Source of the DNA: Sphingobacteriales bacterium
Lineage (GTDB): Bacteria; Bacteroidota; Bacteroidia; AKYH767-A; OLB10
Length of the DNA stretch: 59,693 nucleotides
Assembly: GCA_021299095.1 (NCBI GenBank)
Contig: JAJTFW010000013.1
Coordinates: forward strand, 1-59,693
Direction: 5' to 3'
This document shows, in pieces, positions 1-59,693 of this stretch (its first letter is position 1; every line of letters starts with the position of its first letter). Below the pieces are notes generated by a model, which was given only the letters and a program-made list of their open reading frames with translations, did not search any database and was not told the DNA's origin. Made by a program: the position numbers and the translations under genes.

Positions 1-1
1 T

Positions 2-1264
2 TCTTCAAACTTAGCTGGGCTTTATTCGTTCACGCTCACAGCTTCATACCAGGGGTGTAGCGTTTCTGATCAGGTTGATGTGACCATTTACCCAGTACCT
101 TTCATTTCGTTTACTGGTAATGCAAGTGCTTGTGAAGATGCATCTGACATCGTCCTGAACACGGCATCACCATCAGGTGGTGTCTATTCCGGGGCCTATG
201 TATCCGTAGGCGTATTCAGCCCCACCCAATCCGGCCCGGGCACCTTCCCCATCAATTATGAATATACGTCTGCCCAGGGCTGCGGTGCGAATGCGACTAC
301 CGACGTAACTGTGTATCCGAATCCGAACGTCAGCCTTACCAGCCTATCCACTACCTGCATTAACGGAGGTCCTATCACTCTCAACAATGGACAGCCTGCC
401 GGAGGAACCTATAGCGGACCCGGGGTTTTCAATGGACAATTCGACCCATCATCCCTTTCTCAAGGAACGTATACCTATTTATATACCTACACAGATTCGC
501 TGGGTTGCACCGATTCGGCTTCCGCCCAGGTCAGCATCGGAAGTGCTTCATCCGTTACTGTAAGCGCATCACAAGGCTTAGGATGTGCACCGAATACCAT
601 TTACATTGGTTACGGAAATCCGGGGATTACGCTCACGGCAAATGCCACAGCACAGGGCTTGAGTTATCAATGGTACCTGAACGGATCAGCCATTCAAGGT
701 GCAACTGATTCGAATTACCTAGCCACAAGCGCAGGAACCTACGCCGTGATGGTGACCGATGCAGGCGGCTGCTCGTCATCCCTCTCTGACTCAAGTGCCA
801 ATATCTTGATTCAAACAGCGGATGTGCGCTGTGGACAGAATGGACAAAAAGTACTTATCTGTCACGTGCCACCTGGAAATCCCTCCAATCCTCAAACTCT
901 GTGCATTGCTGCATCGGCAGTTCCTGCTCACCTGAGTGAGCACGCTGGTGACTGTCTGGGCGCATGCCCCTCCAGTAGGATTGAAGCGCAGGAGTGGATA
1001 GAAGGCAACCACGTATTCGTTAGCCCAAACCCATTCCGGGATCAATTAAACATCCACTTCGATTCATTTTCATCAGGACGTGTGAGAGCGGCATTGACCG
1101 ATATGCACGGCAGAGAAATCAAAATCCTCTTCTTCATACAGGCAGAACAAGACCACAGCTACGACAGGAGTATCAATCTGGAATCCCTCCCCGAGGGCGC
1201 ATATATGCTCAAGTTCGATGGACCAGAAGGGATTGAATACACCCGACTGATCCACATGGATTAA
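2..1264 (+). CDS. Secreted repeat protein with T9SS type A sorting domain (5' end outside window)
   Basis: The frame is open from base 2, so the gene begins left of the window; a GTG at 80 is only an internal codon. The visible part holds Ig/PKD-like repeats of the Bacteroidota adhesin type (recurring GGxYSGxGV-like turns and paired cysteines), then an Ig-like segment around SYQWYLNGSAI, then a compact Cys/His module (KVLICHVPPGN ... AHLSEHAGDCLGAC). The last 80 or so residues are a type A T9SS C-terminal domain (SPNPFRDQLNIHF, then LPEGAYMLKF). By family knowledge it is exported by Sec, passed through the type IX system and attached to the surface or released. Its role (adhesion, matrix) is inferred only. 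No catalytic domain is seen. Confidence 0.85.
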   Translation, partial: SSNLAGLYSFTLTASYQGCSVSDQVDVTIYPVPFISFTGNASACEDASDIVLNTASPSGGVYSGAYVSVGVFSPTQSGPGTFPINYEYTSAQGCGANATTDVTVYPNPNVSLTSLSTTCINGGPITLNNGQPAGGTYSGPGVFNGQFDPSSLSQGTYTYLYTYTDSLGCTDSASAQVSIGSASSVTVSASQGLGCAPNTIYIGYGNPGITLTANATAQGLSYQWYLNGSAIQGATDSNYLATSAGTYAVMVTDAGGCSSSLSDSSANILIQTADVRCGQNGQKVLICHVPPGNPSNPQTLCIAASAVPAHLSEHAGDCLGACPSSRIEAQEWIEGNHVFVSPNPFRDQLNIHFDSFSSGRVRAALTDMHGREIKILFFIQAEQDHSYDRSINLESLPEGAYMLKFDGPEGIEYTRLIHMD

Positions 1265-1281
1265 TCGACCTTTACTATTAG

Positions 1282-1313
1282 AAAAAGCCTGGTTCCTATG
1301 AGCCAGGCTTTTT
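1282..1313 (+). terminator. Rho-independent terminator of the T9SS substrate gene
   Basis: An 11-base perfect inverted repeat (AAAAAGCCTGG / CCAGGCTTTTT) with a 10-base loop ends in a T run 18 bases after the stop codon. The A run on the left arm means it could also work on the minus strand. Confidence 0.85.
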
Positions 1314-1411
1314 GTTTGATGGTGCTAAAAGTGAAACCTCTATGATGCAAGCTTACCTTTTCGATCACATGCTATTCACACAAGTAAAACAGACCAGTTT
1401 ACAATTGAACC

Positions 1412-1439
1412 AAAAAAAGCCCGACTGATTAGCCGGGCT
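1412..1439 (-). terminator. Rho-independent terminator of the ribosomal superoperon
   Basis: Read on the minus strand, a 6-bp G+C-rich stem (AGCCCG / CGGGCT) with a 10-base loop is followed at once by seven T residues. It lies about 25 bases past the rplQ stop, so it ends the str-S10-spc-alpha transcript. Confidence 0.85.
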
Positions 1440-1463
1440 CTATGTGATCTTGATAATGATTGT

Positions 1464-1949
1464 TTATTCGGCTGCCGCTTCCTCAGTCGTGTCGCCAGAT
1501 GAGGCATCAGCCTTAGAAGAAACTTTTTTAGCACGGCTACGACGTGTGTTTTTGGCTCCCTTCTTAGATGACTTCTCCTTGACAAGGTTGTCATTGAAAT
1601 CAACAAGCTCAATCATTGCCATTTCAGCGGCATCGCCAGGACGATTACCAACTTTGATGATGCGGGTATATCCACCCGGACGATCGGCAATTTTTTGGCT
1701 GACTTCACGGAAGAGCTCGCTCACCGCCTCTTTATTCTGGAGGTAAGAAAAAACTACACGACGAGAGTGCGTGGAATCTGTTTTTGATTTGGTGAGAAGT
1801 GGCTCAACAAACGTGCGAAGGGCTTTAGCCTTTGCAACCGTTGTAAATATGCGCTTATGTGTAATCAGGGAAACCGCCAGATTGCTCATCAGAGCGTACC
1901 TGTGGCTCTCTTTTCTTCCGAGGTGATTGTCTTTCTTGCCGTGACGCAT
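1464..1949 (-). CDS. rplQ: 50S ribosomal protein L17
   Basis: L17 sits near the exit of the peptide tunnel of the large subunit. The N-terminus [17 protein letters not shown] and the following segment ending in [16 protein letters not shown] are the family signature. At 161 residues it is longer than the roughly 120-residue E. coli protein, through a charged tail (about residue 125 onward) rich in Lys, Ser, Ala and Glu, as is common in Bacteroidota. It is the last gene of the superoperon, downstream of rpoA by 38 bases, as in the alpha operon of most bacteria, and is followed by a hairpin terminator. Confidence 0.98.
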
Positions 1950-1987
1950 GGTAAATGGATATTGAAATGATTATGCTTGCGTGGATA

Positions 1988-2980
1988 TTAATCGCGCTCG
2001 ATACCGTACTTGGCGATGTTCATTCCGAAGTTCAGGCTCTTGCTGCGCACCAACTCTTCGAGTTCAGTGAGTGACTTTTTACCGAAGTTGCGGAACTTAA
2101 GAAGGTCGGCCTTCGTGTAACTAACCAAGTCTCCAAGTGTCTCAACATCGGCTGCCTTGAGGCAGTTCAATGCGCGCACACTGAGGTCCATATCAACAAG
2201 CTTCGTTTTAAGGAGCTGGCGCATATGGAGCGTTGACTCGTCCAACTCTTCTGCAACCTGACGAGGCTTAGACTCGAGCGTGATTTTCTCGTCACTGAAC
2301 AACATGAAATGGTGAATCAGGATTTCGGCCGCTTCCTTCAGGGCATCCTTCGGATGAACAGAACCGTCTGTTGTGATTTCGATAACGAGTTTCTCGTAGT
2401 CGGTTTTTTGCTCGACACGATAATTCTCAATCACATATTTAACATTACGGATGGGCGTGTAAATCGCATCAAGGAAGATAGTGCCGATCGGAGCTGCGTT
2501 GGTCTTGTTTTCCTCTGAGGGAACATAACCACGCCCTTTCTCAATCGTAATGTCCATCTGCAGTTTCACAGAAGAATCAAGGTGGCAGATGACGAAGTCA
2601 GGATTCAAAACCTGGAATGCAGTCGTGTGCTTAGCAATATCACCGGCAGTGAAGGTGTCCTTGCCGTTGATCATTACGTGAACCTTTTCGGTATCGGTAT
2701 CTTCAAGCTGCTGCTTGAAACGAACCTGCTTCAGGTTCAGGAGGATTTCAGTGACATCTTCGATGACACCTTTGATGGTAGAGAACTCGTGGTCAACTCC
2801 GCCGATTTTAACGGAGGTGATGGCAAAGCCTTCAAGTGAGTTGAGAAGGATCCTGCGCAGCGCGTTTCCGACGGTGATTCCGTAACCCGGCTCGAGCGGG
2901 CGAAACTCGAATTGTCCGAATGTCTCGGTCGAGTGGTTCATGATCACCTTGTCCGGTCGCTGAAATGCCAGTATCGCCAT
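1988..2980 (-). CDS. rpoA: DNA-directed RNA polymerase alpha subunit
   Basis: The alpha dimer nucleates RNA polymerase assembly, and its C-terminal domain contacts promoter DNA and activators. The 330 residues match family length. The N-terminal domain shows the conserved [18 protein letters not shown] dimer segment (near residues 33-50) and VTEILLNLK. After a linker, the C-terminal domain (about 250-330) has the helix-hairpin-helix segment [14 protein letters not shown]. It lies between rpsD (76-base gap) and rplQ, the usual alpha-operon order, so it is co-transcribed with ribosomal proteins. Confidence 0.98.
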
Positions 2981-3056
2981 GTGTCTTGTGTTGTTGGGTT
3001 TTGTCGTTGATATAGTGCCGAAAGGTAAAGGGCTCCGGCATGCCCGTACTCAGGGA

Positions 3057-3662
3057 TTACTTCGAATACAATTCGACAATCAGTTGCTCCTTGATGTTTT
3101 CAGTGAGCTCCTCGCGAGCAGGTGGATTGATGAACTTACCGGTCATCGTGCTTCCGTCCCATTCGAGCCAGCCGTATTTGCCCATGCGTGAGGCAAGTGC
3201 ATTGTTGATGGTCTCCAATGACTTGGATTTTTCACGCACTGCAACAACATCACCAGAACGAAGTGTGTACGAGGGGATGTTGACCAGTTTGCCGTTCACC
3301 GTGATGTGACGGTGTGAAACAAGCTGACGGGCTCCTGAACGCGTCGGAGACAAACCGAGGCGGAAAACCACGTTGTCGAGGCGTGACTCAACCAACTTCA
3401 ACAGGTTTTCACCGGTGATTCCTTCCATGCGAGATGCACGATCGAAAATTTTCGCAAACTGACGCTCGAGGATGCCATACATGTATTTCACCTTCTGCTT
3501 TTCCATGAGCTGCGTAGCGTATTCCGAAACCTTGGAACGCTTGCGGTTTTGCCCATGCTGCCCAGGAGGATAGCTGCGCTTTTCAAAATTCTTGTCAGGA
3601 CCGTAGATCGGTTCGCGGAACTTACGGGAGATCCTGGTCTTGGGGCCTATATATCTTGCCAT
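3057..3662 (-). CDS. rpsD: 30S ribosomal protein S4
   Basis: S4 is a primary 16S rRNA binder that starts assembly of the small-subunit body. The 201-residue protein opens with [15 protein letters not shown] and carries the S4 RNA-binding domain in the middle ([15 protein letters not shown], then the [13 protein letters not shown] segment). The N-terminal zinc-binding cysteines found in some S4 proteins are absent, so it is the zinc-free form. It is 39 bases downstream of rpsK and upstream of rpoA. In Proteobacteria S4 represses its own operon; no such site can be recognised here. Confidence 0.98.
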
Positions 3663-3701
3663 TGTGCTGTTTGGTCAGTGCTGATTACCCTTGTTGTGAG
3701 A

Positions 3702-4091
3702 TTAGATTCGGCGACGCTTTGGAGGACGGCAGCCGTTGTGAGGAATCGGAGTGATATCCACGATTTCGGTGACTTCCACCCCAGAGTTGTGAATGGTGCG
3801 GATTGCAGATTCGCGACCGGATCCTGGTCCTTTTACAAAGACCTTCACTTTGCGCAAACCGAGGTCATAGGCAACTTTAGTGCAATCGGCAGCTGCAAGC
3901 TGAGCAGCGTACGGAGTGTTTTTCTTGGAACCTCTGAAGCCCATCTTTCCTGCAGACGCCCAGGAAATGACTTGACCGCTGGTGTTGGTCAGGCTGATGA
4001 TGATGTTGTTGAAGGTGGCACTGATGTGTGCTTCGCCGGCGGCTTCCACCTTAACGACTTTCTTCTTTACAGCTTTTGTTTGTTTAGCCAT
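3702..4091 (-). CDS. rpsK: 30S ribosomal protein S11
   Basis: S11 lies on the platform of the small subunit beside the mRNA exit channel. The 129-residue sequence has a lysine-rich start, the segment [15 protein letters not shown], and the highly conserved C-terminus ending in [17 protein letters not shown]. It sits in the standard rpsM-rpsK-rpsD order with a 34-base gap after rpsM. Confidence 0.98.
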
Positions 4092-4125
4092 TGGAGAATT
4101 GGTATGGTTATTCCTGGTTTAACGA

Positions 4126-4503
4126 TTATTTGGTTGCCTTCTTCTTGTTGGCAACAGTCTTCCGCTTGCCCTTACGGGTACGGCAGTTGTTCTTGGTACG
4201 CTGTCCACGAACTGGTAATCCCAGGCGGTGACGGATACCACGATAACATCCGATGTCCATCAATCGCTTGATGTTGAGTTGGTTTTCTGAACGCAGCGCA
4301 CCTTCGACTTTGACAGCCTCGTTGATGATGTTACGGATTTTATTCAGTTCATCATCGTTCCACTCATGAACTTTCTTGTCGAAACCGATACCGGCGTCGG
4401 TCAAAATTTTCTGAGCGGTTGCACGGCCAATGCCGTAGATGTAGGTGAGACCGATCTCACCACGCTTGTTCTTTGGTAAATCAATACCGGCGATACGAGC
4501 CAT
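4126..4503 (-). CDS. rpsM: 30S ribosomal protein S13
   Basis: S13 sits in the small-subunit head and forms intersubunit bridges. The 125 residues begin [20 protein letters not shown], carry the helix-two-turn-helix region ([14 protein letters not shown]) and end in the basic tail typical of the family ([18 protein letters not shown]). It follows rpmJ by 38 bases, heading the alpha-operon section. Confidence 0.98.
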
Positions 4504-4541
4504 TTTTTATGGTATGGTTGCTAGTTAACAATGTGATTAGA

Positions 4542-4658
4542 TCAGCCCTGACGCATTTTAAAGCGCGGGTTTTTCTTGTTGATGACATAGAGGCGGCCTT
4601 TGCGACGAACAATCTTGCATTCAGCGCTGCGCTTCTTGAGTGAGGGACGTACTTTCAT
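4542..4658 (-). CDS. rpmJ: 50S ribosomal protein L36 (zinc-free type)
   Basis: This 38-codon gene runs from ATG at 4658 to TGA at 4542-4544. The product begins [20 protein letters not shown] and ends NPRFKMRQG, matching L36 over its whole length. Of the usual three Cys and one His zinc ligands only one Cys (residue 14) remains, so it is the zinc-independent (C-minus) form. It lies between infA and rpsM, the standard position in Bacteroidota and Firmicutes. L36 stabilises 23S rRNA helices near the peptidyl-transferase region. Confidence 0.96.
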
Positions 4659-4678
4659 TGCGTTGACCTTTTCAGGTG

Positions 4679-4897
4679 TTATTTGTATCGATATGTGATC
4701 CGGCCTTTGGTCAAGTCGTAGGGGGACATCTCCACCTTGACTCGGTCACCCGGCAGGATTTTTATGTAATGCATCCTCATTTTACCGCTGATGTGGGCGA
4801 TGATCTCGTGACCGTTTTCCAGCTCAACCCGGAAGGTTGCATTGGAGAGTGCTTCGAGAACCGTTCCGTCCTGCTCAATAGCGGGTTGTTTGGACAT
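4679..4897 (-). CDS. infA: Translation initiation factor IF-1
   Basis: IF-1 blocks the ribosomal A site during initiation and helps IF-2 and IF-3. The 72 residues form one OB-fold S1-like domain: [37 protein letters not shown], then [18 protein letters not shown] and the terminal ITYRYK. It is 4 bases after map and 20 bases before rpmJ, so translation of the three is probably tightly linked. Confidence 0.98.
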
Positions 4898-4901
4898 GTA
4901 T

Positions 4902-5723
4902 TCAGTTTAGAATTGATATTGACTCTTTAATGTACTCATTTTCTGTAATGGCAAGTTCGATTTCATCGAAAGAACTCAGAATCTCCGGCTCTGACTCGGT
5001 CACTGCAATGGTGTGCTCAAAGTGAGCTGATGGTTTACGGTCCTGGGTTATGACGGTCCATCCATCTTTTAATTGTCGGATTTGCCGCGAACCGAGATTG
5101 ATCATCGGCTCAATCGCCAATGTCATTCCAGGTCGAAGCACTGGACCGGACCCTTTCTTCCCGTAGTTCGGAACCTCGGGTCTTTCGTGTAGGTTTCGAC
5201 CAACACCGTGACCAACCAACTCACGAACGACTCCGTAACCATGGCTCTCGGAATACTCCTGAACCGCTGCACTGATGTCACCAATCCGATTGCCAGATTT
5301 CGCCTTCGCGATACCCTTGTATAGAGCCGTCTTGGTCACCTGGAGGAGCATGATAGTAGCAACATCCACCAATCCGATGGGAAAGGTGTAAGCAGAATCA
5401 CCATGAAATCCGTTCATGTATACACCACAATCAATGGATACCACATCCCCTTCAGCGATAATCCGCGCACCGGGAATCCCATGAACGATTTCCTCGTTTA
5501 CGGAAATGCACAAGGTATGCTTGTACCCGTGGTAACCTTTGAAACTGGGAAGTGCGCCATGATCGCGGATAAAGGTCTCCGCAATCGCATCTAGCCTGTC
5601 CGTGCTAATCCCCGGCTTCAGGTTTCGGGCGACTTCCGCCAGTGTCTTGCCAACAAGTAAAGAACTCTTTCGGATGTACGAAATCTCCTCTTCAGTCTTC
5701 AGCACAATCGTACTTCCACTCAT
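4902..5723 (-). CDS. map: Methionine aminopeptidase, type I
   Basis: It removes the initiator methionine from new proteins in the cytoplasm. The pita-bread fold is complete over 273 residues, with all five metal ligands at the places known from E. coli: Asp98, Asp109, His172, Glu205 and Glu236, plus the substrate-side His81 (EEIVHGIP). There is no N-terminal zinc-finger extension, so it is the short type Ia form, with about ten extra residues at the C-terminus. It lies between secY (17-base gap) and infA (4-base gap), the usual spc-operon place in Gram-positives and Bacteroidota. Confidence 0.97.
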
Positions 5724-5740
5724 TCCTGCACTCTCCCGGT

Positions 5741-7102
5741 TTAGCCGGCAGCTCCTACAGCCGTACGCCCCTTGATTCGACCAGACTTCATAAGTCCGTC
5801 GTAGTGGCGCATCAGCAGATGACTTTCAATTTGTTGGAGCGTATCAAGTACAACCCCTACAAGAATCAGCAGGGACGTACCACCATAAAACTGGGCGAAA
5901 TTGGAATTCACTCCCGCCATGTTCGCGAAGGTGGGCATGATGGCCACCAGCGCCAGGAAAATGGAACCGGGAAGGGTAATCTTAGACATTACATCATCAA
6001 TGAACTCAGATGTTTTGCGACCTGGCTTCACACCGGGCACGAACCCGCCGTTTTTCTTCATATCATCAGCCATCTGACTTGGATTGACAGCAATGGCAGT
6101 GTAGAAGTAGGTGAAGAGGATGATTAACGATGCAAAGATGACATTGTACAACAACGAGGTGAAGTCGGTGATGGATGCAGCAAATCCCTGCCATGAACTC
6201 GACTCGGGGAAGAACTGAGCCACATAAGCGGGAATAAACATGATTGCCTGCGCAAACACGATTGGCATCACCCCAGCAGCATTAACCTTAAGTGGGATGT
6301 ATTGACGCACTCCACCGTACTGCTTGTTACCAACGATTTTCTTGGCAAACTGAACGGGGATCTTTCGGGTGCCTTGTACAAGAAGGATAACCGATACGAC
6401 AACCGCGAACAAAGCAACCATTTCGATGAGGAAAATAACCAAGCCTCCACCCTGCTCGTTGAGGCGAGACAAGAACTCGTCGCGCAGAGCAAATGGTAGG
6501 CGGGCGATAATACCCGTCATAATGATCAACGAAATTCCGTTACCAATTCCTTTCTCGGTGATACGCTCACCAAGCCACATGATGAACAAGGTACCGGCAA
6601 TGATGATCAGCGTTGAAACGAACATGAAGAATGCCGGGGAAATAATTTCCGGATTCGTGTAAGCGATAATTGCGTTTGGAGCCTGTGCCTTCAGATTGAT
6701 CAGATAACCAGGTGCCTGGAATATCACAACGATAACGGTGAGGATACGGGTGATTTGGTTCAGCTTCTTACGTCCGCTCTCACCTTCTTTCTGCAACTTC
6801 TGGAAATAGGGAACTGCAATTCCGAGCAGCTGAACGACGATAGAGGCACTGATGTATGGCATGATACCAAGTGCGACTACAGACGCCTGCGAAAACGCAC
6901 CTCCGGAAAATGCATCTAAAAGACCAAGAATCCCACCGGAAGTCTGTTGCTGAAGCCCCGCAAGTTGCGAAGGGTCGATACCGGGCAACACAACGTGCGC
7001 TGCAAGTCGGTAGACCAGCAAAAACAACAAGGTGTTGAGGATCCTCGAGCGGAGGTCTTCGATCTTGAAGATATTCTGGATGGTTTGGATCAGGTTCTTC
7101 AT
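5741..7102 (-). CDS. secY: Protein translocase subunit SecY
   Basis: SecY is the channel of the Sec translocon in the inner membrane, working with SecE, SecG and SecA. The 453 residues show the expected run of ten hydrophobic segments, beginning after a short cytoplasmic N-terminus (LRSRILNTLLFLLVYRLAAH). The plug-region glycines, the IGNGISLIIMTGI segment and the conserved cytoplasmic loop NPSQMADDMKKNGGFVPGVKPG near the C-terminal third are present. It follows rplO by 9 bases, as in the spc operon generally. Confidence 0.98.
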   Translation of the reverse strand: MKNLIQTIQNIFKIEDLRSRILNTLLFLLVYRLAAHVVLPGIDPSQLAGLQQQTSGGILGLLDAFSGGAFSQASVVALGIMPYISASIVVQLLGIAVPYFQKLQKEGESGRKKLNQITRILTVIVVIFQAPGYLINLKAQAPNAIIAYTNPEIISPAFFMFVSTLIIIAGTLFIMWLGERITEKGIGNGISLIIMTGIIARLPFALRDEFLSRLNEQGGGLVIFLIEMVALFAVVVSVILLVQGTRKIPVQFAKKIVGNKQYGGVRQYIPLKVNAAGVMPIVFAQAIMFIPAYVAQFFPESSSWQGFAASITDFTSLLYNVIFASLIILFTYFYTAIAVNPSQMADDMKKNGGFVPGVKPGRKTSEFIDDVMSKITLPGSIFLALVAIMPTFANMAGVNSNFAQFYGGTSLLILVGVVLDTLQQIESHLLMRHYDGLMKSGRIKGRTAVGAAG

Positions 7103-7111
7103 AAGCCCTTC

Positions 7112-7558
7112 TTAGAGAGTTGTGGCGGTACCACCCACTTTTTCGATAGCAGACTGTGCACTTGCAGAGAAGGCATGCGCCTTCACGTTGACTTTGGATT
7201 TCAATTCACCACGACCGAGGATTTTGACGCGGTCGTTTTTGGATACCAAGCCCCGCTCAACGAACACAGACTGGTCGAAACTTGCGAGTCCGTGGGTTTC
7301 AGCAAGACGCTGAAGGGTATCGAGATTGATCCCGGCGTACTCAACGCGGTTGATATTCTTGAAACCAAATTTGGGCAAACGACGCTGAAGGGGCATCTGA
7401 CCACCTTCAAATCCGATCTTGCGGCTGTTACCACTGCGGGAACCGGCGCCTTTGTGTCCACGTGTAGACGTACCGCCGTGTCCGGAACCGGTACCGCGAC
7501 CAATTCGCTTGCCTTTTTTAGTCGAGCCGTTTGCCGGCTTCAGATTGCTCAGGTCCAT
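7112..7558 (-). CDS. rplO: 50S ribosomal protein L15
   Basis: L15 is a late-assembly large-subunit protein with a long glycine- and basic-rich N-terminal tail that threads into 23S rRNA. Here the tail is clear (GSTKKGKRIGRGTGSGHGG), followed by a globular C-terminal half with GRGELKSKVNVKAHAFSASA. Its 148 residues match family length. It lies between rpmD and secY. Confidence 0.98.
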   Translation of the reverse strand: MDLSNLKPANGSTKKGKRIGRGTGSGHGGTSTRGHKGAGSRSGNSRKIGFEGGQMPLQRRLPKFGFKNINRVEYAGINLDTLQRLAETHGLASFDQSVFVERGLVSKNDRVKILGRGELKSKVNVKAHAFSASAQSAIEKVGGTATTL

Positions 7559-7587
7559 GATGGAATGAATTGCGTTGATTCGTTGTC

Positions 7588-7764
7588 TTATTTTTCAGTT
7601 ACGCGCACGAGGTGCTGTACTTTGGTGATCATCCCGCGAATTTGAGGGGTCGCCTCAAGCTCTACGGTCTTATGCATGGAGAGGCCGAGCGCCTTAAGGG
7701 TGCGCTTCTGCACCTCGGGGCGGTCAATTCCGCTCTTGATCTGTGTGATAGCCAACTTTGCCAT
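7588..7764 (-). CDS. rpmD: 50S ribosomal protein L30
   Basis: The 58-residue product starts at the ATG at 7764 (MAKLAITQIKSGIDRP) and contains QKRTLKALGLSMHKTVEL, the L30 core. A longer in-frame opening to 7842 overlaps the end of rpsE and is unlike any L30, so the shorter start is chosen. It lies between rpsE and rplO, 20 bases after rpsE. Confidence 0.97.
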   Translation of the reverse strand: MAKLAITQIKSGIDRPEVQKRTLKALGLSMHKTVELEATPQIRGMITKVQHLVRVTEK

Positions 7765-7783
7765 GACTCTGTTTGATCTGGTA

Positions 7784-8302
7784 TTATCCGTTGAACACTT
7801 TACTGATTTCCACATTACGTTGCTGGGCAACAGCATAAGCATCGCGCATCTTCAATAGCGCATCGATGGTTGCCTTTACAACGTTGTGAGGGTTGGATGA
7901 GCCTTTTGACTTCGCAAGTACATCTGTGACGCCAACGCTCTCCAGGACCGAACGCATTGCACCTCCGGCGATTACTCCTGTACCAGGAGCAGCGGGCTTC
8001 AGGAACACGCGGGCTCCACCGAATTTACCCTCTTGCTCGTGAGGTACAGTACCTTTACGAAGCGGAATGCGAACAAGATTTTTCTTGGCGTCGTCAATGG
8101 CCTTGGTAACGGCATCGGTCACTTCCTTGGCTTTTCCAAGTCCATGCCCGACCACACCCTTCTCATCTCCCACCACTACGATGGCGGCGAAACCGAAAGC
8201 GCGACCTCCTTTGGTCACTTTGGTTACCCGGTTCACGGCCACGAGCTTGTCGTGGAGTTCAGTCTCGGTCGACTTTACGCGTTTGCTACTCTGTATCATC
8301 AT
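7784..8302 (-). CDS. rpsE: 30S ribosomal protein S5
   Basis: S5 contributes to decoding fidelity and lines the mRNA entry channel. The 172-residue sequence has the N-terminal double-stranded-RNA-binding domain ([20 protein letters not shown]) and the C-terminal part ([20 protein letters not shown]), both canonical. Two ATG codons stand side by side at the start (8302 and 8299); either may be used. The gene is between rplR and rpmD. Confidence 0.98.
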
Positions 8303-8322
8303 GGGTTGTGGTACGTTTCAGA

Positions 8323-8676
8323 TTAGAATTGGAGACCGGCTTCACGTGCACCATCGGCAAGAGCCTTCACACGTCCGTGGTAGAGGTAACCACCGCGATC
8401 GAAAACAACAGCACTGACACCAGCGGCTTTTGCTTTTTCGGCAAGAAGTTTTCCGACAGCAGTCGCCTGCTCAATTTTTGTGGACTTTGTATTTACTCCG
8501 CTCTCACGCGATGAGGCTGCAACGATCGTATGTCCCTTCAGGTCATCAATCACCTGAGCATAGATGGATTTGTTGCTCCGGAAGATGGAAAGACGGGGAC
8601 GCTCTGTCGTTCCGGTAATGGTCTTACGAATCCGGGAGCGGATCTTGATTCGACGGATGATTTTATTGTCTTGCAT
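8323..8676 (-). CDS. rplR: 50S ribosomal protein L18
   Basis: L18 brings 5S rRNA into the central protuberance together with L5 and L25. The 117 residues show [20 protein letters not shown] and the C-terminal signature [24 protein letters not shown]. It lies 20 bases upstream of rpsE in the spc order. Confidence 0.98.
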
Positions 8677-8702
8677 GGTTAGCAGTCGATACTGATTATG
8701 GA

Positions 8703-9257
8703 TTATTTCTTCGAAGCGGACTTACCGGCCTTTCTACGCAATACTTCATTCACGAACTTGATACCCTTGCCTTTGTATGGTTCAGGCTTACGGAGTGAAC
8801 GGATTTTAGCAGCAACTTGACCAAGCAGTTGTTTGTCGTGACTCTCGAGAGTGATGATCGGGTTTTGACCTTTGTCCTGACGCGTGGCTACTTTGATTTC
8901 TGCAGGGAGTTCAAAAACCACATGGTGAGAGTAACCCAACACCATATCGAGCGTGTTGCCCTGGTTGGTGGCACGGTAACCTACACCGACCAGTTCCTGC
9001 TCAACCTTGTAACCGGTTGAAACGCCAACAACCATGTTGTTGATGAGGGCACGGTACAGGCCATGCATAGCGCGATGGCGCTTTTGCTCAGTTGCACGGG
9101 TCAGGGTAAGCTGGTTTCCGTCAACATGCACATCGATTCCGTCGGCAACATTTTGGTTAAGAGATCCTTTCGGGCCTTTCACCGTTACTTCGCGGCCATT
9201 GACCGATACCTGGACTCCGCCGGGGATTGTTATTGGATTTTTTCCTACGCGTGACAT
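8703..9257 (-). CDS. rplF: 50S ribosomal protein L6
   Basis: L6 binds the sarcin-ricin region of 23S rRNA near the factor-binding site. It has two similar alpha/beta domains: [19 protein letters not shown] with VKGPKGSL in the first half, and [20 protein letters not shown] at the C-terminal end. The 184 residues are of normal length. It is 26 bases upstream of rplR. Confidence 0.98.
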
Positions 9258-9281
9258 TGATTCGTCGTTGTTAAGCGATGA

Positions 9282-9683
9282 TTAATAGATGTAGCAAATA
9301 ACTTCTCCGCCTACATTGAGCTGCCTGGCTTCCTTGTCGGTCATCAGTCCGCGTGAAGTGGACACGATGGCAATTCCGAGACCGTTAATTACACGGGGAA
9401 TTCTGTCAGCCTTCACATACTTCCGGAGTCCGGGCTTAGAGATACGCTTGATGGCGTTGATTGCTGGCAACTTTGAAACAGCGTTGTATTTAAGTGCGAT
9501 TTTGATGCACCCCTGCTTGTTGTCAGTCTCTTCGAACTTGTAATTGGAGATAAAACCCTTGTCATAAAGGATCTTGGTCATCTCCTTCTTCATGTTGGAA
9601 GCAGGTACTTCCACCACACGGTGGTTGGCTTTTACCGCATTACGGATGCGGGTGAGGTAGTCTGCTATCGGATCGGTATTCAT
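9282..9683 (-). CDS. rpsH: 30S ribosomal protein S8
   Basis: S8 binds helix 21 of 16S rRNA early in assembly. The 133 residues run from [16 protein letters not shown] to the conserved [20 protein letters not shown] close. In E. coli S8 represses the spc operon by binding near rplE; I see no clear mimic of that site here. The gene lies between rpsN and rplF. Confidence 0.98.
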
Positions 9684-9717
9684 GTAGAATGTTGTTCAGG
9701 TTGGAATGATAATCGTA

Positions 9718-9987
9718 TTACCAGCTGGCTTTGGTTACACCGGCGATTTTGCCCTCTAGCGCAAGCTTGCGGAACATGACGCGGGAAATGCCGAACTGAC
9801 GGATATAGCCCCGGGGACGACCGGTCAATTTGCAGCGGTTACGCACGCGAATCGGGCAAGAATTCTTAGGAAGCTTTTGAAGAGCGACGTAATCACCTGC
9901 CTCTTTAAGTTGCTTGCGCTTCTCGGCGTATTTCTCGACTAAACGAATGCGCTTGAGTTCGCGCGCTTTGATCGATTCTTTTGACAT
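9718..9987 (-). CDS. rpsN: 30S ribosomal protein S14 (zinc-free long form)
   Basis: The 89-residue product is the long S14 form without the CXXC pairs of the short zinc-binding type. It has the family core [20 protein letters not shown] and the terminal [12 protein letters not shown]14 sits in the small-subunit head next to S3 and S10. It is 9 bases after rplE. Confidence 0.98.
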
Positions 9988-9996
9988 CGTTCGGGA

Positions 9997-10554
9997 TTAT
10001 TTGTTCTGGTTCCGGAATGGGATACCGAATGCTTTGAGAAGTTCCATCGCCTCGGCGTCCTTGGTGGCGGTGGTTACGAATGTGATATCCATACCCTGAA
10101 TCTTGCTCACCTTGTCGATGTCGATTTCAGGGAAGATGATTTGTTCTGTGATTCCAAGCGTGTAGTTTCCACGGCCATCAAATCCCTTGTCATTTACTCC
10201 GCGGAAATCACGGATTCGGGGAAGGGCAACTGCAATCAGACGATCGAGGAATTCATACATGCGGTCTCCGCGAAGAGTCACACGAGCTCCGATTGGAACT
10301 CCAGCACGAAGCTTGAAGTTTGAAATATCCTTGCGGGACTTTGTTGCAACTGCCTTCTGTCCCGTAATGGTTGACATTTCAGTAATGGCCGACTCAATGA
10401 TTTTCTTGTCAGACACTGCGTCGCCAAGACCCTGATTGATACAAATTTTTGTCAGACGAGGCACCTGCATGATGCTCTTGTACTGGAATTTGTCGAGCAG
10501 TGACTTGACCATTTCACTGCGGTACTTCGTTTTCAGACGAGGTTCGTAATTCAT
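9997..10554 (-). CDS. rplE: 50S ribosomal protein L5
   Basis: L5 binds 5S rRNA and touches P-site tRNA from the central protuberance. In 185 residues it shows [16 protein letters not shown] near the start, SKAGVP-like residues in the form [16 protein letters not shown], and the C-terminal [18 protein letters not shown]. It lies between rplX and rpsN. Confidence 0.98.
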
Positions 10555-10572
10555 AGTTTTTTTCCTCCCCGC

Positions 10573-10899
10573 TTATTTTTTCGTTTTGACATATCGGACA
10601 AGTTTGCCGTCTTCGAGGCGACGACCAACGCGGCCTGGTTTTCCGGATGAAGGATCTACTACCATCAGCTTGCTAATGCGGACAGGAGCCTCCTGCTTCA
10701 CGATTCCACCCTGGGTATTTTGCGCGTTAGGGCGGGTATGCTTGGATACCATGTTTACTTTTTCAACGATGGCTGTACGTTCAGCAGGCATAACTTCAAG
10801 TACTTTACCTTGCTGACCTTTCGAGTCACCACTGATGACTTTCACGAGGTCTCCCTTGCGCACGTGGAGTTTCGGTTGTTTGTTGTTCTTGCGTTCCAT
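10573..10899 (-). CDS. rplX: 50S ribosomal protein L24
   Basis: L24 starts large-subunit assembly and sits near the tunnel exit. The KOW motif is visible at residues 17-40 ([20 protein letters not shown]), followed by [14 protein letters not shown]. The 108 residues are normal for the family. It is only 3 bases after rplN. Confidence 0.98.
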
Positions 10900-10902
10900 G
10901 GA

Positions 10903-11271
10903 TTAGAGCACCTCCGGGGCTAAGGATACGATCTTCATAAATTGCTTCTCGCGGAGTTCGCGGGCAACAGGTCCGAAAATACGGGTGCCGCGAAGTTCAT
11001 CCTGGTTGTTCAGAAGAACTACCGCATTGTCATCGAAACGGATGTAGGATCCGTCATCGCGGCGCACCTCTTTACTCACACGGACCACAACGGCCTTGGA
11101 AACGGTGCCCTTTTTCACGTTACCGGACGGCAGAGCGTTCTTCACAGTGACAACAATCTTGTCGCCCAGTGAAGCGTAACGCTTGCCAGTACCTCCGAGC
11201 ACACGGATGCAAAGGACCTCTTTGGCTCCGCTGTTGTCGGCTACTGTAAGCCTTGATTCTTGCTGTATCAT
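10903..11271 (-). CDS. rplN: 50S ribosomal protein L14
   Basis: L14 lies at the subunit interface and forms bridge B8. The full-length 122-residue sequence begins [19 protein letters not shown] and contains [13 protein letters not shown] and the ending [12 protein letters not shown]. It is among the best conserved proteins of the window, placed between rpsQ and rplX. Confidence 0.98.
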
Positions 11272-11316
11272 TTCTTTTCGTTGCTTGGAACGGACCGCTC
11301 GGGTGAGCGGAGTGTA

Positions 11317-11574
11317 TTATTTCGCTTTTTCGACGATTTCAACCAGACGCCAACGCTTTAGCTTGCTCATGGGGCGCGTTTCCATGATCTTGACCGTATC
11401 CCCCATTCCGCACTCGTTTTTTTCGTCGTGCGCCATGAACTTCTTGGTCTTTTTGATGAACTTTCCGTACATCGGGTGCTTTTCACGTGCTTCCACGGAG
11501 ACGACAATGGACTTGTCCATCTTGACGGATGTAACGATTCCTATCCGCTCTTTTCTAAGTGATCTTGCTTCCAT
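11317..11574 (-). CDS. rpsQ: 30S ribosomal protein S17
   Basis: S17 is a one-domain OB-fold protein that binds the 5' domain of 16S rRNA. The 85 residues include [19 protein letters not shown] and the family signature [20 protein letters not shown]. It is 3 bases after rpmC. Confidence 0.98.
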
Positions 11575-11577
11575 GGT

Positions 11578-11787
11578 TTAGTTTCCGGCAGCTTGTTGGT
11601 TGTTCATACGGTTGCGAAGTTCCGTCTGGAGACGGGCAATCACCCTGCGTGCAGCGCGAATCTTCATGGGGTTCTCAATCGGAGATACGGCATGCGCCAT
11701 CTTGAGCTTGGTGTAAGCTGCGCGCTCTTCCTTGATTTTCTCGCGAACCTCGTCGGTCGTAAGGTCTTTTACTATGGATTGTTTCAT
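11578..11787 (-). CDS. rpmC: 50S ribosomal protein L29
   Basis: L29 is a small helical protein at the tunnel exit, part of the docking site for trigger factor and SRP. The 69-residue product has the expected two-helix pattern and the signature near IRAARRVIARLQTELRNR. It lies between rplP (12-base gap) and rpsQ (3-base gap). Confidence 0.97.
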   Translation of the reverse strand: MKQSIVKDLTTDEVREKIKEERAAYTKLKMAHAVSPIENPMKIRAARRVIARLQTELRNRMNNQQAAGN

Positions 11788-11799
11788 GATGGTCGCAGG

Positions 11800-12219
11800 T
11801 TATTCATGGTAATCAGGGCGAACAATGAATCGTGTGGTCACGGGCAACTTCTGCGCCGCTAAACGCAAAGCTTCCTTGGCAATACCCATCGGAACACCTT
11901 CGGCTTCGAAAATTACCGTGCCGGGCTTTACAGTTGCCACCCAGAATTCGGGGGCACCCTTTCCTTTACCCATACGTACTTCCAAAGGCTTACGTGTAAT
12001 GGGCTTGTCGGGGAAAATGCGGATCCAGATCTGACCCTCACGTTTCATATAACGGGTCACCGCTACGCGGGCCGCTTCAATCTGACGGGAAGTAATCCAG
12101 CAGGTCTCCAGGGATTTAATCCCGAAGGAGCCAAATGCCAAGGATGTTCCGCGGGTTGCGGTTCCACTGGGCACCATTTTGTGCTGCTTCCTGAATTTGG
12201 TCTTTTTCGGCTGTAACAT
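11800..12219 (-). CDS. rplP: 50S ribosomal protein L16
   Basis: L16 helps shape the A site and is needed late in large-subunit assembly. The 139 residues begin [15 protein letters not shown] and include the signature [12 protein letters not shown] in the form [18 protein letters not shown]. It lies between rpsC and rpmC, as in the S10 operon. Confidence 0.98.
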
Positions 12220-12269
12220 GATTCAGCTGCTTTTCGTGTATTCTTTATTCGTCAGTTCTTCAGTTAATA

Positions 12270-13052
12270 TCAATCACGGTTACTTCTTCCGCGTGATCCG
12301 GCACCGCCACGTGGTCCGCGAGGTCCACGGTCGCCACCACGATCACCGCGATCAGAACGTTCTCCACGCTCGCGGGCACCACCCTTCGGTGTGCTTGCAA
12401 TTCCTACGTTCGGCGACAGATCACGCTTACCGTACACTTCACCCTTGCAGATCCACACTTTAATACCGATGATTCCGTAAGTGGTGAGGGCTTCAGCAAG
12501 CGCATAGTCAATGTCCGCACGAAAGGTATGCAGTGGAACGCGTCCGTCTTTGTACTGCTCGGTACGTGCGATTTCCGCACCACCCAAACGACCGGCGCAA
12601 TTCACTTTGATTCCTTCTGCACCCATGCGCATTGTTGAGGCGATGGATTGCTTCATAGCGCGACGAAAAGAAATACGGGCTTCGAGCTGACGGGCAATTC
12701 CATCGGCAACCAGCTGCGCATCAAGTTCCGGACGCTTGATTTCAAAGATGTTTATCTGAACGTCTTTCTTGGTAAGCTTTTTTACTTCTTCCTTGAGTTT
12801 GTCAACTTCTGAACCGCCTTTTCCGATCACAATACCCGGACGAGCAGTGTGAATGGTAACGGTAATCAACTTCAACGTGCGCTCAATCACAATGCGCGAC
12901 ACTCCGCCCTTGGCTAAACGAGCCAGGAGGTATTTCCGGATCTTCTCGTCCTCGACCAGCTTTTCAGAGTAATTCTTACCACCATACCAGTTGGAATCCC
13001 AACCACGGATGATGCCCAGACGATTGCCGATCGGATTAGCTTTTTGTCCCAT
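12270..13052 (-). CDS. rpsC: 30S ribosomal protein S3 with Arg/Gly-rich tail
   Basis: S3 forms the mRNA entry channel with S4 and S5. The 260 residues have the N-terminal domain ([18 protein letters not shown]), the KH domain with [16 protein letters not shown], and the C-terminal domain ending near [11 protein letters not shown]. About 30 extra residues at the C-terminus form a low-complexity tail of Arg, Gly and Asp that E. coli S3 lacks; such tails are common in Bacteroidota. It follows rplV by 5 bases. Confidence 0.98.
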
Positions 13053-13057
13053 TATGA

Positions 13058-13483
13058 TCAGTTAGCGGAGTTGTTTTCTGTTACTACGGAATTCTTATTG
13101 TCTACAACCAAGGTAACGTGGTTGGAACGCTTGCGTACACGGTATCCACGTCCTTGAGGAGCAGGGCGCAAACGCTTCACCATGCGTCCACCGTCAACGT
13201 TGATGGTTTTGATGACCAATTCCTGATCTTCCATTCGGCTTCCTTCGTTCTTTGCCTGCCAATTTGCCAGGGCAGAAAGAAGAAGCTTTTCGAGACGACC
13301 AGCAGCTTCCTTGGTGCTCAGTCGAAGAATGGCCAAAGCCATCTCAACACGCTTACCACGAATCATATCGGCAACGAGCCTCATCTTCCGGGGAGAAGTT
13401 GGGCAATCGTTAAGTTTTGCCATGGCCAATGACTTCATGGCCTCCTTTCGCTCATTGGCGACGTTGCGTTTTCTCGCTCCCAT
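13058..13483 (-). CDS. rplV: 50S ribosomal protein L22
   Basis: L22 extends a loop into the peptide exit tunnel. The 141 residues carry the family pattern [18 protein letters not shown] and the tunnel-loop and closing strand [20 protein letters not shown]. It is 2 bases after rpsS and 5 bases before rpsC, so translation is probably coupled. Confidence 0.98.
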
Positions 13484-13485
13484 GA

Positions 13486-13764
13486 TTATTTCGATCCTTT
13501 GTCTTTACTACCGGAGTGCCCCCTGAACGTACGGGTAGGAGCGAATTCTCCAAGCTTATGTCCGACCATGTTCTCCGTTACATACACGGGAATGAACTTG
13601 TTTCCGTTGTGAACTGCAAATGTGTTACCGACGAAATCCGGAGAAATCATCGAACGGCGCGACCAGGTTTTGATAGCGGCCTTTTTCTTGCCATCACTCA
13701 TCTCAAGTACTCTTTTTTCGAGCTTGAAATCGATGAACGGTCCTTTTTTTAGCGAACGACTCAT
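13486..13764 (-). CDS. rpsS: 30S ribosomal protein S19
   Basis: S19 sits in the small-subunit head and contacts S13. It is 92 residues long with the typical opening [19 protein letters not shown] and the signature [19 protein letters not shown]-like segment in the form [20 protein letters not shown]. It lies between rplB and rplV. Confidence 0.98.
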
Positions 13765-13782
13765 GTGTTGATTGCTGAGGGA

Positions 13783-14607
13783 TTATTTTTTACGACGCTC
13801 GATGATATACTTGTTCGTCGGATTACTCTTTTTACGGGTCTTGTATCCTTTGGAGATGAGTCCCTTGCGTGAACGTGGGTGTCCACCCGAAGCACGACCT
13901 TCACCACCACCCATCGGGTGATCAACTGGGTTCATGGCTACACCACGAACACGTGGACGACGACCGATCCAACGATTACGACCAGCCTTACCTTTACTCT
14001 GTTTATCGTGGTCGGCATTGGAAACCGAACCGATTGTAGCCATGCAGGTAACAAGTACCTTGCGCGTCTCACCGGAAGGCATTTTAAGTACGGCATACCT
14101 GTCTTCACGTGCTGCAAGTTGAGCATATGAACCGGCACTGCGGGCGATTTTACCACCCTGACCAGGACGCATCTCGATGTTGTGAACAGTGGTTCCCAAC
14201 GGAATATCTTTCAATGGCATCGCGTTACCAACTTCTGGTGCCACAGTCGAACCAGAAGCAATGTTTTGACCTACGCGGATGCCGTTGGGTGCAATGATGT
14301 AGCGCTTCTCACCATCCGTGTACTTTACCAATGCGATGAAGGAAGTGCGGTTTGGATCGTACTCGATGGTCTCAACCGTAGCAGGCATATCCATCTTGTC
14401 ACGCTTGAAGTCAATGACGCGATACAGTTTACGGTGACCTCCACCGATGTAACGCATGGTCATTTTACCGGTGTTGTTACGACCACCGCTTCGCTTCAAT
14501 GAAACGATAAGCGACTTTTCTGGCTCGCTGGCCGTGATTTCACTGTAGTCGTTCCGAACCAGATGGCGCTGGCCGGGTGACATTGGACGGATTTTCTTAG
14601 TTCCCAT
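13783..14607 (-). CDS. rplB: 50S ribosomal protein L2
   Basis: L2 is needed for peptidyl-transferase activity and subunit joining. The 274 residues show both RNA-binding domains: [19 protein letters not shown] in the first, and the C-terminal [20 protein letters not shown] with the functionally central histidine, followed by the basic tail. It lies between rplW and rpsS. Confidence 0.98.
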
Positions 14608-14619
14608 TGTACTGCCGAA

Positions 14620-14910
14620 TTAGATATTGCTGAAGAAATCGATGGCTTCGCCTTTTTTCAAGGTGACAATGGCCTTCTTGGTGTGCGGGCGATTACCAGT
14701 AACGAAACCGTTTTTTGTGCCGCGCATTTTGGATTTACCACGGTAAATCATCGTGTTAACCGATTCAACAGTCACACCGTACATGGCCTCAACAGCTTTT
14801 TTGATTTCAAGCTTGTTGGACCGCTTGTCTACGATAAATCCGTAGCGGGGCTGCTTTTCGGTGATCCGATTCATCTTTTCGGTGACTACCGGTTTCTTCA
14901 GGATATCCAT
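14620..14910 (-). CDS. rplW: 50S ribosomal protein L23
   Basis: L23 forms the main docking site for trigger factor and SRP at the tunnel exit. The 96 residues run from MDILKKPVVTEKMNRI through the family segment ANKLEIKKAVEAMYGV-like sequence (here SNKLEIKKAVEAMYGVTVES) to a short C-terminus. A 94-base gap separates it from rplD, longer than most gaps in this operon, with no gene in it. Confidence 0.97.
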   Translation of the reverse strand: MDILKKPVVTEKMNRITEKQPRYGFIVDKRSNKLEIKKAVEAMYGVTVESVNTMIYRGKSKMRGTKNGFVTGNRPHTKKAIVTLKKGEAIDFFSNI

Positions 14911-15004
14911 TTTTACTCTATAGGTTTATCGTGCCTATGCACTTAGTTGTTTTGGCCCTTGCGGGGATGAATTACAGAAGAAGGACCAGGCCTCCCCCTG
15001 TGGA

Positions 15005-15634
15005 TTATTTTAAGAGAGTGCTTTCAATAACCGGCAGCGAACCCTCAGTGACAACGATATTTTGAGCGTTAACGATGTCGTAAGTATTTAAATCAGAGGC
15101 TGTTACGACCTTGCTTCGCTCCAAATTTCGGGACGACAAATATACGTTTTTATTCGTTTGAGACACAATGACTAAGGTTTTTTTATCCGCCAACTGCAAG
15201 CTGCGGACCAGGTCAACCATCAATTTAGTGCGGGGCTGGTCGAAATTAAAATCTTCCAGAACCGTGATTGTGTTGGCTTTAGCCTTGTGAGAAAGGGCTG
15301 AAATCCTGGCCAAACGCTTCAATTTCTTATTGAGACTGAAGGAATAATCACGGGGACGCGGACCAAAAATTCGTCCACCACCAACAAAAACAGGGCTCTT
15401 CATGGATCCAGCACGTGCTCCACCGGTTCCTTTCTGACGCTTGAGCTTCTTAGTCGTTCCGGAAACTTCGTTACGCTCTTTCGCTTTGTGTGTACCCTGA
15501 CGCCTGTTGGCTAGAAACTGCTTAACATCGAGGTAAATGGCATGGTCATTCGGATCAATTCCGAAGATCTGATCGTTGAGGCTAGCCTTGCGGCCTGTCT
15601 CCTTTCCGGAGAGGTTGTATACCGATAGTTCCAT
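15005..15634 (-). CDS. rplD: 50S ribosomal protein L4
   Basis: L4 binds 23S rRNA early and sends a loop into the exit tunnel constriction. The loop region is visible around residues 55-95 ([20 protein letters not shown] and [14 protein letters not shown]). The 209 residues fit the family. In E. coli L4 also attenuates the S10 operon; whether it does so here is unknown. It is 2 bases after rplC. Confidence 0.98.
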
Positions 15635-15636
15635 GG

Positions 15637-16254
15637 TTATTTCGATACCGTTACGTAAGATCCTTTGTGACCGGGGATAGCTCCTTTGATGAGAAGAAGA
15701 TTCTGCTCGGGCAACACTTTAACTACCTGAAGATTTTGAACCTTGACACGATCAACCCCTTTGTGACCTGCCATGCGCATACCCTTCATAACGCGGGATG
15801 GCCACGAAGAAGCGCCAAGTGATCCGGGGGCACGCTGACGATCGTGCTGACCGTGCGTCTGCCCTCCTACACCGCTAAAATTGTGGCGTTTAACTACACC
15901 CTGGAAACCTTTACCCTTGGATGTACCGACAACCTCACAGAAGTCGCCGTCTTGGAAAATATCACACTTCACGATGTCGCCGGTGTTGAATTCCATGTCT
16001 ACGTCACGGAACTCCATCACCGTACGCTTGGGCGTGGTGTTGGCTTTCTTAAAATGCCCAAGCATAGCCTGGGGCGTATTTTTCTCCTTTTTTTCGCCAA
16101 AAGCGAGTTGTAAGGCGGAGTAACCGTCATTTTCGACCGTTCGTACCTGAGTAACCACACAGGGGCCGGCTTCAACTACGGTGCAGGGGATATTGTTCCC
16201 GTCTGCATCGAAGATGCTGGTCATGCCGACTTTTTTTCCGATGATGCTTGCCAT
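15637..16254 (-). CDS. rplC: 50S ribosomal protein L3
   Basis: L3 is one of the first proteins to bind 23S rRNA, and a long loop reaches the peptidyl-transferase centre. The sequence begins [20 protein letters not shown] and carries the family signature [20 protein letters not shown] in the centre. The 205 residues are normal. It is separated from rpsJ by an unusually long 140-base spacer. Confidence 0.98.
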
Positions 16255-16394
16255 CTTAACTAAGGATTAGTTGTTTTGGTCTTGTTTATGAATGAGGGAA
16301 CTGTCTGTAATCTGACAGCGACCTGTTAATTCGGATAATGATGTAAAGAACGTTGCTGCTGTGAACGTTTTCTCAGCAGGCACTCACTGGGCCA
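16255..16394 (-). promoter_or_regulatory. Long rpsJ-rplC spacer with inverted repeats, possible leader or attenuator
   Basis: Most gaps in the operon are 2-50 bases; this one is 140. It holds CTGTC-N8-GACAG (16301-16318), two AACGTT copies 9 bases apart (16349-16354 and 16364-16369) that can pair, and a competing TGCTG/CAGCA pair (16354-16378). Alternative pairing of this kind suits a regulated leader, but stems are short and no known r-protein site is recognised. No TAnnTTTG promoter is seen in it. Confidence 0.25.
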
Positions 16395-16700
16395 CTAGAC
16401 TTTGATTTCAACCTCAACTCCGCTAGGCAACTCGAGTTTCATCAAAGCATCTACTGTTTTTGCAGTGGAGCTGTAGATGTCGAGCAATCGCTTGTAGGAG
16501 CAAAGTTGGAACTGCTCACGCGCCTTTTTGTTCACGTGGGGCGAACGAAGTACGGTGTAAATCTTCTTCTCGGTAGGCAGAGGAATGGGTCCACTAACAA
16601 CGGCGCCTGTCGGCTTCACTGTCTTGACGATTTTCTCTGCTGATTTGTCCACAAGATTGTAGTCGTATGACTTCAACTTGATTCGGATTCGCTGGCTCAT
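16395..16700 (-). CDS. rpsJ: 30S ribosomal protein S10
   Basis: S10 belongs to the small-subunit head and, in bacteria with NusB, also takes part in antitermination. The 101 residues start [20 protein letters not shown] and hold the signature [20 protein letters not shown]. It directly follows fusA (38-base gap) with no tuf gene between them. Confidence 0.98.
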
Positions 16701-16738
16701 GATATAAGAACGATATTGTTTTTCGGTATTCGGATGAA

Positions 16739-18877
16739 TTAGGCTTTCTCTGCTGCTGCTTTTCCTTTGGTTTTGGCAATCACCTCTTCCGCAATGTTTC
16801 GAGGAGCCTCGGCGTAGTGAGAGAATTCCATGGTAGAGGATGCGCGACCGGAAGTGATGGTACGGAGAGCGGTAACATACCCGAACATCTCAGACAGGGG
16901 AACTTTGGCTTTAACAACCTGCGCACCAGCACGGGAATCCATTCCCTCCATTTGACCACGGCGACGATTCAGGTCACCCACTACATCACCCATGTTTTGC
17001 TCAGGGGTAATCACCTCGAGTTTCATGATTGGTTCGAGCAGAATGGGCTTCGCTTTGGGCAACGCTTCACGGAAAGCAGAGCGCGCGCAAATTTCGAAAG
17101 AGAGAGAATCGGAGTCAACGTTGTGATAACTACCATCAATCAATCGGACTTTCATACCCTGAACCTGGTAGCCCGCCAATACACCATTAACCATGGCAGA
17201 ACGGAATCCCTTTTCTACAGCAGGGATGAATTCACGTGGAATGTTACCGCCAGTGATTTCATTCACAAACTGCAGACCTGCATTCTTATCGTTTACTTCG
17301 AAATCAGTGTCAATCGGGGAAACAACAAACTTGATGTCAGCGAATTTACCACGACCACCAGTCTGCTTTTTGTAGACTTCTCGGTGCTCGTAACTACCCG
17401 TAATCGCTTCTTTGTAGTTAACCTGAGGAGCACCTTGGTTCACCTCCACCTTAAATTCGCGTCTCATCCTGTCAACGATGATTTCAAGGTGCAACTCACC
17501 CATTCCGCTAATGATGGTCTGACCACTATCCTCATCTGATTTAACGCGGAACGTCGGATCTTCTTCGGAAAGTTTTCCAAGAGCAACACCCATTTTATCC
17601 ATGTCAGCCTGAGTCTTCGGCTCAATGGCTAAGCCGATTACAGGCTCAGGGAATTGCATTGCTTCCAGTACGATAGGCGCATTCTCAGCACAAAGCGTAT
17701 CACCGGTTTTTATGTCTTTAAATCCAACAGCTGCACCGATATCCCCGGCACCAATCTCCGGTATCTGATTTTGCTTGTTGGCGTGCATCTGGAAAAGTCG
17801 CGAAATACGCTCCTTATTACCTGAACGGGTATTCAATATATAGGAGCCCGCATCAAGTTTCCCAGAATAGCAGCGGAAATATGCCAAACGACCAACGAAT
17901 GGATCGGTAGCAATCTTAAAAGCCAAGGCAGTAAATGGTTCGTTTACATCGGGTCGACGGGAAACTTCTTCACCGGTATCTGGATTGGTACCAATGATGT
18001 TGTTTTTATCCATCGGAGATGGCATCAGCTCCATAACGTAGTCAAGCATTGTTTGCACACCCTTGTTTTTAAAGGATGAACCACAAACCATCGGAACTAC
18101 CTTGTTATGAATGCATGCCTGACGAAGTGCGGTAAGGATCTCAGCTTCCGTAATGGAATTGGGATCTTCAAAATACTTCTCCATGATTTTTTCATCGAAT
18201 TCCGCACAGGCTTCGAGTAATTTCTCACGGTATTCCTTGGCCTCCTCCAACAGATCTGCGGGAATAGGAACTACTTCATATGTCATTCCCTGATCATGCT
18301 CATTCCATACAATTCCACGGAAGTTGATCAAGTCAACAACACCTTTAAACGTGTCTTCAGCACCGATTGGGATCTGCAGTGGCAATGGATTACCTCCCAA
18401 TACCTCTTTAACCTGACGGACAACATTCAAAAAGTCAGCACCGGCACGGTCCATCTTGTTGACGAATCCGAGACGGGTAACATTGTAGTTGTTTGCAAGA
18501 CGCCAATTTGTTTCAGACTGAGGCTCAACGCCATCAACTGATGAGAACAAAAACACCAGTCCATCCAGTACACGAAGTGAACGATTCACTTCAACCGTGA
18601 AATCCACGTGACCGGGAGTGTCAATGATGTTGATTTTATACTTGTTGTTGCGGTAATTCCAGAAACACGTGGTTGCCGCAGAGGTGATCGTGATGCCACG
18701 CTCCTGCTCTTGGACCATCCAGTCCATGGTTGCCGCACCATCGTGTACTTCACCGATTTTGTGGTTAACACCGGTGTAATACAGAATACGCTCGGTTGTT
18801 GTGGTTTTACCTGCATCGATGTGAGCAGCGATACCGATGTTGCGTACGAACTTGAGATCTTTTACGTCCTGTGACAT
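16739..18877 (-). CDS. fusA: Elongation factor G
   Basis: EF-G drives translocation and, with RRF, ribosome recycling. The 712 residues show the GTPase motifs in order: P-loop AHIDAGKT (18-25), the switch region [19 protein letters not shown] (86-90) and NKMD (140-143), then domains II to V, with [11 protein letters not shown] in domain IV/V and [17 protein letters not shown] near the end. It is the standard-length translocase rather than the shorter paralogues. It lies between rpsG (39-base gap) and rpsJ. Confidence 0.98.
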
Positions 18878-18916
18878 TTTATTCTGAGGGGAGGTGTACT
18901 CTGGAATTGATTTTAA

Positions 18917-19384
18917 TTATACTCGGAAATGCGAGAATGCCTTGTTTGCATCGGCCATACGGTGGGTATCGTCCTTCTTCTTCACGGCAGCACCTTCACC
19001 TTTCGCAGCAGCGATAATTTCACCTGCAAGTCTGTCGGCCATGCTCTTTTCATTGCGCTTGCGAGAATAAAGGATCATCCATTTGATTCCAACGGAGATC
19101 TTGCGGTCTGGGCGTACTTCAGATGGAATCTGGAAGGTGGCACCACCTACTCGACGGCTTTTCACCTCTACTGCTGGCATCACGTTATTCAAAGCGGTCC
19201 TAAAGGTTTCGATTCCATTCTCCTTGGTGCGGTTTTCGACTTTGTCGATTGCATCGTAGAAAATCTGGAACCCCTTGCCCTTCTTTCCAGAATACATAAG
19301 CATATTCACGAAACGGGTCACCATCGGATCGTTGAACTTGGGATCAGGAAGGATGGCTCGCTTTTTTGGTTTGGTCTTCCTCAT
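18917..19384 (-). CDS. rpsG: 30S ribosomal protein S7
   Basis: S7 nucleates assembly of the small-subunit head and lies at the tRNA exit site. The 155-residue product has DPKFNDPMVTRFVNMLMYSG near the start and the VGGATFQIPSEVRPDRK strand in the middle, both canonical. It lies between rpsL (42-base gap) and fusA. Confidence 0.98.
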   Translation of the reverse strand: MRKTKPKKRAILPDPKFNDPMVTRFVNMLMYSGKKGKGFQIFYDAIDKVENRTKENGIETFRTALNNVMPAVEVKSRRVGGATFQIPSEVRPDRKISVGIKWMILYSRKRNEKSMADRLAGEIIAAAKGEGAAVKKKDDTHRMADANKAFSHFRV

Positions 19385-19426
19385 GACTGAGTGGAGATAT
19401 TATTTCGTTGCGTTGGATTTGATGAA

Positions 19427-19831
19427 TTATTTTTTGCCTTTTGTTGCAGGTGCTGCACCCGGCTTCGGACGCTTGGTTCCGTATTTTGAACGTCGCTGAT
19501 TGCGTCCGTCTACACCCGAGGTATCAAGTGCTCCACGGATGATGTGGTAGCGTACACCGGGAAGATCCTTCACCCTGCCACCGCGAATCATGACGATACT
19601 GTGCTCTTGAAGGTTGTGACCTTCTCCAGGTATGTAGGCCGTAACCTCAAACTTGTTGGTCAGGCGAACACGAGCCACCTTCCGCATGGCTGAATTCGGC
19701 TTCTTGGGTGTGGTCGTGTAAACACGGGTGCATACACCGCGGCGCTGAGGACAAGAAGTCAAAGCGGGAGACTTGCTCTTATCAACCAGGGCTTCGCGAC
19801 CCTTCCGGACTAACTGCTGAATCGTTGGCAT
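19427..19831 (-). CDS. rpsL: 30S ribosomal protein S12
   Basis: S12 lies at the decoding centre and controls accuracy. The 134 residues carry [19 protein letters not shown] and [20 protein letters not shown], the two loops at the A site. The lysine altered in most streptomycin-resistant mutants (Lys43 by E. coli count with Met) is present, so the allele looks wild type. It is the first gene of the superoperon, about 60 bases after a consensus promoter. Confidence 0.98.
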
Positions 19832-20186
19832 TCTATATGATTTTCAGTTCAATATCAGTATTTTAAGCACACTATACCCCTAAAAAGGGAGTGCAAAGGT
19901 ACATAAGAAATTGATTTAGGCAAGCATGGAAACAATTTATTTATAGCCAGATTCGGTTGGGCCTGAGCGCCTCGTAATGTGAACCGCTATACACTTTTTA
20001 TTAATCTGATAATCAATAATTTATGATTGAATGAATCAACCCGCAGCCAACATCTCATTTTTATAAGGTTCATTATCAATATGTTGAATCCAAAAAGAAA
20101 AATGTGTGATTTCATTTGATCTGGTAGCGTCTTGGGTAATACGGTAAAGTCTGGCCATTACTTTTACGGCAACACGCAGTAGACCC
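19832..20186. other. Divergent intergenic region between rpsL and the CoA-transferase gene
   Basis: This 355-base, A+T-rich region lies between divergently read genes. It holds the rpsL promoter on its left side. No gene, tRNA or clear consensus promoter for the right-hand gene could be seen; TACTTTTA at about 20159-20166 has no TTG at the proper distance. Confidence 0.6.
19894..19923 (-). promoter_or_regulatory. Bacteroidota-type promoter of the ribosomal superoperon
   Basis: On the minus strand TTG (19923-19921) is followed after exactly 19 bases by TACCTTTG (19901-19894). This matches the known Bacteroidota housekeeping-sigma consensus TTG-N19-TAnnTTTG at every fixed position. Transcription would start near 19887, giving a leader of about 55 bases before the rpsL ATG. 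Confidence 0.8.
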
Positions 20187-21452
20187 ATGAAAACATCCGC
20201 ATCTGAAGCAATTCAATACATAAAGCCCGGGCAGCGTGTATTTGTTCATGGTAGCGCAGCAACGCCAACAATACTGCTTCAGGCATTAGTAGATCATGAA
20301 GAAATCAAGGATGTGGAGCTCGTCTTTATTAGCGTATTTGGCTCCTTCCCCCCTGCCCTTCCAGAACACGAAAGCAGGTTCCGGCTGAACAGCCTTTTTG
20401 TATCAGGCCCAGTCAGAAAAGCTGTCAATTCAGGCAAGGCAGACTATGTTCCTGTCTTTTTAAGTGAGATTCCAGAACTATTCCGGAACAACATACTTCC
20501 CATCGATGTGGCCCTAGTGCAGGTATCCCCGCCCGACCGACATGGATATTGTTCACTTGGCGTGTCGGTGGATGTTGCCAGGTCTGCGGTAAATGCAGCG
20601 GAAATGGTGATTGCACTGGTTAATCACCAAATGCCCCGTACGCATGGCGATGGCATGATTCACACTTCAAGGTTCGCTGCCATGGTAGAATGCGACTGCG
20701 AGCTTGAGCTCCCATCCGGGCACTCCCTTCCGGGAGAAATTGAACAACGAATCGGCCGACAAGTAGCCGGACTAATCGAAGATGGAAGTACACTACAACT
20801 GGGTATTGGTGCTATCCCCGATTCCGTCCTAAGTTGCTTGTCCTCGCATCGCCACCTGGGCATCCACACCGAAATGTTTTCAGATGGCATACTTCCATTG
20901 ATCCAATCCGGAGTCATTGACAATAGTCTAAAGGTCAAACACCCAGGCAAGACCGTAACCGGATTTTGTTTTGGAACTCGTAAACTCTACGAATTCATTG
21001 ATGACAATCCAGGCTTTGCTTTTCTAGATATCGATTATGTAAACGACACCGCAGTGATTCGGCAAAACCCACGGGTGATTGCCATCAATAGTGCTATTGA
21101 GGTTGACCTTACTGGTCAGGTTTGCTCTGACTCCATTGGTTTCACACAATACTCAGGGGTTGGCGGTCAAATGGATTTTTTAAGAGGAGCCGCATTATCC
21201 CAGGGAGGAAAACCAATTATCGCCTTGCCCTCCAGAACCGCTAAAGGGCAAGCTCGGATTGTCAATTTTCTAAAACCTGGAGCTGGCGTTGTTGCGACAC
21301 GCGCCCATATTCACTATGTGGTAACCGAATACGGAGTGGCCTACTTGTTCGGAAAAAATATGCATCAACGAGCTCAGGCCCTTATCGCCATTGCACACCC
21401 CGATGACAGAGAGTCGCTGTCAAGATCATTTCATGATCGCTTCCGGCACTGA
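20187..21452 (+). CDS. Acetyl-CoA hydrolase/transferase family protein (4-hydroxybutyrate CoA-transferase-like)
   Basis: Enzymes of this family move CoA between carboxylic acids or hydrolyse acetyl-CoA in the cytoplasm. The 421 residues show both halves of the fold. The likely catalytic glutamate is Glu305 in NSAIEVDLTGQV, which forms the CoA thioester in characterised members, and the glycine-rich CoA site is YSGVGGQMDFLRGAALSQGG (323-341). The closing segment VATRAHIHYVVTEYGVAYLFGK is typical. Length and pattern fit the 4-hydroxybutyrate CoA-transferase/acetyl-CoA hydrolase branch, but the acyl substrate cannot be read from sequence. It stands alone on the plus strand and overlaps the start of the decayed synthetase-like sequence downstream. 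Confidence 0.88.
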   Translation: MKTSASEAIQYIKPGQRVFVHGSAATPTILLQALVDHEEIKDVELVFISVFGSFPPALPEHESRFRLNSLFVSGPVRKAVNSGKADYVPVFLSEIPELFRNNILPIDVALVQVSPPDRHGYCSLGVSVDVARSAVNAAEMVIALVNHQMPRTHGDGMIHTSRFAAMVECDCELELPSGHSLPGEIEQRIGRQVAGLIEDGSTLQLGIGAIPDSVLSCLSSHRHLGIHTEMFSDGILPLIQSGVIDNSLKVKHPGKTVTGFCFGTRKLYEFIDDNPGFAFLDIDYVNDTAVIRQNPRVIAINSAIEVDLTGQVCSDSIGFTQYSGVGGQMDFLRGAALSQGGKPIIALPSRTAKGQARIVNFLKPGAGVVATRAHIHYVVTEYGVAYLFGKNMHQRAQALIAIAHPDDRESLSRSFHDRFRH

Positions 21453-21788
21453 GCAGAACCTTCAACTAGCTTTTCGGCTTACCCCCACCCCTAGCAGATT
21501 TATTCATCGGGGAAATGCCGGCAACTTTCTTTGCGTATGGCATTTTGCACGCTTTAAAAAAGGTCGCATACAGCAAGTATCGTTGATGAGATCCATTTTG
21601 GTGCTATCCCCATAGTGCGGGGTGAGGATCTGATGGAATCGTGTCATGATCAGTTAACCCTTGCAAGAGTAATGCAGGTGGCAGACTACTTGGACGTTGA
21701 ACACGCGCATCATCCATTGGTTCGCAACGCGGATGGAGAAAAACTCGCCAAAACAGCAGCCGAACAACATGATATTACTATTGATTAA
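21433..21788 (+). pseudogene. Internally deleted, frameshifted glutamyl-Q-tRNA synthetase-like remnant
   Basis: Two fragments of one class I glutamyl-tRNA synthetase-like enzyme are visible. The first (frame of 21433) reads RLTPTPSRFIHRGNAGNF then CVWHFARFKKG, the N-terminal nucleotide-binding region with a damaged HIGH motif (usually xPTPSGxLHxGN). The second (frame of 21585) reads DEIHFGAIPIVRGEDLMES and then HHPLVRNADGEKLAKT, the C-terminal region with the KMSKS-like loop, up to TAA at 21786. The 130 or so residues expected between them are missing and the two parts are in different frames, so no working enzyme can be made. Intact relatives (GluQRS) put glutamate on queuosine of tRNA-Asp. 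The proposed start is uncertain; it overlaps the end of the CoA-transferase gene. Confidence 0.78.
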
Positions 21789-22143
21789 ACCGATTGGAAT
21801 CAAGACCAAATTCCATTGATGGTTTCTCAATAGTTAAACCATGGACCAATCGATAATAAATGTCAACTAAATAAGTCAGTACGACAATCGGAGGTTTGAG
21901 ATGATACTCTCAAATGGCAATATATTACAATCCGGTTTTTAATAATGGTGATAGTCTTGACTATGCGAAATCGATTTTAATCGTTTATAATACGACTACA
22001 AAAATGGCAACCCGTAACTTTGCTTTGGGGAGGGCGGTGTGGTGGCCCCCTTTGATCAATCGGTATTTTTTAGGTCTTCGTATAATCACGCTTGCCACAC
22101 CCTACAACCACTCACTTTGACACGCCTAAATGCACCTCTCCAC
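21789..22143. other. Intergenic region with no recognised gene
   Basis: This 355-base A+T-rich stretch lies between the pseudogene and the 3' end of rluD. A 68-codon open frame (21914-22120) looks like chance: it has no family resemblance and odd composition. No hairpin terminator or RNA gene was recognised. Confidence 0.5.
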
Positions 22144-23223
22144 TTAAGCTTCATTTTTACCGGCGGAAACGTACCCCCTCCACTTTTCAAGTATAGCCAG
22201 AATATCATCTGGAAGTTCAGCTTCCAGGTACACCGTCCGTCCATCCGATGGATGTCTAAATCCAAGAGAACGGGCATGTAAAGCCTGTCGAGGTAATATC
22301 TCAAAGCAGTTATCGATGAACTGCCGGTATTTAGAAAAAACAGTACCCTTCAATATACGATCCCCGCCATAGGTCTTGTCACCAAACAGAGGGTGCCCAA
22401 TGTACTTCATGTGAATACGTATCTGGTGGGTACGTCCAGTTTCAAGTTTGCAGCGTATCAACGTCACATAGCCAAAGCGCTCCAACACCTCCCAGTGCGT
22501 AACGGCATGCTTGCCCTGGGATGCATCTGGAAATGCTTCCATTACTTTTCGGTCAACTGGACTACGACCTATGTGCACGGAAACGGTTCCTGAATCATCA
22601 GAAAAATCGCCCCACACCAAAGCAAGGTAATGACGATCAATAGTGCGATCAAAAAACTGTTTTGCCAGGTGCGATAAAGCCTGTTCATTCTTGGCAATAA
22701 CAATTAGGCCGGTCGTGTCTTTATCGATTCGATGCACAAGGCCTGGCCTGATCGAATCACTGGTCAATGGTTGCCCTTTCAATTCAGGGTGCATGAGATG
22801 AACGATGCCATTCACGAGCGTCTCCCTGTAATGTCCGTAAGCTGGATGAACCACCAGTCCGGCTTGCTTGTTGACCACGTAAAGCTGATCGTCCTCATAA
22901 CGGATATCAAGTGGAATTTCGTCCGGGTATAACTCGATTTCACGCGGAGGATGTGCGAGTACAACTGTAATGACATCACCAGGCTTTACTTTGTAACTGG
23001 ATTTGACTGACTTTCCGTTTACGAGTATAGTTCCTGCATCCGTCGCCCCCTGTATCCTGTTTCGAGAAACATTCTGAAGACGATTCATCAAAAATTTATC
23101 GATACGAAGCAGGCTTTGAAAACGGTCAACAACTATCCTGTGATGCTCAAATAGCTCCTCCTGATCCTGGTCTTGACCCAAGTCAGGCAAAAATTCATCG
23201 TGTTGGTCTCCTGAATCCATCAA
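22144..23223 (-). CDS. rluD: RluD/RluA-family 23S rRNA pseudouridine synthase
   Basis: It isomerises uridine to pseudouridine in 23S rRNA. The 359 residues contain an S4 RNA-binding domain (about 38-95, RIDKFLMNRLQNVSRNRIQ) and the catalytic domain with HRIDKDTTG at 164-172, where Asp167 is the nucleophile. The RTHQIRIHMKYIGHP and LHARSLGFRHP segments are also canonical. S4 plus catalytic domain and the motif fit RluD (helix 69) best, but other RluA-family targets cannot be excluded. The stretch of about 30 acidic residues before the S4 domain is extra. It is the last gene of the minus-strand run, 4 bases after the T9SS substrate gene. Confidence 0.9.
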   Translation of the reverse strand: MMDSGDQHDEFLPDLGQDQDQEELFEHHRIVVDRFQSLLRIDKFLMNRLQNVSRNRIQGATDAGTILVNGKSVKSSYKVKPGDVITVVLAHPPREIELYPDEIPLDIRYEDDQLYVVNKQAGLVVHPAYGHYRETLVNGIVHLMHPELKGQPLTSDSIRPGLVHRIDKDTTGLIVIAKNEQALSHLAKQFFDRTIDRHYLALVWGDFSDDSGTVSVHIGRSPVDRKVMEAFPDASQGKHAVTHWEVLERFGYVTLIRCKLETGRTHQIRIHMKYIGHPLFGDKTYGGDRILKGTVFSKYRQFIDNCFEILPRQALHARSLGFRHPSDGRTVYLEAELPDDILAILEKWRGYVSAGKNEA

Positions 23224-23227
23224 AGCA

Positions 23228-25120
23228 CTAACGCACGATAAATAGTTTGCCGCTTAATCGCTCACCATTACGAAGGATTACCGAAACATGATAATGGCCT
23301 GATTCAAAGCTTGAGCAGTCGATGAAATTAATATACTCTGATTCGAAAACGATTCGTCCTAGAGCATCAAACAAAACGATCCGCTCAGGCTTTAAGGAGG
23401 AATCAATGTTAAAATTCACCCTGTCGCGAGCAGGATTTGGAAACAATGCAATTGGAGACGTTACTTCAGGCTGGTCTCCGATCGATGTAATTCCGTAGGG
23501 CTCACCAAACACCGGCCTGATCATAAAGGAGCCATTCGCTACAGTCGTATTGACCCAACCGGAACCTGCGTTGTAATACATCCTGCTATTGCTGGATGTA
23601 TTTTTATCGAAACCGAGATGGATGCCGCTTGGGAAATTCTGTTGTTGCTGAAATCCGATGTAAATCGGACCATTGACGTACAGCGGCGCGTCAAGGAAAT
23701 AGGTTGCAAAACCGTTCAAACTGTCGGCGTACTTAGCACGTTGATTTGGCTTTTGATATAATACAGTCTCAGGACTGATGCTCGACCAGACCTTGAGGTT
23801 AAACAGCAAATTAGTCACCGTATCGCCATATTGGGCAAAAAAGAACTGAACTGCACGGAGCGTATCAGGTTGTAAGAAATCAAAACGCATGGCCACCTTG
23901 CCCGTGTTGGTGCCAATGAGATCATAACCACCTTCAGCAGAGCCATCATCAAAGCTGTAATAATTGTAAAAAACCTGTTTGAATTCAACCGTATCATTCG
24001 ATTTCAAACCGGGGAATGCATTTCCATTGGAGAAATAATTTCGAATGGTAAAATAGGTGCTATCGCTGGTTAATGCCGGACTATTAGGCAATGCCGTTGA
24101 GGTAATGGGAAATGTGTAATTAAGAAAAGCATTATTGGGTCGGCCGGGGAAAATATTGCCATTGGTGGCACCGATAGCGGATGTTTGAGTACCCTGGAAA
24201 TCATAAATGCGATGATTGAATCCCACATCAGCGGGTAGCGATGAAGTGACCCGGTAATACATTGCGGCAGAATCAACCAGCAAGTCTGACTGTTGCGTAG
24301 GACTCAAAGAAAGGAAATGTTCCCATGGCACAGCAGTGTAGTCCTGAAGCAGGCTAGATACAGGCCTAGTCATGGCTACATCTGACCAAACAGAATCAAC
24401 TGTTCCACCGCTGGGATCAAAAGATTGATAAAGTCTAACATAATCCAAGTGCCAGTGATCCAAAGCACCTGTTCGGGCACCGTGATTCCGAAATCGAAAA
24501 CGAAAGCCATCCTGTTGAAACACCGAGTTGGAATCAATATGTAACCAATAGGATTCAAATAGGGTATCTGCTCCATTGGAAACCCCGCCCTTCAAAAACC
24601 ACTGCCGTGACCACAGAGAATCAGTGGGGTTATAAAATTCCAGCACGAGTGAATCGGAAAGCTCTGGAGCGTCCCCGTTGCCTTTGCGCTGTACCATAAA
24701 GGAAAGGCTGACGCGCTTATTTAAATTTAACTGAATAGGCTGAGAGGTAAGGGTATCACAGCTGCCCTGTGAAGTTGAAAAACTGTTGTCATAAGGCTGC
24801 CCATTGGCATCAAGTCCATCAAATGTGGCAACCCCAACCGTGAGCATGTTTTTCGGAAGGTGGCTGTTGATGTAAACTCCACGATCCAGCCACAAGTTTG
24901 GATCAGCATAAGGCGATGTACCAGAAAAATCATCTGTAAATGGCAGGACCAGTGAGTTGATAGACTGCCGCCTAACCGTATTGTCAGTGGGTGTTTTCCC
25001 TTCCTGAAGCAACATCGTATTGGACCTGAGGGGCCGGATGACCTCGACTTGAGCACTTAAAGAGACGGGCAATACCAGTTGAAACAGGCAAATAATGGCT
25101 ATGCGCAATCGTTGGTTCAT
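23228..25120 (-). CDS. Secreted protein with T9SS type A sorting domain
   Basis: The ATG at 25120 is chosen because a clear signal peptide follows (MNQRLRIAIICLFQLVL, cleavage after LSAQ); a longer frame reaches 25231 without giving a signal peptide. The 630-residue product is exported by Sec. Its body is rich in beta-strand, Ser, Asn and aromatic residues and holds no enzyme motif I recognise; parts resemble jelly-roll segments seen in other Bacteroidota outer proteins. The last 75 or so residues are a type A T9SS domain (LFPNPARDRVNFNID, then FDALGRIVFESEYI and LFIVR). It lies 22 bases after the PASTA gene and 4 bases before rluD, so it is co-transcribed with housekeeping genes. Confidence 0.9.
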   Translation of the reverse strand: MNQRLRIAIICLFQLVLPVSLSAQVEVIRPLRSNTMLLQEGKTPTDNTVRRQSINSLVLPFTDDFSGTSPYADPNLWLDRGVYINSHLPKNMLTVGVATFDGLDANGQPYDNSFSTSQGSCDTLTSQPIQLNLNKRVSLSFMVQRKGNGDAPELSDSLVLEFYNPTDSLWSRQWFLKGGVSNGADTLFESYWLHIDSNSVFQQDGFRFRFRNHGARTGALDHWHLDYVRLYQSFDPSGGTVDSVWSDVAMTRPVSSLLQDYTAVPWEHFLSLSPTQQSDLLVDSAAMYYRVTSSLPADVGFNHRIYDFQGTQTSAIGATNGNIFPGRPNNAFLNYTFPITSTALPNSPALTSDSTYFTIRNYFSNGNAFPGLKSNDTVEFKQVFYNYYSFDDGSAEGGYDLIGTNTGKVAMRFDFLQPDTLRAVQFFFAQYGDTVTNLLFNLKVWSSISPETVLYQKPNQRAKYADSLNGFATYFLDAPLYVNGPIYIGFQQQQNFPSGIHLGFDKNTSSNSRMYYNAGSGWVNTTVANGSFMIRPVFGEPYGITSIGDQPEVTSPIALFPNPARDRVNFNIDSSLKPERIVLFDALGRIVFESEYINFIDCSSFESGHYHVSVILRNGERLSGKLFIVR

Positions 25121-25142
25121 GTTTGAGGGAAAGTAGTTTGAA

Positions 25143-25913
25143 TCAAGGTTGAAGTACCAAATGAATTGCATCACCTTGTTTAACAAGCATGGTATCGCCG
25201 GGTTGAGGGGTCTGACTAACCACTTTGGCACTCATTGAATCGGATGGTGTCTTTAAATACTCAATGCGACCAGGCAACAATCCTGATCCGCGAATAACAA
25301 ACAATGCCTCCTCCAAAGTCAGGCCTACAAGAGTTGGTATATTGACTTCCGTATTGCCCAGTCCATCTCCAAGCGCAAGGTCAAGTGCACTACCCTTGGG
25401 AACTTCATCGCCGGGACTCAAGGTCTTTCCTCGAAAAGAAACAGAAAGGACAACATCCTTGGCTAAATCGGGTTTATATTCAACCTTCCCGCTTTTAAGT
25501 CCATAGGAATATAATATGGCTTCAGCCTGTCGCTTACTTACATCAATAAGATTAGGTATTCTGACTTGAGGAGGCACAGTCCTCGTAATCGTCAAATAGA
25601 CTTTCCGACCCAACTTGACAGCCTCACGGGGCGAAGGGTCCTGGTCGATAATCACACCGGGCGCCTTGTCAAGAATGAAAACAGACGAATCCGAAACCTC
25701 CACAAGTAAATCGGATGCAGCGGCGAGCTCAACAGCTTTTGCCAATTTCAATCCTTTGAAGTCAGGAACCTCTACTGTAGTACCATGATTGGTGTAGGCC
25801 CCAAGCCACAAATAGGCCAGGACAAGAATCACAAGCACGGCCGAAATACACATCAGCAAATGCTTGACAAACAACTTTGAGCGAATAAATAGATGTAAAT
25901 CAGAACTGCTCAT
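25143..25913 (-). CDS. PASTA-domain membrane protein
   Basis: The ATG at 25913 is preferred to the TTG at 25919. The 256-residue protein has a short cytoplasmic N-terminus, one membrane helix (around LLMCISAVLVILVLAYLWLG) and three PASTA repeats outside (VEVPDFKGLKLAKAVELA; IPNLIDVSKRQAEAILY; IPTLVGLTLEEALFVI), each ending in a beta-strand and a QxPxPG-like turn. PASTA repeats bind peptidoglycan fragments or muropeptides in kinases and penicillin-binding proteins, but here there is no kinase or transpeptidase domain. It follows the D-Ala-D-Ala ligase gene almost directly, an arrangement I recall from other Bacteroidota, which supports a cell-wall role by inference. Confidence 0.9.
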   Translation of the reverse strand: MSSSDLHLFIRSKLFVKHLLMCISAVLVILVLAYLWLGAYTNHGTTVEVPDFKGLKLAKAVELAAASDLLVEVSDSSVFILDKAPGVIIDQDPSPREAVKLGRKVYLTITRTVPPQVRIPNLIDVSKRQAEAILYSYGLKSGKVEYKPDLAKDVVLSVSFRGKTLSPGDEVPKGSALDLALGDGLGNTEVNIPTLVGLTLEEALFVIRGSGLLPGRIEYLKTPSDSMSAKVVSQTPQPGDTMLVKQGDAIHLVLQP

Positions 25914-25915
25914 AA

Positions 25916-28609
25916 TCAAACTACTTCGGCGGCCCGTTTCCGTTTTTGCCCGTAATCAAGAATCTTATCGATAAAATCGAATGGCTTGTAATGTGCAATT
26001 GCAGCCTGATGAAAAATGCAGGTTGCGGGTGTCATGCCAGGCAGGGAGTTTACTTCAATAAACACAACTTCAATACGATCCGGATTGAAGATCCGCACAA
26101 ACGCATCTATCCGCGCATATCCTTCCACGTGTAACAAACGGGCCGCACGTTCAAGCTCCTTTTTCACGGCTGTAGAAATCCGCTTGTTTGCCTCCGAGTC
26201 GTCACTATAACGTGCAGGTGTGATATTTTGACCCTGTCCGGCGAGGAATTTCTCCTCTAAAGAAAGGACATCTCCTTCAGACAAGGCTTCGGAAGCCTCA
26301 AACACCTCAAACTGAAGTCTTCCACCTTCATCCAAACTTGTAAGCATCCCTCCAGTTATCTCAATGAATCGTTGAGCTCCGTTTGCACGGATCAACTCCT
26401 CGAATAATACGACGTCCTTAAACGGAAACTCCTCTTTGAATTTAATATTGAGTGTTGAGGCCAGTTGCTCATCCAGAAGTTCATCGCCTCTAAAAATCAA
26501 AGAGGCATAGGCACTCAACTGCTCTCTGCTGCGAATAATCCGGACAGCGGAACTACAGCCATCATCGACTGGTTTCGCAACACATGGATATCCGAAGCGT
26601 TTCTCCACAACATCGATAAACCCGACAGAATCGTTCAACCAATCGGCCTTACGACCCAAATAATGTCCTGCCACATGAAATCCATTGTGGGCAAGTAATT
26701 CGTTGGTTTTGTACTTATCGATTGTCGTCTGTGAGGAAAGCGGTCCGGATCCATTGTAGGGCAATCCAACACGATCCAGTTCTTTCTGAATCGAGCCATC
26801 CTCACCGGGTCTACCATGCAATGCAATGAAGGCGATATCACATTGCGACGGCAGATCCTCCAAGCTAATTCGTTGAGGAGCTTCCAGATTTTTCAAACTG
26901 GCAAATCGTTCGGTGACACTCTTGCATTCTTCAATGATCCTGCTGATGATAGGATGCCTGTTGAATTCAAAGACCTTTTCCCGTATGTCATCTGCATTGT
27001 CCTTCAGCAGTAAATTTATCGGAATGGAAAACAACTGAAGTTCCTGGCTATTGCCGGTAAGAAAAATAGGCGTAACGTGGTACTTCGGCGAGGATGCAAG
27101 TTTTTCATAAATATTCCGTCCACTCTCTACCGATATATGACGCTCGGAGGAATACCCTCCAAGTATCACCACAGCCCTTGTGTGAATCTGACTGGAGCGG
27201 CGTGCATTGTCCATGAGTTTATCCAGTCGCTGAACCAGCGAAGGGATTTTATCGAACGAACGAAAATCGACAAGCCGTGCACGAAGAGAACGATGAATGA
27301 TGAAGGTGATGAACTGGGTAGGATTTAGTCCAATCTCAGCAGCCTGGTGAAAAAAGAACGAACTGGGCATCATACCTGATGTTGTATTCGGATCGTTCAA
27401 CACGATCTCCCCCGCATCGGAGATAAACCCGTCTATTCGTGCATAGACCGAAAATTTCAATTCGTCAAACAAGCGCTGACACTCACTCCTGATGCGCTGT
27501 ATTCCTTCCTCATCCAAATCGATTGGCGTCACTTTCCGAGATAGCCCCGGCAAATACTTTGAGCGATAATCATACAACTCCTTACCCTTTCTGATCTCAG
27601 TCGGAGGCAAAGCAATAGGAGTTCCATCCTCGTCCTGAATAACAATACAGGAAAACTCCCGACCTGATATGAATGACTCTGCAATAATGGTGCTTTCACC
27701 AGAAGCTGCAGACAACAACACTTCGTACTCGTCGTTGGAGAACAAATCGATGAGTACCGACAAAAGTTCTTCCGGATGATGAATCTGACGACTCCTGATC
27801 ATCAATGGCAGACCGATTCCGTCACGAATATCGGACACCTCGCGAACCCATTGGACTTTCTGATCGAAAGCGAATTCATCCCATTCCGCCTTCGTAATCC
27901 TGCGCAGAAAAAATGACTTGTCAACTGATGAACTAAAAGCACTCAAGGACCGGTCAGATACAACAGTAACGCCGATGGAGGAGCCTTGATTGGCTGACTT
28001 CACAACAAATGGCAATCCGAGCCTGGAAACGCATTGCTCCATCAAATCAGAACTATCGGCAAGTTCCCAGGCTTTTCGACTAACAACCATCGTTTCTGGC
28101 ACCCTAAAGCCTGCATTTCGCATGAAATGACGCTGAGAGGCTTTATCCATACCAATTGCAGAACTCAAAATACCAGACCCTGTGTATGGTATCCGATAGT
28201 ATTCGAGAAGCCCCTGAATGCGACCATCTTCACCATCACTACCATGAAGGCAGAGAAAGGCCATGTCAATCAAACCGGAAAGGGCGCTTAACTCAATTCT
28301 GGATCCGATTTTATTTATCAGCCGGACCTGTTCCTGCCGATCAAGGTCACCAAGGCACTCCGCATAAACCTGAAAAGCATTTACGCTTAGGGGAACCTGG
28401 TCCGGTGAGGGATAAAAATCCCGTATACTTCCCTTGTAAATGAACTCCCAATTGAGCAATACGAAATTTCCGAAACTATCGACGAATACCGGAATAGGCT
28501 CAAACAATGCCTTGTCCAGGTTATCATAAACGGTGCGGCCGCCTGCAAAAGAGACTTCCCGCTCCCTGGAAGTTCCACCAAAGAATATTCCGATCCGAAT
28601 CTTATCCAT
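25916..28609 (-). CDS. Tandem (two-copy) D-alanine--D-alanine ligase-like ATP-grasp protein
   Basis: D-Ala-D-Ala ligase joins two D-alanines with ATP for peptidoglycan precursors. A normal enzyme has about 310-370 residues; this one has about 897 from the ATG at 28609 (an upstream TTG at 28618 is less likely). It is two ligase copies in one frame. Copy 1 (about 4-445) begins IGIFFGGTSREREVSFAGG and has the ATP-grasp segment LPFVVKSANQGSSIGVT; copy 2 (about 478-890) begins VVILGGYSSERHISVESG and has YPCVAKPVDDGCSSAV and IEVNSLPGMTP (851-861). In copy 1 the metal-binding signature is LNDPNTTSGMM (about 404-414) instead of EVNTxPGMT, so it may be weakened or specialised. Copy 2 keeps the acidic-Asn pair. 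It sits upstream of the PASTA protein. Confidence 0.85.
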   Translation of the reverse strand: MDKIRIGIFFGGTSREREVSFAGGRTVYDNLDKALFEPIPVFVDSFGNFVLLNWEFIYKGSIRDFYPSPDQVPLSVNAFQVYAECLGDLDRQEQVRLINKIGSRIELSALSGLIDMAFLCLHGSDGEDGRIQGLLEYYRIPYTGSGILSSAIGMDKASQRHFMRNAGFRVPETMVVSRKAWELADSSDLMEQCVSRLGLPFVVKSANQGSSIGVTVVSDRSLSAFSSSVDKSFFLRRITKAEWDEFAFDQKVQWVREVSDIRDGIGLPLMIRSRQIHHPEELLSVLIDLFSNDEYEVLLSAASGESTIIAESFISGREFSCIVIQDEDGTPIALPPTEIRKGKELYDYRSKYLPGLSRKVTPIDLDEEGIQRIRSECQRLFDELKFSVYARIDGFISDAGEIVLNDPNTTSGMMPSSFFFHQAAEIGLNPTQFITFIIHRSLRARLVDFRSFDKIPSLVQRLDKLMDNARRSSQIHTRAVVILGGYSSERHISVESGRNIYEKLASSPKYHVTPIFLTGNSQELQLFSIPINLLLKDNADDIREKVFEFNRHPIISRIIEECKSVTERFASLKNLEAPQRISLEDLPSQCDIAFIALHGRPGEDGSIQKELDRVGLPYNGSGPLSSQTTIDKYKTNELLAHNGFHVAGHYLGRKADWLNDSVGFIDVVEKRFGYPCVAKPVDDGCSSAVRIIRSREQLSAYASLIFRGDELLDEQLASTLNIKFKEEFPFKDVVLFEELIRANGAQRFIEITGGMLTSLDEGGRLQFEVFEASEALSEGDVLSLEEKFLAGQGQNITPARYSDDSEANKRISTAVKKELERAARLLHVEGYARIDAFVRIFNPDRIEVVFIEVNSLPGMTPATCIFHQAAIAHYKPFDFIDKILDYGQKRKRAAEVV

Positions 28610-28678
28610 GCCCACCAAAGGTAATAAATTCGAGGGGCGAAATTCACTCGGGAAGACATGGTTTTCAGTCTAATTGTG

Positions 28679-29278
28679 TTAATGATCCGCACCGAGAGAA
28701 TCAAGGTATTCTCGAAGTACTGAAACTGCCCTTGCACGGTGGGAAATCGACTGTTTTACCGCTGCCGGCAATTGGCCGAAGGTATCCTGATAACCCTCAG
28801 GAATAAAAACCGGATCATATCCAAATCCATTGGAGCCGAGCGGTCTTTCGGCGATTCGACCGTGTATCCGCCCCTCGAACAATCGAAGCTCTCCACCTAA
28901 CACAAGAGCAATAACCGTAACAAAACTTGCCCTTCGATCTAAAATTCCTTCCATCTGATCCAGCAAATACATCATATTTCGAGCATCATTTCGGGGAACA
29001 CCGGCAAAAAACGCAGAATCAACACCTGGCCGATCACCCAAAGCCACAACTTCCAGACCACTATCATCGGCCAGTGCATTAGCACCAATGGCCTGCCAAA
29101 CATACAAAGCCTTCTGAGCAGCATTTCCTGATATTGTGCCGGAGGTTTCAGGCAATTCTTCAATTATCCCGGCATCTGACAAACTTTTAAGGAAGAAATT
29201 GGGCGGCAAAGCACTGCTAATTTCGAGGAGCTTATTGGGATTCCTGCTCGCAAAAACGAGGCTAAATTCAGAACTCAT
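28679..29278 (-). CDS. rdgB: XTP/dITP diphosphatase (RdgB/HAM1 family)
   Basis: It hydrolyses non-canonical purine nucleoside triphosphates such as dITP and XTP, keeping them out of DNA. The 199 residues show all family motifs: FASRNPNKLLEI (9-20), ADDSGLEV (70-77), PGVDSAFFAG, GSNGFGYDPVFIP (148-160) and SISHRARA (177-184). It lies between fkbM (22 bases) and the tandem ligase gene (69 bases), all on the minus strand. Confidence 0.96.
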   Translation of the reverse strand: MSSEFSLVFASRNPNKLLEISSALPPNFFLKSLSDAGIIEELPETSGTISGNAAQKALYVWQAIGANALADDSGLEVVALGDRPGVDSAFFAGVPRNDARNMMYLLDQMEGILDRRASFVTVIALVLGGELRLFEGRIHGRIAERPLGSNGFGYDPVFIPEGYQDTFGQLPAAVKQSISHRARAVSVLREYLDSLGADH

Positions 29279-29300
29279 GTGATTAATCGTTTCAATATGA

Positions 29301-30167
29301 TCAGGATTGTACTACGTCAATTGGCAAAGGCTCAGCAAGTATATCAAAGTGCCAAAACCCGGTTTTACTAAGAACTTTCGGTGTGATCACACGAGTGGAA
29401 TACCGATGTCGAGCAAGGAAATCCATCAGTTCATCCTCGGATGAGCCAAATCGACGTAAATGCTCATCGTTCACTTCAACACACAGCATTGGACGGTACT
29501 TGAGAAGCGCATTTTCAGCACCCGACAAAACCTCCATTTCAAAGCCTTCGACATCAATTTTGATGAAATCAACCTTGGTCAACTTTTGATGAAGGACATA
29601 TGCATCAACACTCGTCATGTTTACATCAACAGACTGTTTACTAGGTGTTGTAGTGAGCACAGCGCCACCTGAATTGTGCAAAGGCATTGAATCAAAATAC
29701 AACGTGCCGGAATCGCGCCCCAATGCTAAATTTTCCGCATATAAATGATCGAATTCGTTCATCGTGAAGTTGAAGGTGCAACGCATATAATTCTCTGGAA
29801 CAGGCTCAAAACCGATGACCTTTCCGGATGGCCCCGTCCTTTTTGCAAAATTCAAGGCCATTTCGCCCATGTTTGATCCAATGTCAAGTACAATCATCCC
29901 CTCTTTTACATGTGGATACACAAGTCGCTTATGCTCCGGATCCATACAGAAATAACTTGTCCAATCTATGTATTGAGAAAGGTCCAGCCTCAACCGAAGT
30001 CCATTTCGCACAACCATTCGAAAACAAGGGATTGGATACATGAACGGAGGAGGCATCATCCGAATCAGAATCCCACCAAATTTGAATCGATTACACAACC
30101 AGGAAATCAGCACATCAATGCCCGACCAGATAAGAAAACGCCTGGTTATGAATATAAGTCGATTCAT
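29301..30167 (-). CDS. FkbM family methyltransferase
   Basis: An S-adenosylmethionine-dependent O-methyltransferase of the FkbM family. The 288 residues hold a hydrophobic N-terminal stretch, motif I VLDIGSNMGEMALNFA (93-108), the acidic loop of motif II (VIGFEPVPEN) and the family hallmark FIKIDVEGFEMEVLSGAE near residue 213. Such enzymes often methylate sugars in polysaccharides, and the neighbouring flippase and glycosyltransferases suggest that here, but the substrate is unknown. It is 35 bases downstream of the flippase gene. Confidence 0.9.
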   Translation of the reverse strand: MNRLIFITRRFLIWSGIDVLISWLCNRFKFGGILIRMMPPPFMYPIPCFRMVVRNGLRLRLDLSQYIDWTSYFCMDPEHKRLVYPHVKEGMIVLDIGSNMGEMALNFAKRTGPSGKVIGFEPVPENYMRCTFNFTMNEFDHLYAENLALGRDSGTLYFDSMPLHNSGGAVLTTTPSKQSVDVNMTSVDAYVLHQKLTKVDFIKIDVEGFEMEVLSGAENALLKYRPMLCVEVNDEHLRRFGSSEDELMDFLARHRYSTRVITPKVLSKTGFWHFDILAEPLPIDVVQS

Positions 30168-30202
30168 GGGGATTGAAATTATCTTGAAGTAGCAATTATA
30201 AT

Positions 30203-31678
30203 TTATCTAAGAATCGAATCAAATAATCGGTTTTTGCTTTTGAAATAGGCTGTAATCTCATGCGGCAACAAACCCAACTTTTTATTGACCCAATATGTAG
30301 CAACTAAAAACGGTAAAAACATCAGGCATACGGTAAGATTCTCCAGTTCAACGACACCAGTGATGAACTTAAACAACAGCGCCATAGCCACTGATGTGCC
30401 CAAAATTTTCAGTATGATGAACGGGTTCATTAAATCAGTGATATGGCAATTCAGGATAGCGCTCATTTTACGAAGTTGTAAGAACCCGAGAAAAAAAAGG
30501 GAAATTACAAAAGCCACTGCAGCACCAATAAAACCCATGAATAAGACTAGAATTGGACTCAGAATGACATTCAACAACAAGGCCAAAGCAGTATAATAAA
30601 ATATTCCTTTGGAATTACCAGATAGTACGATAACATCCTGCCAGTCATACACTTTAAGCAAAATAACCAAATTGTAAACTGCAAAAACAATTGCAGCAGG
30701 CAGGTAGCGTTCGGTCAAATAAAAACCTATGATTTCGCGGTGAAAAAACAAAATGAAGACCAACACGGGGTAAGTAAAAAAAGCGATTGTAGCCATAACG
30801 GACCTCTTGATTCGAGTGATTTCAGAATGGTTGCCTTCATAAAACAACTGAGAAATCTGAGGAAGTACGACCGAAAAAGCTGCTGTGCCGAGAGAAGCAA
30901 TCAGTGGTACATCAATGGCGCCTGCCTTATAATAAGCAAATACCCCAGCCGACAGCAATACGGAAACTGTGAATCCGTCTACATTATACAGTATTCGCTC
31001 AAGGAAAGAGCTCAAAGTAAGTGGCCTGGAAATCTGAATTGCACTCTTGGAAATTTCAGTGTCAAATCTAGACACAAGGCGCATTTTGACGGGAATAGAA
31101 AAAAACAAGAAAAAGGCTTGAGTCCAGGAAACAAGGCCGATACACAGCAACAACATGAATAAGTCCGCCGAGCCGTGAATGATCAGAAACATCAGCAGTA
31201 TGCGAAAGCCAGTAAATATGACATTATGAAATACCGACTGGCGAACAAGCCCGTGGAAATAAAGGACAGAATTCAAAATCGGAATAATTGCCTGTCCGGT
31301 AAAATAAATTGTGGCAACAGGGAGCAAGCGGGCAAGCTCAGGGTTTGAGAATGCGACCGAAACCAACTGCGTTGAAAACAAACAAATAGCCGAAACGACA
31401 ATCGCCGAATAAAAAAACAACCGTAAACAGGTTGATAAAACCAAGTCTTTCTTTTGTGCGAAACGGGTCAACAAGGGAGAAACAGCTCCATGAAGGCTGA
31501 AGGTTGATAGTGTTTGAAACACCATGCAAATCATGATTACCTGGTTATACGTGCCGAAATGATCGGTGGACAACCAACGAACCAAAAAAGGGGCAGCAAG
31601 AAGATTCAATAGTGAAACAACTGCATTACCGATCGTCAAGGTAAATACCTGGTTGATTTTACCGGACACTGCCTGCAT
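30203..31678 (-). CDS. Wzx-like polysaccharide flippase
   Basis: The 491-residue protein is almost wholly hydrophobic with about 12-14 membrane segments, typical of the MATE/MVF-like oligosaccharide flippases (Wzx/RfbX/PST) that turn lipid-linked repeat units across the inner membrane. The start (VSGKINQVFTLTIGNAVVSLL) and the FGTYNQV segment after the first helix fit the family. It is divergent from the glycosyltransferase gene on its right, with about 20 bases between start codons, and heads the minus-strand run with fkbM. Specific substrate unknown. Confidence 0.87.
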   Translation of the reverse strand: MQAVSGKINQVFTLTIGNAVVSLLNLLAAPFLVRWLSTDHFGTYNQVIMICMVFQTLSTFSLHGAVSPLLTRFAQKKDLVLSTCLRLFFYSAIVVSAICLFSTQLVSVAFSNPELARLLPVATIYFTGQAIIPILNSVLYFHGLVRQSVFHNVIFTGFRILLMFLIIHGSADLFMLLLCIGLVSWTQAFFLFFSIPVKMRLVSRFDTEISKSAIQISRPLTLSSFLERILYNVDGFTVSVLLSAGVFAYYKAGAIDVPLIASLGTAAFSVVLPQISQLFYEGNHSEITRIKRSVMATIAFFTYPVLVFILFFHREIIGFYLTERYLPAAIVFAVYNLVILLKVYDWQDVIVLSGNSKGIFYYTALALLLNVILSPILVLFMGFIGAAVAFVISLFFLGFLQLRKMSAILNCHITDLMNPFIILKILGTSVAMALLFKFITGVVELENLTVCLMFLPFLVATYWVNKKLGLLPHEITAYFKSKNRLFDSILR

Positions 31679-31699
31679 GAATCAAAAGTAGTCAGTATA

Positions 31700-32905
31700 A
31701 TGCACGTTCGAGCCAGCTCGGCCAAAAAGAATAAATCGGCTATTTTTACAGACATGGAAACCGGAAACCCGGAAACAGATAAGCTAAACAGCGGCAAGCG
31801 TGTAGCGATTGTGATTTCGGAAGTTGATTACAGTAGGCATTTCCTATGGATAGCGGAGGGTCTTAAACGAAAGAATATTGACTTGCACTTCATCTGGCTA
31901 TTTGAAAAGGAGCCAGAATTGCACAGAATCCTGTCCCAACGAGGTATTGCGTCAAACTATATACCGCTGAAAAGCAAATTTGGATTCATACAAGCTTCCA
32001 TTCGTTTGTATTTCCTGCTGCGCAAAATAAAACCCGACATTCTACACGCACATTTATTCAATTCGGGAAGAATCGCAATACCCATAGGCCGTTTATTGGG
32101 TATAAAGAGCATTTACACCAGACATTACTCAACACTTCATCACGATTATTTCCCAAGGGCAGTGATACAGGACAAATGGATCAATCGGCTTAGCAATATG
32201 GTCGTTGCAGTTTCTGCGGGTGTAGCAGATGTCCTTGTTAATAAGGAAGGACTTAGCAAGAACAAAATCCGGGTCATTCCCCACGGATTCGATTTTGCGG
32301 AAATCACACCACTGGATAGTCAGGAAAAAGCGGCTGCACGTAAGAAAGCTGAAATACCTGATGAAGCGACCCCCGTAATTGGTGTGGTTTCCAGATTCGT
32401 GGAATGGAAGGGTATACAATACATCCTGCCAGCCTTTAAAGAATTCATACAATCACATCCGAACGCACTTCTAGTACTTGCAAATGCCACTGGCGACTAC
32501 AAAAGCGAACTGCAAAAATGGCTTCAGCTGATTCCAGTCAAAAACATCAAGATGATTGAATTCCAAAAGGACCAGGGAATTCTCTTTGGATCTTTCGATT
32601 GCTTTATCCATGTACCCACCGACGCCACCATTGAAGCCTACGGTCAAGTCTACGTAGAAGCATTGGCCTACCAACTTCCGTGTATTTTTACAAAATCAGG
32701 TGTCGCCGCAGAATTCGCGGAGAACAACGAAAATTGTGTGATTGTTCCATATAAATCTTCCGAAGCGATCAGCCAATCGTTGGAAAAGATCTTTGCAGAT
32801 CAACGTTTTGCTGAGAAAATGGCATTAATGGGTAGGCAAAAAGTGCTTCAGGTATACGATGTTGAATCAATGGTCAATAAAACAGCAGCCCTGTATGGAG
32901 AATGA
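31700..32905 (+). CDS. Glycosyltransferase family 4 protein
   Basis: A retaining GT-B glycosyltransferase that adds a sugar from a nucleotide donor. The N-terminal acceptor domain starts at RVAIVISEVDYSRHFLW; the C-terminal donor domain has IGVVSRFVEWKGIQYILPA (near 225) and the EX7E-like region VYVEALAYQLPCIFTKSG near 322. Two starts are possible: ATG at 31700 and ATG at 31754. The first 18 residues have no family resemblance and 31700 leaves almost no room for a promoter opposite the flippase gene, so 31754 may be right. The stop overlaps the next gene by 11 bases. Confidence 0.88.
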   Translation: MHVRASSAKKNKSAIFTDMETGNPETDKLNSGKRVAIVISEVDYSRHFLWIAEGLKRKNIDLHFIWLFEKEPELHRILSQRGIASNYIPLKSKFGFIQASIRLYFLLRKIKPDILHAHLFNSGRIAIPIGRLLGIKSIYTRHYSTLHHDYFPRAVIQDKWINRLSNMVVAVSAGVADVLVNKEGLSKNKIRVIPHGFDFAEITPLDSQEKAAARKKAEIPDEATPVIGVVSRFVEWKGIQYILPAFKEFIQSHPNALLVLANATGDYKSELQKWLQLIPVKNIKMIEFQKDQGILFGSFDCFIHVPTDATIEAYGQVYVEALAYQLPCIFTKSGVAAEFAENNENCVIVPYKSSEAISQSLEKIFADQRFAEKMALMGRQKVLQVYDVESMVNKTAALYGE

Positions 32906-33815
32906 ACTTCAGTTCAGTATCGTTATTCCGACGTATAACAGAGCACATCTTATAGAAAAAACATTGCTATCGGCATTCAACCAAACCTATTTAAACTATG
33001 AGGTGATTGTCGTAGATGATGGCAGCACTGACAATACGCTAGATATCCTCAAAAATATTAAACACCCAAAATTTAGATTTATACATACGCCAAACTCAGA
33101 GCGTTCAGCTGCAAGAAACAGAGGCATCGAACTTGCAAAAGGAGACTATGTGTGCTTTCTGGACTCGGACGATTTGTTGTTACCAAATCACCTTCAAGTA
33201 GGATACGATGAAATCAAGAAACGAGGTCTGCCATCTGCAATTCACTTGAACTTTGAAGTTCGGGATATTGATGGTCATTTAATACGGCAAGGCCGATCAT
33301 TTGGATCAACATATATAAGCAAAAAGAAACTTGTTGCCGGAAACCCTTTCAGTTGTAATGGAATGTTTCTAAAACGATCGGTTGCATTAAATAATAAATT
33401 CAACGAGGACAGAAACCTCACAAACGCCGAGGACTATTTATTGTGGCTAGAGATTGCAAGTCGATATCCTATTTATACAGTGGATAAAGTCACATCCGTT
33501 TTGGTAAGCCATTCAGGAAGGTCTGTCAAGGGGAATTCTTTGGATAGCCTAAATTCAAGAAAGAAACTACTCATGAAGTACGCTTTCGCTGATGTTGAAA
33601 CCGAAAGGTTTATTGGCGATTATAAAAATGTGATCGAATCGTATAGCGACACCTACAGTGCAATCCACCTGGTCGAATCGGGCGATGTAAAAAATGGGTT
33701 AAAGTGTTTTTTCAATGGTATAACGACCTACCCCCTGTGTATTTTCGATCGAAGAACGCTCGGCATCATCAAGCACGCCACTCTGAATACAATCCGTCAA
33801 TTGGTCAAAAAGTAA
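32895..33815 (+). CDS. Glycosyltransferase family 2 protein
   Basis: An inverting GT-A glycosyltransferase of the cytoplasmic side. The start at 32895 gives MENELQFSIVIPTYNRAH, overlapping the previous gene by 11 bases, which indicates coupling. The nucleotide-binding DDGSTDN is at 41-47 and the metal-binding Asp cluster DSDD at 90-93. The likely catalytic region EDYLLW is near residue 190. The 306 residues are usual. It probably adds one sugar of the repeat unit; donor and acceptor are unknown. A longer frame from 32859 exists but adds residues without family match. Confidence 0.9.
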   Translation: MENELQFSIVIPTYNRAHLIEKTLLSAFNQTYLNYEVIVVDDGSTDNTLDILKNIKHPKFRFIHTPNSERSAARNRGIELAKGDYVCFLDSDDLLLPNHLQVGYDEIKKRGLPSAIHLNFEVRDIDGHLIRQGRSFGSTYISKKKLVAGNPFSCNGMFLKRSVALNNKFNEDRNLTNAEDYLLWLEIASRYPIYTVDKVTSVLVSHSGRSVKGNSLDSLNSRKKLLMKYAFADVETERFIGDYKNVIESYSDTYSAIHLVESGDVKNGLKCFFNGITTYPLCIFDRRTLGIIKHATLNTIRQLVKK

Positions 33816-33877
33816 AAAGGTCGTGCACTACCAACAATCCGAAATGTTTATTCACGCGTAAACTAAAATAATTCGCC

Positions 33878-35773
33878 ATGTGCGGAATTGCAGGAATATT
33901 TCAACTGAAAGGGCTACTTGACAGCGCAACAATCCATACCATGGCCGATTGTCAGGCTCACCGTGGACCGGACGATAGTGGCTACTACAAAGACAACTCC
34001 TACCAAACCGGACACAGAAGGCTTTCCATTATTGACCTGACCAAAAGGGCCGCTCAGCCGATGAAATCGAAGTGTGGACGATATGTTATCACCTACAATG
34101 GTGAAATATACAATTACAAAGAATTGGGCGCAGAACTCCTAGATAGTGGAGTTCAATTACAATCCGAATCCGACACAGAGGTAATCCTCGAGGGTGTTGC
34201 GCATTTTGGCTGGGAATTCATCACCCGTATGAACGGGATGTTTTCAATCGCATACTACGATATACCGAACAGTCAATTACATCTGATTCGCGATCGATTC
34301 GGGATCAAACCATTATTCGTATATGTTGATCAGCATAAAATTGCATTCGCATCCGAACTCAAGGCGATTGAATCAATACCCGACAATCAACTCAGCATCG
34401 ACCAAAAGAGTATTGCAGACTTCCTTCATACCGGATTCATTCCTACTCCCAATACTATTTATAAAGAAATAAAAAAAATTGTTCCTGGCGAAAGACTGGT
34501 AATAGGGAAGCAAGGTATCATCAACACGATACCTTTTCATAGGCTTGGCCAGAGCGTAGTAAAGGAAAAAATAACAGACGAACAACAGGCTACCGAGCGA
34601 CTCGACGAACTGCTCAGTAAATCTGTATCCCTTCAATTGAGAAGTGATGTGCCTTGCGGAATTTTTTTGAGTGGCGGAATAGACAGCAGCACGATTGCAT
34701 TCAAAGCAGCGCAAGTATCGGGGAAGAAAATCGATACATTCACGATTGGAAACAAAGAGGTCGTTTCGGACGAATCAAGATTCGCAAAAAAAGTGGCTAA
34801 TGCCATAGGAACCAATCACCATGAACTAATCATAGGCGAATCGGATATCATAGGTCTTATTGAAGATGGTATCGACACCTATGATGAACCTTTAGCAGAT
34901 GCCTCAATCATCCCAACACTGTTGGTTTCAGGCCTCGCCCGGCAATACGTAAAAGTGGTGCTTTCGGGAGAAGGTGCCGACGAATTATTTATGGGATATG
35001 GAGCACACAAATGGTCGAAGCGACTTCGAAATCCGCTGTTCAGAAACCTGAGTGCGCTCTCAATTCCTGCACTGAAGAGTCTATCCTCGCGCTATGTAAG
35101 AATCGCCGAACTACTATCGCTTCAGAATTCAAGAGGCTTTAACGACCATATATTCAGTCAAGAGCAATATTTCTTTACAAGTAAAGAAATCGATTTGCTA
35201 CTGAAGAAAGACTTTTCAAGTGACACATTGAAGCAGGGCTTTCGCTTCGAACAACGGATCCAGGAAGAATTGTATTTTGCGGGAACCGCAAGGGACTTAT
35301 CTGCCAGTGAGGAGCAGGCGTTTTTCGATCTTGAGCACTACCTTCCGGATGATTTATTGACAAAAATTGACAGGGCGACTATGAAACACTCCATTGAGGC
35401 TAGGGTGCCTTTTTTGGACAACGAACTGGTTTCTTTTGCGCTGAACCTTGATGATAAATTAAAAATCAAAGGGGGAAATAGTAAGTATATCCTGAAGAAA
35501 GTCCTGTTCTCACACCTTGACCCCGCGTTATTCGATCGACCTAAAAGTGGATTTTCAATCCCATTGGTCCGTTGGCTAAAATCGGATTTGAAATACCTGG
35601 TTGAAAAATACCTGTCTGATGAAATGATCCGTAAGGCGAATCTGGTTGACCCGGAATATGTAACCCGAATGGTAAAGGAATACCACTCAGGCATGAACCA
35701 CCTGTTCAACCGTGTTTGGGCACTCGTCGTATTGCATCGATGGATGGAACGGAAAGGCGGATTTATTTCCTGA
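33878..35773 (+). CDS. asnB: Asparagine synthase (glutamine-hydrolysing), polysaccharide-locus type
   Basis: The enzyme moves ammonia from glutamine to an aspartyl-AMP or, in polysaccharide loci, possibly to a sugar acid. The 631 residues begin with Cys2 of the class II amidotransferase domain (MCGIAGIFQL), with RGPDDSG at 29-35 and ITYNGEIYNY at 71-80. The synthetase domain has the pyrophosphate loop SGGIDSS at 265-271 and SGEGADELFMGY. Both active sites appear intact. The place within a glycosyltransferase cluster suggests amidation of a uronic acid (as proposed for AsnB/WbpS-like proteins), but it may simply make asparagine. Confidence 0.92.
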   Translation: MCGIAGIFQLKGLLDSATIHTMADCQAHRGPDDSGYYKDNSYQTGHRRLSIIDLTKRAAQPMKSKCGRYVITYNGEIYNYKELGAELLDSGVQLQSESDTEVILEGVAHFGWEFITRMNGMFSIAYYDIPNSQLHLIRDRFGIKPLFVYVDQHKIAFASELKAIESIPDNQLSIDQKSIADFLHTGFIPTPNTIYKEIKKIVPGERLVIGKQGIINTIPFHRLGQSVVKEKITDEQQATERLDELLSKSVSLQLRSDVPCGIFLSGGIDSSTIAFKAAQVSGKKIDTFTIGNKEVVSDESRFAKKVANAIGTNHHELIIGESDIIGLIEDGIDTYDEPLADASIIPTLLVSGLARQYVKVVLSGEGADELFMGYGAHKWSKRLRNPLFRNLSALSIPALKSLSSRYVRIAELLSLQNSRGFNDHIFSQEQYFFTSKEIDLLLKKDFSSDTLKQGFRFEQRIQEELYFAGTARDLSASEEQAFFDLEHYLPDDLLTKIDRATMKHSIEARVPFLDNELVSFALNLDDKLKIKGGNSKYILKKVLFSHLDPALFDRPKSGFSIPLVRWLKSDLKYLVEKYLSDEMIRKANLVDPEYVTRMVKEYHSGMNHLFNRVWALVVLHRWMERKGGFIS

Positions 35774-35775
35774 AT

Positions 35776-37066
35776 TCAAGGGGTCTCAACAGGAGCATCG
35801 CCAAGCAGGGAATCCTGATATTTCTTTCGCAAAATGAAGAGACTGGCGATAAAAAATGGAATACATGGAATCTTATACCTCACCAAACTTCCGAAATTAC
35901 TAGTTGAGAGTCCTACGGCGAATGCAAACAACAATGCAAAAACGAAGGAAAAAGCAATCAGCTCATCCGACAAAACCATCCGAGACCAGCCAATAATCCG
36001 GGTCGAAATCAGAAATCGAATTGCAAACAAGAGAATGAAAAAATTCTCAAGCCCGGAAACGAGCATTACAAAGTTGTTGCTTTCGAAAATAAGCGGACGG
36101 AAAATTGCAGCGAATGTGGCTGCCGGAAACTTGCCAAGTAAACTGGGTAATGTTCCGTCGAACTCACCGATGTCGAACGAATTGCCCTGGTAATAATCCT
36201 GTTTGAGATCCTGGTTAGTTACGATCGCCTTTTCGATGATGTTTTCAAGACTGTATTCGGCCAGCGTATCGCCGAGCAATGTCATTAGGAGTAATCCGGC
36301 ACTGAAACCGGCGGCAGAAATCACCGGTACGAGAACGAACCGGAGGACAGGCGCCTTTATCCCATCAGAAACCTTTTGGAAAAACCACACGATTAATGCC
36401 GGTATCAAACCCACAAGAATATAGGGCTTGATCGATACAATCAGATTTGCAGAAAACAAGATGATAAAAATATAACCAAGGTTCCAGCGCTTTTCTTCAA
36501 CGATTGTATAAAAGGCCCAAATAAATAGTCCGAGCGCCCCCAAGGTGAAGGAATCTTTTAAAAGTCCTGAGCCCCAAAAAAACACAGAAGGAATAAACAG
36601 GAAGGCAATGGCCATTTCCCTTTTCAAGTCGGGGAAGCGCAGAGCAAAAACCCTGTACATTTGCCAAACGCCGATAAATGACACCAATGCACTGAGCATG
36701 GAGGATACAACAAAGCTGCGCATGGCAAACGCAACGATGAAAAACGACTGCATCGAAGAAAAATATGTTTGCCCTGTTGGCCTCGTTCACATAAACGGAA
36801 TAAAAATTACCGGGATCTTTAAGCAACAGATTTTGCAACGCAATACCATCATGAAAATAGCTGGTCGTATCCCCGCCCGGATAATAAACGGTGTATACCA
36901 ATGCAACAGCGATGCCGCCAAGCAGCTTCATCGAAAGAGCAGGAACGAAGTATTTGTATTCGGGAACCGAGTTGCTCTTTCGGCGGGCATAAAGAAATCC
37001 GGCACCAAGCAACACCACGAGGTACAATGGGGTAAGCACGAGATCCGCAAGACTCAGGTGTTCCAT
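35776..37066 (-). pseudogene. Frameshifted polytopic membrane protein, EpsG/Wzy-like
   Basis: Two overlapping minus-strand frames make one protein of about 429 residues. The 5' part (37066 to about 36785) starts MEHLSLADLVLTPLYLVVLL and reaches YSVYVNE. The 3' part in the next frame continues PTGQTYFSSMQSFFIVAFAMR and then many membrane segments, including IPSVFFWGSGLLKDSFTLG. One base too many near 36781-36784 (read as GAGGCC instead of GAGCC) explains the break. The pattern of about ten helices with a WGSGLLKDS loop resembles EpsG-type or Wzy-like polymerases next to flippases, but this identification is tentative. It could be a sequencing error rather than a real mutation. The stop at 35776 is 2 bases from the asnB stop. 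Confidence 0.7.
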
Positions 37067-37107
37067 CCTGTATCAAAGATAGGCAAAGAGACCAGTGCCT
37101 TCATCGT

Positions 37108-38349
37108 ATGAAAAACCATGTATTATACATCAGTATAGATGGTTTGACCGACCCGCTGGGGCAGGCTCAGATCCTACCCTATGTTTGTGGCCTTTCAAAT
37201 CGTGGTTTTCAATTCACACTTGTAAGCGCAGAAAATCCCAGGCTATATTCAGAGCACCGCCTCCGAATCGAGAGGATTTGCACTGAATTTGGCATTTGCT
37301 GGAAACCGGTCGTCTACCGGAACTCTCCGCCCATTATAGGCACCATATGGATGCAAAAGCAGATGCGAAAAACGGCTCTTGCTGCGCACAAAGACCTAAA
37401 GTTCGATTTGATTCATTGCAGGAGCTATCTGGCGACACAGCTTGGAAGTGCTTTATCTGCAGATTGGAGGATTCCGATCTTATTTGACATGCGTGGCTTA
37501 TGGGCCGATGAAAAAGTGGAAGGTGGAATCTGGAACATTAAGAACCCGCTTCACTATGCCTTCTACAGACATTTCAAAAAGGTAGAAAAATCACTCTTCG
37601 CTCAATGTAGTGGCTTTATTTCACTCACGTATGCGGCTTTGCCCGAATTAGCTAAAATATCGGGCAGCGCCTTACTCAAGAAGCCTCACGAAGTCATCCC
37701 CTGTTGCACCGACACCAACCACTTCGACCCCGAAAGGCTAGAAGAGATTCAACTGGAAGCGTTAAGAAAAAATCTTGGAATTGCGAAAGATACTTTTGTG
37801 ATGACGTATTTGGGCAGTATCAGTACTTGGTATATGCCAACCGAGATGTGCAAGCTATTCAAACGACTGCAACTCCATAAACCAGATGCATTGTTTTTAA
37901 TCATTACCCGAGAGCCTGCACAACAGATTGAAGCGATTGCAGAGTCGCTCGAAATTGACATGAAATACATTCGGGTAGTCCCTGCTAACCGACAGGAACT
38001 ACCATCTCTATTGAGCCTGTCAACCATCGCAATTTCTTTTGTCCGACCTAGCTACTCTAAAATCGCCAGTTCACCGACCAAGATGGGCGAATACCTCAGC
38101 ATGGGAATTCCGGTCATTTCCAATGTAGGCATCGGTGATACAGACAAGCTTTTTTCCCATCCTGAGGCGGGCTCCTTGTGCCGCGAATTCAACAACGATT
38201 GCTATGATGCTTGTATCAAGGATGTCATTGAAATTCTCAAGTCCTATCCAAAATCCGCAATTCGGGAACTTGGCAAATCAATGTTCGACCTTAATATGGC
38301 ACTTGAGCGATACGAGCGGATTTACAAAAATCTTATACGTCAGAAATGA
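37108..38349 (+). CDS. Glycosyltransferase family 4 protein
   Basis: The 413 residues form a GT-B glycosyltransferase. The N-terminal part begins MKNHVLYISIDGLTDPLGQ and includes FDLIHCRSYLATQLG; the C-terminal donor domain has TYLGSISTWYM and the segment SPTKMGEYLSMGIPVISNVG near residue 330, where the usual EX7E carries its second acid as Glu in GEYL. It likely adds one residue of the same polysaccharide. Its last 10 bases overlap the end of rlmH, which runs the other way. It is divergent from the frameshifted membrane gene, with 41 bases between start codons. Confidence 0.88.
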   Translation: MKNHVLYISIDGLTDPLGQAQILPYVCGLSNRGFQFTLVSAENPRLYSEHRLRIERICTEFGICWKPVVYRNSPPIIGTIWMQKQMRKTALAAHKDLKFDLIHCRSYLATQLGSALSADWRIPILFDMRGLWADEKVEGGIWNIKNPLHYAFYRHFKKVEKSLFAQCSGFISLTYAALPELAKISGSALLKKPHEVIPCCTDTNHFDPERLEEIQLEALRKNLGIAKDTFVMTYLGSISTWYMPTEMCKLFKRLQLHKPDALFLIITREPAQQIEAIAESLEIDMKYIRVVPANRQELPSLLSLSTIAISFVRPSYSKIASSPTKMGEYLSMGIPVISNVGIGDTDKLFSHPEAGSLCREFNNDCYDACIKDVIEILKSYPKSAIRELGKSMFDLNMALERYERIYKNLIRQK

Positions 38350-38813
38350 TGGTAGGGCTCATTCCTTAAAATGGTCATCGCCCGGTACACTTGCTCCAGG
38401 AACACAATCCTAACCATTTGATGAGTAAATGTCATCCGGGACAATGAAATTGATTGTTTCGCACGGTTTCGAAGGGAATCATGGAAGCCGTATGGGCCGC
38501 CAATCAGAAAAACCAAATCGCCACCGCCTGCCGAAAAACGCTTGTTGATCCACTCTGCAAATTCCACTGAATCGGATTCAACACCGTTATTGTCCAATAA
38601 AAAAATCTGATCTCCGGATTTTAGCGCTGACTCGAAGCGCTTAGTTTCTTCCCCCAAAGCCAACTCAATCGTGTTATTCTCGTGTATCTTTCCAGAAGCG
38701 AGTTCGATGTATTCGAGCTGCACATAGCGCTTCAACCGCTTCAGGTATTCATTTATTCCGGTGGCAACCCAGTCCTCCTTGGTCTTTCCGATTGATATTA
38801 TTTTGATTTTCAA
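38340..38813 (-). CDS. rlmH: 23S rRNA (pseudouridine1915-N3) methyltransferase
   Basis: It methylates the N3 of pseudouridine 1915 in helix 69 of 23S rRNA, the same helix modified by RluD. The 157-residue SPOUT methyltransferase shows LIGGPYGFH near 102-110 and the C-terminal knot signature with MTFTHQMVRIVFLEQVYRA and the terminal NEPYHHF. Family length is about 155. It is convergent with the glycosyltransferase gene, whose end it overlaps by 10 bases. Confidence 0.97.
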   Translation of the reverse strand: MKIKIISIGKTKEDWVATGINEYLKRLKRYVQLEYIELASGKIHENNTIELALGEETKRFESALKSGDQIFLLDNNGVESDSVEFAEWINKRFSAGGGDLVFLIGGPYGFHDSLRNRAKQSISLSRMTFTHQMVRIVFLEQVYRAMTILRNEPYHHF

Positions 38814-38941
38814 ATATTTATGCTTTAAAGATTACACCATTGTTCAAAACACACCGACAGGCACCTATTTAGGGGCGCTGCATTTGTTACTTTAGTTTGC
38901 ACATATTGCAGCAGCCGGTTTGGCATCGGTTTTGCTAACCT

Positions 38942-39343
38942 ATGAAAAAGATGAACGCTCGACTCGCTTCGGTACTTTCCCTATTATTTCTATTCGTCGG
39001 ACTATCGTTCGGAGCGGATTTGCTCGATGAAGTAGCCAATGCGCTTAGAAGCGGTGATGCCAAATCGGTTTCTAGATATTTTGGGAGCTCGGTCGACTTA
39101 TCCATTGCCAGTCAGGAGGATGTTTACAGTAAAACACAGGCAGAACAGGTACTCAAAGATTTCTTCAGCAAAAATCAACCCAGGTCTTTCACGATTTTAC
39201 ACAAGGGAGAATCCAAGGAAGGTGCAAAATATGCCATTGGACGCTTGCTCACAGCGCAGGGAGTTAGCTATAGAACCTACTTTTATGTAAAGGCACAAGG
39301 TAATACACCTGTCATTCAGGAACTTCAATTCATGAAGGAATAA
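38942..39343 (+). CDS. DUF4783-like secreted protein
   Basis: A 133-residue protein with a signal peptide (MKKMNARLASVLSLLFLFVGL, cleavage after SFG) and one NTF2-like domain of the DUF4783 type: LLDEVANALRSGDAKSVSRYF, then a middle helix and ending YFYVKAQGNTPVIQELQF. These proteins are found in Bacteroidota, often beside nadC, as here (48 bases upstream of it). Function is unknown; a small cone-shaped fold that binds a ligand is inferred. Probably in the periplasm. Confidence 0.85.
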   Translation: MKKMNARLASVLSLLFLFVGLSFGADLLDEVANALRSGDAKSVSRYFGSSVDLSIASQEDVYSKTQAEQVLKDFFSKNQPRSFTILHKGESKEGAKYAIGRLLTAQGVSYRTYFYVKAQGNTPVIQELQFMKE

Positions 39344-39390
39344 TAGGGCCTGGCATTTCAATCCCTACTCCTTTTACTGACCTTTGTACA

Positions 39391-40233
39391 ATGGACATCA
39401 ACGTAGATTCGTTCATTCGCGAGGCGCTCGCTGAAGACATTGGAAACGGAGACCACACAAGCCTAGCCACGACTCCTGAGGGTCTGCAGGGCACAGCCAG
39501 TCTTCTCATTAAAGATAATGGCATTCTGTGTGGTGTCGCACTTGCCGAACGAATTTTCCATCTGATTGATCCAACAGTGAAATTGGAATCTTTCATTGCA
39601 GATGGAAGCCGAATAGAAAACGGTCAAACAGCTTTTCATGTACACGGATCGATTCGTAGTATACTGATGGCAGAGCGACTAGTGCTGAACTTTATGCAAC
39701 GAATGAGCGGGGTTTCTTCTCTCACGCGGCGCTATGTAGATGCTGTAAATGGCACCAAAGCCCGAATCATGGACACACGTAAAACAACACCCCTACTCAG
39801 GGTATTTGAAAAATATGCGGTACGGTGTGGCGGCGGACACAACCACCGCTTCGGGCTTTTCGACATGATTCTAATCAAGGATAACCACATCGATGCTTGC
39901 GGAGGTGTTGCTAAGGCATTGCGTGCAGCCCAATCATATCTTGAAACCAACGAACTTCAACTTCCAATTGAAGTCGAAACGCGGACACTTTCAGATATCG
40001 AGGAAGCACTCTCCACAGGGATTCCGCAGCGCATCATGTTCGACAACTTCTCACCGGAATTGACTACAGCTGCCGTAGAGCTTGTCAACGGGAAAGTGGA
40101 ATGCGAATCATCCGGCGGAATCACACTTCAAACCGTGCATAGTTATGCGATTACTGGCGTTGACTGTATTTCTGTCGGAGCATTGACTCATTCCGCCGGG
40201 AGCCTGGACTTAAGCCTTAAGATCCTTAAATGA
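39391..40233 (+). CDS. nadC: Nicotinate-nucleotide diphosphorylase (carboxylating)
   Basis: It converts quinolinate and PRPP to nicotinate mononucleotide in de novo NAD synthesis. The 280 residues show GDHTSLATTP at the start, the active-site strand RIMDTRKTTPLLR (near 125-137, with Leu where Gly is usual) and MILIKDNHI near 170, then the terminal SSGGITLQTVHSYAITGVDCISVGALTHS. It overlaps the following gene by 4 bases (ATGA), so the two are translated together. Confidence 0.96.
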   Translation: MDINVDSFIREALAEDIGNGDHTSLATTPEGLQGTASLLIKDNGILCGVALAERIFHLIDPTVKLESFIADGSRIENGQTAFHVHGSIRSILMAERLVLNFMQRMSGVSSLTRRYVDAVNGTKARIMDTRKTTPLLRVFEKYAVRCGGGHNHRFGLFDMILIKDNHIDACGGVAKALRAAQSYLETNELQLPIEVETRTLSDIEEALSTGIPQRIMFDNFSPELTTAAVELVNGKVECESSGGITLQTVHSYAITGVDCISVGALTHSAGSLDLSLKILK

Positions 40234-41171
40234 ATTTCCATAAGCGGCTACATGCACTCTCGCATTACAAACCGGTTTACAAGCTGGTTTCGGCGGGAAA
40301 GCGGATTGTACTACCGGGTTTTGATGGATTGCCACTGTTCGAAGTAGTTTCCTTCTTCATAAAGAGGCTCGAGGAAGGAGAAATTCAAACACGTGCTCGA
40401 TCACTTGCCTTCAGCTTTCTGCTCGCGCTATTTCCTGGGATCATTTTCATCTTCACAGTAATACCCTATATACCTATCGATTCATTTCAGGATAGGCTAC
40501 TCGAACTAATACGGAATTTCTTGCCCGCAAGCACATTCGAATTGGCCCACGAAACCATTGAGGATATCGTTCGCCATCAGCATGGGGGATTACTTTCTTT
40601 CGGCTTCGTGTTTGCCCTTTATGTAACCACAGATGGAATCATCGCACTGATGAACTGGTTCAATAAAAGTTTTCATGGAAAAAGAGAGCGAGCTGGCTGG
40701 AAACAAAGACTGATTGCTTTGGGAATAACGCTGTTTTTATCCCTCTTGATTTTTATTGCAATTGGGCTGGGTATATCGTCTGAATTCCTTTTTTATTACT
40801 TGGAATCGAAAGGTGTCCTGGTTAACTTGATGCAACTCATTTTAATAACCGCAGGGAAATGGGTGATTCTGCTTGCGTTGTGCTTTACAGCCATTTCAGT
40901 ACTGTATTATTTTGGCCCTTCCAAACGGGAACGCATTCGGTTTATTTCCGCGGGATCATCACTGGCCACCATGCTGTTTGTAATCACTACGCTCGGTTTC
41001 AACTATTTCATTACCCACTTTGGACAATACAATAAATTGTACGGATCAATCGGAACGCTGATCATCATCCTGCTCTGGCTCTACATCAACTCACTGGTAC
41101 TGTTGGTTGGGTATGAATTGAATGTATCTATCCGGAAGGCGAGAAAGATTACTCAATTTCCCATTCCGTAA
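40230..41171 (+). CDS. YihY/BrkB family inner-membrane protein
   Basis: The 313-residue protein has about six membrane helices and the family region RARSLAFSFLLALFPGIIF near residue 57. Further helices include SLLIFIAIGLGISSEFLF and a final GTLIIILLWLYINSLVLLVG. YihY proteins are conserved but without proven function; older annotation as ribonuclease BN is not supported. It overlaps nadC by 4 bases and, at its end, overlaps the convergent PKD gene by 23 bases. Confidence 0.9.
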   Translation: MNFHKRLHALSHYKPVYKLVSAGKRIVLPGFDGLPLFEVVSFFIKRLEEGEIQTRARSLAFSFLLALFPGIIFIFTVIPYIPIDSFQDRLLELIRNFLPASTFELAHETIEDIVRHQHGGLLSFGFVFALYVTTDGIIALMNWFNKSFHGKRERAGWKQRLIALGITLFLSLLIFIAIGLGISSEFLFYYLESKGVLVNLMQLILITAGKWVILLALCFTAISVLYYFGPSKRERIRFISAGSSLATMLFVITTLGFNYFITHFGQYNKLYGSIGTLIIILLWLYINSLVLLVGYELNVSIRKARKITQFPIP

Positions 41172-44100
41172 CGGACCCAGGAAGCCGTTTTTGCTCTACC
41201 CATTGGCCCTGATTATTCATCATTTCGACGCCATAGGATTCAACCCCTGAATCCCAGTCGAAATACTTGGTCCAGATCAGAATGTCGCCCGCTCCGGCCT
41301 CAAGCCACTGAAGCAGTATGGATGCGCCTGGACGCCCCTGTATGGGGTTTATATCGCATACATTTCGAACCACTACACGGTAGATATATCGATTCCAATC
41401 GACATCGGTTGAATAATCCTGATACGCATAAACACCTGCCGGCACTGTCGCAATCACCTGGAATGAAAGATTATCAAGAGACCGCTGAATTTCATAATGG
41501 GAAACGGCCTGCGGAAGAACAGCTGGAGCTTTCCATTCAGTAAGTACATAATGGTCATTGACCACGGTGGTGCGAAGCACATCCACGTATTGATCCTGGA
41601 TTGAGCTCAAGGGACGAGCAATAACATCGTTACTTCTCGATTCGACTCCTGCAACATTGCACACACCCTGTGCAATGATTCGATAAGTGTAATCCAACGG
41701 ACACCAGGCCGTAGTATCGGTGAAGCTGAACGTTGCCGAAGAAACCGTTCCTATCGGGAGGAAAATACCATTGGGCTGATCCTTCCTTACGACTAAATAC
41801 GAATTGACAGCGCAGTCACCATAAGGAGTCCAGTTCAGGCTCACCTGTTGAAACCCAGCCTGCGCCTGAAGATGAACGGTCGTATGAGGTAAGGCTGTTA
41901 ACAAGGATAGTGCATAACCACAGAAATCAACTGCAATGACCTTGTAAGTATAAGGCCTCAAATCGGTTTGTACATTGTAGTCGCTGTATGAAATAAGACC
42001 CGCCATTCCAGAACCAGGGACAATTCCAATACTGTCAAACACAGTGCTGGACGGATTAAACCGATAAACAGTGTAGTGATCTACATCGTTAGCAGCTGAT
42101 GCCGGCCATTCTACCAAGACCTCTCCTGATCCTTCAACCGTTACACGCTGCAAATCAACAGGAGGAGGAGGCAGTGTATCAAACACGGTTATGTATCCAG
42201 TCTGCGTCATGGAGTCAGAGCAGGTCTCCTGATTGATAACGGTAAGCGTTACCGTATATGTACCCGGTGAATTATAAACAAGCGTTGGATTTTGAGAACT
42301 CGAGCTAGTTCCGTTTCCGAGATCCCATAGGAATCGCGGTTGATCCAACTGGGTAGACAATGAATTAAACTGAACCGACAACGGAGGACATCCAGCACGA
42401 ACATCAGCAGTTAAATCAACTTGAGGACGTGCTACGACCAAAATGGAATCAGCCATTTCAAGTGTATCGACACATCCATTCAGATTTGACGCAATCAATC
42501 GGATTCGATATATCCCAGGCTGAGCATAGGTATACTGAGTCAAAGGACCAACTATGGTAGTTCCGTCACCCATGTCCCATTCAAGATTATCTGAGTAAAG
42601 AGATGTGTCAGTAAGTTGAATAGTCAGCGGAGCACATCCGGCCTTGGTGTCCAATGCGAAGCCCGGCCGAGGTGCATCAAACACCATGACCGGTACCGAG
42701 TCAGTAGCCGAACAACCAGTGGAATCGTACGCCTTAAGAAAAACCATGTAATGACTACCTGCAGTATAGGTGTGTACCGTGTTACCCGGATTCGGAACAA
42801 GTTCAAACGTACCATCATCGAAGTACCACTCGTAGGACACTGCACCCGCACTTGTATTTGTAAATTGAATATCTACAGGTGCACAACCGCCCGGGTTATT
42901 AATGGTGAATGAAGGGAAAGGTCCACGAGCAACTATTGAGTCGAGGGAAAGGGTATCCTGGCAATTGAACTTATTGGTGATGATTAAAGTCGGCGTGTAG
43001 GTTCCATTCTGATAGTTTGCATTTCCAATGGGTTGATTTCCGAAGGTTCCATTTCCAAAATCCCATGACCAAACAACCGCGTTCAAACTATTGTCTGTAA
43101 ATGTGACCGGCAAGGGTGCACAACCACTTAACGCTGTTGTAGTATAGGATGCAACAGGGGTGTTGACTTCTATCAGGGAATCAATCCGAAGAGTATCTGT
43201 ACATCCGGAAGGAGCTGTCACAATCAAACTGGCATGATAATATCCGTCTAAACTCAGTGTAAGTGAAGGATTGAGGTTGCTCGATACACCACCGGCCCCA
43301 AAATCCCAATGCCAATTTGTTGCATTAGAACTACTGTCGCTAAACTGTACAGAAAATGGAGCACATCCACCGGTTGATGAAACTGAAAAGTCGGCACGAG
43401 TAACCTGCGGCGATGGTTTACGCATACTTTTAACGCATCCGTTCACATCTTCAACAGTCAATGTGATGGAGTCGGTTGGTTGTCGCGAGTAAATATGAAC
43501 AGGATGTTGCGCAGATGAAGTGTCACCATCGCCGAAGTTCCACAACCAGGTCACGGCGTCCGTACTCAGATCGGTGAATTCTGCAAGGACTGGTTCGCAT
43601 AAGCTTGAATAGGAAACCGAAAAGTCGGGTACAAGACGGCTAACATATACCACGTTGGGGATAGATACGGTACTACTGCATACGTTATCATATGCCGTGA
43701 GTGTCACAGTGTAATATCCAGGTGCGGTGAAGAAGTGGCGTGGGCTCGATAGCGTAGAAGTTGATCCATCACCGAAGTCCCACAACCAGGATGAACTGTT
43801 TACTGAAGTATTGCCAAACTGGTAGTAAATCGTACTACAATTTGTCCAAGGCGAACCCATGATAAAACTGGCTTCCGGCTTGAAGATGTAGACTGCATAC
43901 GGCATGGTATATCGGCGTGAACATCCTGTTATGTCTGTTACAGTCAGAGTTACCCAGTATACACCCTTTTGCTGAAACACGTGCTGAGGATTCCTCAATG
44001 TTGAACTTGTACCGTCACCAAAATCCCAGAGATACTGCTGGAAATTGACATTACCCGGATCGAATGAAATGGTATCACCTGCACAACCGCGTCGCACATC

Positions 44101-46905
44101 CGACCTCAACTCACCGGCTGCACTGACGGAGAAGGACTTTGAAACATAGGAACTGCATTGATTGGTATCGGTTACCTGAAGGGATACCAAATATGTAGCC
44201 GTTGCATTGGGATATACATGAGTTGCAAAAGGGCCCGTGGCGGTTGCACCACCAAAGTCCCACAAAGCAGTTAAAACCGGAACATTAACCCACGTGCTAA
44301 CCTCTACAGTCCTACACAATGAAACAGGTTGAATGGTAAAATCGGTGACCGGCTTCACTACCCAGATGGTATCCGAAAACACAAGGGTATCAATTGATCC
44401 GTCAGGCAAAGTCACATAGGCGATTGGATTGAAATAACCGGCTGAATTGAACACATGCTCGGGCGAGAAGGTTGTACTTGAGTCGCCATCACCAAATACC
44501 CATAGGACCGATATTGCATCCGGATAGGGATTCGAAAAATTAACTGCAAATGGAGCGCAATTCTTTTTCAGCGGAATATACGGCGGCACTCCGCCGAGTC
44601 CACCCGGTGTTCCTGCAGCCGAGCCGAAACTGATCGGCGGATAATCATATGTATGAGAGCAACTGTCGTTGCCTATGGTAAGCATGATGTGAAACGGACC
44701 CGAACCAGTAAACGTGTGTTGAGGATTCTCTGTCGTATCAGTGGTGCCATCACCAAAATCCCATAACCACCAGGTCGCATTGGTCGAATTGGCATAGAAC
44801 TGCACATTGAAGGGTGCAACAGTATCGGCGGTTATGAAACTGGCAAATGCACCTAAACCACTGATTTGAACTGCACCATTCGCTTGTAGTGTGGTAGAAC
44901 AGCCCGATGCGGTGGTCGCCACCAACGTTACATTATAAACACCCGGATTCGGAAACGTATGTGTAGGATGTTGCAGCGTTGAACCCTGTCCAAATCCGAA
45001 ATTCCAGGACCAGGAAGTTGCGTTGAGCGATGTATCGGTAAACTGAACCACATAGGGCGGACATTGGCTTACCGTGTAGGTAAATCCGGGTTGCGCACCA
45101 TCAATCACGAACGTTTGAAACTGGGGGATTGATTGCGCACAGCCTGAATTGCCTTGTGTAGTCACAAGAGAAACTGTAAACACTCCAGGTGATTGATACA
45201 CATGATACGGATTGGGATCGGATGATGTATTACCATCTCCAAAATCCCATGCATACGTGGACGCCCCTGATGCATCCGAAAAATTCACTGCATAAGGTGC
45301 GCAAGCAAAAACAGTGTCGGGCGCCTGATAATTGGTTTGAAGCGAAGAGACCTGAATCAGATTGTTATAGCTAATTGTGTCCGAGCAGCCATTGATCGAA
45401 TCGATTGCAATGAGCGTAACACTATAACTTCCGTTTTGAACGTAGGTATGACTTGGGCTTGCCGAAGTAGATGTAGTGCCATCGCCGAAATTCCACATGT
45501 AGTGTGTTGCGCTTGTGGACTGGTTGTTGAAATTCACATCCAATGGAGCGCATCCTGAGGACAAATCGGCTGCAAAAGCGGCGACAGGCTTAAGCACAGT
45601 CACCTTGAATCGTGCAGTATCGGTATCGCTACAACCATTTGGTCCGATTGCGGTGAGATATACCTGATAAACCCCTTGGTTGGGGTAATTGTGTGGGAGC
45701 GGACTGGCAAGTAATGAGGAATCCCCATCGCCAAAATCCCAATGCCAGCTAAAAGGTGCTGTACTACTTTGATTGGTGAAGGAAACAAGAAGCGGAGCAC
45801 AACCTGTGTGGTTTGTAATGCTGAAATCGAAATCGGGTTTGTCTTCCACTTCAATTACTCCTGCATTAATGGTTTGTATGCAACCATTGAGGTAGGCAGT
45901 GGTAAGCTCAACCTGGTAAGTACCCGAATCTGAAAACACGTGGTTGACCTGTGAACCTGTCCTGACAGATGCTGTATCGAATGTCCATGTAAATACAGGT
46001 TGCCCAGGTGCGCTGGCATTAAAGACCACGCTGAGTGGCTCACAACCGGATTGCACGGACGAAGTGAATACGGGCACCGGATTGTACATCACATCAACAA
46101 GTGCAGACCTGGCTATCGTTGCACTGCAGCCGAGTGCAGAAACCATAGTTACTGAAACATCAAAACTGCCGGTATCCCCATACACGTATGACATTGAGGT
46201 TGATCCTGCCAATGCAGCGGAACCATCTCCGAAATTCCATTCAAATGACTGTGCATGTTGAACAGAACTCAAATCGAATTGGAACACATGTGACTGATCG
46301 CAGGACATGGTATCCAATGCAGTAACAACAGCAGTTGGTGACGGATGAACGGTAATGTATGCTAAACGTTTCAGAGATTTGGAACAGCCACTTATGGAAT
46401 TGAAGACGATGAGTTCCACATTGAAAACTCCGGATGTATCATAAACGTGGACAGGAGAATCTTGATAACTGATGTTTCCATCTCCAAAATACCAGACCGA
46501 AGAATCATATCCCACAGAGGAATTGGTGAAATTGAATCCCTGCTGACCTTGACAGCCGGAAAGACTCGAAACCGAAAAGTCAACGGAGACAGGGGATGGA
46601 GATACAACAATTTGTCTTGTAGAACTGCTTGTTTGAACGCCCGAATTAACCGTGAGTGTAATTGTGTAAGTGCCAGGAATCGAATAGAGCCATCCGGCAT
46701 TGGGTGATGAGGACGTATCATTCGTGGTCCCAGTAACGCCAAAATCCCAAAGCAAGGAACCCGATATGTTAGCTGATGTGGAGCACTGAACCCCGAGCGG
46801 CGCACATCCCGAATTGACATTCGTAATGATCGTTGGAGACTGCGCCTGTGCCTGAAACAAACATGCCAACAGGGCGATGCACAAAGCTGTGATCCACCTG
46901 ATCAT
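41149..46905 (-). CDS. Giant secreted PKD-repeat protein without a sorting domain
   Basis: The ATG at 46905 is chosen because it begins a signal peptide (MIRWITALCIALLACLFQA, cleavage near AQAQ); starts at 46995 and 46950 only add residues before it. The 1918 residues hold about 19 PKD domains, each marked by a WxFGDG-like strand (WHWDFGDG, YMWNFGDG, WLWDFGDG, YLWDFGDG and so on), followed from about residue 1600 by four fibronectin III-like domains. PKD proteins serve in adhesion or matrix. The protein ends in mid FN3-like repeat (SVTEWEIE) and no type A or B T9SS signal follows, so it may be cut short. Its end overlaps the convergent yihY gene by 23 bases. The LLAC segment might instead act as a lipobox, less likely. 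Confidence 0.85.
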   Translation of the reverse strand: MIRWITALCIALLACLFQAQAQSPTIITNVNSGCAPLGVQCSTSANISGSLLWDFGVTGTTNDTSSSPNAGWLYSIPGTYTITLTVNSGVQTSSSTRQIVVSPSPVSVDFSVSSLSGCQGQQGFNFTNSSVGYDSSVWYFGDGNISYQDSPVHVYDTSGVFNVELIVFNSISGCSKSLKRLAYITVHPSPTAVVTALDTMSCDQSHVFQFDLSSVQHAQSFEWNFGDGSAALAGSTSMSYVYGDTGSFDVSVTMVSALGCSATIARSALVDVMYNPVPVFTSSVQSGCEPLSVVFNASAPGQPVFTWTFDTASVRTGSQVNHVFSDSGTYQVELTTAYLNGCIQTINAGVIEVEDKPDFDFSITNHTGCAPLLVSFTNQSSTAPFSWHWDFGDGDSSLLASPLPHNYPNQGVYQVYLTAIGPNGCSDTDTARFKVTVLKPVAAFAADLSSGCAPLDVNFNNQSTSATHYMWNFGDGTTSTSASPSHTYVQNGSYSVTLIAIDSINGCSDTISYNNLIQVSSLQTNYQAPDTVFACAPYAVNFSDASGASTYAWDFGDGNTSSDPNPYHVYQSPGVFTVSLVTTQGNSGCAQSIPQFQTFVIDGAQPGFTYTVSQCPPYVVQFTDTSLNATSWSWNFGFGQGSTLQHPTHTFPNPGVYNVTLVATTASGCSTTLQANGAVQISGLGAFASFITADTVAPFNVQFYANSTNATWWLWDFGDGTTDTTENPQHTFTGSGPFHIMLTIGNDSCSHTYDYPPISFGSAAGTPGGLGGVPPYIPLKKNCAPFAVNFSNPYPDAISVLWVFGDGDSSTTFSPEHVFNSAGYFNPIAYVTLPDGSIDTLVFSDTIWVVKPVTDFTIQPVSLCRTVEVSTWVNVPVLTALWDFGGATATGPFATHVYPNATATYLVSLQVTDTNQCSSYVSKSFSVSAAGELRSDVRRGCAGDTISFDPGNVNFQQYLWDFGDGTSSTLRNPQHVFQQKGVYWVTLTVTDITGCSRRYTMPYAVYIFKPEASFIMGSPWTNCSTIYYQFGNTSVNSSSWLWDFGDGSTSTLSSPRHFFTAPGYYTVTLTAYDNVCSSTVSIPNVVYVSRLVPDFSVSYSSLCEPVLAEFTDLSTDAVTWLWNFGDGDTSSAQHPVHIYSRQPTDSITLTVEDVNGCVKSMRKPSPQVTRADFSVSSTGGCAPFSVQFSDSSSNATNWHWDFGAGGVSSNLNPSLTLSLDGYYHASLIVTAPSGCTDTLRIDSLIEVNTPVASYTTTALSGCAPLPVTFTDNSLNAVVWSWDFGNGTFGNQPIGNANYQNGTYTPTLIITNKFNCQDTLSLDSIVARGPFPSFTINNPGGCAPVDIQFTNTSAGAVSYEWYFDDGTFELVPNPGNTVHTYTAGSHYMVFLKAYDSTGCSATDSVPVMVFDAPRPGFALDTKAGCAPLTIQLTDTSLYSDNLEWDMGDGTTIVGPLTQYTYAQPGIYRIRLIASNLNGCVDTLEMADSILVVARPQVDLTADVRAGCPPLSVQFNSLSTQLDQPRFLWDLGNGTSSSSQNPTLVYNSPGTYTVTLTVINQETCSDSMTQTGYITVFDTLPPPPVDLQRVTVEGSGEVLVEWPASAANDVDHYTVYRFNPSSTVFDSIGIVPGSGMAGLISYSDYNVQTDLRPYTYKVIAVDFCGYALSLLTALPHTTVHLQAQAGFQQVSLNWTPYGDCAVNSYLVVRKDQPNGIFLPIGTVSSATFSFTDTTAWCPLDYTYRIIAQGVCNVAGVESRSNDVIARPLSSIQDQYVDVLRTTVVNDHYVLTEWKAPAVLPQAVSHYEIQRSLDNLSFQVIATVPAGVYAYQDYSTDVDWNRYIYRVVVRNVCDINPIQGRPGASILLQWLEAGAGDILIWTKYFDWDSGVESYGVEMMNNQGQWVEQKRLPGSVTEWEIE

Positions 46906-47146
46906 TCTGCGTATTTGCACTGCCTGGAAATTTGGGTCTTGGGTTTGCATACGCCCGTTCTTACGAAAGAAAATGCCCCTGGGTTCCGTGCGCATGAAAA
47001 TTAAGGGCGATTATCGGCTAGAATGGGTAAAATAGACCCGGTTTCTTACACCTCAACTCAAGTCCAAAGCAGTCAATATTTGTATTTATTTTATTGATTT
47101 TCAATTTTTTAAACAGATTTCGGGGCGATAGGACTACCTTTAGGGC
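46906..47146. other. Divergent region between the PKD gene and uvrA
   Basis: About 240 bases, A+T-rich near the uvrA side, with divergent gene starts. TACCTTTA lies just before the uvrA ATG but lacks a TTG at 19 bases, so no promoter is assigned. No further gene seen. Confidence 0.4.
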
Positions 47147-50005
47147 ATGTCAGCGATGGATCATGTGGTGGCGCCCGTTTCGGAAGAAGAGTGGGTAGAG
47201 GTTTTCGGTGCCCGTGAGCACAATCTTCAGGAAGTTGATGTAAGTTTCCCGCGAAACAAACTGGTAGTGATTACCGGACTCAGTGGCAGTGGCAAAAGTT
47301 CACTGGCATTCGACACCATTTACGCGGAAGGTCAACGCAGGTATATGGAAACATTTTCAGCGTATGCGCGTCAGTTTTTAGGAAACATGGAACGGCCCGA
47401 TGTGGATAAAATCAAAGGGCTAAGTCCAGTGATTTCAATCGAACAGAAGACCACCAACACCAATCCTCGTTCAACAGTCGGTACGGTTACGGAAATCTAC
47501 GACTTCCTCAGGCTGCTCTTCGCTAGAGCTTCCGAAGCGTATTCGTATTTGTCGGGAGAGAAGATGATCCGGATGACGGACGAGCAGATCCGTGAGGTTG
47601 TACTGAAACAGTACGATGGACAAACTGTACTTTTTCTAGCGCCCGTTATTAAGGGTAGGAAAGGTCATTACAGAGAGCTGTTCCAGCAAATCGCGCAGCA
47701 GGGATTTCTGCGAGTGAGACTCGACAATGAATTACTCGAGATCAAACGTGGCCTGCAAGCCGATCGATATAAGACCCATGATATCGAAATTGTAATCGAT
47801 CAACTAACTGTTAACGAAGACAACGCACTTCGGGTTAGCGAATCGATTAGAACTGCCATGAAACATGGCAAAGGCACCATGATTGTGCTGAGTGAGCGGG
47901 ACAATAGGGTTAGGCATTTCAGTCAGCACTTGATGTGCCCGGTTACCGGAATCTCTTACGACGAACCTGCACCCAACTCATTTTCGTTCAACTCACCCTA
48001 TGGTGCATGTTCTCATTGCAGCGGATTGGGCTCGGTGCCCGAGATCGATATCCGGGTCGTAATTCCTGATTTCGACAAGAGTATACGTCAGGGAGGGATT
48101 GCCCCGCTGGGCGAATACAAGGACAGCTGGATTTTTCAGCAAATCAGTCAAATCGGAAAGCGATATGGCTTCAACCTGAGTACACCCATTAAAGACATAC
48201 CCCAGGAGGCCCTTCAAATCCTGTTATACGGATCCAACGACATACTTTCCGTTGAAAAAGGATATACGTCCGGATCCGTTCAATCCGTAAGGCTCAGTTT
48301 CGAAGGAATTGCAAATTTCATCTCATCACAGCTGGAAGACGAAAACTCCCCTACCCGACTTAGAAAATGGGCACAAGGTTTTATGGCCTATGTACCTTGC
48401 CCCGAATGCAAAGGAGCCAGGTTAAAACAGGAGTCTCTTTACTTTAAAGTTGATGGCAAGAACATTTCAGAACTGGCTCAACTTGACATCCGAATTCTGA
48501 ATGAGTGGACACAGGATCTAGAATTACGAATCAGCGAGCGGCAAAGGGCAATTGCACATGAAATCCTCAAGGAGATACGGAAGCGCATTCGTTTTCTACT
48601 GGATGTAGGCCTGGAATACCTAACACTCGACCGCACATCGCGCAGCTTATCGGGCGGGGAATCGCAGCGTATCAGACTTGCTACGCAAATCGGCTCACAA
48701 CTGGTTGGGGTGATGTACATCCTCGATGAACCCAGTATCGGATTGCACCAACGCGACAACACCCGACTGATCCAATCCCTGAAAAACCTGCGCGACATCG
48801 GAAACTCAGTCGTGGTAGTGGAACACGATAAGGAAACAATACTTGAAGCCGACCATGTGATTGACCTTGGTCCCGGAGCAGGAATCCATGGGGGAAGAAT
48901 TGTAGCGGAGGGAACTCCCGAATCGATTCTGGCTACCGACTCACTTACCGCCAAATATCTAAACGGCACACTGGGCATTCCGATCCGGAAACGAAGGAAA
49001 GGAAATGGGAAAAGCATCAAGCTCTCCGGTGCAAGTGGAAATAATTTGAAAAATGTCAGTGTCGAATTTCCGCTAGGTATTCTGATTTGCGTAACAGGAG
49101 TTTCAGGCAGTGGCAAATCCACACTCATCAACGAAACACTCTACCCGATTTTAAATCAGCACTTCTACCGTTCACAAACCAAGCCACTTCCGTATAAATC
49201 AATCAAAGGACTAGAGCACGTCGACAAGGTAATCGAAATCGACCAGAGTCCGATTGGCCGAACCCCACGTTCGAATCCAGCAACATATATCGGTGTGTTC
49301 AGTGATATCCGGAACCTCTTTTCAAATCTTGCCGAATCCAAAGTAAGAGGCTATCCGCCCGGTTGGTTCAGTTTTAATGTGAAGGGCGGCCGCTGCGAAA
49401 CTTGTCAGGGCGCGGGCATGCGCACCATTGAAATGAATTTTCTTCCCGACGTGCATGTACCCTGCGAACAATGTGGCGGCAAGCGATACAATAGAGAGAT
49501 ATTGGATGTACGTTACAGAGGAAAATCCATCAACGATGTCCTCGACATGAGCATTGAACAGGCCGTGGATTTTTTCGAGAACATGCCCTCCATTCACCAC
49601 AAAATCAAAACCCTACGCGAAGTCGGATTGGGATATTTGACCCTGGGTCAGCAAAGCACAACACTATCAGGTGGTGAGGCTCAGCGTGTGAAACTGGCAA
49701 GTGAGCTGTCAAAAAAGGATACCGGTAGCACATTTTATATACTGGATGAACCCACCACCGGTCTTCACTTCGAAGATGTACGCATCTTACTGGAAGTGGT
49801 CCAACGACTGGTAGACAAGGGTAATACCGTATTGGTGATCGAACACAATATGGACGTAATAAAATCGGCTGACTATATTATAGATCTGGGACCGGAGGGT
49901 GGACGAGCCGGCGGTGAACTCATTTGCACAGGAACACCGGAACAGGTGGCCAAAAACAAGCAGTCCATTACTGCACACTACCTCCGCAAAGAACTGGCAG
50001 GCTGA
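47147..50005 (+). CDS. uvrA: UvrABC system protein A
   Basis: UvrA is the damage-recognition ATPase of nucleotide excision repair, working as a dimer with UvrB. The 952 residues hold two ABC modules: Walker A GLSGSGKSS (44-52) and GVSGSGKSTL in the second, with signatures LSGGESQRIRLA and LSGGEAQRVKLA. The second zinc module is complete (CETC...CEQC). The first has Cys264 and Cys288, Cys291, but Thr267 where E. coli has the second Cys (CPVT instead of CPIC), a change I believe is common in Bacteroidota. It heads a plus-strand group with the LOG-family gene 42 bases behind. Confidence 0.98.
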   Translation: MSAMDHVVAPVSEEEWVEVFGAREHNLQEVDVSFPRNKLVVITGLSGSGKSSLAFDTIYAEGQRRYMETFSAYARQFLGNMERPDVDKIKGLSPVISIEQKTTNTNPRSTVGTVTEIYDFLRLLFARASEAYSYLSGEKMIRMTDEQIREVVLKQYDGQTVLFLAPVIKGRKGHYRELFQQIAQQGFLRVRLDNELLEIKRGLQADRYKTHDIEIVIDQLTVNEDNALRVSESIRTAMKHGKGTMIVLSERDNRVRHFSQHLMCPVTGISYDEPAPNSFSFNSPYGACSHCSGLGSVPEIDIRVVIPDFDKSIRQGGIAPLGEYKDSWIFQQISQIGKRYGFNLSTPIKDIPQEALQILLYGSNDILSVEKGYTSGSVQSVRLSFEGIANFISSQLEDENSPTRLRKWAQGFMAYVPCPECKGARLKQESLYFKVDGKNISELAQLDIRILNEWTQDLELRISERQRAIAHEILKEIRKRIRFLLDVGLEYLTLDRTSRSLSGGESQRIRLATQIGSQLVGVMYILDEPSIGLHQRDNTRLIQSLKNLRDIGNSVVVVEHDKETILEADHVIDLGPGAGIHGGRIVAEGTPESILATDSLTAKYLNGTLGIPIRKRRKGNGKSIKLSGASGNNLKNVSVEFPLGILICVTGVSGSGKSTLINETLYPILNQHFYRSQTKPLPYKSIKGLEHVDKVIEIDQSPIGRTPRSNPATYIGVFSDIRNLFSNLAESKVRGYPPGWFSFNVKGGRCETCQGAGMRTIEMNFLPDVHVPCEQCGGKRYNREILDVRYRGKSINDVLDMSIEQAVDFFENMPSIHHKIKTLREVGLGYLTLGQQSTTLSGGEAQRVKLASELSKKDTGSTFYILDEPTTGLHFEDVRILLEVVQRLVDKGNTVLVIEHNMDVIKSADYIIDLGPEGGRAGGELICTGTPEQVAKNKQSITAHYLRKELAG

Positions 50006-50047
50006 AACTAACCTGCGAACTTTCCGTAAAACAGGGCCGATACACAT

Positions 50048-50755
50048 ATGCTACACGACGAATCGAAAATCAGAAGAGCCTTCAGCGAAAAAGACTGGCA
50101 GGAAATCAAGTCACAAGATACCTGGCAGATCTTCAAAATAATGGCTGAATTTGTCGAAGGTTTCGAGAAGATGGGTAAAATCGGACCCTGTGTGTCAATT
50201 TTCGGCTCCGCCCGAACTGGTCCTGGAACACAACCCTACCAGCTTGCAGAAGAAATCGCCTTCAAGTTGACACGTGAAGGATATGGCATCATCACAGGAG
50301 GAGGACCTGGCGTGATGGAAGCAGCGAACAAAGGAGCACAAGCTGCCAAAGGAAAATCAGTCGGACTAAGCATAAAGTTACCATTCGAGGAGCGCCCCAA
50401 CCCGTTTATTGATCACGACAAGAGCATCACCTTCGATTACTTTTTCGTCCGAAAACTGATGTTTATCAAATATGCACAGGGCTTCGTGGTCTTACCCGGT
50501 GGATTCGGCACCATGGATGAACTCTTCGAGGCACTCACCCTCATTCAAACCCATAAAATAGGTCGCTTTCCAATTGTCATGGTTGGAAAGTCATACTGGG
50601 GCGGTCTGATGGACTGGATTCACGGTCAGCTGGTCAGCGGAGGGTTCGTCAATCCTGACGATTTAAAACTCTTCACATTGGTTGATACCGCCGAAGAAGC
50701 GGTTGCGGTGATCAATGCATTTTATTCGAAGTATCTACTAAAGCCTAATTTTTAA
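50048..50755 (+). CDS. LOG family protein (nucleoside-5'-monophosphate phosphoribohydrolase-like)
   Basis: The 235 residues have a Rossmann fold with the LOG family motifs GGGPGVMEAANKGA (near 78-91) and LPGGFGTMDELFEALTLIQT (near 150-170), which together form the nucleotide and ribose site. Plant LOG and some bacterial members release cytokinin base from riboside monophosphate; other bacterial members, such as PpnN of E. coli, cleave ordinary purine nucleotides. Which applies here is unknown. The first 50 residues form an extra N-terminal helix region. Confidence 0.9.
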   Translation: MLHDESKIRRAFSEKDWQEIKSQDTWQIFKIMAEFVEGFEKMGKIGPCVSIFGSARTGPGTQPYQLAEEIAFKLTREGYGIITGGGPGVMEAANKGAQAAKGKSVGLSIKLPFEERPNPFIDHDKSITFDYFFVRKLMFIKYAQGFVVLPGGFGTMDELFEALTLIQTHKIGRFPIVMVGKSYWGGLMDWIHGQLVSGGFVNPDDLKLFTLVDTAEEAVAVINAFYSKYLLKPNF

Positions 50756-50779
50756 GGCTCGGCGGACATTTCTGTCCGC
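50742..50779 (+). terminator. Two tandem hairpins after the LOG gene, possible weak terminator
   Basis: A first stem AGCCT/AGGCT (50742-50759) crosses the stop codon; a second has a perfect 7-bp stem GCGGACA/TGTCCGC (50762-50779) with a 4-base loop. The second is not followed by a real T run (ATTTCC), so termination by it is uncertain. Confidence 0.4.
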
Positions 50780-50886
50780 ATTTCCGTAACCCGGAACCCC
50801 ATATCGCAGTAAAACGTGCATGCATGGCTTGTTCATGGCAATCGAATTTGCCATACAACGTGCAAAAACAGCACAACAACGCGAAT

Positions 50887-51360
50887 ATGGAAGACCGCCT
50901 GCTCAATATCCTGCTTGTAGAGGATGATAGTGTAGATGTGATGAATGTCCAGCGGGCATTCTCAAAAAACCACATCACCAATCCCCTGCACGTGGCATAC
51001 AACGGTGTTGAAGCCCTCAATATGCTGAGGGGACAGAACGGCAAACCTAAGCTCAGTCCAACGCCGCGCATCATCCTACTCGACATAAATATGCCGAAGA
51101 TGAACGGCCTGGAATTCCTGAAAGAATTGAGAAGTGATCCGGAATTGCAGTCGATCAGCGTATTCGTGATGACCACATCGAATGACGAGCAAGACAAAAT
51201 TGAAGCGTACAGGCTGAACGTTGCCGGATACATTCTCAAGCCTTTGTCTTTCGAAAAATTCGTTGCTGCTGTTTCCATACTTAATAGCTACTGGAAACTC
51301 TGCGTACAACCCGAGCAAGAGGGTATCGTATTGGGACCGAAAAATGGATATTTCGAATGA
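50887..51360 (+). CDS. Single-domain response regulator (Rcp1-like)
   Basis: The start at 50887 gives MEDRLLNILLVEDDSVDVMN; a longer frame from 50824 adds 21 residues with no match. The 157-residue protein is one receiver domain only, with acidic pair at 12-14, phospho-acceptor Asp66 (RIILLDINMPKMNG), Thr in MTTSN and Lys in GYILKPLSFE. There is no output domain, so it passes phosphate on or binds a partner, in the style of the Rcp1 family. It shares an ATGA overlap with the next regulator gene. Confidence 0.9.
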   Translation: MEDRLLNILLVEDDSVDVMNVQRAFSKNHITNPLHVAYNGVEALNMLRGQNGKPKLSPTPRIILLDINMPKMNGLEFLKELRSDPELQSISVFVMTTSNDEQDKIEAYRLNVAGYILKPLSFEKFVAAVSILNSYWKLCVQPEQEGIVLGPKNGYFE

Positions 51361-52139
51361 GCAGAAACACGACTCCCCTACGTATTCTTGTTGCAGAGGA
51401 CCACGATGTCAGCCGGTTCATCCTGAGCAAATGCATGAACAGGCCTGAATGGAACGTCGATTTTGTACGGTCCGGACGCGAAGCCATCAATCAAAGTGCC
51501 GGGAATGCATATGATATCATCATGCTCGACATCGAACTACCAGACCTGAACGGTTATCAGGTGGCGGAGATGATCCGATCAAGAAAAGAGCAAAGCATCC
51601 GCAATGTACCCATCATTGCCATGACAGGCCATTCCTCAGGCAAGGAAATATCCCGCAGTATCCAATCTGGGATGAACGGACACCTTACCAAGCCGTTCAG
51701 CGGAGAACAACTCAACACCTGTATACAGTCGATTATGCAACATACATCCACAACCGCCGACGGAAATCCAGTCGAGCCCGATCTAAGCTTCCTTCGAGAA
51801 GTGGCATCAGGCGACCTCGATTTCATGTGCACATTCATCGGCATGTTCCTGAAGGATATACCCGAAAGCCTAGATCAACTTTCAAGTGCTATCGATAAAA
51901 CAGAATGGAGTACTATCCGTTCGGTGAGTCACAAGATGAAATCCTCCCTCCTATATGCAGGACTTAGGGAACAGCATGCATTATCAGCACAAATCGAAAA
52001 ACATGCTGCCGAACGGAATCACCTTGACCAAATACGCCATGTTTTTTCGAACCTGAAGAATGGTTGTGCATCCAGTTATGAAGGATTAAGAGCCTCCCTA
52101 CTTCTTTTACAAAACCAAACCAGCCATGAACGCCGCTAA
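51357..52139 (+). CDS. Response regulator fused to an Hpt domain
   Basis: The 260 residues hold an N-terminal receiver (Asp58 in YDIIMLDIELPDLNG; Lys in GHLTKPFS) and a C-terminal Hpt domain (about 140-255). The Hpt histidine is His192 in VSHKMKSSLLYAGL. It looks like the tail of a hybrid kinase (receiver-Hpt) without the kinase. It overlaps the regulator before it by 4 bases and the regulator after it by 14 bases, so the three are made together. Phosphate probably flows between them, but direction is inferred. Confidence 0.9.
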   Translation: MSRNTTPLRILVAEDHDVSRFILSKCMNRPEWNVDFVRSGREAINQSAGNAYDIIMLDIELPDLNGYQVAEMIRSRKEQSIRNVPIIAMTGHSSGKEISRSIQSGMNGHLTKPFSGEQLNTCIQSIMQHTSTTADGNPVEPDLSFLREVASGDLDFMCTFIGMFLKDIPESLDQLSSAIDKTEWSTIRSVSHKMKSSLLYAGLREQHALSAQIEKHAAERNHLDQIRHVFSNLKNGCASSYEGLRASLLLLQNQTSHERR

Positions 52140-53304
52140 AGTATTTCTGATTGAAGATGACATGATGGTTGCGACCATCATTTGCAAATTGATTCAAACA
52201 AAACAGCCGGGCTTTGAAGTCCGGCATTTTGGTTCGGGAGAGGAATGTCTGCACGAACTACATACCATGCCTGATATCGTAATCATCGATTACAACTTGC
52301 CTGGAATCGATGGCCTTACACTGCTGAAGCAGGTGAAATCCGTTTGCCCACAGGCGCTCATCATGGTCTGCTCCGGACAAGAAGAAGTAAAGGTTGCCGT
52401 ACAGTGTTTTGAGGCGGGGGCCAATCACTACATTATGAAGGACGACAAAATGATGCCGAATATCGAAAATGGGATGCGGAATTTGTCAATGCACGTAACT
52501 CTAAAGCGTGAAGTAGCCTTTCTGCAAGATCAGATCATCGACAGAAATAAGTACTCGAACATCATCGGAAACAGCCAGGCAATATTGCGTGTATTGAAGC
52601 TTATCCAGAAAGTCGAGAAAAACACCATGATGGTTCTCGTGACCGGACAAAGCGGCACTGGGAAAGAACTGGTGGCCAAAGCTCTTCACTACAACTCCCC
52701 GCGTGCACGCAAACCCTTTGTGGTAGTGAACATGGGCGCTATTCCCTCCGAACTGGTCGAGAGCGAACTCTTCGGGCATGAAAAAGGTGCATTCACCGAT
52801 GCGCGTGAACGCCGGATCGGAAAATTCGAACAAGCCGAGGGTGGAACTATTTTTCTAGATGAAATTGGCGAGATGGACCTGGGTATTCAGGCCAAACTAC
52901 TCCGCGTACTTCAGGAAAAAGAAATCACCCGCATCGGCGGAAACAAGACCATCAAACTCGACTTCCGTCTTGTTGCAGCAACCAATCGCAACCTGGCACT
53001 GGAAGTTAAAGAAGGACGATTCAGGGAAGACCTGTTTTACAGGATCCAAGGTTTTCTGATCCACCTTCCACCATTGAACCAGCGTGGTGATGACATATTA
53101 CTACTGGCCAAATCCTTCCTGAAAGAATTCTGCGATCAAAACAGAATGCCCCAGCTCAGCATCAGCCGTGAAGCCTGCCGGTTCATGCTGGACTACGCCT
53201 GGCCTGGGAACATTCGCGAACTAAAAGCCGTAATTGAGCGGGCTGCACTGATGGCCGAACAAAACACCATTACCATTGAAGACCTCACATTCGTAACAGC
53301 CTGA
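52126..53304 (+). CDS. NtrC-like response regulator, receiver plus AAA+ without DNA-binding domain
   Basis: The 392 residues are a receiver (Asp55 in [13 protein letters not shown]) followed by a sigma-54-interaction type AAA+ ATPase (about 145-385): Walker A GQSGTGKE (174-181), the sigma-54 loop GAFTDA (221-226, canonical GAFTGA), Walker [11 protein letters not shown] (241-250) and the arginine region FREDLFYRI. The protein ends with DLTFVTA right after the AAA+ domain, so the Fis-type helix-turn-helix is missing. It may activate sigma-54 promoters from solution, as some regulators of this shape do. It starts inside the preceding regulator gene by 14 bases. Confidence 0.9.
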
Positions 53305-53318
53305 AGCATTTTTAAACA

Positions 53319-54434
53319 ATGGGATACCGTTTAAAGCCATCACAACGTCAGCGCCTGAGCACCTTGCAGAAAGGAACGCTCATCATCGCAAGCACATCGT
53401 TTATCGCACTGGGCATCTATTTTGGTATCGTGTTGCAAAGCACGAAAACCACACCTGGGCATGCTTCTAATTCACTTATGCTGGAAGACCCTGCGGGTAC
53501 TGGGGAAACACTAATTGCATTCACCTGGGATGAAGGCGAAGTGCTCAAACCAGAAATCGGACCGGTGGGAAGCCAAACCAATACACAAACACAGATTGTT
53601 AGTGAGCCAGACCTGAACATCAAAGGCCTTACCAATCCATCCGGAGGAATCGACTTGAGCATTCCTTGGAATACAAGCTTCGAAACAGAAGGCATTTCCA
53701 TTGAAACCAACTTCCGCATGCTGGATACAGACGGTGACTTTTTTAGTTGTGGCAAGGAATTCCGCTTCGGAATACGGAAAGGCAATCCCGCAGTGCGCTA
53801 CACGCTGACCGATAGCAAGGGCAAGAAGCAAGTCATTGAGGAACAATCTGACTATCGGATTGCTGATGACAGAAACTTCAGAATATATGCCTTTTCCTAC
53901 AACCCCGTATCCGGAAGGGCCGAAATCCTTGTTGACGGACTTTTGGTTTGGTCGAAGAAAACTGATGCATTCCAATCTCTTGCCTGGAAAGCAGGTACTC
54001 CCGTGGTAATCGGAGCAGGACTTGATGCGGGAGGAACCACATCGTGTATTCTCGACAAAATCAGCGTCCGGAAACCTGTAGGAGGACGATTCATTCCTCT
54101 TGACTTACTCGGTTTCAGTGCAGAACCCGAGGGCGATCAGATTATGCTCAGTTGGTTTACAGGAAGCGAGTCGGGGACCGAGCAGTTCATCATCGAACGC
54201 AGCTCCGATACACAATCCTTTCAGGAAGTAGGTCGAGTGCGGGGCGCCGGAAAATCCGAAGAAATGAAAGCCTATGCATTGCTCGATACGCGGCCACACC
54301 ACGGTGTGAATTATTACCGACTAGCCCTGAGTAACCACCGGTCCAAATCGGTTTGGGTGCCTGTCATCGCCATCCGCTTCCCGCCCGAACCGGGATTCCT
54401 GCAACCGGGACTGAGCGGAGGCACTTCCCGTTGA
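53319..54434 (+). CDS. Membrane-anchored protein with lectin-fold-like domain, function unknown
   Basis: I do not recognise a specific family. The 371 residues have one membrane helix near the N-terminus (LQKGTLIIASTSFIALGIYFGIVLQ fits a stretch of about 20) and then a linker. Residues about 100-255 look like a concanavalin/LamG-type beta-sandwich (paired strands, FRIYAFSYNPVSGRAEILVDG). The last 100 residues resemble the FN3-like module that usually stands before T9SS signals (MLSWFTGSESGTEQFIIERSS, then NYYRLALSNHR), but no sorting domain follows. It begins 15 bases after the sigma-54-type regulator gene, so may be in the same transcript. Confidence 0.72.
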   Translation: MGYRLKPSQRQRLSTLQKGTLIIASTSFIALGIYFGIVLQSTKTTPGHASNSLMLEDPAGTGETLIAFTWDEGEVLKPEIGPVGSQTNTQTQIVSEPDLNIKGLTNPSGGIDLSIPWNTSFETEGISIETNFRMLDTDGDFFSCGKEFRFGIRKGNPAVRYTLTDSKGKKQVIEEQSDYRIADDRNFRIYAFSYNPVSGRAEILVDGLLVWSKKTDAFQSLAWKAGTPVVIGAGLDAGGTTSCILDKISVRKPVGGRFIPLDLLGFSAEPEGDQIMLSWFTGSESGTEQFIIERSSDTQSFQEVGRVRGAGKSEEMKAYALLDTRPHHGVNYYRLALSNHRSKSVWVPVIAIRFPPEPGFLQPGLSGGTSR

Positions 54435-54451
54435 ATTTATCCCTCGAATAT

Positions 54452-54476
54452 AAGCCGGCCGACAAGCCGGCTTTTT
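54452..54476 (+). terminator. Rho-independent terminator
   Basis: A perfect 8-bp stem AAGCCGGC/GCCGGCTT with a short loop is followed by TTTTT, 18 bases after the previous stop. It separates the regulator cluster transcript from mscL. Confidence 0.85.
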
Positions 54477-54530
54477 CATGTATGGCCGAAATAGTATCAA
54501 TTCACTAATTTGGGTGCAAACAAAAAACCC

Positions 54531-54968
54531 ATGGGATTCATTCAAGAATTCAAGTCCTTTGCCATGCGTGGCAACCTAATTGACTTCGCCGTCGGCGTAG
54601 TGGTTGGAGGAGCTTTCGGAAAAGTCACCGGAGTGTTTGTCGACGGCATTGTGATGCCGGTAATCGGAACGCTGATCGGCAACCAGGATTTCTCAGAAAT
54701 GAAAGTGGCCATTCAAAATAGTAAAAAAGCGATTCTTGATTCGAGTGGAAACATCATCGAAAAAGAAGTTCCGGAAGTTTACCTGCGGTATGGTGAATTC
54801 ATTTCAAGCATCATAGATTTCACACTCGTCGCTTTCGCCATGTTCTTGGTCGTTAAGGCTATGAACCGCATTCGGAATGCGGAAGTCGCTGAACCGGCAG
54901 CCCCCGCTGCGCCGAACAAACAGGAGCAACTCCTTGAAGAAATACGAGACATCTTATCCCGTAAATAA
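54531..54968 (+). CDS. mscL: Large-conductance mechanosensitive channel
   Basis: MscL opens under membrane tension to release solutes during hypo-osmotic shock. The ATG at 54531 gives the family start MGFIQEFKSFAMRGNLIDFA; a TTG at 54510 only adds seven residues. The 145 residues have the two membrane helices (VGVVVGGAFGKVTGVFVDGI and IIDFTLVAFAMFLVVKAMN), a longer than usual periplasmic loop between them, and an Ala/Pro linker before the C-terminal helix. It lies 6 bases before the next gene. Confidence 0.97.
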   Translation: MGFIQEFKSFAMRGNLIDFAVGVVVGGAFGKVTGVFVDGIVMPVIGTLIGNQDFSEMKVAIQNSKKAILDSSGNIIEKEVPEVYLRYGEFISSIIDFTLVAFAMFLVVKAMNRIRNAEVAEPAAPAAPNKQEQLLEEIRDILSRK

Positions 54969-54974
54969 GCCCTT

Positions 54975-55910
54975 ATGAAACGAATACTCATTATCGCTCT
55001 GCTGGCAACTCTTTCCGCATTAAGTGCGGTTGCACAAAACGACACCATTTGGAAAACAGGTGGACTCTTTAATGCTGCATTCAACCAGGTGAACCTCAGC
55101 AACTGGGCGGCAGGTGGTGAAAATTCAATCGCACTGAATGCATTTACCAACTTATACGCGAATTACCGCAGGGGAAAAGTAAGCTGGGATAGCAATATCG
55201 ATCTTGCGTATGGCATCACTCGACAAGGCGAAGAGGATGTACGTAAAAACGACGACCGACTTGAAATAAATACCAAGGTCGGTTATCAGACATCTTCAGC
55301 CAAGCTAGCCTATTCGGCACTGTTCAATTTCCGTTCGCAATTCAGCGATGGATACAATTACCCTAAGACGGATTCAAGCCGGTATATTTCACGTTTTGCT
55401 GCACCCGCTTTTGCACTCCTCGCGTTGGGTGTCGACTACAAGCCCAACAAGGCTTTCAGCCTGATGGTGTCGCCTCTGACAGCACGGGTAGTCATTGTGG
55501 CTGATGACTCCTTGTCGAAAGCAGGAGCCTTTGGTGTTGATCCAGGAAACACCATACGACGGGAATTTGGCGCTTATGCCTATGCACGATTCCAGCAGGA
55601 GGTTGTGCAGAATGTAACACTCATGAGCAAACTTGATCTTTTCAGCAATTACCTTGAAGATCCGCAAAATATCGACCTAAACTGGGAACTGCTACTTGCG
55701 CTCAAAGCAAGCAAAGCCATTACAGTATCACTGGGGCTGCAAATGATTTACGACGACAACACGAAGATTCTGTTGTTCAAGGAGTCAAATGGGCAACGTG
55801 TCCCTGAACTCGGAGCAGACGGCAAACAGAAAAGTGGTCCACGGTTACAGATGCGCCAGATATTCGGTATCGGGCTGAGCTATAAGATTGCTAAAGCCAC
55901 GGTGCGCTGA
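54975..55910 (+). CDS. DUF3078-like outer-membrane protein
   Basis: The 311 residues begin with a signal peptide (MKRILIIALLATLSALSAVA, cleavage at AQN) and then the DUF3078 pattern: WKTGGLFNAAFNQVNLSNWA, with the aromatic-rich alternating strands typical of beta-barrels. The last residues (FGIGLSYKIAKATVR) do not end in the usual terminal aromatic. These proteins occur in Bacteroidota and have no proven function; an outer-membrane barrel is inferred. It lies between mscL and the helicase gene, 16 bases before the latter. Confidence 0.85.
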   Translation: MKRILIIALLATLSALSAVAQNDTIWKTGGLFNAAFNQVNLSNWAAGGENSIALNAFTNLYANYRRGKVSWDSNIDLAYGITRQGEEDVRKNDDRLEINTKVGYQTSSAKLAYSALFNFRSQFSDGYNYPKTDSSRYISRFAAPAFALLALGVDYKPNKAFSLMVSPLTARVVIVADDSLSKAGAFGVDPGNTIRREFGAYAYARFQQEVVQNVTLMSKLDLFSNYLEDPQNIDLNWELLLALKASKAITVSLGLQMIYDDNTKILLFKESNGQRVPELGADGKQKSGPRLQMRQIFGIGLSYKIAKATVR

Positions 55911-55926
55911 TCACAAGAGCAACTAA

Positions 55927-58900
55927 ATGGGACTGGTCATTTACCAATGCTCCGCGGGATCGGGAAAGACCTTCACACTGGTAGGCCGTTTCCTGACGCA
56001 CACCATTGGTCAGCCCTCACTCTTCAAGCAGATTCTGGCCATTACCTTCACCAACAAGGCGGCTGAAGAACTGAAGACGCGGATTATTCAAGATCTGGAT
56101 AGGATTGCCTCCGGGAGGAAATCAAAGCAGCTGGAGCAACTGACCAAAGCCTTCCCGAACTTAAATACTGAAGAAATCCGTGCCCGTGCTGCGGAAATCC
56201 TGGACCGGATCATCCACGACTACGGAGCCTTTGCTGTATCAACCATCGACAGTTATTTCCAGATCCTGGCGCGCACCCTTGCACGCGAGATGAACCTGCC
56301 GATGCGCTACTCCATCGAACTCGACCAGGAGGCCATCAGCAGGACGCTAACCGATATGACCATCGAGGAGGCAGGCAGGGATAAGGAGATTACGTTTATG
56401 CTTGAGTCCATGTTGTTCGACCTTGTGGATGCTGACGAAGGGTGGGACATCAACGGACACATTCGTGGTATGGCCAAAGAGATGATGAAGTCGTCAACCA
56501 ACGCATCCGATCTCCTCAGCCATGACCCCCAAAGGATCAATGCGTTGATTAACTGGATGCGCGCCTATCAAAAAGCATACATAAGTGAACTGAGTACTTA
56601 CATTGCTGAATTCATTAAACTCTGCAACACATACGGACTACAACCAGATGACTTTGCCGGCAAAAGCAAGGGTATACACAACTATTTCACAAGCATCGAG
56701 AAAAGGGCTGGAGATTCCGAATACACAGCCAAATTTCTGAACCAGCTTGCTAAGTTGAATGAAGATCCCGAGGCCATGTGGCAAGGGAAGAGCACGAAAA
56801 AGAAAGAACTTCCGGGAGTGGCCAAGTCAGAGTTCGCACCGGTTTTCCGTAACATGCAGGAGCACATCGGATCGAAATTTAAAATCCACACTACATGCAC
56901 CGTTACGCTCAAGCACATTTGGAAAGCGGGAATTAGCGGGTTTCTCGACCAGAAATTCAAGCAGTTCCGCGAGGAGCAACAGGTGTTTCACTTGTCGGAT
57001 ACCACCAGGCTGCTAAGTGAAGCCGTCCAAAACGACGACACGCCCTTCATTTTTGAAAAGACCGGAAACGCCTTCAGGCACATTTTCATTGATGAATTTC
57101 AGGACACCTCCACGGAACAGTGGAATATTCTGAAGCCACTGGTGCTAAACACCCTTGCCAATGGAAACGAGGTGATGATTGTGGGTGATGCCAAGCAATC
57201 GATCTACCGTTTCAGAGGAGGCGACATCTCTCTGATCCTGAAAAAAGTTGCACAGGAAATCGGTGTCATCGGTTACGATACGAAGCACGAACGACTGGAA
57301 ATAAACTGGAGAAGCCAGCCGGAGGTTGTTGGTTTTAACAACAAGCTATTTCCTGCTCTGGCATTGATTGAGTCAGCCCGCCTAGGCGCGGGAAGTGAAC
57401 TCCTGCAGGATGCCTACCAGGACAAAAACGTAGAACAGAAAACAGAACATAAAACAGGCTTAGGTTCTGTACATCTGCGTTTTTTCCGGAAAGATGGCAG
57501 TTCAAGAGAAGGTGATGAAAACGAAACCGGCGAAGACATCAAGTGGAAGAAACAGGCCTGCATGGCTTTATCGAAGCAAGTTGAAGCGTTGATCCGCGAT
57601 GGATTTCGCTACCGCGACATCACTGTATTGGTGTACACTACGAGTGAAGAAACAGAAATTGCCAAACACCTGCTAGAGGAAAACAAGCACCCCTTCATTG
57701 CTTCCAACTCCCTAAAATTAGCCAATAACGCACAAGTGTTGCTGGTGTTTTCGGCCATACGCTGGATTGCCGAACCGGACAACCGCCTCCTGCAATCGGA
57801 GATTGATCGCATGCAACAGCCGGAGGTTCTGCGGGAACACATACCCTTCCAGAAGCCGTCGGCAGCGAGTCCACGCTCCTGGACCAAGGAGCAACTTGGC
57901 CCGCACCGCTCATCACTAAGTAAGCTACCACTTCAGTTGGCCTTTCACCGCTTGTGTGAATTACTCGGACTCGACTTCTCGACGCCATACATTCAAAAAC
58001 TCAACGACATTGTACTCGAACATGTAGCATCGGGAGGCGACAGCCTGAGCGGCTTCGTGCGTTGGTGGGACGAACATGTGGAATCACGAAACTGGAGTGT
58101 TGAATTGCCTGCCGGAAGCAACGCGATTCGGATTATGACCATACACTCATCCAAAGGCCTCGAGTTTCCTGTCGTCTTTTTGCCTTTCATTGCATGGAAA
58201 CTAGAACCTAAAGCCGACAGTATACTATGGGCGGAGCCAGAACCCGGCCCGCTTGATGGGCATGGAAAACTGCCTGTTCCAAGCGTAAAAGGATTGACTG
58301 AAACCCTGTATGCAACTGCATACAAACAGGAGTTGTTGGATACTGCGCTCGACAAGCTCAATATGTTTTATGTTGCCTTTACGCGTGCTGCAGTTCGCCT
58401 GTATGGGTATTCGGAAGCCAAACCCGCGAGGGCTACTGCCGGAGACCTGCTCATCAAAACCATTGAATCCATTTCGGAATGGAATGAACAATTCGTAGCT
58501 AAAGAAGGACTAGCCCTTGATGTGGGAGAAGACAAACCCTTTCATGAAAAGCAGGAGACGGAATCCGGGCAGGAAGACCCCTTTTACAATCCCGCTCCGT
58601 TGATAGACGAATTGTTATTTGAGACTACGAATACAGGAAATGCACCGCTCACCCCGCTGCGCTTTGTCACCAAAAGCGAAGAGATGCGCTTAGGCGATAT
58701 CATTCACAGCCTACTGGAGCAACCCTACCATTCAAACATGCACGAGGCCTACATGCAGCGCATGGAACTGCACCTGCGTTTTCACCCCGACCCACTGGCA
58801 CGCAACAAACAGGATCACATCCGTCAAACCATTTTAAAGACCCTCACCCTACTCGACCAGCAAGGCTGGAATGGAACCGGTTACCGCGTGGCCACTGAGT

Positions 58901-59124
58901 CCGAACTTTTTGAGACTAATTCTGCGGACCCTTTGCAACGCCCCGATCGCATCCTATTTGGACCGAACAAGACCATAGTCATCGACTTCAAAACGGGAGC
59001 CGCCGAAAAGAAACACCACACCCAGGTAGAACGCTACTGCGCTCTCCTTAACGCTGCCGGCTATGGCCCCACTGAGGGGTATTTAATTTATACCGGGGAG
59101 CAGAAAGTCGTGAAGGTGGTGTGA
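55927..59124 (+). CDS. AddA/RecB-like UvrD-family helicase with C-terminal nuclease
   Basis: This 1065-residue protein resembles the helicase-nuclease subunit of double-strand break repair complexes. Helicase motifs in order: SAGSGKTFTL (9-18), ITFTNKAAEELKTRI, FIDEFQDTSTEQW, GDAKQSIYRFRGGD, INWRSQPEVV, MTIHSSKGLEFPVVFLPF and YVAFTRA. The C-terminal PD-(D/E)XK nuclease is seen in PDRILFGPNKTIVIDFKTG. It does not show the Fe-S cysteines of AddB. In Bacteroidota the AddB-type partner often lies next to it, but here the flanks are a DUF3078-like gene and a dehydrogenase gene, so the partner must be elsewhere or absent. Confidence 0.9.
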   Translation: MGLVIYQCSAGSGKTFTLVGRFLTHTIGQPSLFKQILAITFTNKAAEELKTRIIQDLDRIASGRKSKQLEQLTKAFPNLNTEEIRARAAEILDRIIHDYGAFAVSTIDSYFQILARTLAREMNLPMRYSIELDQEAISRTLTDMTIEEAGRDKEITFMLESMLFDLVDADEGWDINGHIRGMAKEMMKSSTNASDLLSHDPQRINALINWMRAYQKAYISELSTYIAEFIKLCNTYGLQPDDFAGKSKGIHNYFTSIEKRAGDSEYTAKFLNQLAKLNEDPEAMWQGKSTKKKELPGVAKSEFAPVFRNMQEHIGSKFKIHTTCTVTLKHIWKAGISGFLDQKFKQFREEQQVFHLSDTTRLLSEAVQNDDTPFIFEKTGNAFRHIFIDEFQDTSTEQWNILKPLVLNTLANGNEVMIVGDAKQSIYRFRGGDISLILKKVAQEIGVIGYDTKHERLEINWRSQPEVVGFNNKLFPALALIESARLGAGSELLQDAYQDKNVEQKTEHKTGLGSVHLRFFRKDGSSREGDENETGEDIKWKKQACMALSKQVEALIRDGFRYRDITVLVYTTSEETEIAKHLLEENKHPFIASNSLKLANNAQVLLVFSAIRWIAEPDNRLLQSEIDRMQQPEVLREHIPFQKPSAASPRSWTKEQLGPHRSSLSKLPLQLAFHRLCELLGLDFSTPYIQKLNDIVLEHVASGGDSLSGFVRWWDEHVESRNWSVELPAGSNAIRIMTIHSSKGLEFPVVFLPFIAWKLEPKADSILWAEPEPGPLDGHGKLPVPSVKGLTETLYATAYKQELLDTALDKLNMFYVAFTRAAVRLYGYSEAKPARATAGDLLIKTIESISEWNEQFVAKEGLALDVGEDKPFHEKQETESGQEDPFYNPAPLIDELLFETTNTGNAPLTPLRFVTKSEEMRLGDIIHSLLEQPYHSNMHEAYMQRMELHLRFHPDPLARNKQDHIRQTILKTLTLLDQQGWNGTGYRVATESELFETNSADPLQRPDRILFGPNKTIVIDFKTGAAEKKHHTQVERYCALLNAAGYGPTEGYLIYTGEQKVVKVV

Positions 59125-59477
59125 AGAGGAAGCCATCCAGCCCTTCACCCGAATCATCTGACAGCGCTTGCATCTACTCCGATAACCGCGCGTAGGAATC
59201 GAGATAACTCCCTTACGACGGCTAAGCGCAGAACCCGTGGCCTTGCTCGGGTAACAGGGTCGAAGTCCATGAACATGACGACAACAGCATCTTATTTACA
59301 GCGCTGTGCCCGCTGATATCGTTGAACCGCCTACTACTAGCCATTAAAGCTTTAGTGTAAAAAGGGGGCTCTTGAAGAAACAAACCGCAGTCATCAAATC
59401 GGCACATTGCCTGATTATCAATTCGCCACATCACCAAATCACCTTAATTTCGCACCTGTAATTTATAGCCACTTCCC
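59125..59477. other. Intergenic region before the dehydrogenase gene
   Basis: 353 bases without an open frame that looks like a gene. A T-rich TAATTTCG (about 59444) before the next ATG lacks a matching TTG. No tRNA or clear terminator seen. Confidence 0.4.
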
Positions 59478-59693
59478 ATGTCCAATTCCATTTACAATGT
59501 ACCCCTAGCGGTGAATGAACCCGTTTTGAACTACGCCCCGGGGAGTCCGGAGCGAAGTGCCGTTCAGCAGGCCTTGAAACAGATGCGCTCAGAAGTGATC
59601 GATGTGCCGATGTATATCGGAGGCAAGGCAGTACACACCAACAAGAAGGGGGAAATGCGTCCTCCGCACGATCACAGGCACCTGTTGGGTCAC
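59478..59693 (+). CDS. pruA: 1-pyrroline-5-carboxylate dehydrogenase (3' end outside window)
   Basis: Only the first 72 codons are present. They read MSNSIYNVPLAVNEPVLNYA, then PGSPERSAVQQALKQM, with VPMYIGGKAVHT and RPPHDHRHLLGH. This is the N-terminal region of L-glutamate gamma-semialdehyde dehydrogenase, which makes glutamate from proline-derived pyrroline-5-carboxylate using NAD. The typical NEP...YAPGSPER and IGG...PPHDHxHxLG patterns leave little doubt. No proline dehydrogenase domain can precede it in this short N-terminus. Confidence 0.9.
   Translation, partial: MSNSIYNVPLAVNEPVLNYAPGSPERSAVQQALKQMRSEVIDVPMYIGGKAVHTNKKGEMRPPHDHRHLLGH

Follow-up and report, generated by a model that had tools for sequence, protein, structure and literature searches.

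The window, a stretch of 59,693 nucleotides corresponding to positions 1 to 59,693 of contig JAJTFW010000013.1 in the Sphingobacteriales bacterium assembly GCA_021299095.1, carries on its minus strand a ligase gene that runs from an ATG at 28609 to a stop at 25916 and encodes 897 amino acids, with an in-frame TTG at 28618, ahead of this ATG. The product is a tandem D-Ala-D-Ala ligase (Ddl) made of two halves, A and B. The gene, its parts (with aligned positions numbered as in E. coli DdlB), and its neighbours are listed below in the direction of reading.

28679..29278, minus strand: upstream neighbour of the ligase, of the RdgB/Ham1 family (found on that side at 42 of the 80 tandem loci)
25916..28609, minus strand: tandem D-Ala-D-Ala ligase gene, 897 aa, the sole Ddl found in the genome
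27266..28609, minus strand: half A (residues 1-448), a Ddl fold whose D-Ala pocket is ordinary and which has Asp in place of Glu270
27695..27904, minus strand: insertion of ca. 70 residues (236-305), specific to half A in the alignment
27392..27394, minus strand: Asp406 (motif NDPNTTSGM), aligned with the Mg2+ ligand Glu270; Asp in 105/105 A halves
27188..27265, minus strand: linker, residues 449-474, of low conservation, with a helix at 454-475 in the model
25919..27187, minus strand: half B, residues 475-897, Ddl fold with ATP/Mg2+ residues kept and the acceptor pocket altered
26555..26557, minus strand: Cys685, aligned with Ser150; Cys in 105/105 B halves
26246..26248, minus strand: omega-loop residue Phe788 (EEKF), which aligns with Tyr216; Phe in 105/105 B halves
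26021..26023, minus strand: Thr863, aligned with Ser281; Thr in 105/105 B halves
25143..25919, minus strand: protein combining an N-terminal hydrophobic stretch with three PASTA domains, directly downstream and overlapping the ligase stop by 4 bases
23228..25231, minus strand: protein ending in a Por secretion (type IX) sorting tail; such a gene follows downstream at 37 of the 80 tandem loci
22144..23223, minus strand: RluD-type pseudouridine synthase at the end of the cluster (present downstream at 24 of the 80 tandem loci)

The original prediction was that this frame holds two complete Ddl copies, each with its own FGG/LGG-type N terminus, and both points held; the strand, left unstated there, is minus. 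The starts read FFGG and ILGG, and each half taken alone passed the Pfam gathering cut-offs (34.6 bits for the N domain and 24 bits for the C domain), with 86.0 and 123.6 bits for half A and 75.8 and 63.7 bits for half B. In the whole protein, Dala_Dala_lig_N matched in two stretches (E 9.9e-47), together with Dala_Dala_lig_C (E 1e-53). The NCBIfam model TIGR01205, which names the protein D-alanine--D-alanine ligase, gave 364.1 bits for the entire sequence, although its cut-off of 245.65 bits was passed only by summing the halves (A alone 226.5, B alone 144.2). The halves are identical at 122 of 388 aligned residues (31%) with a score of 278, compared with a top score of 57 for 100 shuffled versions of B against A, so that a chance repeat was ruled out. 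A derivation of one half from a different ATP-grasp family was also excluded, both by the Pfam search of each half and by structural matches to Ddl and VanA. Finally, an assembly or annotation artefact fusing two neighbouring genes has virtually no probability, and is refuted by the same 890-residue frame being open in 30 of the 34 genomes of the order and by the A/B junction being spanned in 150 listed genomes of the class (one with an internal TGA).

An AlphaFold2 model of all 897 residues, for which 50 tandem proteins were aligned, had a mean pLDDT of 87.3 and a pTM of 0.87, with the lowest confidence (pLDDT <50) at residues 778-793, in the omega-loop region of B. Structural comparison used VIA-align, which covered only Foldseek's own matches, in a list filled mainly by half A. 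Half A (model residues 2-448) matched the Ddl of T. thermophilus (6u1d; Z 37.6, rmsd 2.0, 323 aligned), and half B (model residues 475-892) matched a resurrected ancient VanA (3se7; Z 36.7, rmsd 2.1, 314 aligned), tied with the DdlB of P. aeruginosa (8evy; Z 36.5). The covalent dimer proposed earlier survives in part: the model makes a covalent arrangement of two subunits within one chain plausible, but a simple homodimer does not agree with 31% identity and different fixed changes at catalytic positions. If the chain is a covalent dimer, it would be a covalent heterodimer. Crystallised Ddls share a dimer whose interface involves helices alpha3-alpha5 and alpha8, with some residues near the active site (PMC6899670), so cross-talk between A and B would be physically reasonable.

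The source genome (2.51 Mb, 96% complete) gave exactly two matches in a PF01820 profile search, read as the two halves, while PF07478 gave four matches in the tandem gene and weaker ones elsewhere. The latter were rejected as separate ddl genes because no PF01820 match lies on them; they are probably ATP-grasp genes of a biotin-carboxylase-like or carbamoyl-phosphate-synthase-like type. Thus, the two profiles found no separate ddl in this genome; at 96% completeness, one could have been missed. The pathway partner MurF is present as a MurF-Alr fusion (1176.6 bits, contig C19). Alongside this fusion, G000 contig C86:5698-6948 carries another MurF-like match, which scores 205.6 bits over model positions 26-455, with one TAA read through.

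Among the 34 genomes of the order, 30 carry the full tandem, one a fragment at a contig end, and one a one-domain Ddl, with two giving no match. The class sample (396 genomes, counted by hand) divided into 161 with the tandem, 227 whose sole match is weak and of one-domain type, four with only an A-type match (family f15, see below), and four with none. The 161 comprise 150 genomes whose listed matches span the A/B junction and 11 more assigned by E values of 1e-141 to 1e-200, partly inspected; all 32 inspected among the 227 weak-match genomes had one-domain genes (one cut by a contig end). Outside the class, none of 223 genomes in a phylum sample of 296 had two PF01820 matches. Bacteroidota names are borne by 78 of 80 named tandem loci, and three of the loci belong to named cultured strains, Rhodocytophaga aerolata (L088), Adhaeribacter soli (L105), and Rufibacter roseus (L117). 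One locus titled Candidatus Saccharibacteria (L072, CAJCJB010000005.1) has a tandem Ddl 57% identical to that of the window and is probably a mislabelled or mis-binned Bacteroidota contig. The tandem Ddl is a real, ancient, and widespread variant, ordinary within its clade. It had been asked at the outset whether such fusions are widespread and well described: they are widespread (161/396 class genomes), but we found no description of a tandem Ddl in the literature searched, which as a set of open-licence papers is weak evidence, and the arrangement is apparently undescribed so far.

The phylogeny of both halves was assessed with a careful tree of 86 rows (15 tandem proteins halved, three f15 proteins, one-domain Ddls from the class (31) and from the phylum (20), and DdlA and DdlB), from which the long-branch row C_L155 was left out. 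The halves grouped together, apart from one-domain Ddls: A, B, and f15 formed one group against the 53 one-domain sequences (support 99/95, 100% of 200 bootstrap trees), with B itself a single group (100/100). In a quick tree, the stems of A and B measured 0.84 and 1.21 changes per column. This topology fits one duplication and fusion, which would be older than the sampled tandem proteins; such an event is termed gene elongation (PMC7284861).

The gene order also bears on this origin. A PASTA gene lies immediately downstream in 38 of the 75 tandem loci having >900 downstream bases and is absent there in 37. The order ddl, PASTA gene, type IX protein occurs in the one-domain loci L226 and L231 too, and in L227 and L228 a PASTA gene adjoins a one-domain ddl in divergent orientation. 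Gene order common to tandem and one-domain loci speaks for duplication in place. None of three f15 loci has a PASTA gene immediately next to it, which, with the 37 tandem loci, means that the link is not strict. Thus, the PASTA neighbour, first noted as suiting a peptidoglycan role, does lie directly downstream, but it says little on the fusion, being found beside some one-domain ddl genes and missing from about half of the tandem loci.

To compare the two active sites, we used 105 distinct tandem proteins (114 before duplicate removal, two of those incomplete) and 52 one-domain Ddls of the phylum. The roles of the numbered residues are those given in the DdlB literature. Half A keeps K97, K144, S150, K215, Y216, R255, D257, N272, G276, and S281 in 105/105 proteins and the substrate residue E15 in 104/105, the exception being one truncated start. 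Two of its Mg2+ ligands, D257 and N272, are therefore in place, while the E270 position is Asp and position 275 is Ser in all 105; among the one-domain Ddls, S150, Y216, E270, P275, and S281 are each found in 52/52. Half B keeps K97, K144, K215, R255, D257, E270, N272, and G276 in 105/105. Its E187 fell in a gap in all B halves of the main alignment but was Glu in 15/15 B rows of a separate one, so the gap is probably an alignment effect. The changes to Cys150, Phe216, and Thr281 occur in all 105 B halves and in 0/52 one-domain Ddls, and position 212 is Leu in 104/105 and position 153 Ala in 103/105. Since it lacks S150, Y216, and S281, B was filed as a Ddl-family fold and not as a D-Ala-D-Ala ligase. 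Mean conservation was 0.722 for A and 0.725 for B, compared with 0.409 in the linker region (residues 446-477); the A insertion (236-305) reached 0.516, below the value for the whole of A. With conservation equal to that of A and far above that of the linker, B is under comparable constraint and is maintained by selection.

With Phe at 216, B has a hallmark of the D-Ala-D-Lac ligases found in lactic acid bacteria. Ser150 and Tyr216 are conserved in Ddls producing D-Ala-D-Ala alone (PMC7691350), and whether a lactic acid bacterial enzyme has depsipeptide or dipeptide activity is decided by Phe or Tyr, respectively, at the 216 position (PMC5996685). The tandem could then consist of two active ligases, with A making D-Ala-D-Ala and an F-type B, which has Phe at the deciding position, no Ser150, and all checked chemistry residues kept (105/105), making D-Ala-D-lactate or another D-Ala-D-X. 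We regard this as unlikely. The F-type D-Ala-D-Lac ligases known from lactic acid bacteria (LmDdl2 of Leuconostoc, 1ehi) likewise have Phe at the Tyr216 position, but B differs from them in also having Cys at Ser150 and in scoring 60.8 bits against the NCBIfam D_ala_D_lac model, whose cut-off is 550; it groups with A and with no one-domain set in the tree, which held none of those ligases. In addition, none of the nine window genes scanned is of van type, and f15 lost B. Precursors ending in D-lactate are not known to us from Bacteroidota, which also counts against a second ligase of this kind.

At the other extreme, both halves might make D-Ala-D-Ala, the changes in B being mild and the fusion only raising local dose or stability as a covalent dimer. 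The chemistry residues kept in B would agree with this, as would the Y216F variant of E. coli DdlB, which still holds ADP and a phosphoryl phosphinate according to the title of structure 1iow. However, three substitutions fixed in every B half and in no one-domain Ddl, and the long separate stems of A and B, make equal halves very unlikely.

Family f15 bears on the roles of the halves. Its genomes measure 6.4-8 Mb, and the three that were searched with PF01820 gave a single gene apiece. The ORFs, 561-590 aa long, hold A (40-41% identity over residues 1-464) followed by a tail of ca. 100 residues; Asp270 is kept, and position 275 differs in being Pro instead of Ser. Against a profile of the first 112 residues of B, the tails from three of the four genomes (all but G607) scored 31.4, 22.4, and 15.1 bits and were the top three of 603 sequences (three real tails and 600 shuffled), the weakest having E = 1 at Z = 1e6, not significant alone. 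With the A profile, none of the three was among the best 8 rows, all of which were shuffles. No further B was found beyond the tail by tblastn. The careful tree nested f15 within A, beside the tandem proteins L236 and L088 (support 100/98), where the quick tree had placed it beside A. A position inside A together with a B-type tail argues that the tandem came first and that B was later cut down, with A retained as the only Ddl. This family is the best evidence for A as the D-Ala-D-Ala active site, and suggests that B is non-essential for that activity; as the Glu270 to Asp change touches an Mg2+ ligand, the competence of A is argued from f15, in which A is the only Ddl.

That f15 retains A with merely a short N-terminal piece of B, and that B has lost pocket residues, could also mean that B has no catalytic activity and persists as a pseudo-subunit solely because folding or the shape of the dimer requires it. 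We find this doubtful, since the checked ATP and metal residues are kept, the Mg2+ site of B is more canonical than that of A, and the piece left in f15 stops before the GEDG region. Pseudoenzymes usually lose ATP or metal residues.

Families f3, f10, f90, f97, and f103 contain tandem genomes and other genomes with a one-domain Ddl instead, which suggests that an ordinary Ddl took the place of the tandem and argues that the tandem does the job of Ddl. Some of the replacing genes resemble E. coli DdlA (L143 400, L146 355, L147 363, and L173 305 bits). In f103, G610 and G624 (L173 and L174) have only a DdlA-like one-domain enzyme, likely a replacement by an ordinary ligase. Another one-domain Ddl, L242 (G175:C55, minus strand), sits in a 944-aa open frame whose ca. 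340 preceding residues match no Pfam family; this long N-terminal extension may be merely open frame.

We consider it rather probable that one duplication and fusion gave rise to a sole Ddl in which A makes D-Ala-D-Ala and B is an ATP-binding partner with an altered pocket, most likely tuning A. The computations show the two-fold architecture, that no other Ddl was found, one common origin, the fixed residues, the equal conservation of the halves, and, in f15, the loss of B while A was kept. From the sequences we infer the rest, namely A as the D-Ala-D-Ala active site, ATP binding by B, and any regulation. As a mechanism, ddl would have undergone tandem duplication and fusion in an ancestor of many Bacteroidota, and the two copies would form a pair of Ddl subunits within a single chain and divide the roles between them. 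Half A would bind two D-Ala and ATP and make D-Ala-D-Ala for MurF. Half B, in which all residues checked for nucleotide, Mg2+, and transition-state binding are kept but the acceptor pocket has its fixed changes to Cys, Phe, and Thr, would be a partner subunit binding ATP and a D-Ala-like ligand and would most likely tune A, possibly also making dipeptide or depsipeptide. Put more generally, B could either bind ATP and D-Ala in a regulatory role or act as a second ligase that uses a different acceptor. A more speculative extension, to which we assign a low probability, is that many Bacteroidota combine a Y-type site with an active F-type ligase site, so that a second D-Ala-D-X product is made or sensed, a capacity lost in f15.

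Ddl, which antibiotics target (D-cycloserine), is a textbook example of an essential enzyme, and most descriptions present it as a homodimer whose subunits are equal. Each half of the tandem has the same fold as one-domain DdlA and DdlB (PF01820 and PF07478, TIGR01205), A has nearly all of the catalytic residues, and the same role is presumed because the tandem is the only Ddl. It differs from them in having two diverged copies per chain, Asp270 in A, Cys, Phe, and Thr in B, and the A insertion of ca. 70 residues. The large subunit of carbamoyl phosphate synthetase (CarB) also consists of two ATP-grasp halves derived from duplication and fusion, each specialised, and offers a comparison of working principle only, since its family and substrates are others. 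The bifunctional MurC-Ddl fusion (NF011171) is also a fused Ddl, but joined to another enzyme, while here Ddl is fused to its own paralogue. A large bacterial group thus has Ddl frozen as a fused pair of unequal subunits, and behind the usual annotation, D-alanine--D-alanine ligase, stand two active sites that differ from each other. The tandem makes directly testable why Ddl is dimeric and whether one subunit regulates or complements the other, and the f15 truncation is a natural experiment separating the halves. Elsewhere in the window (41149-46995), an open reading frame encodes a 1948-aa protein with many repeated modules that resemble PKD domains.
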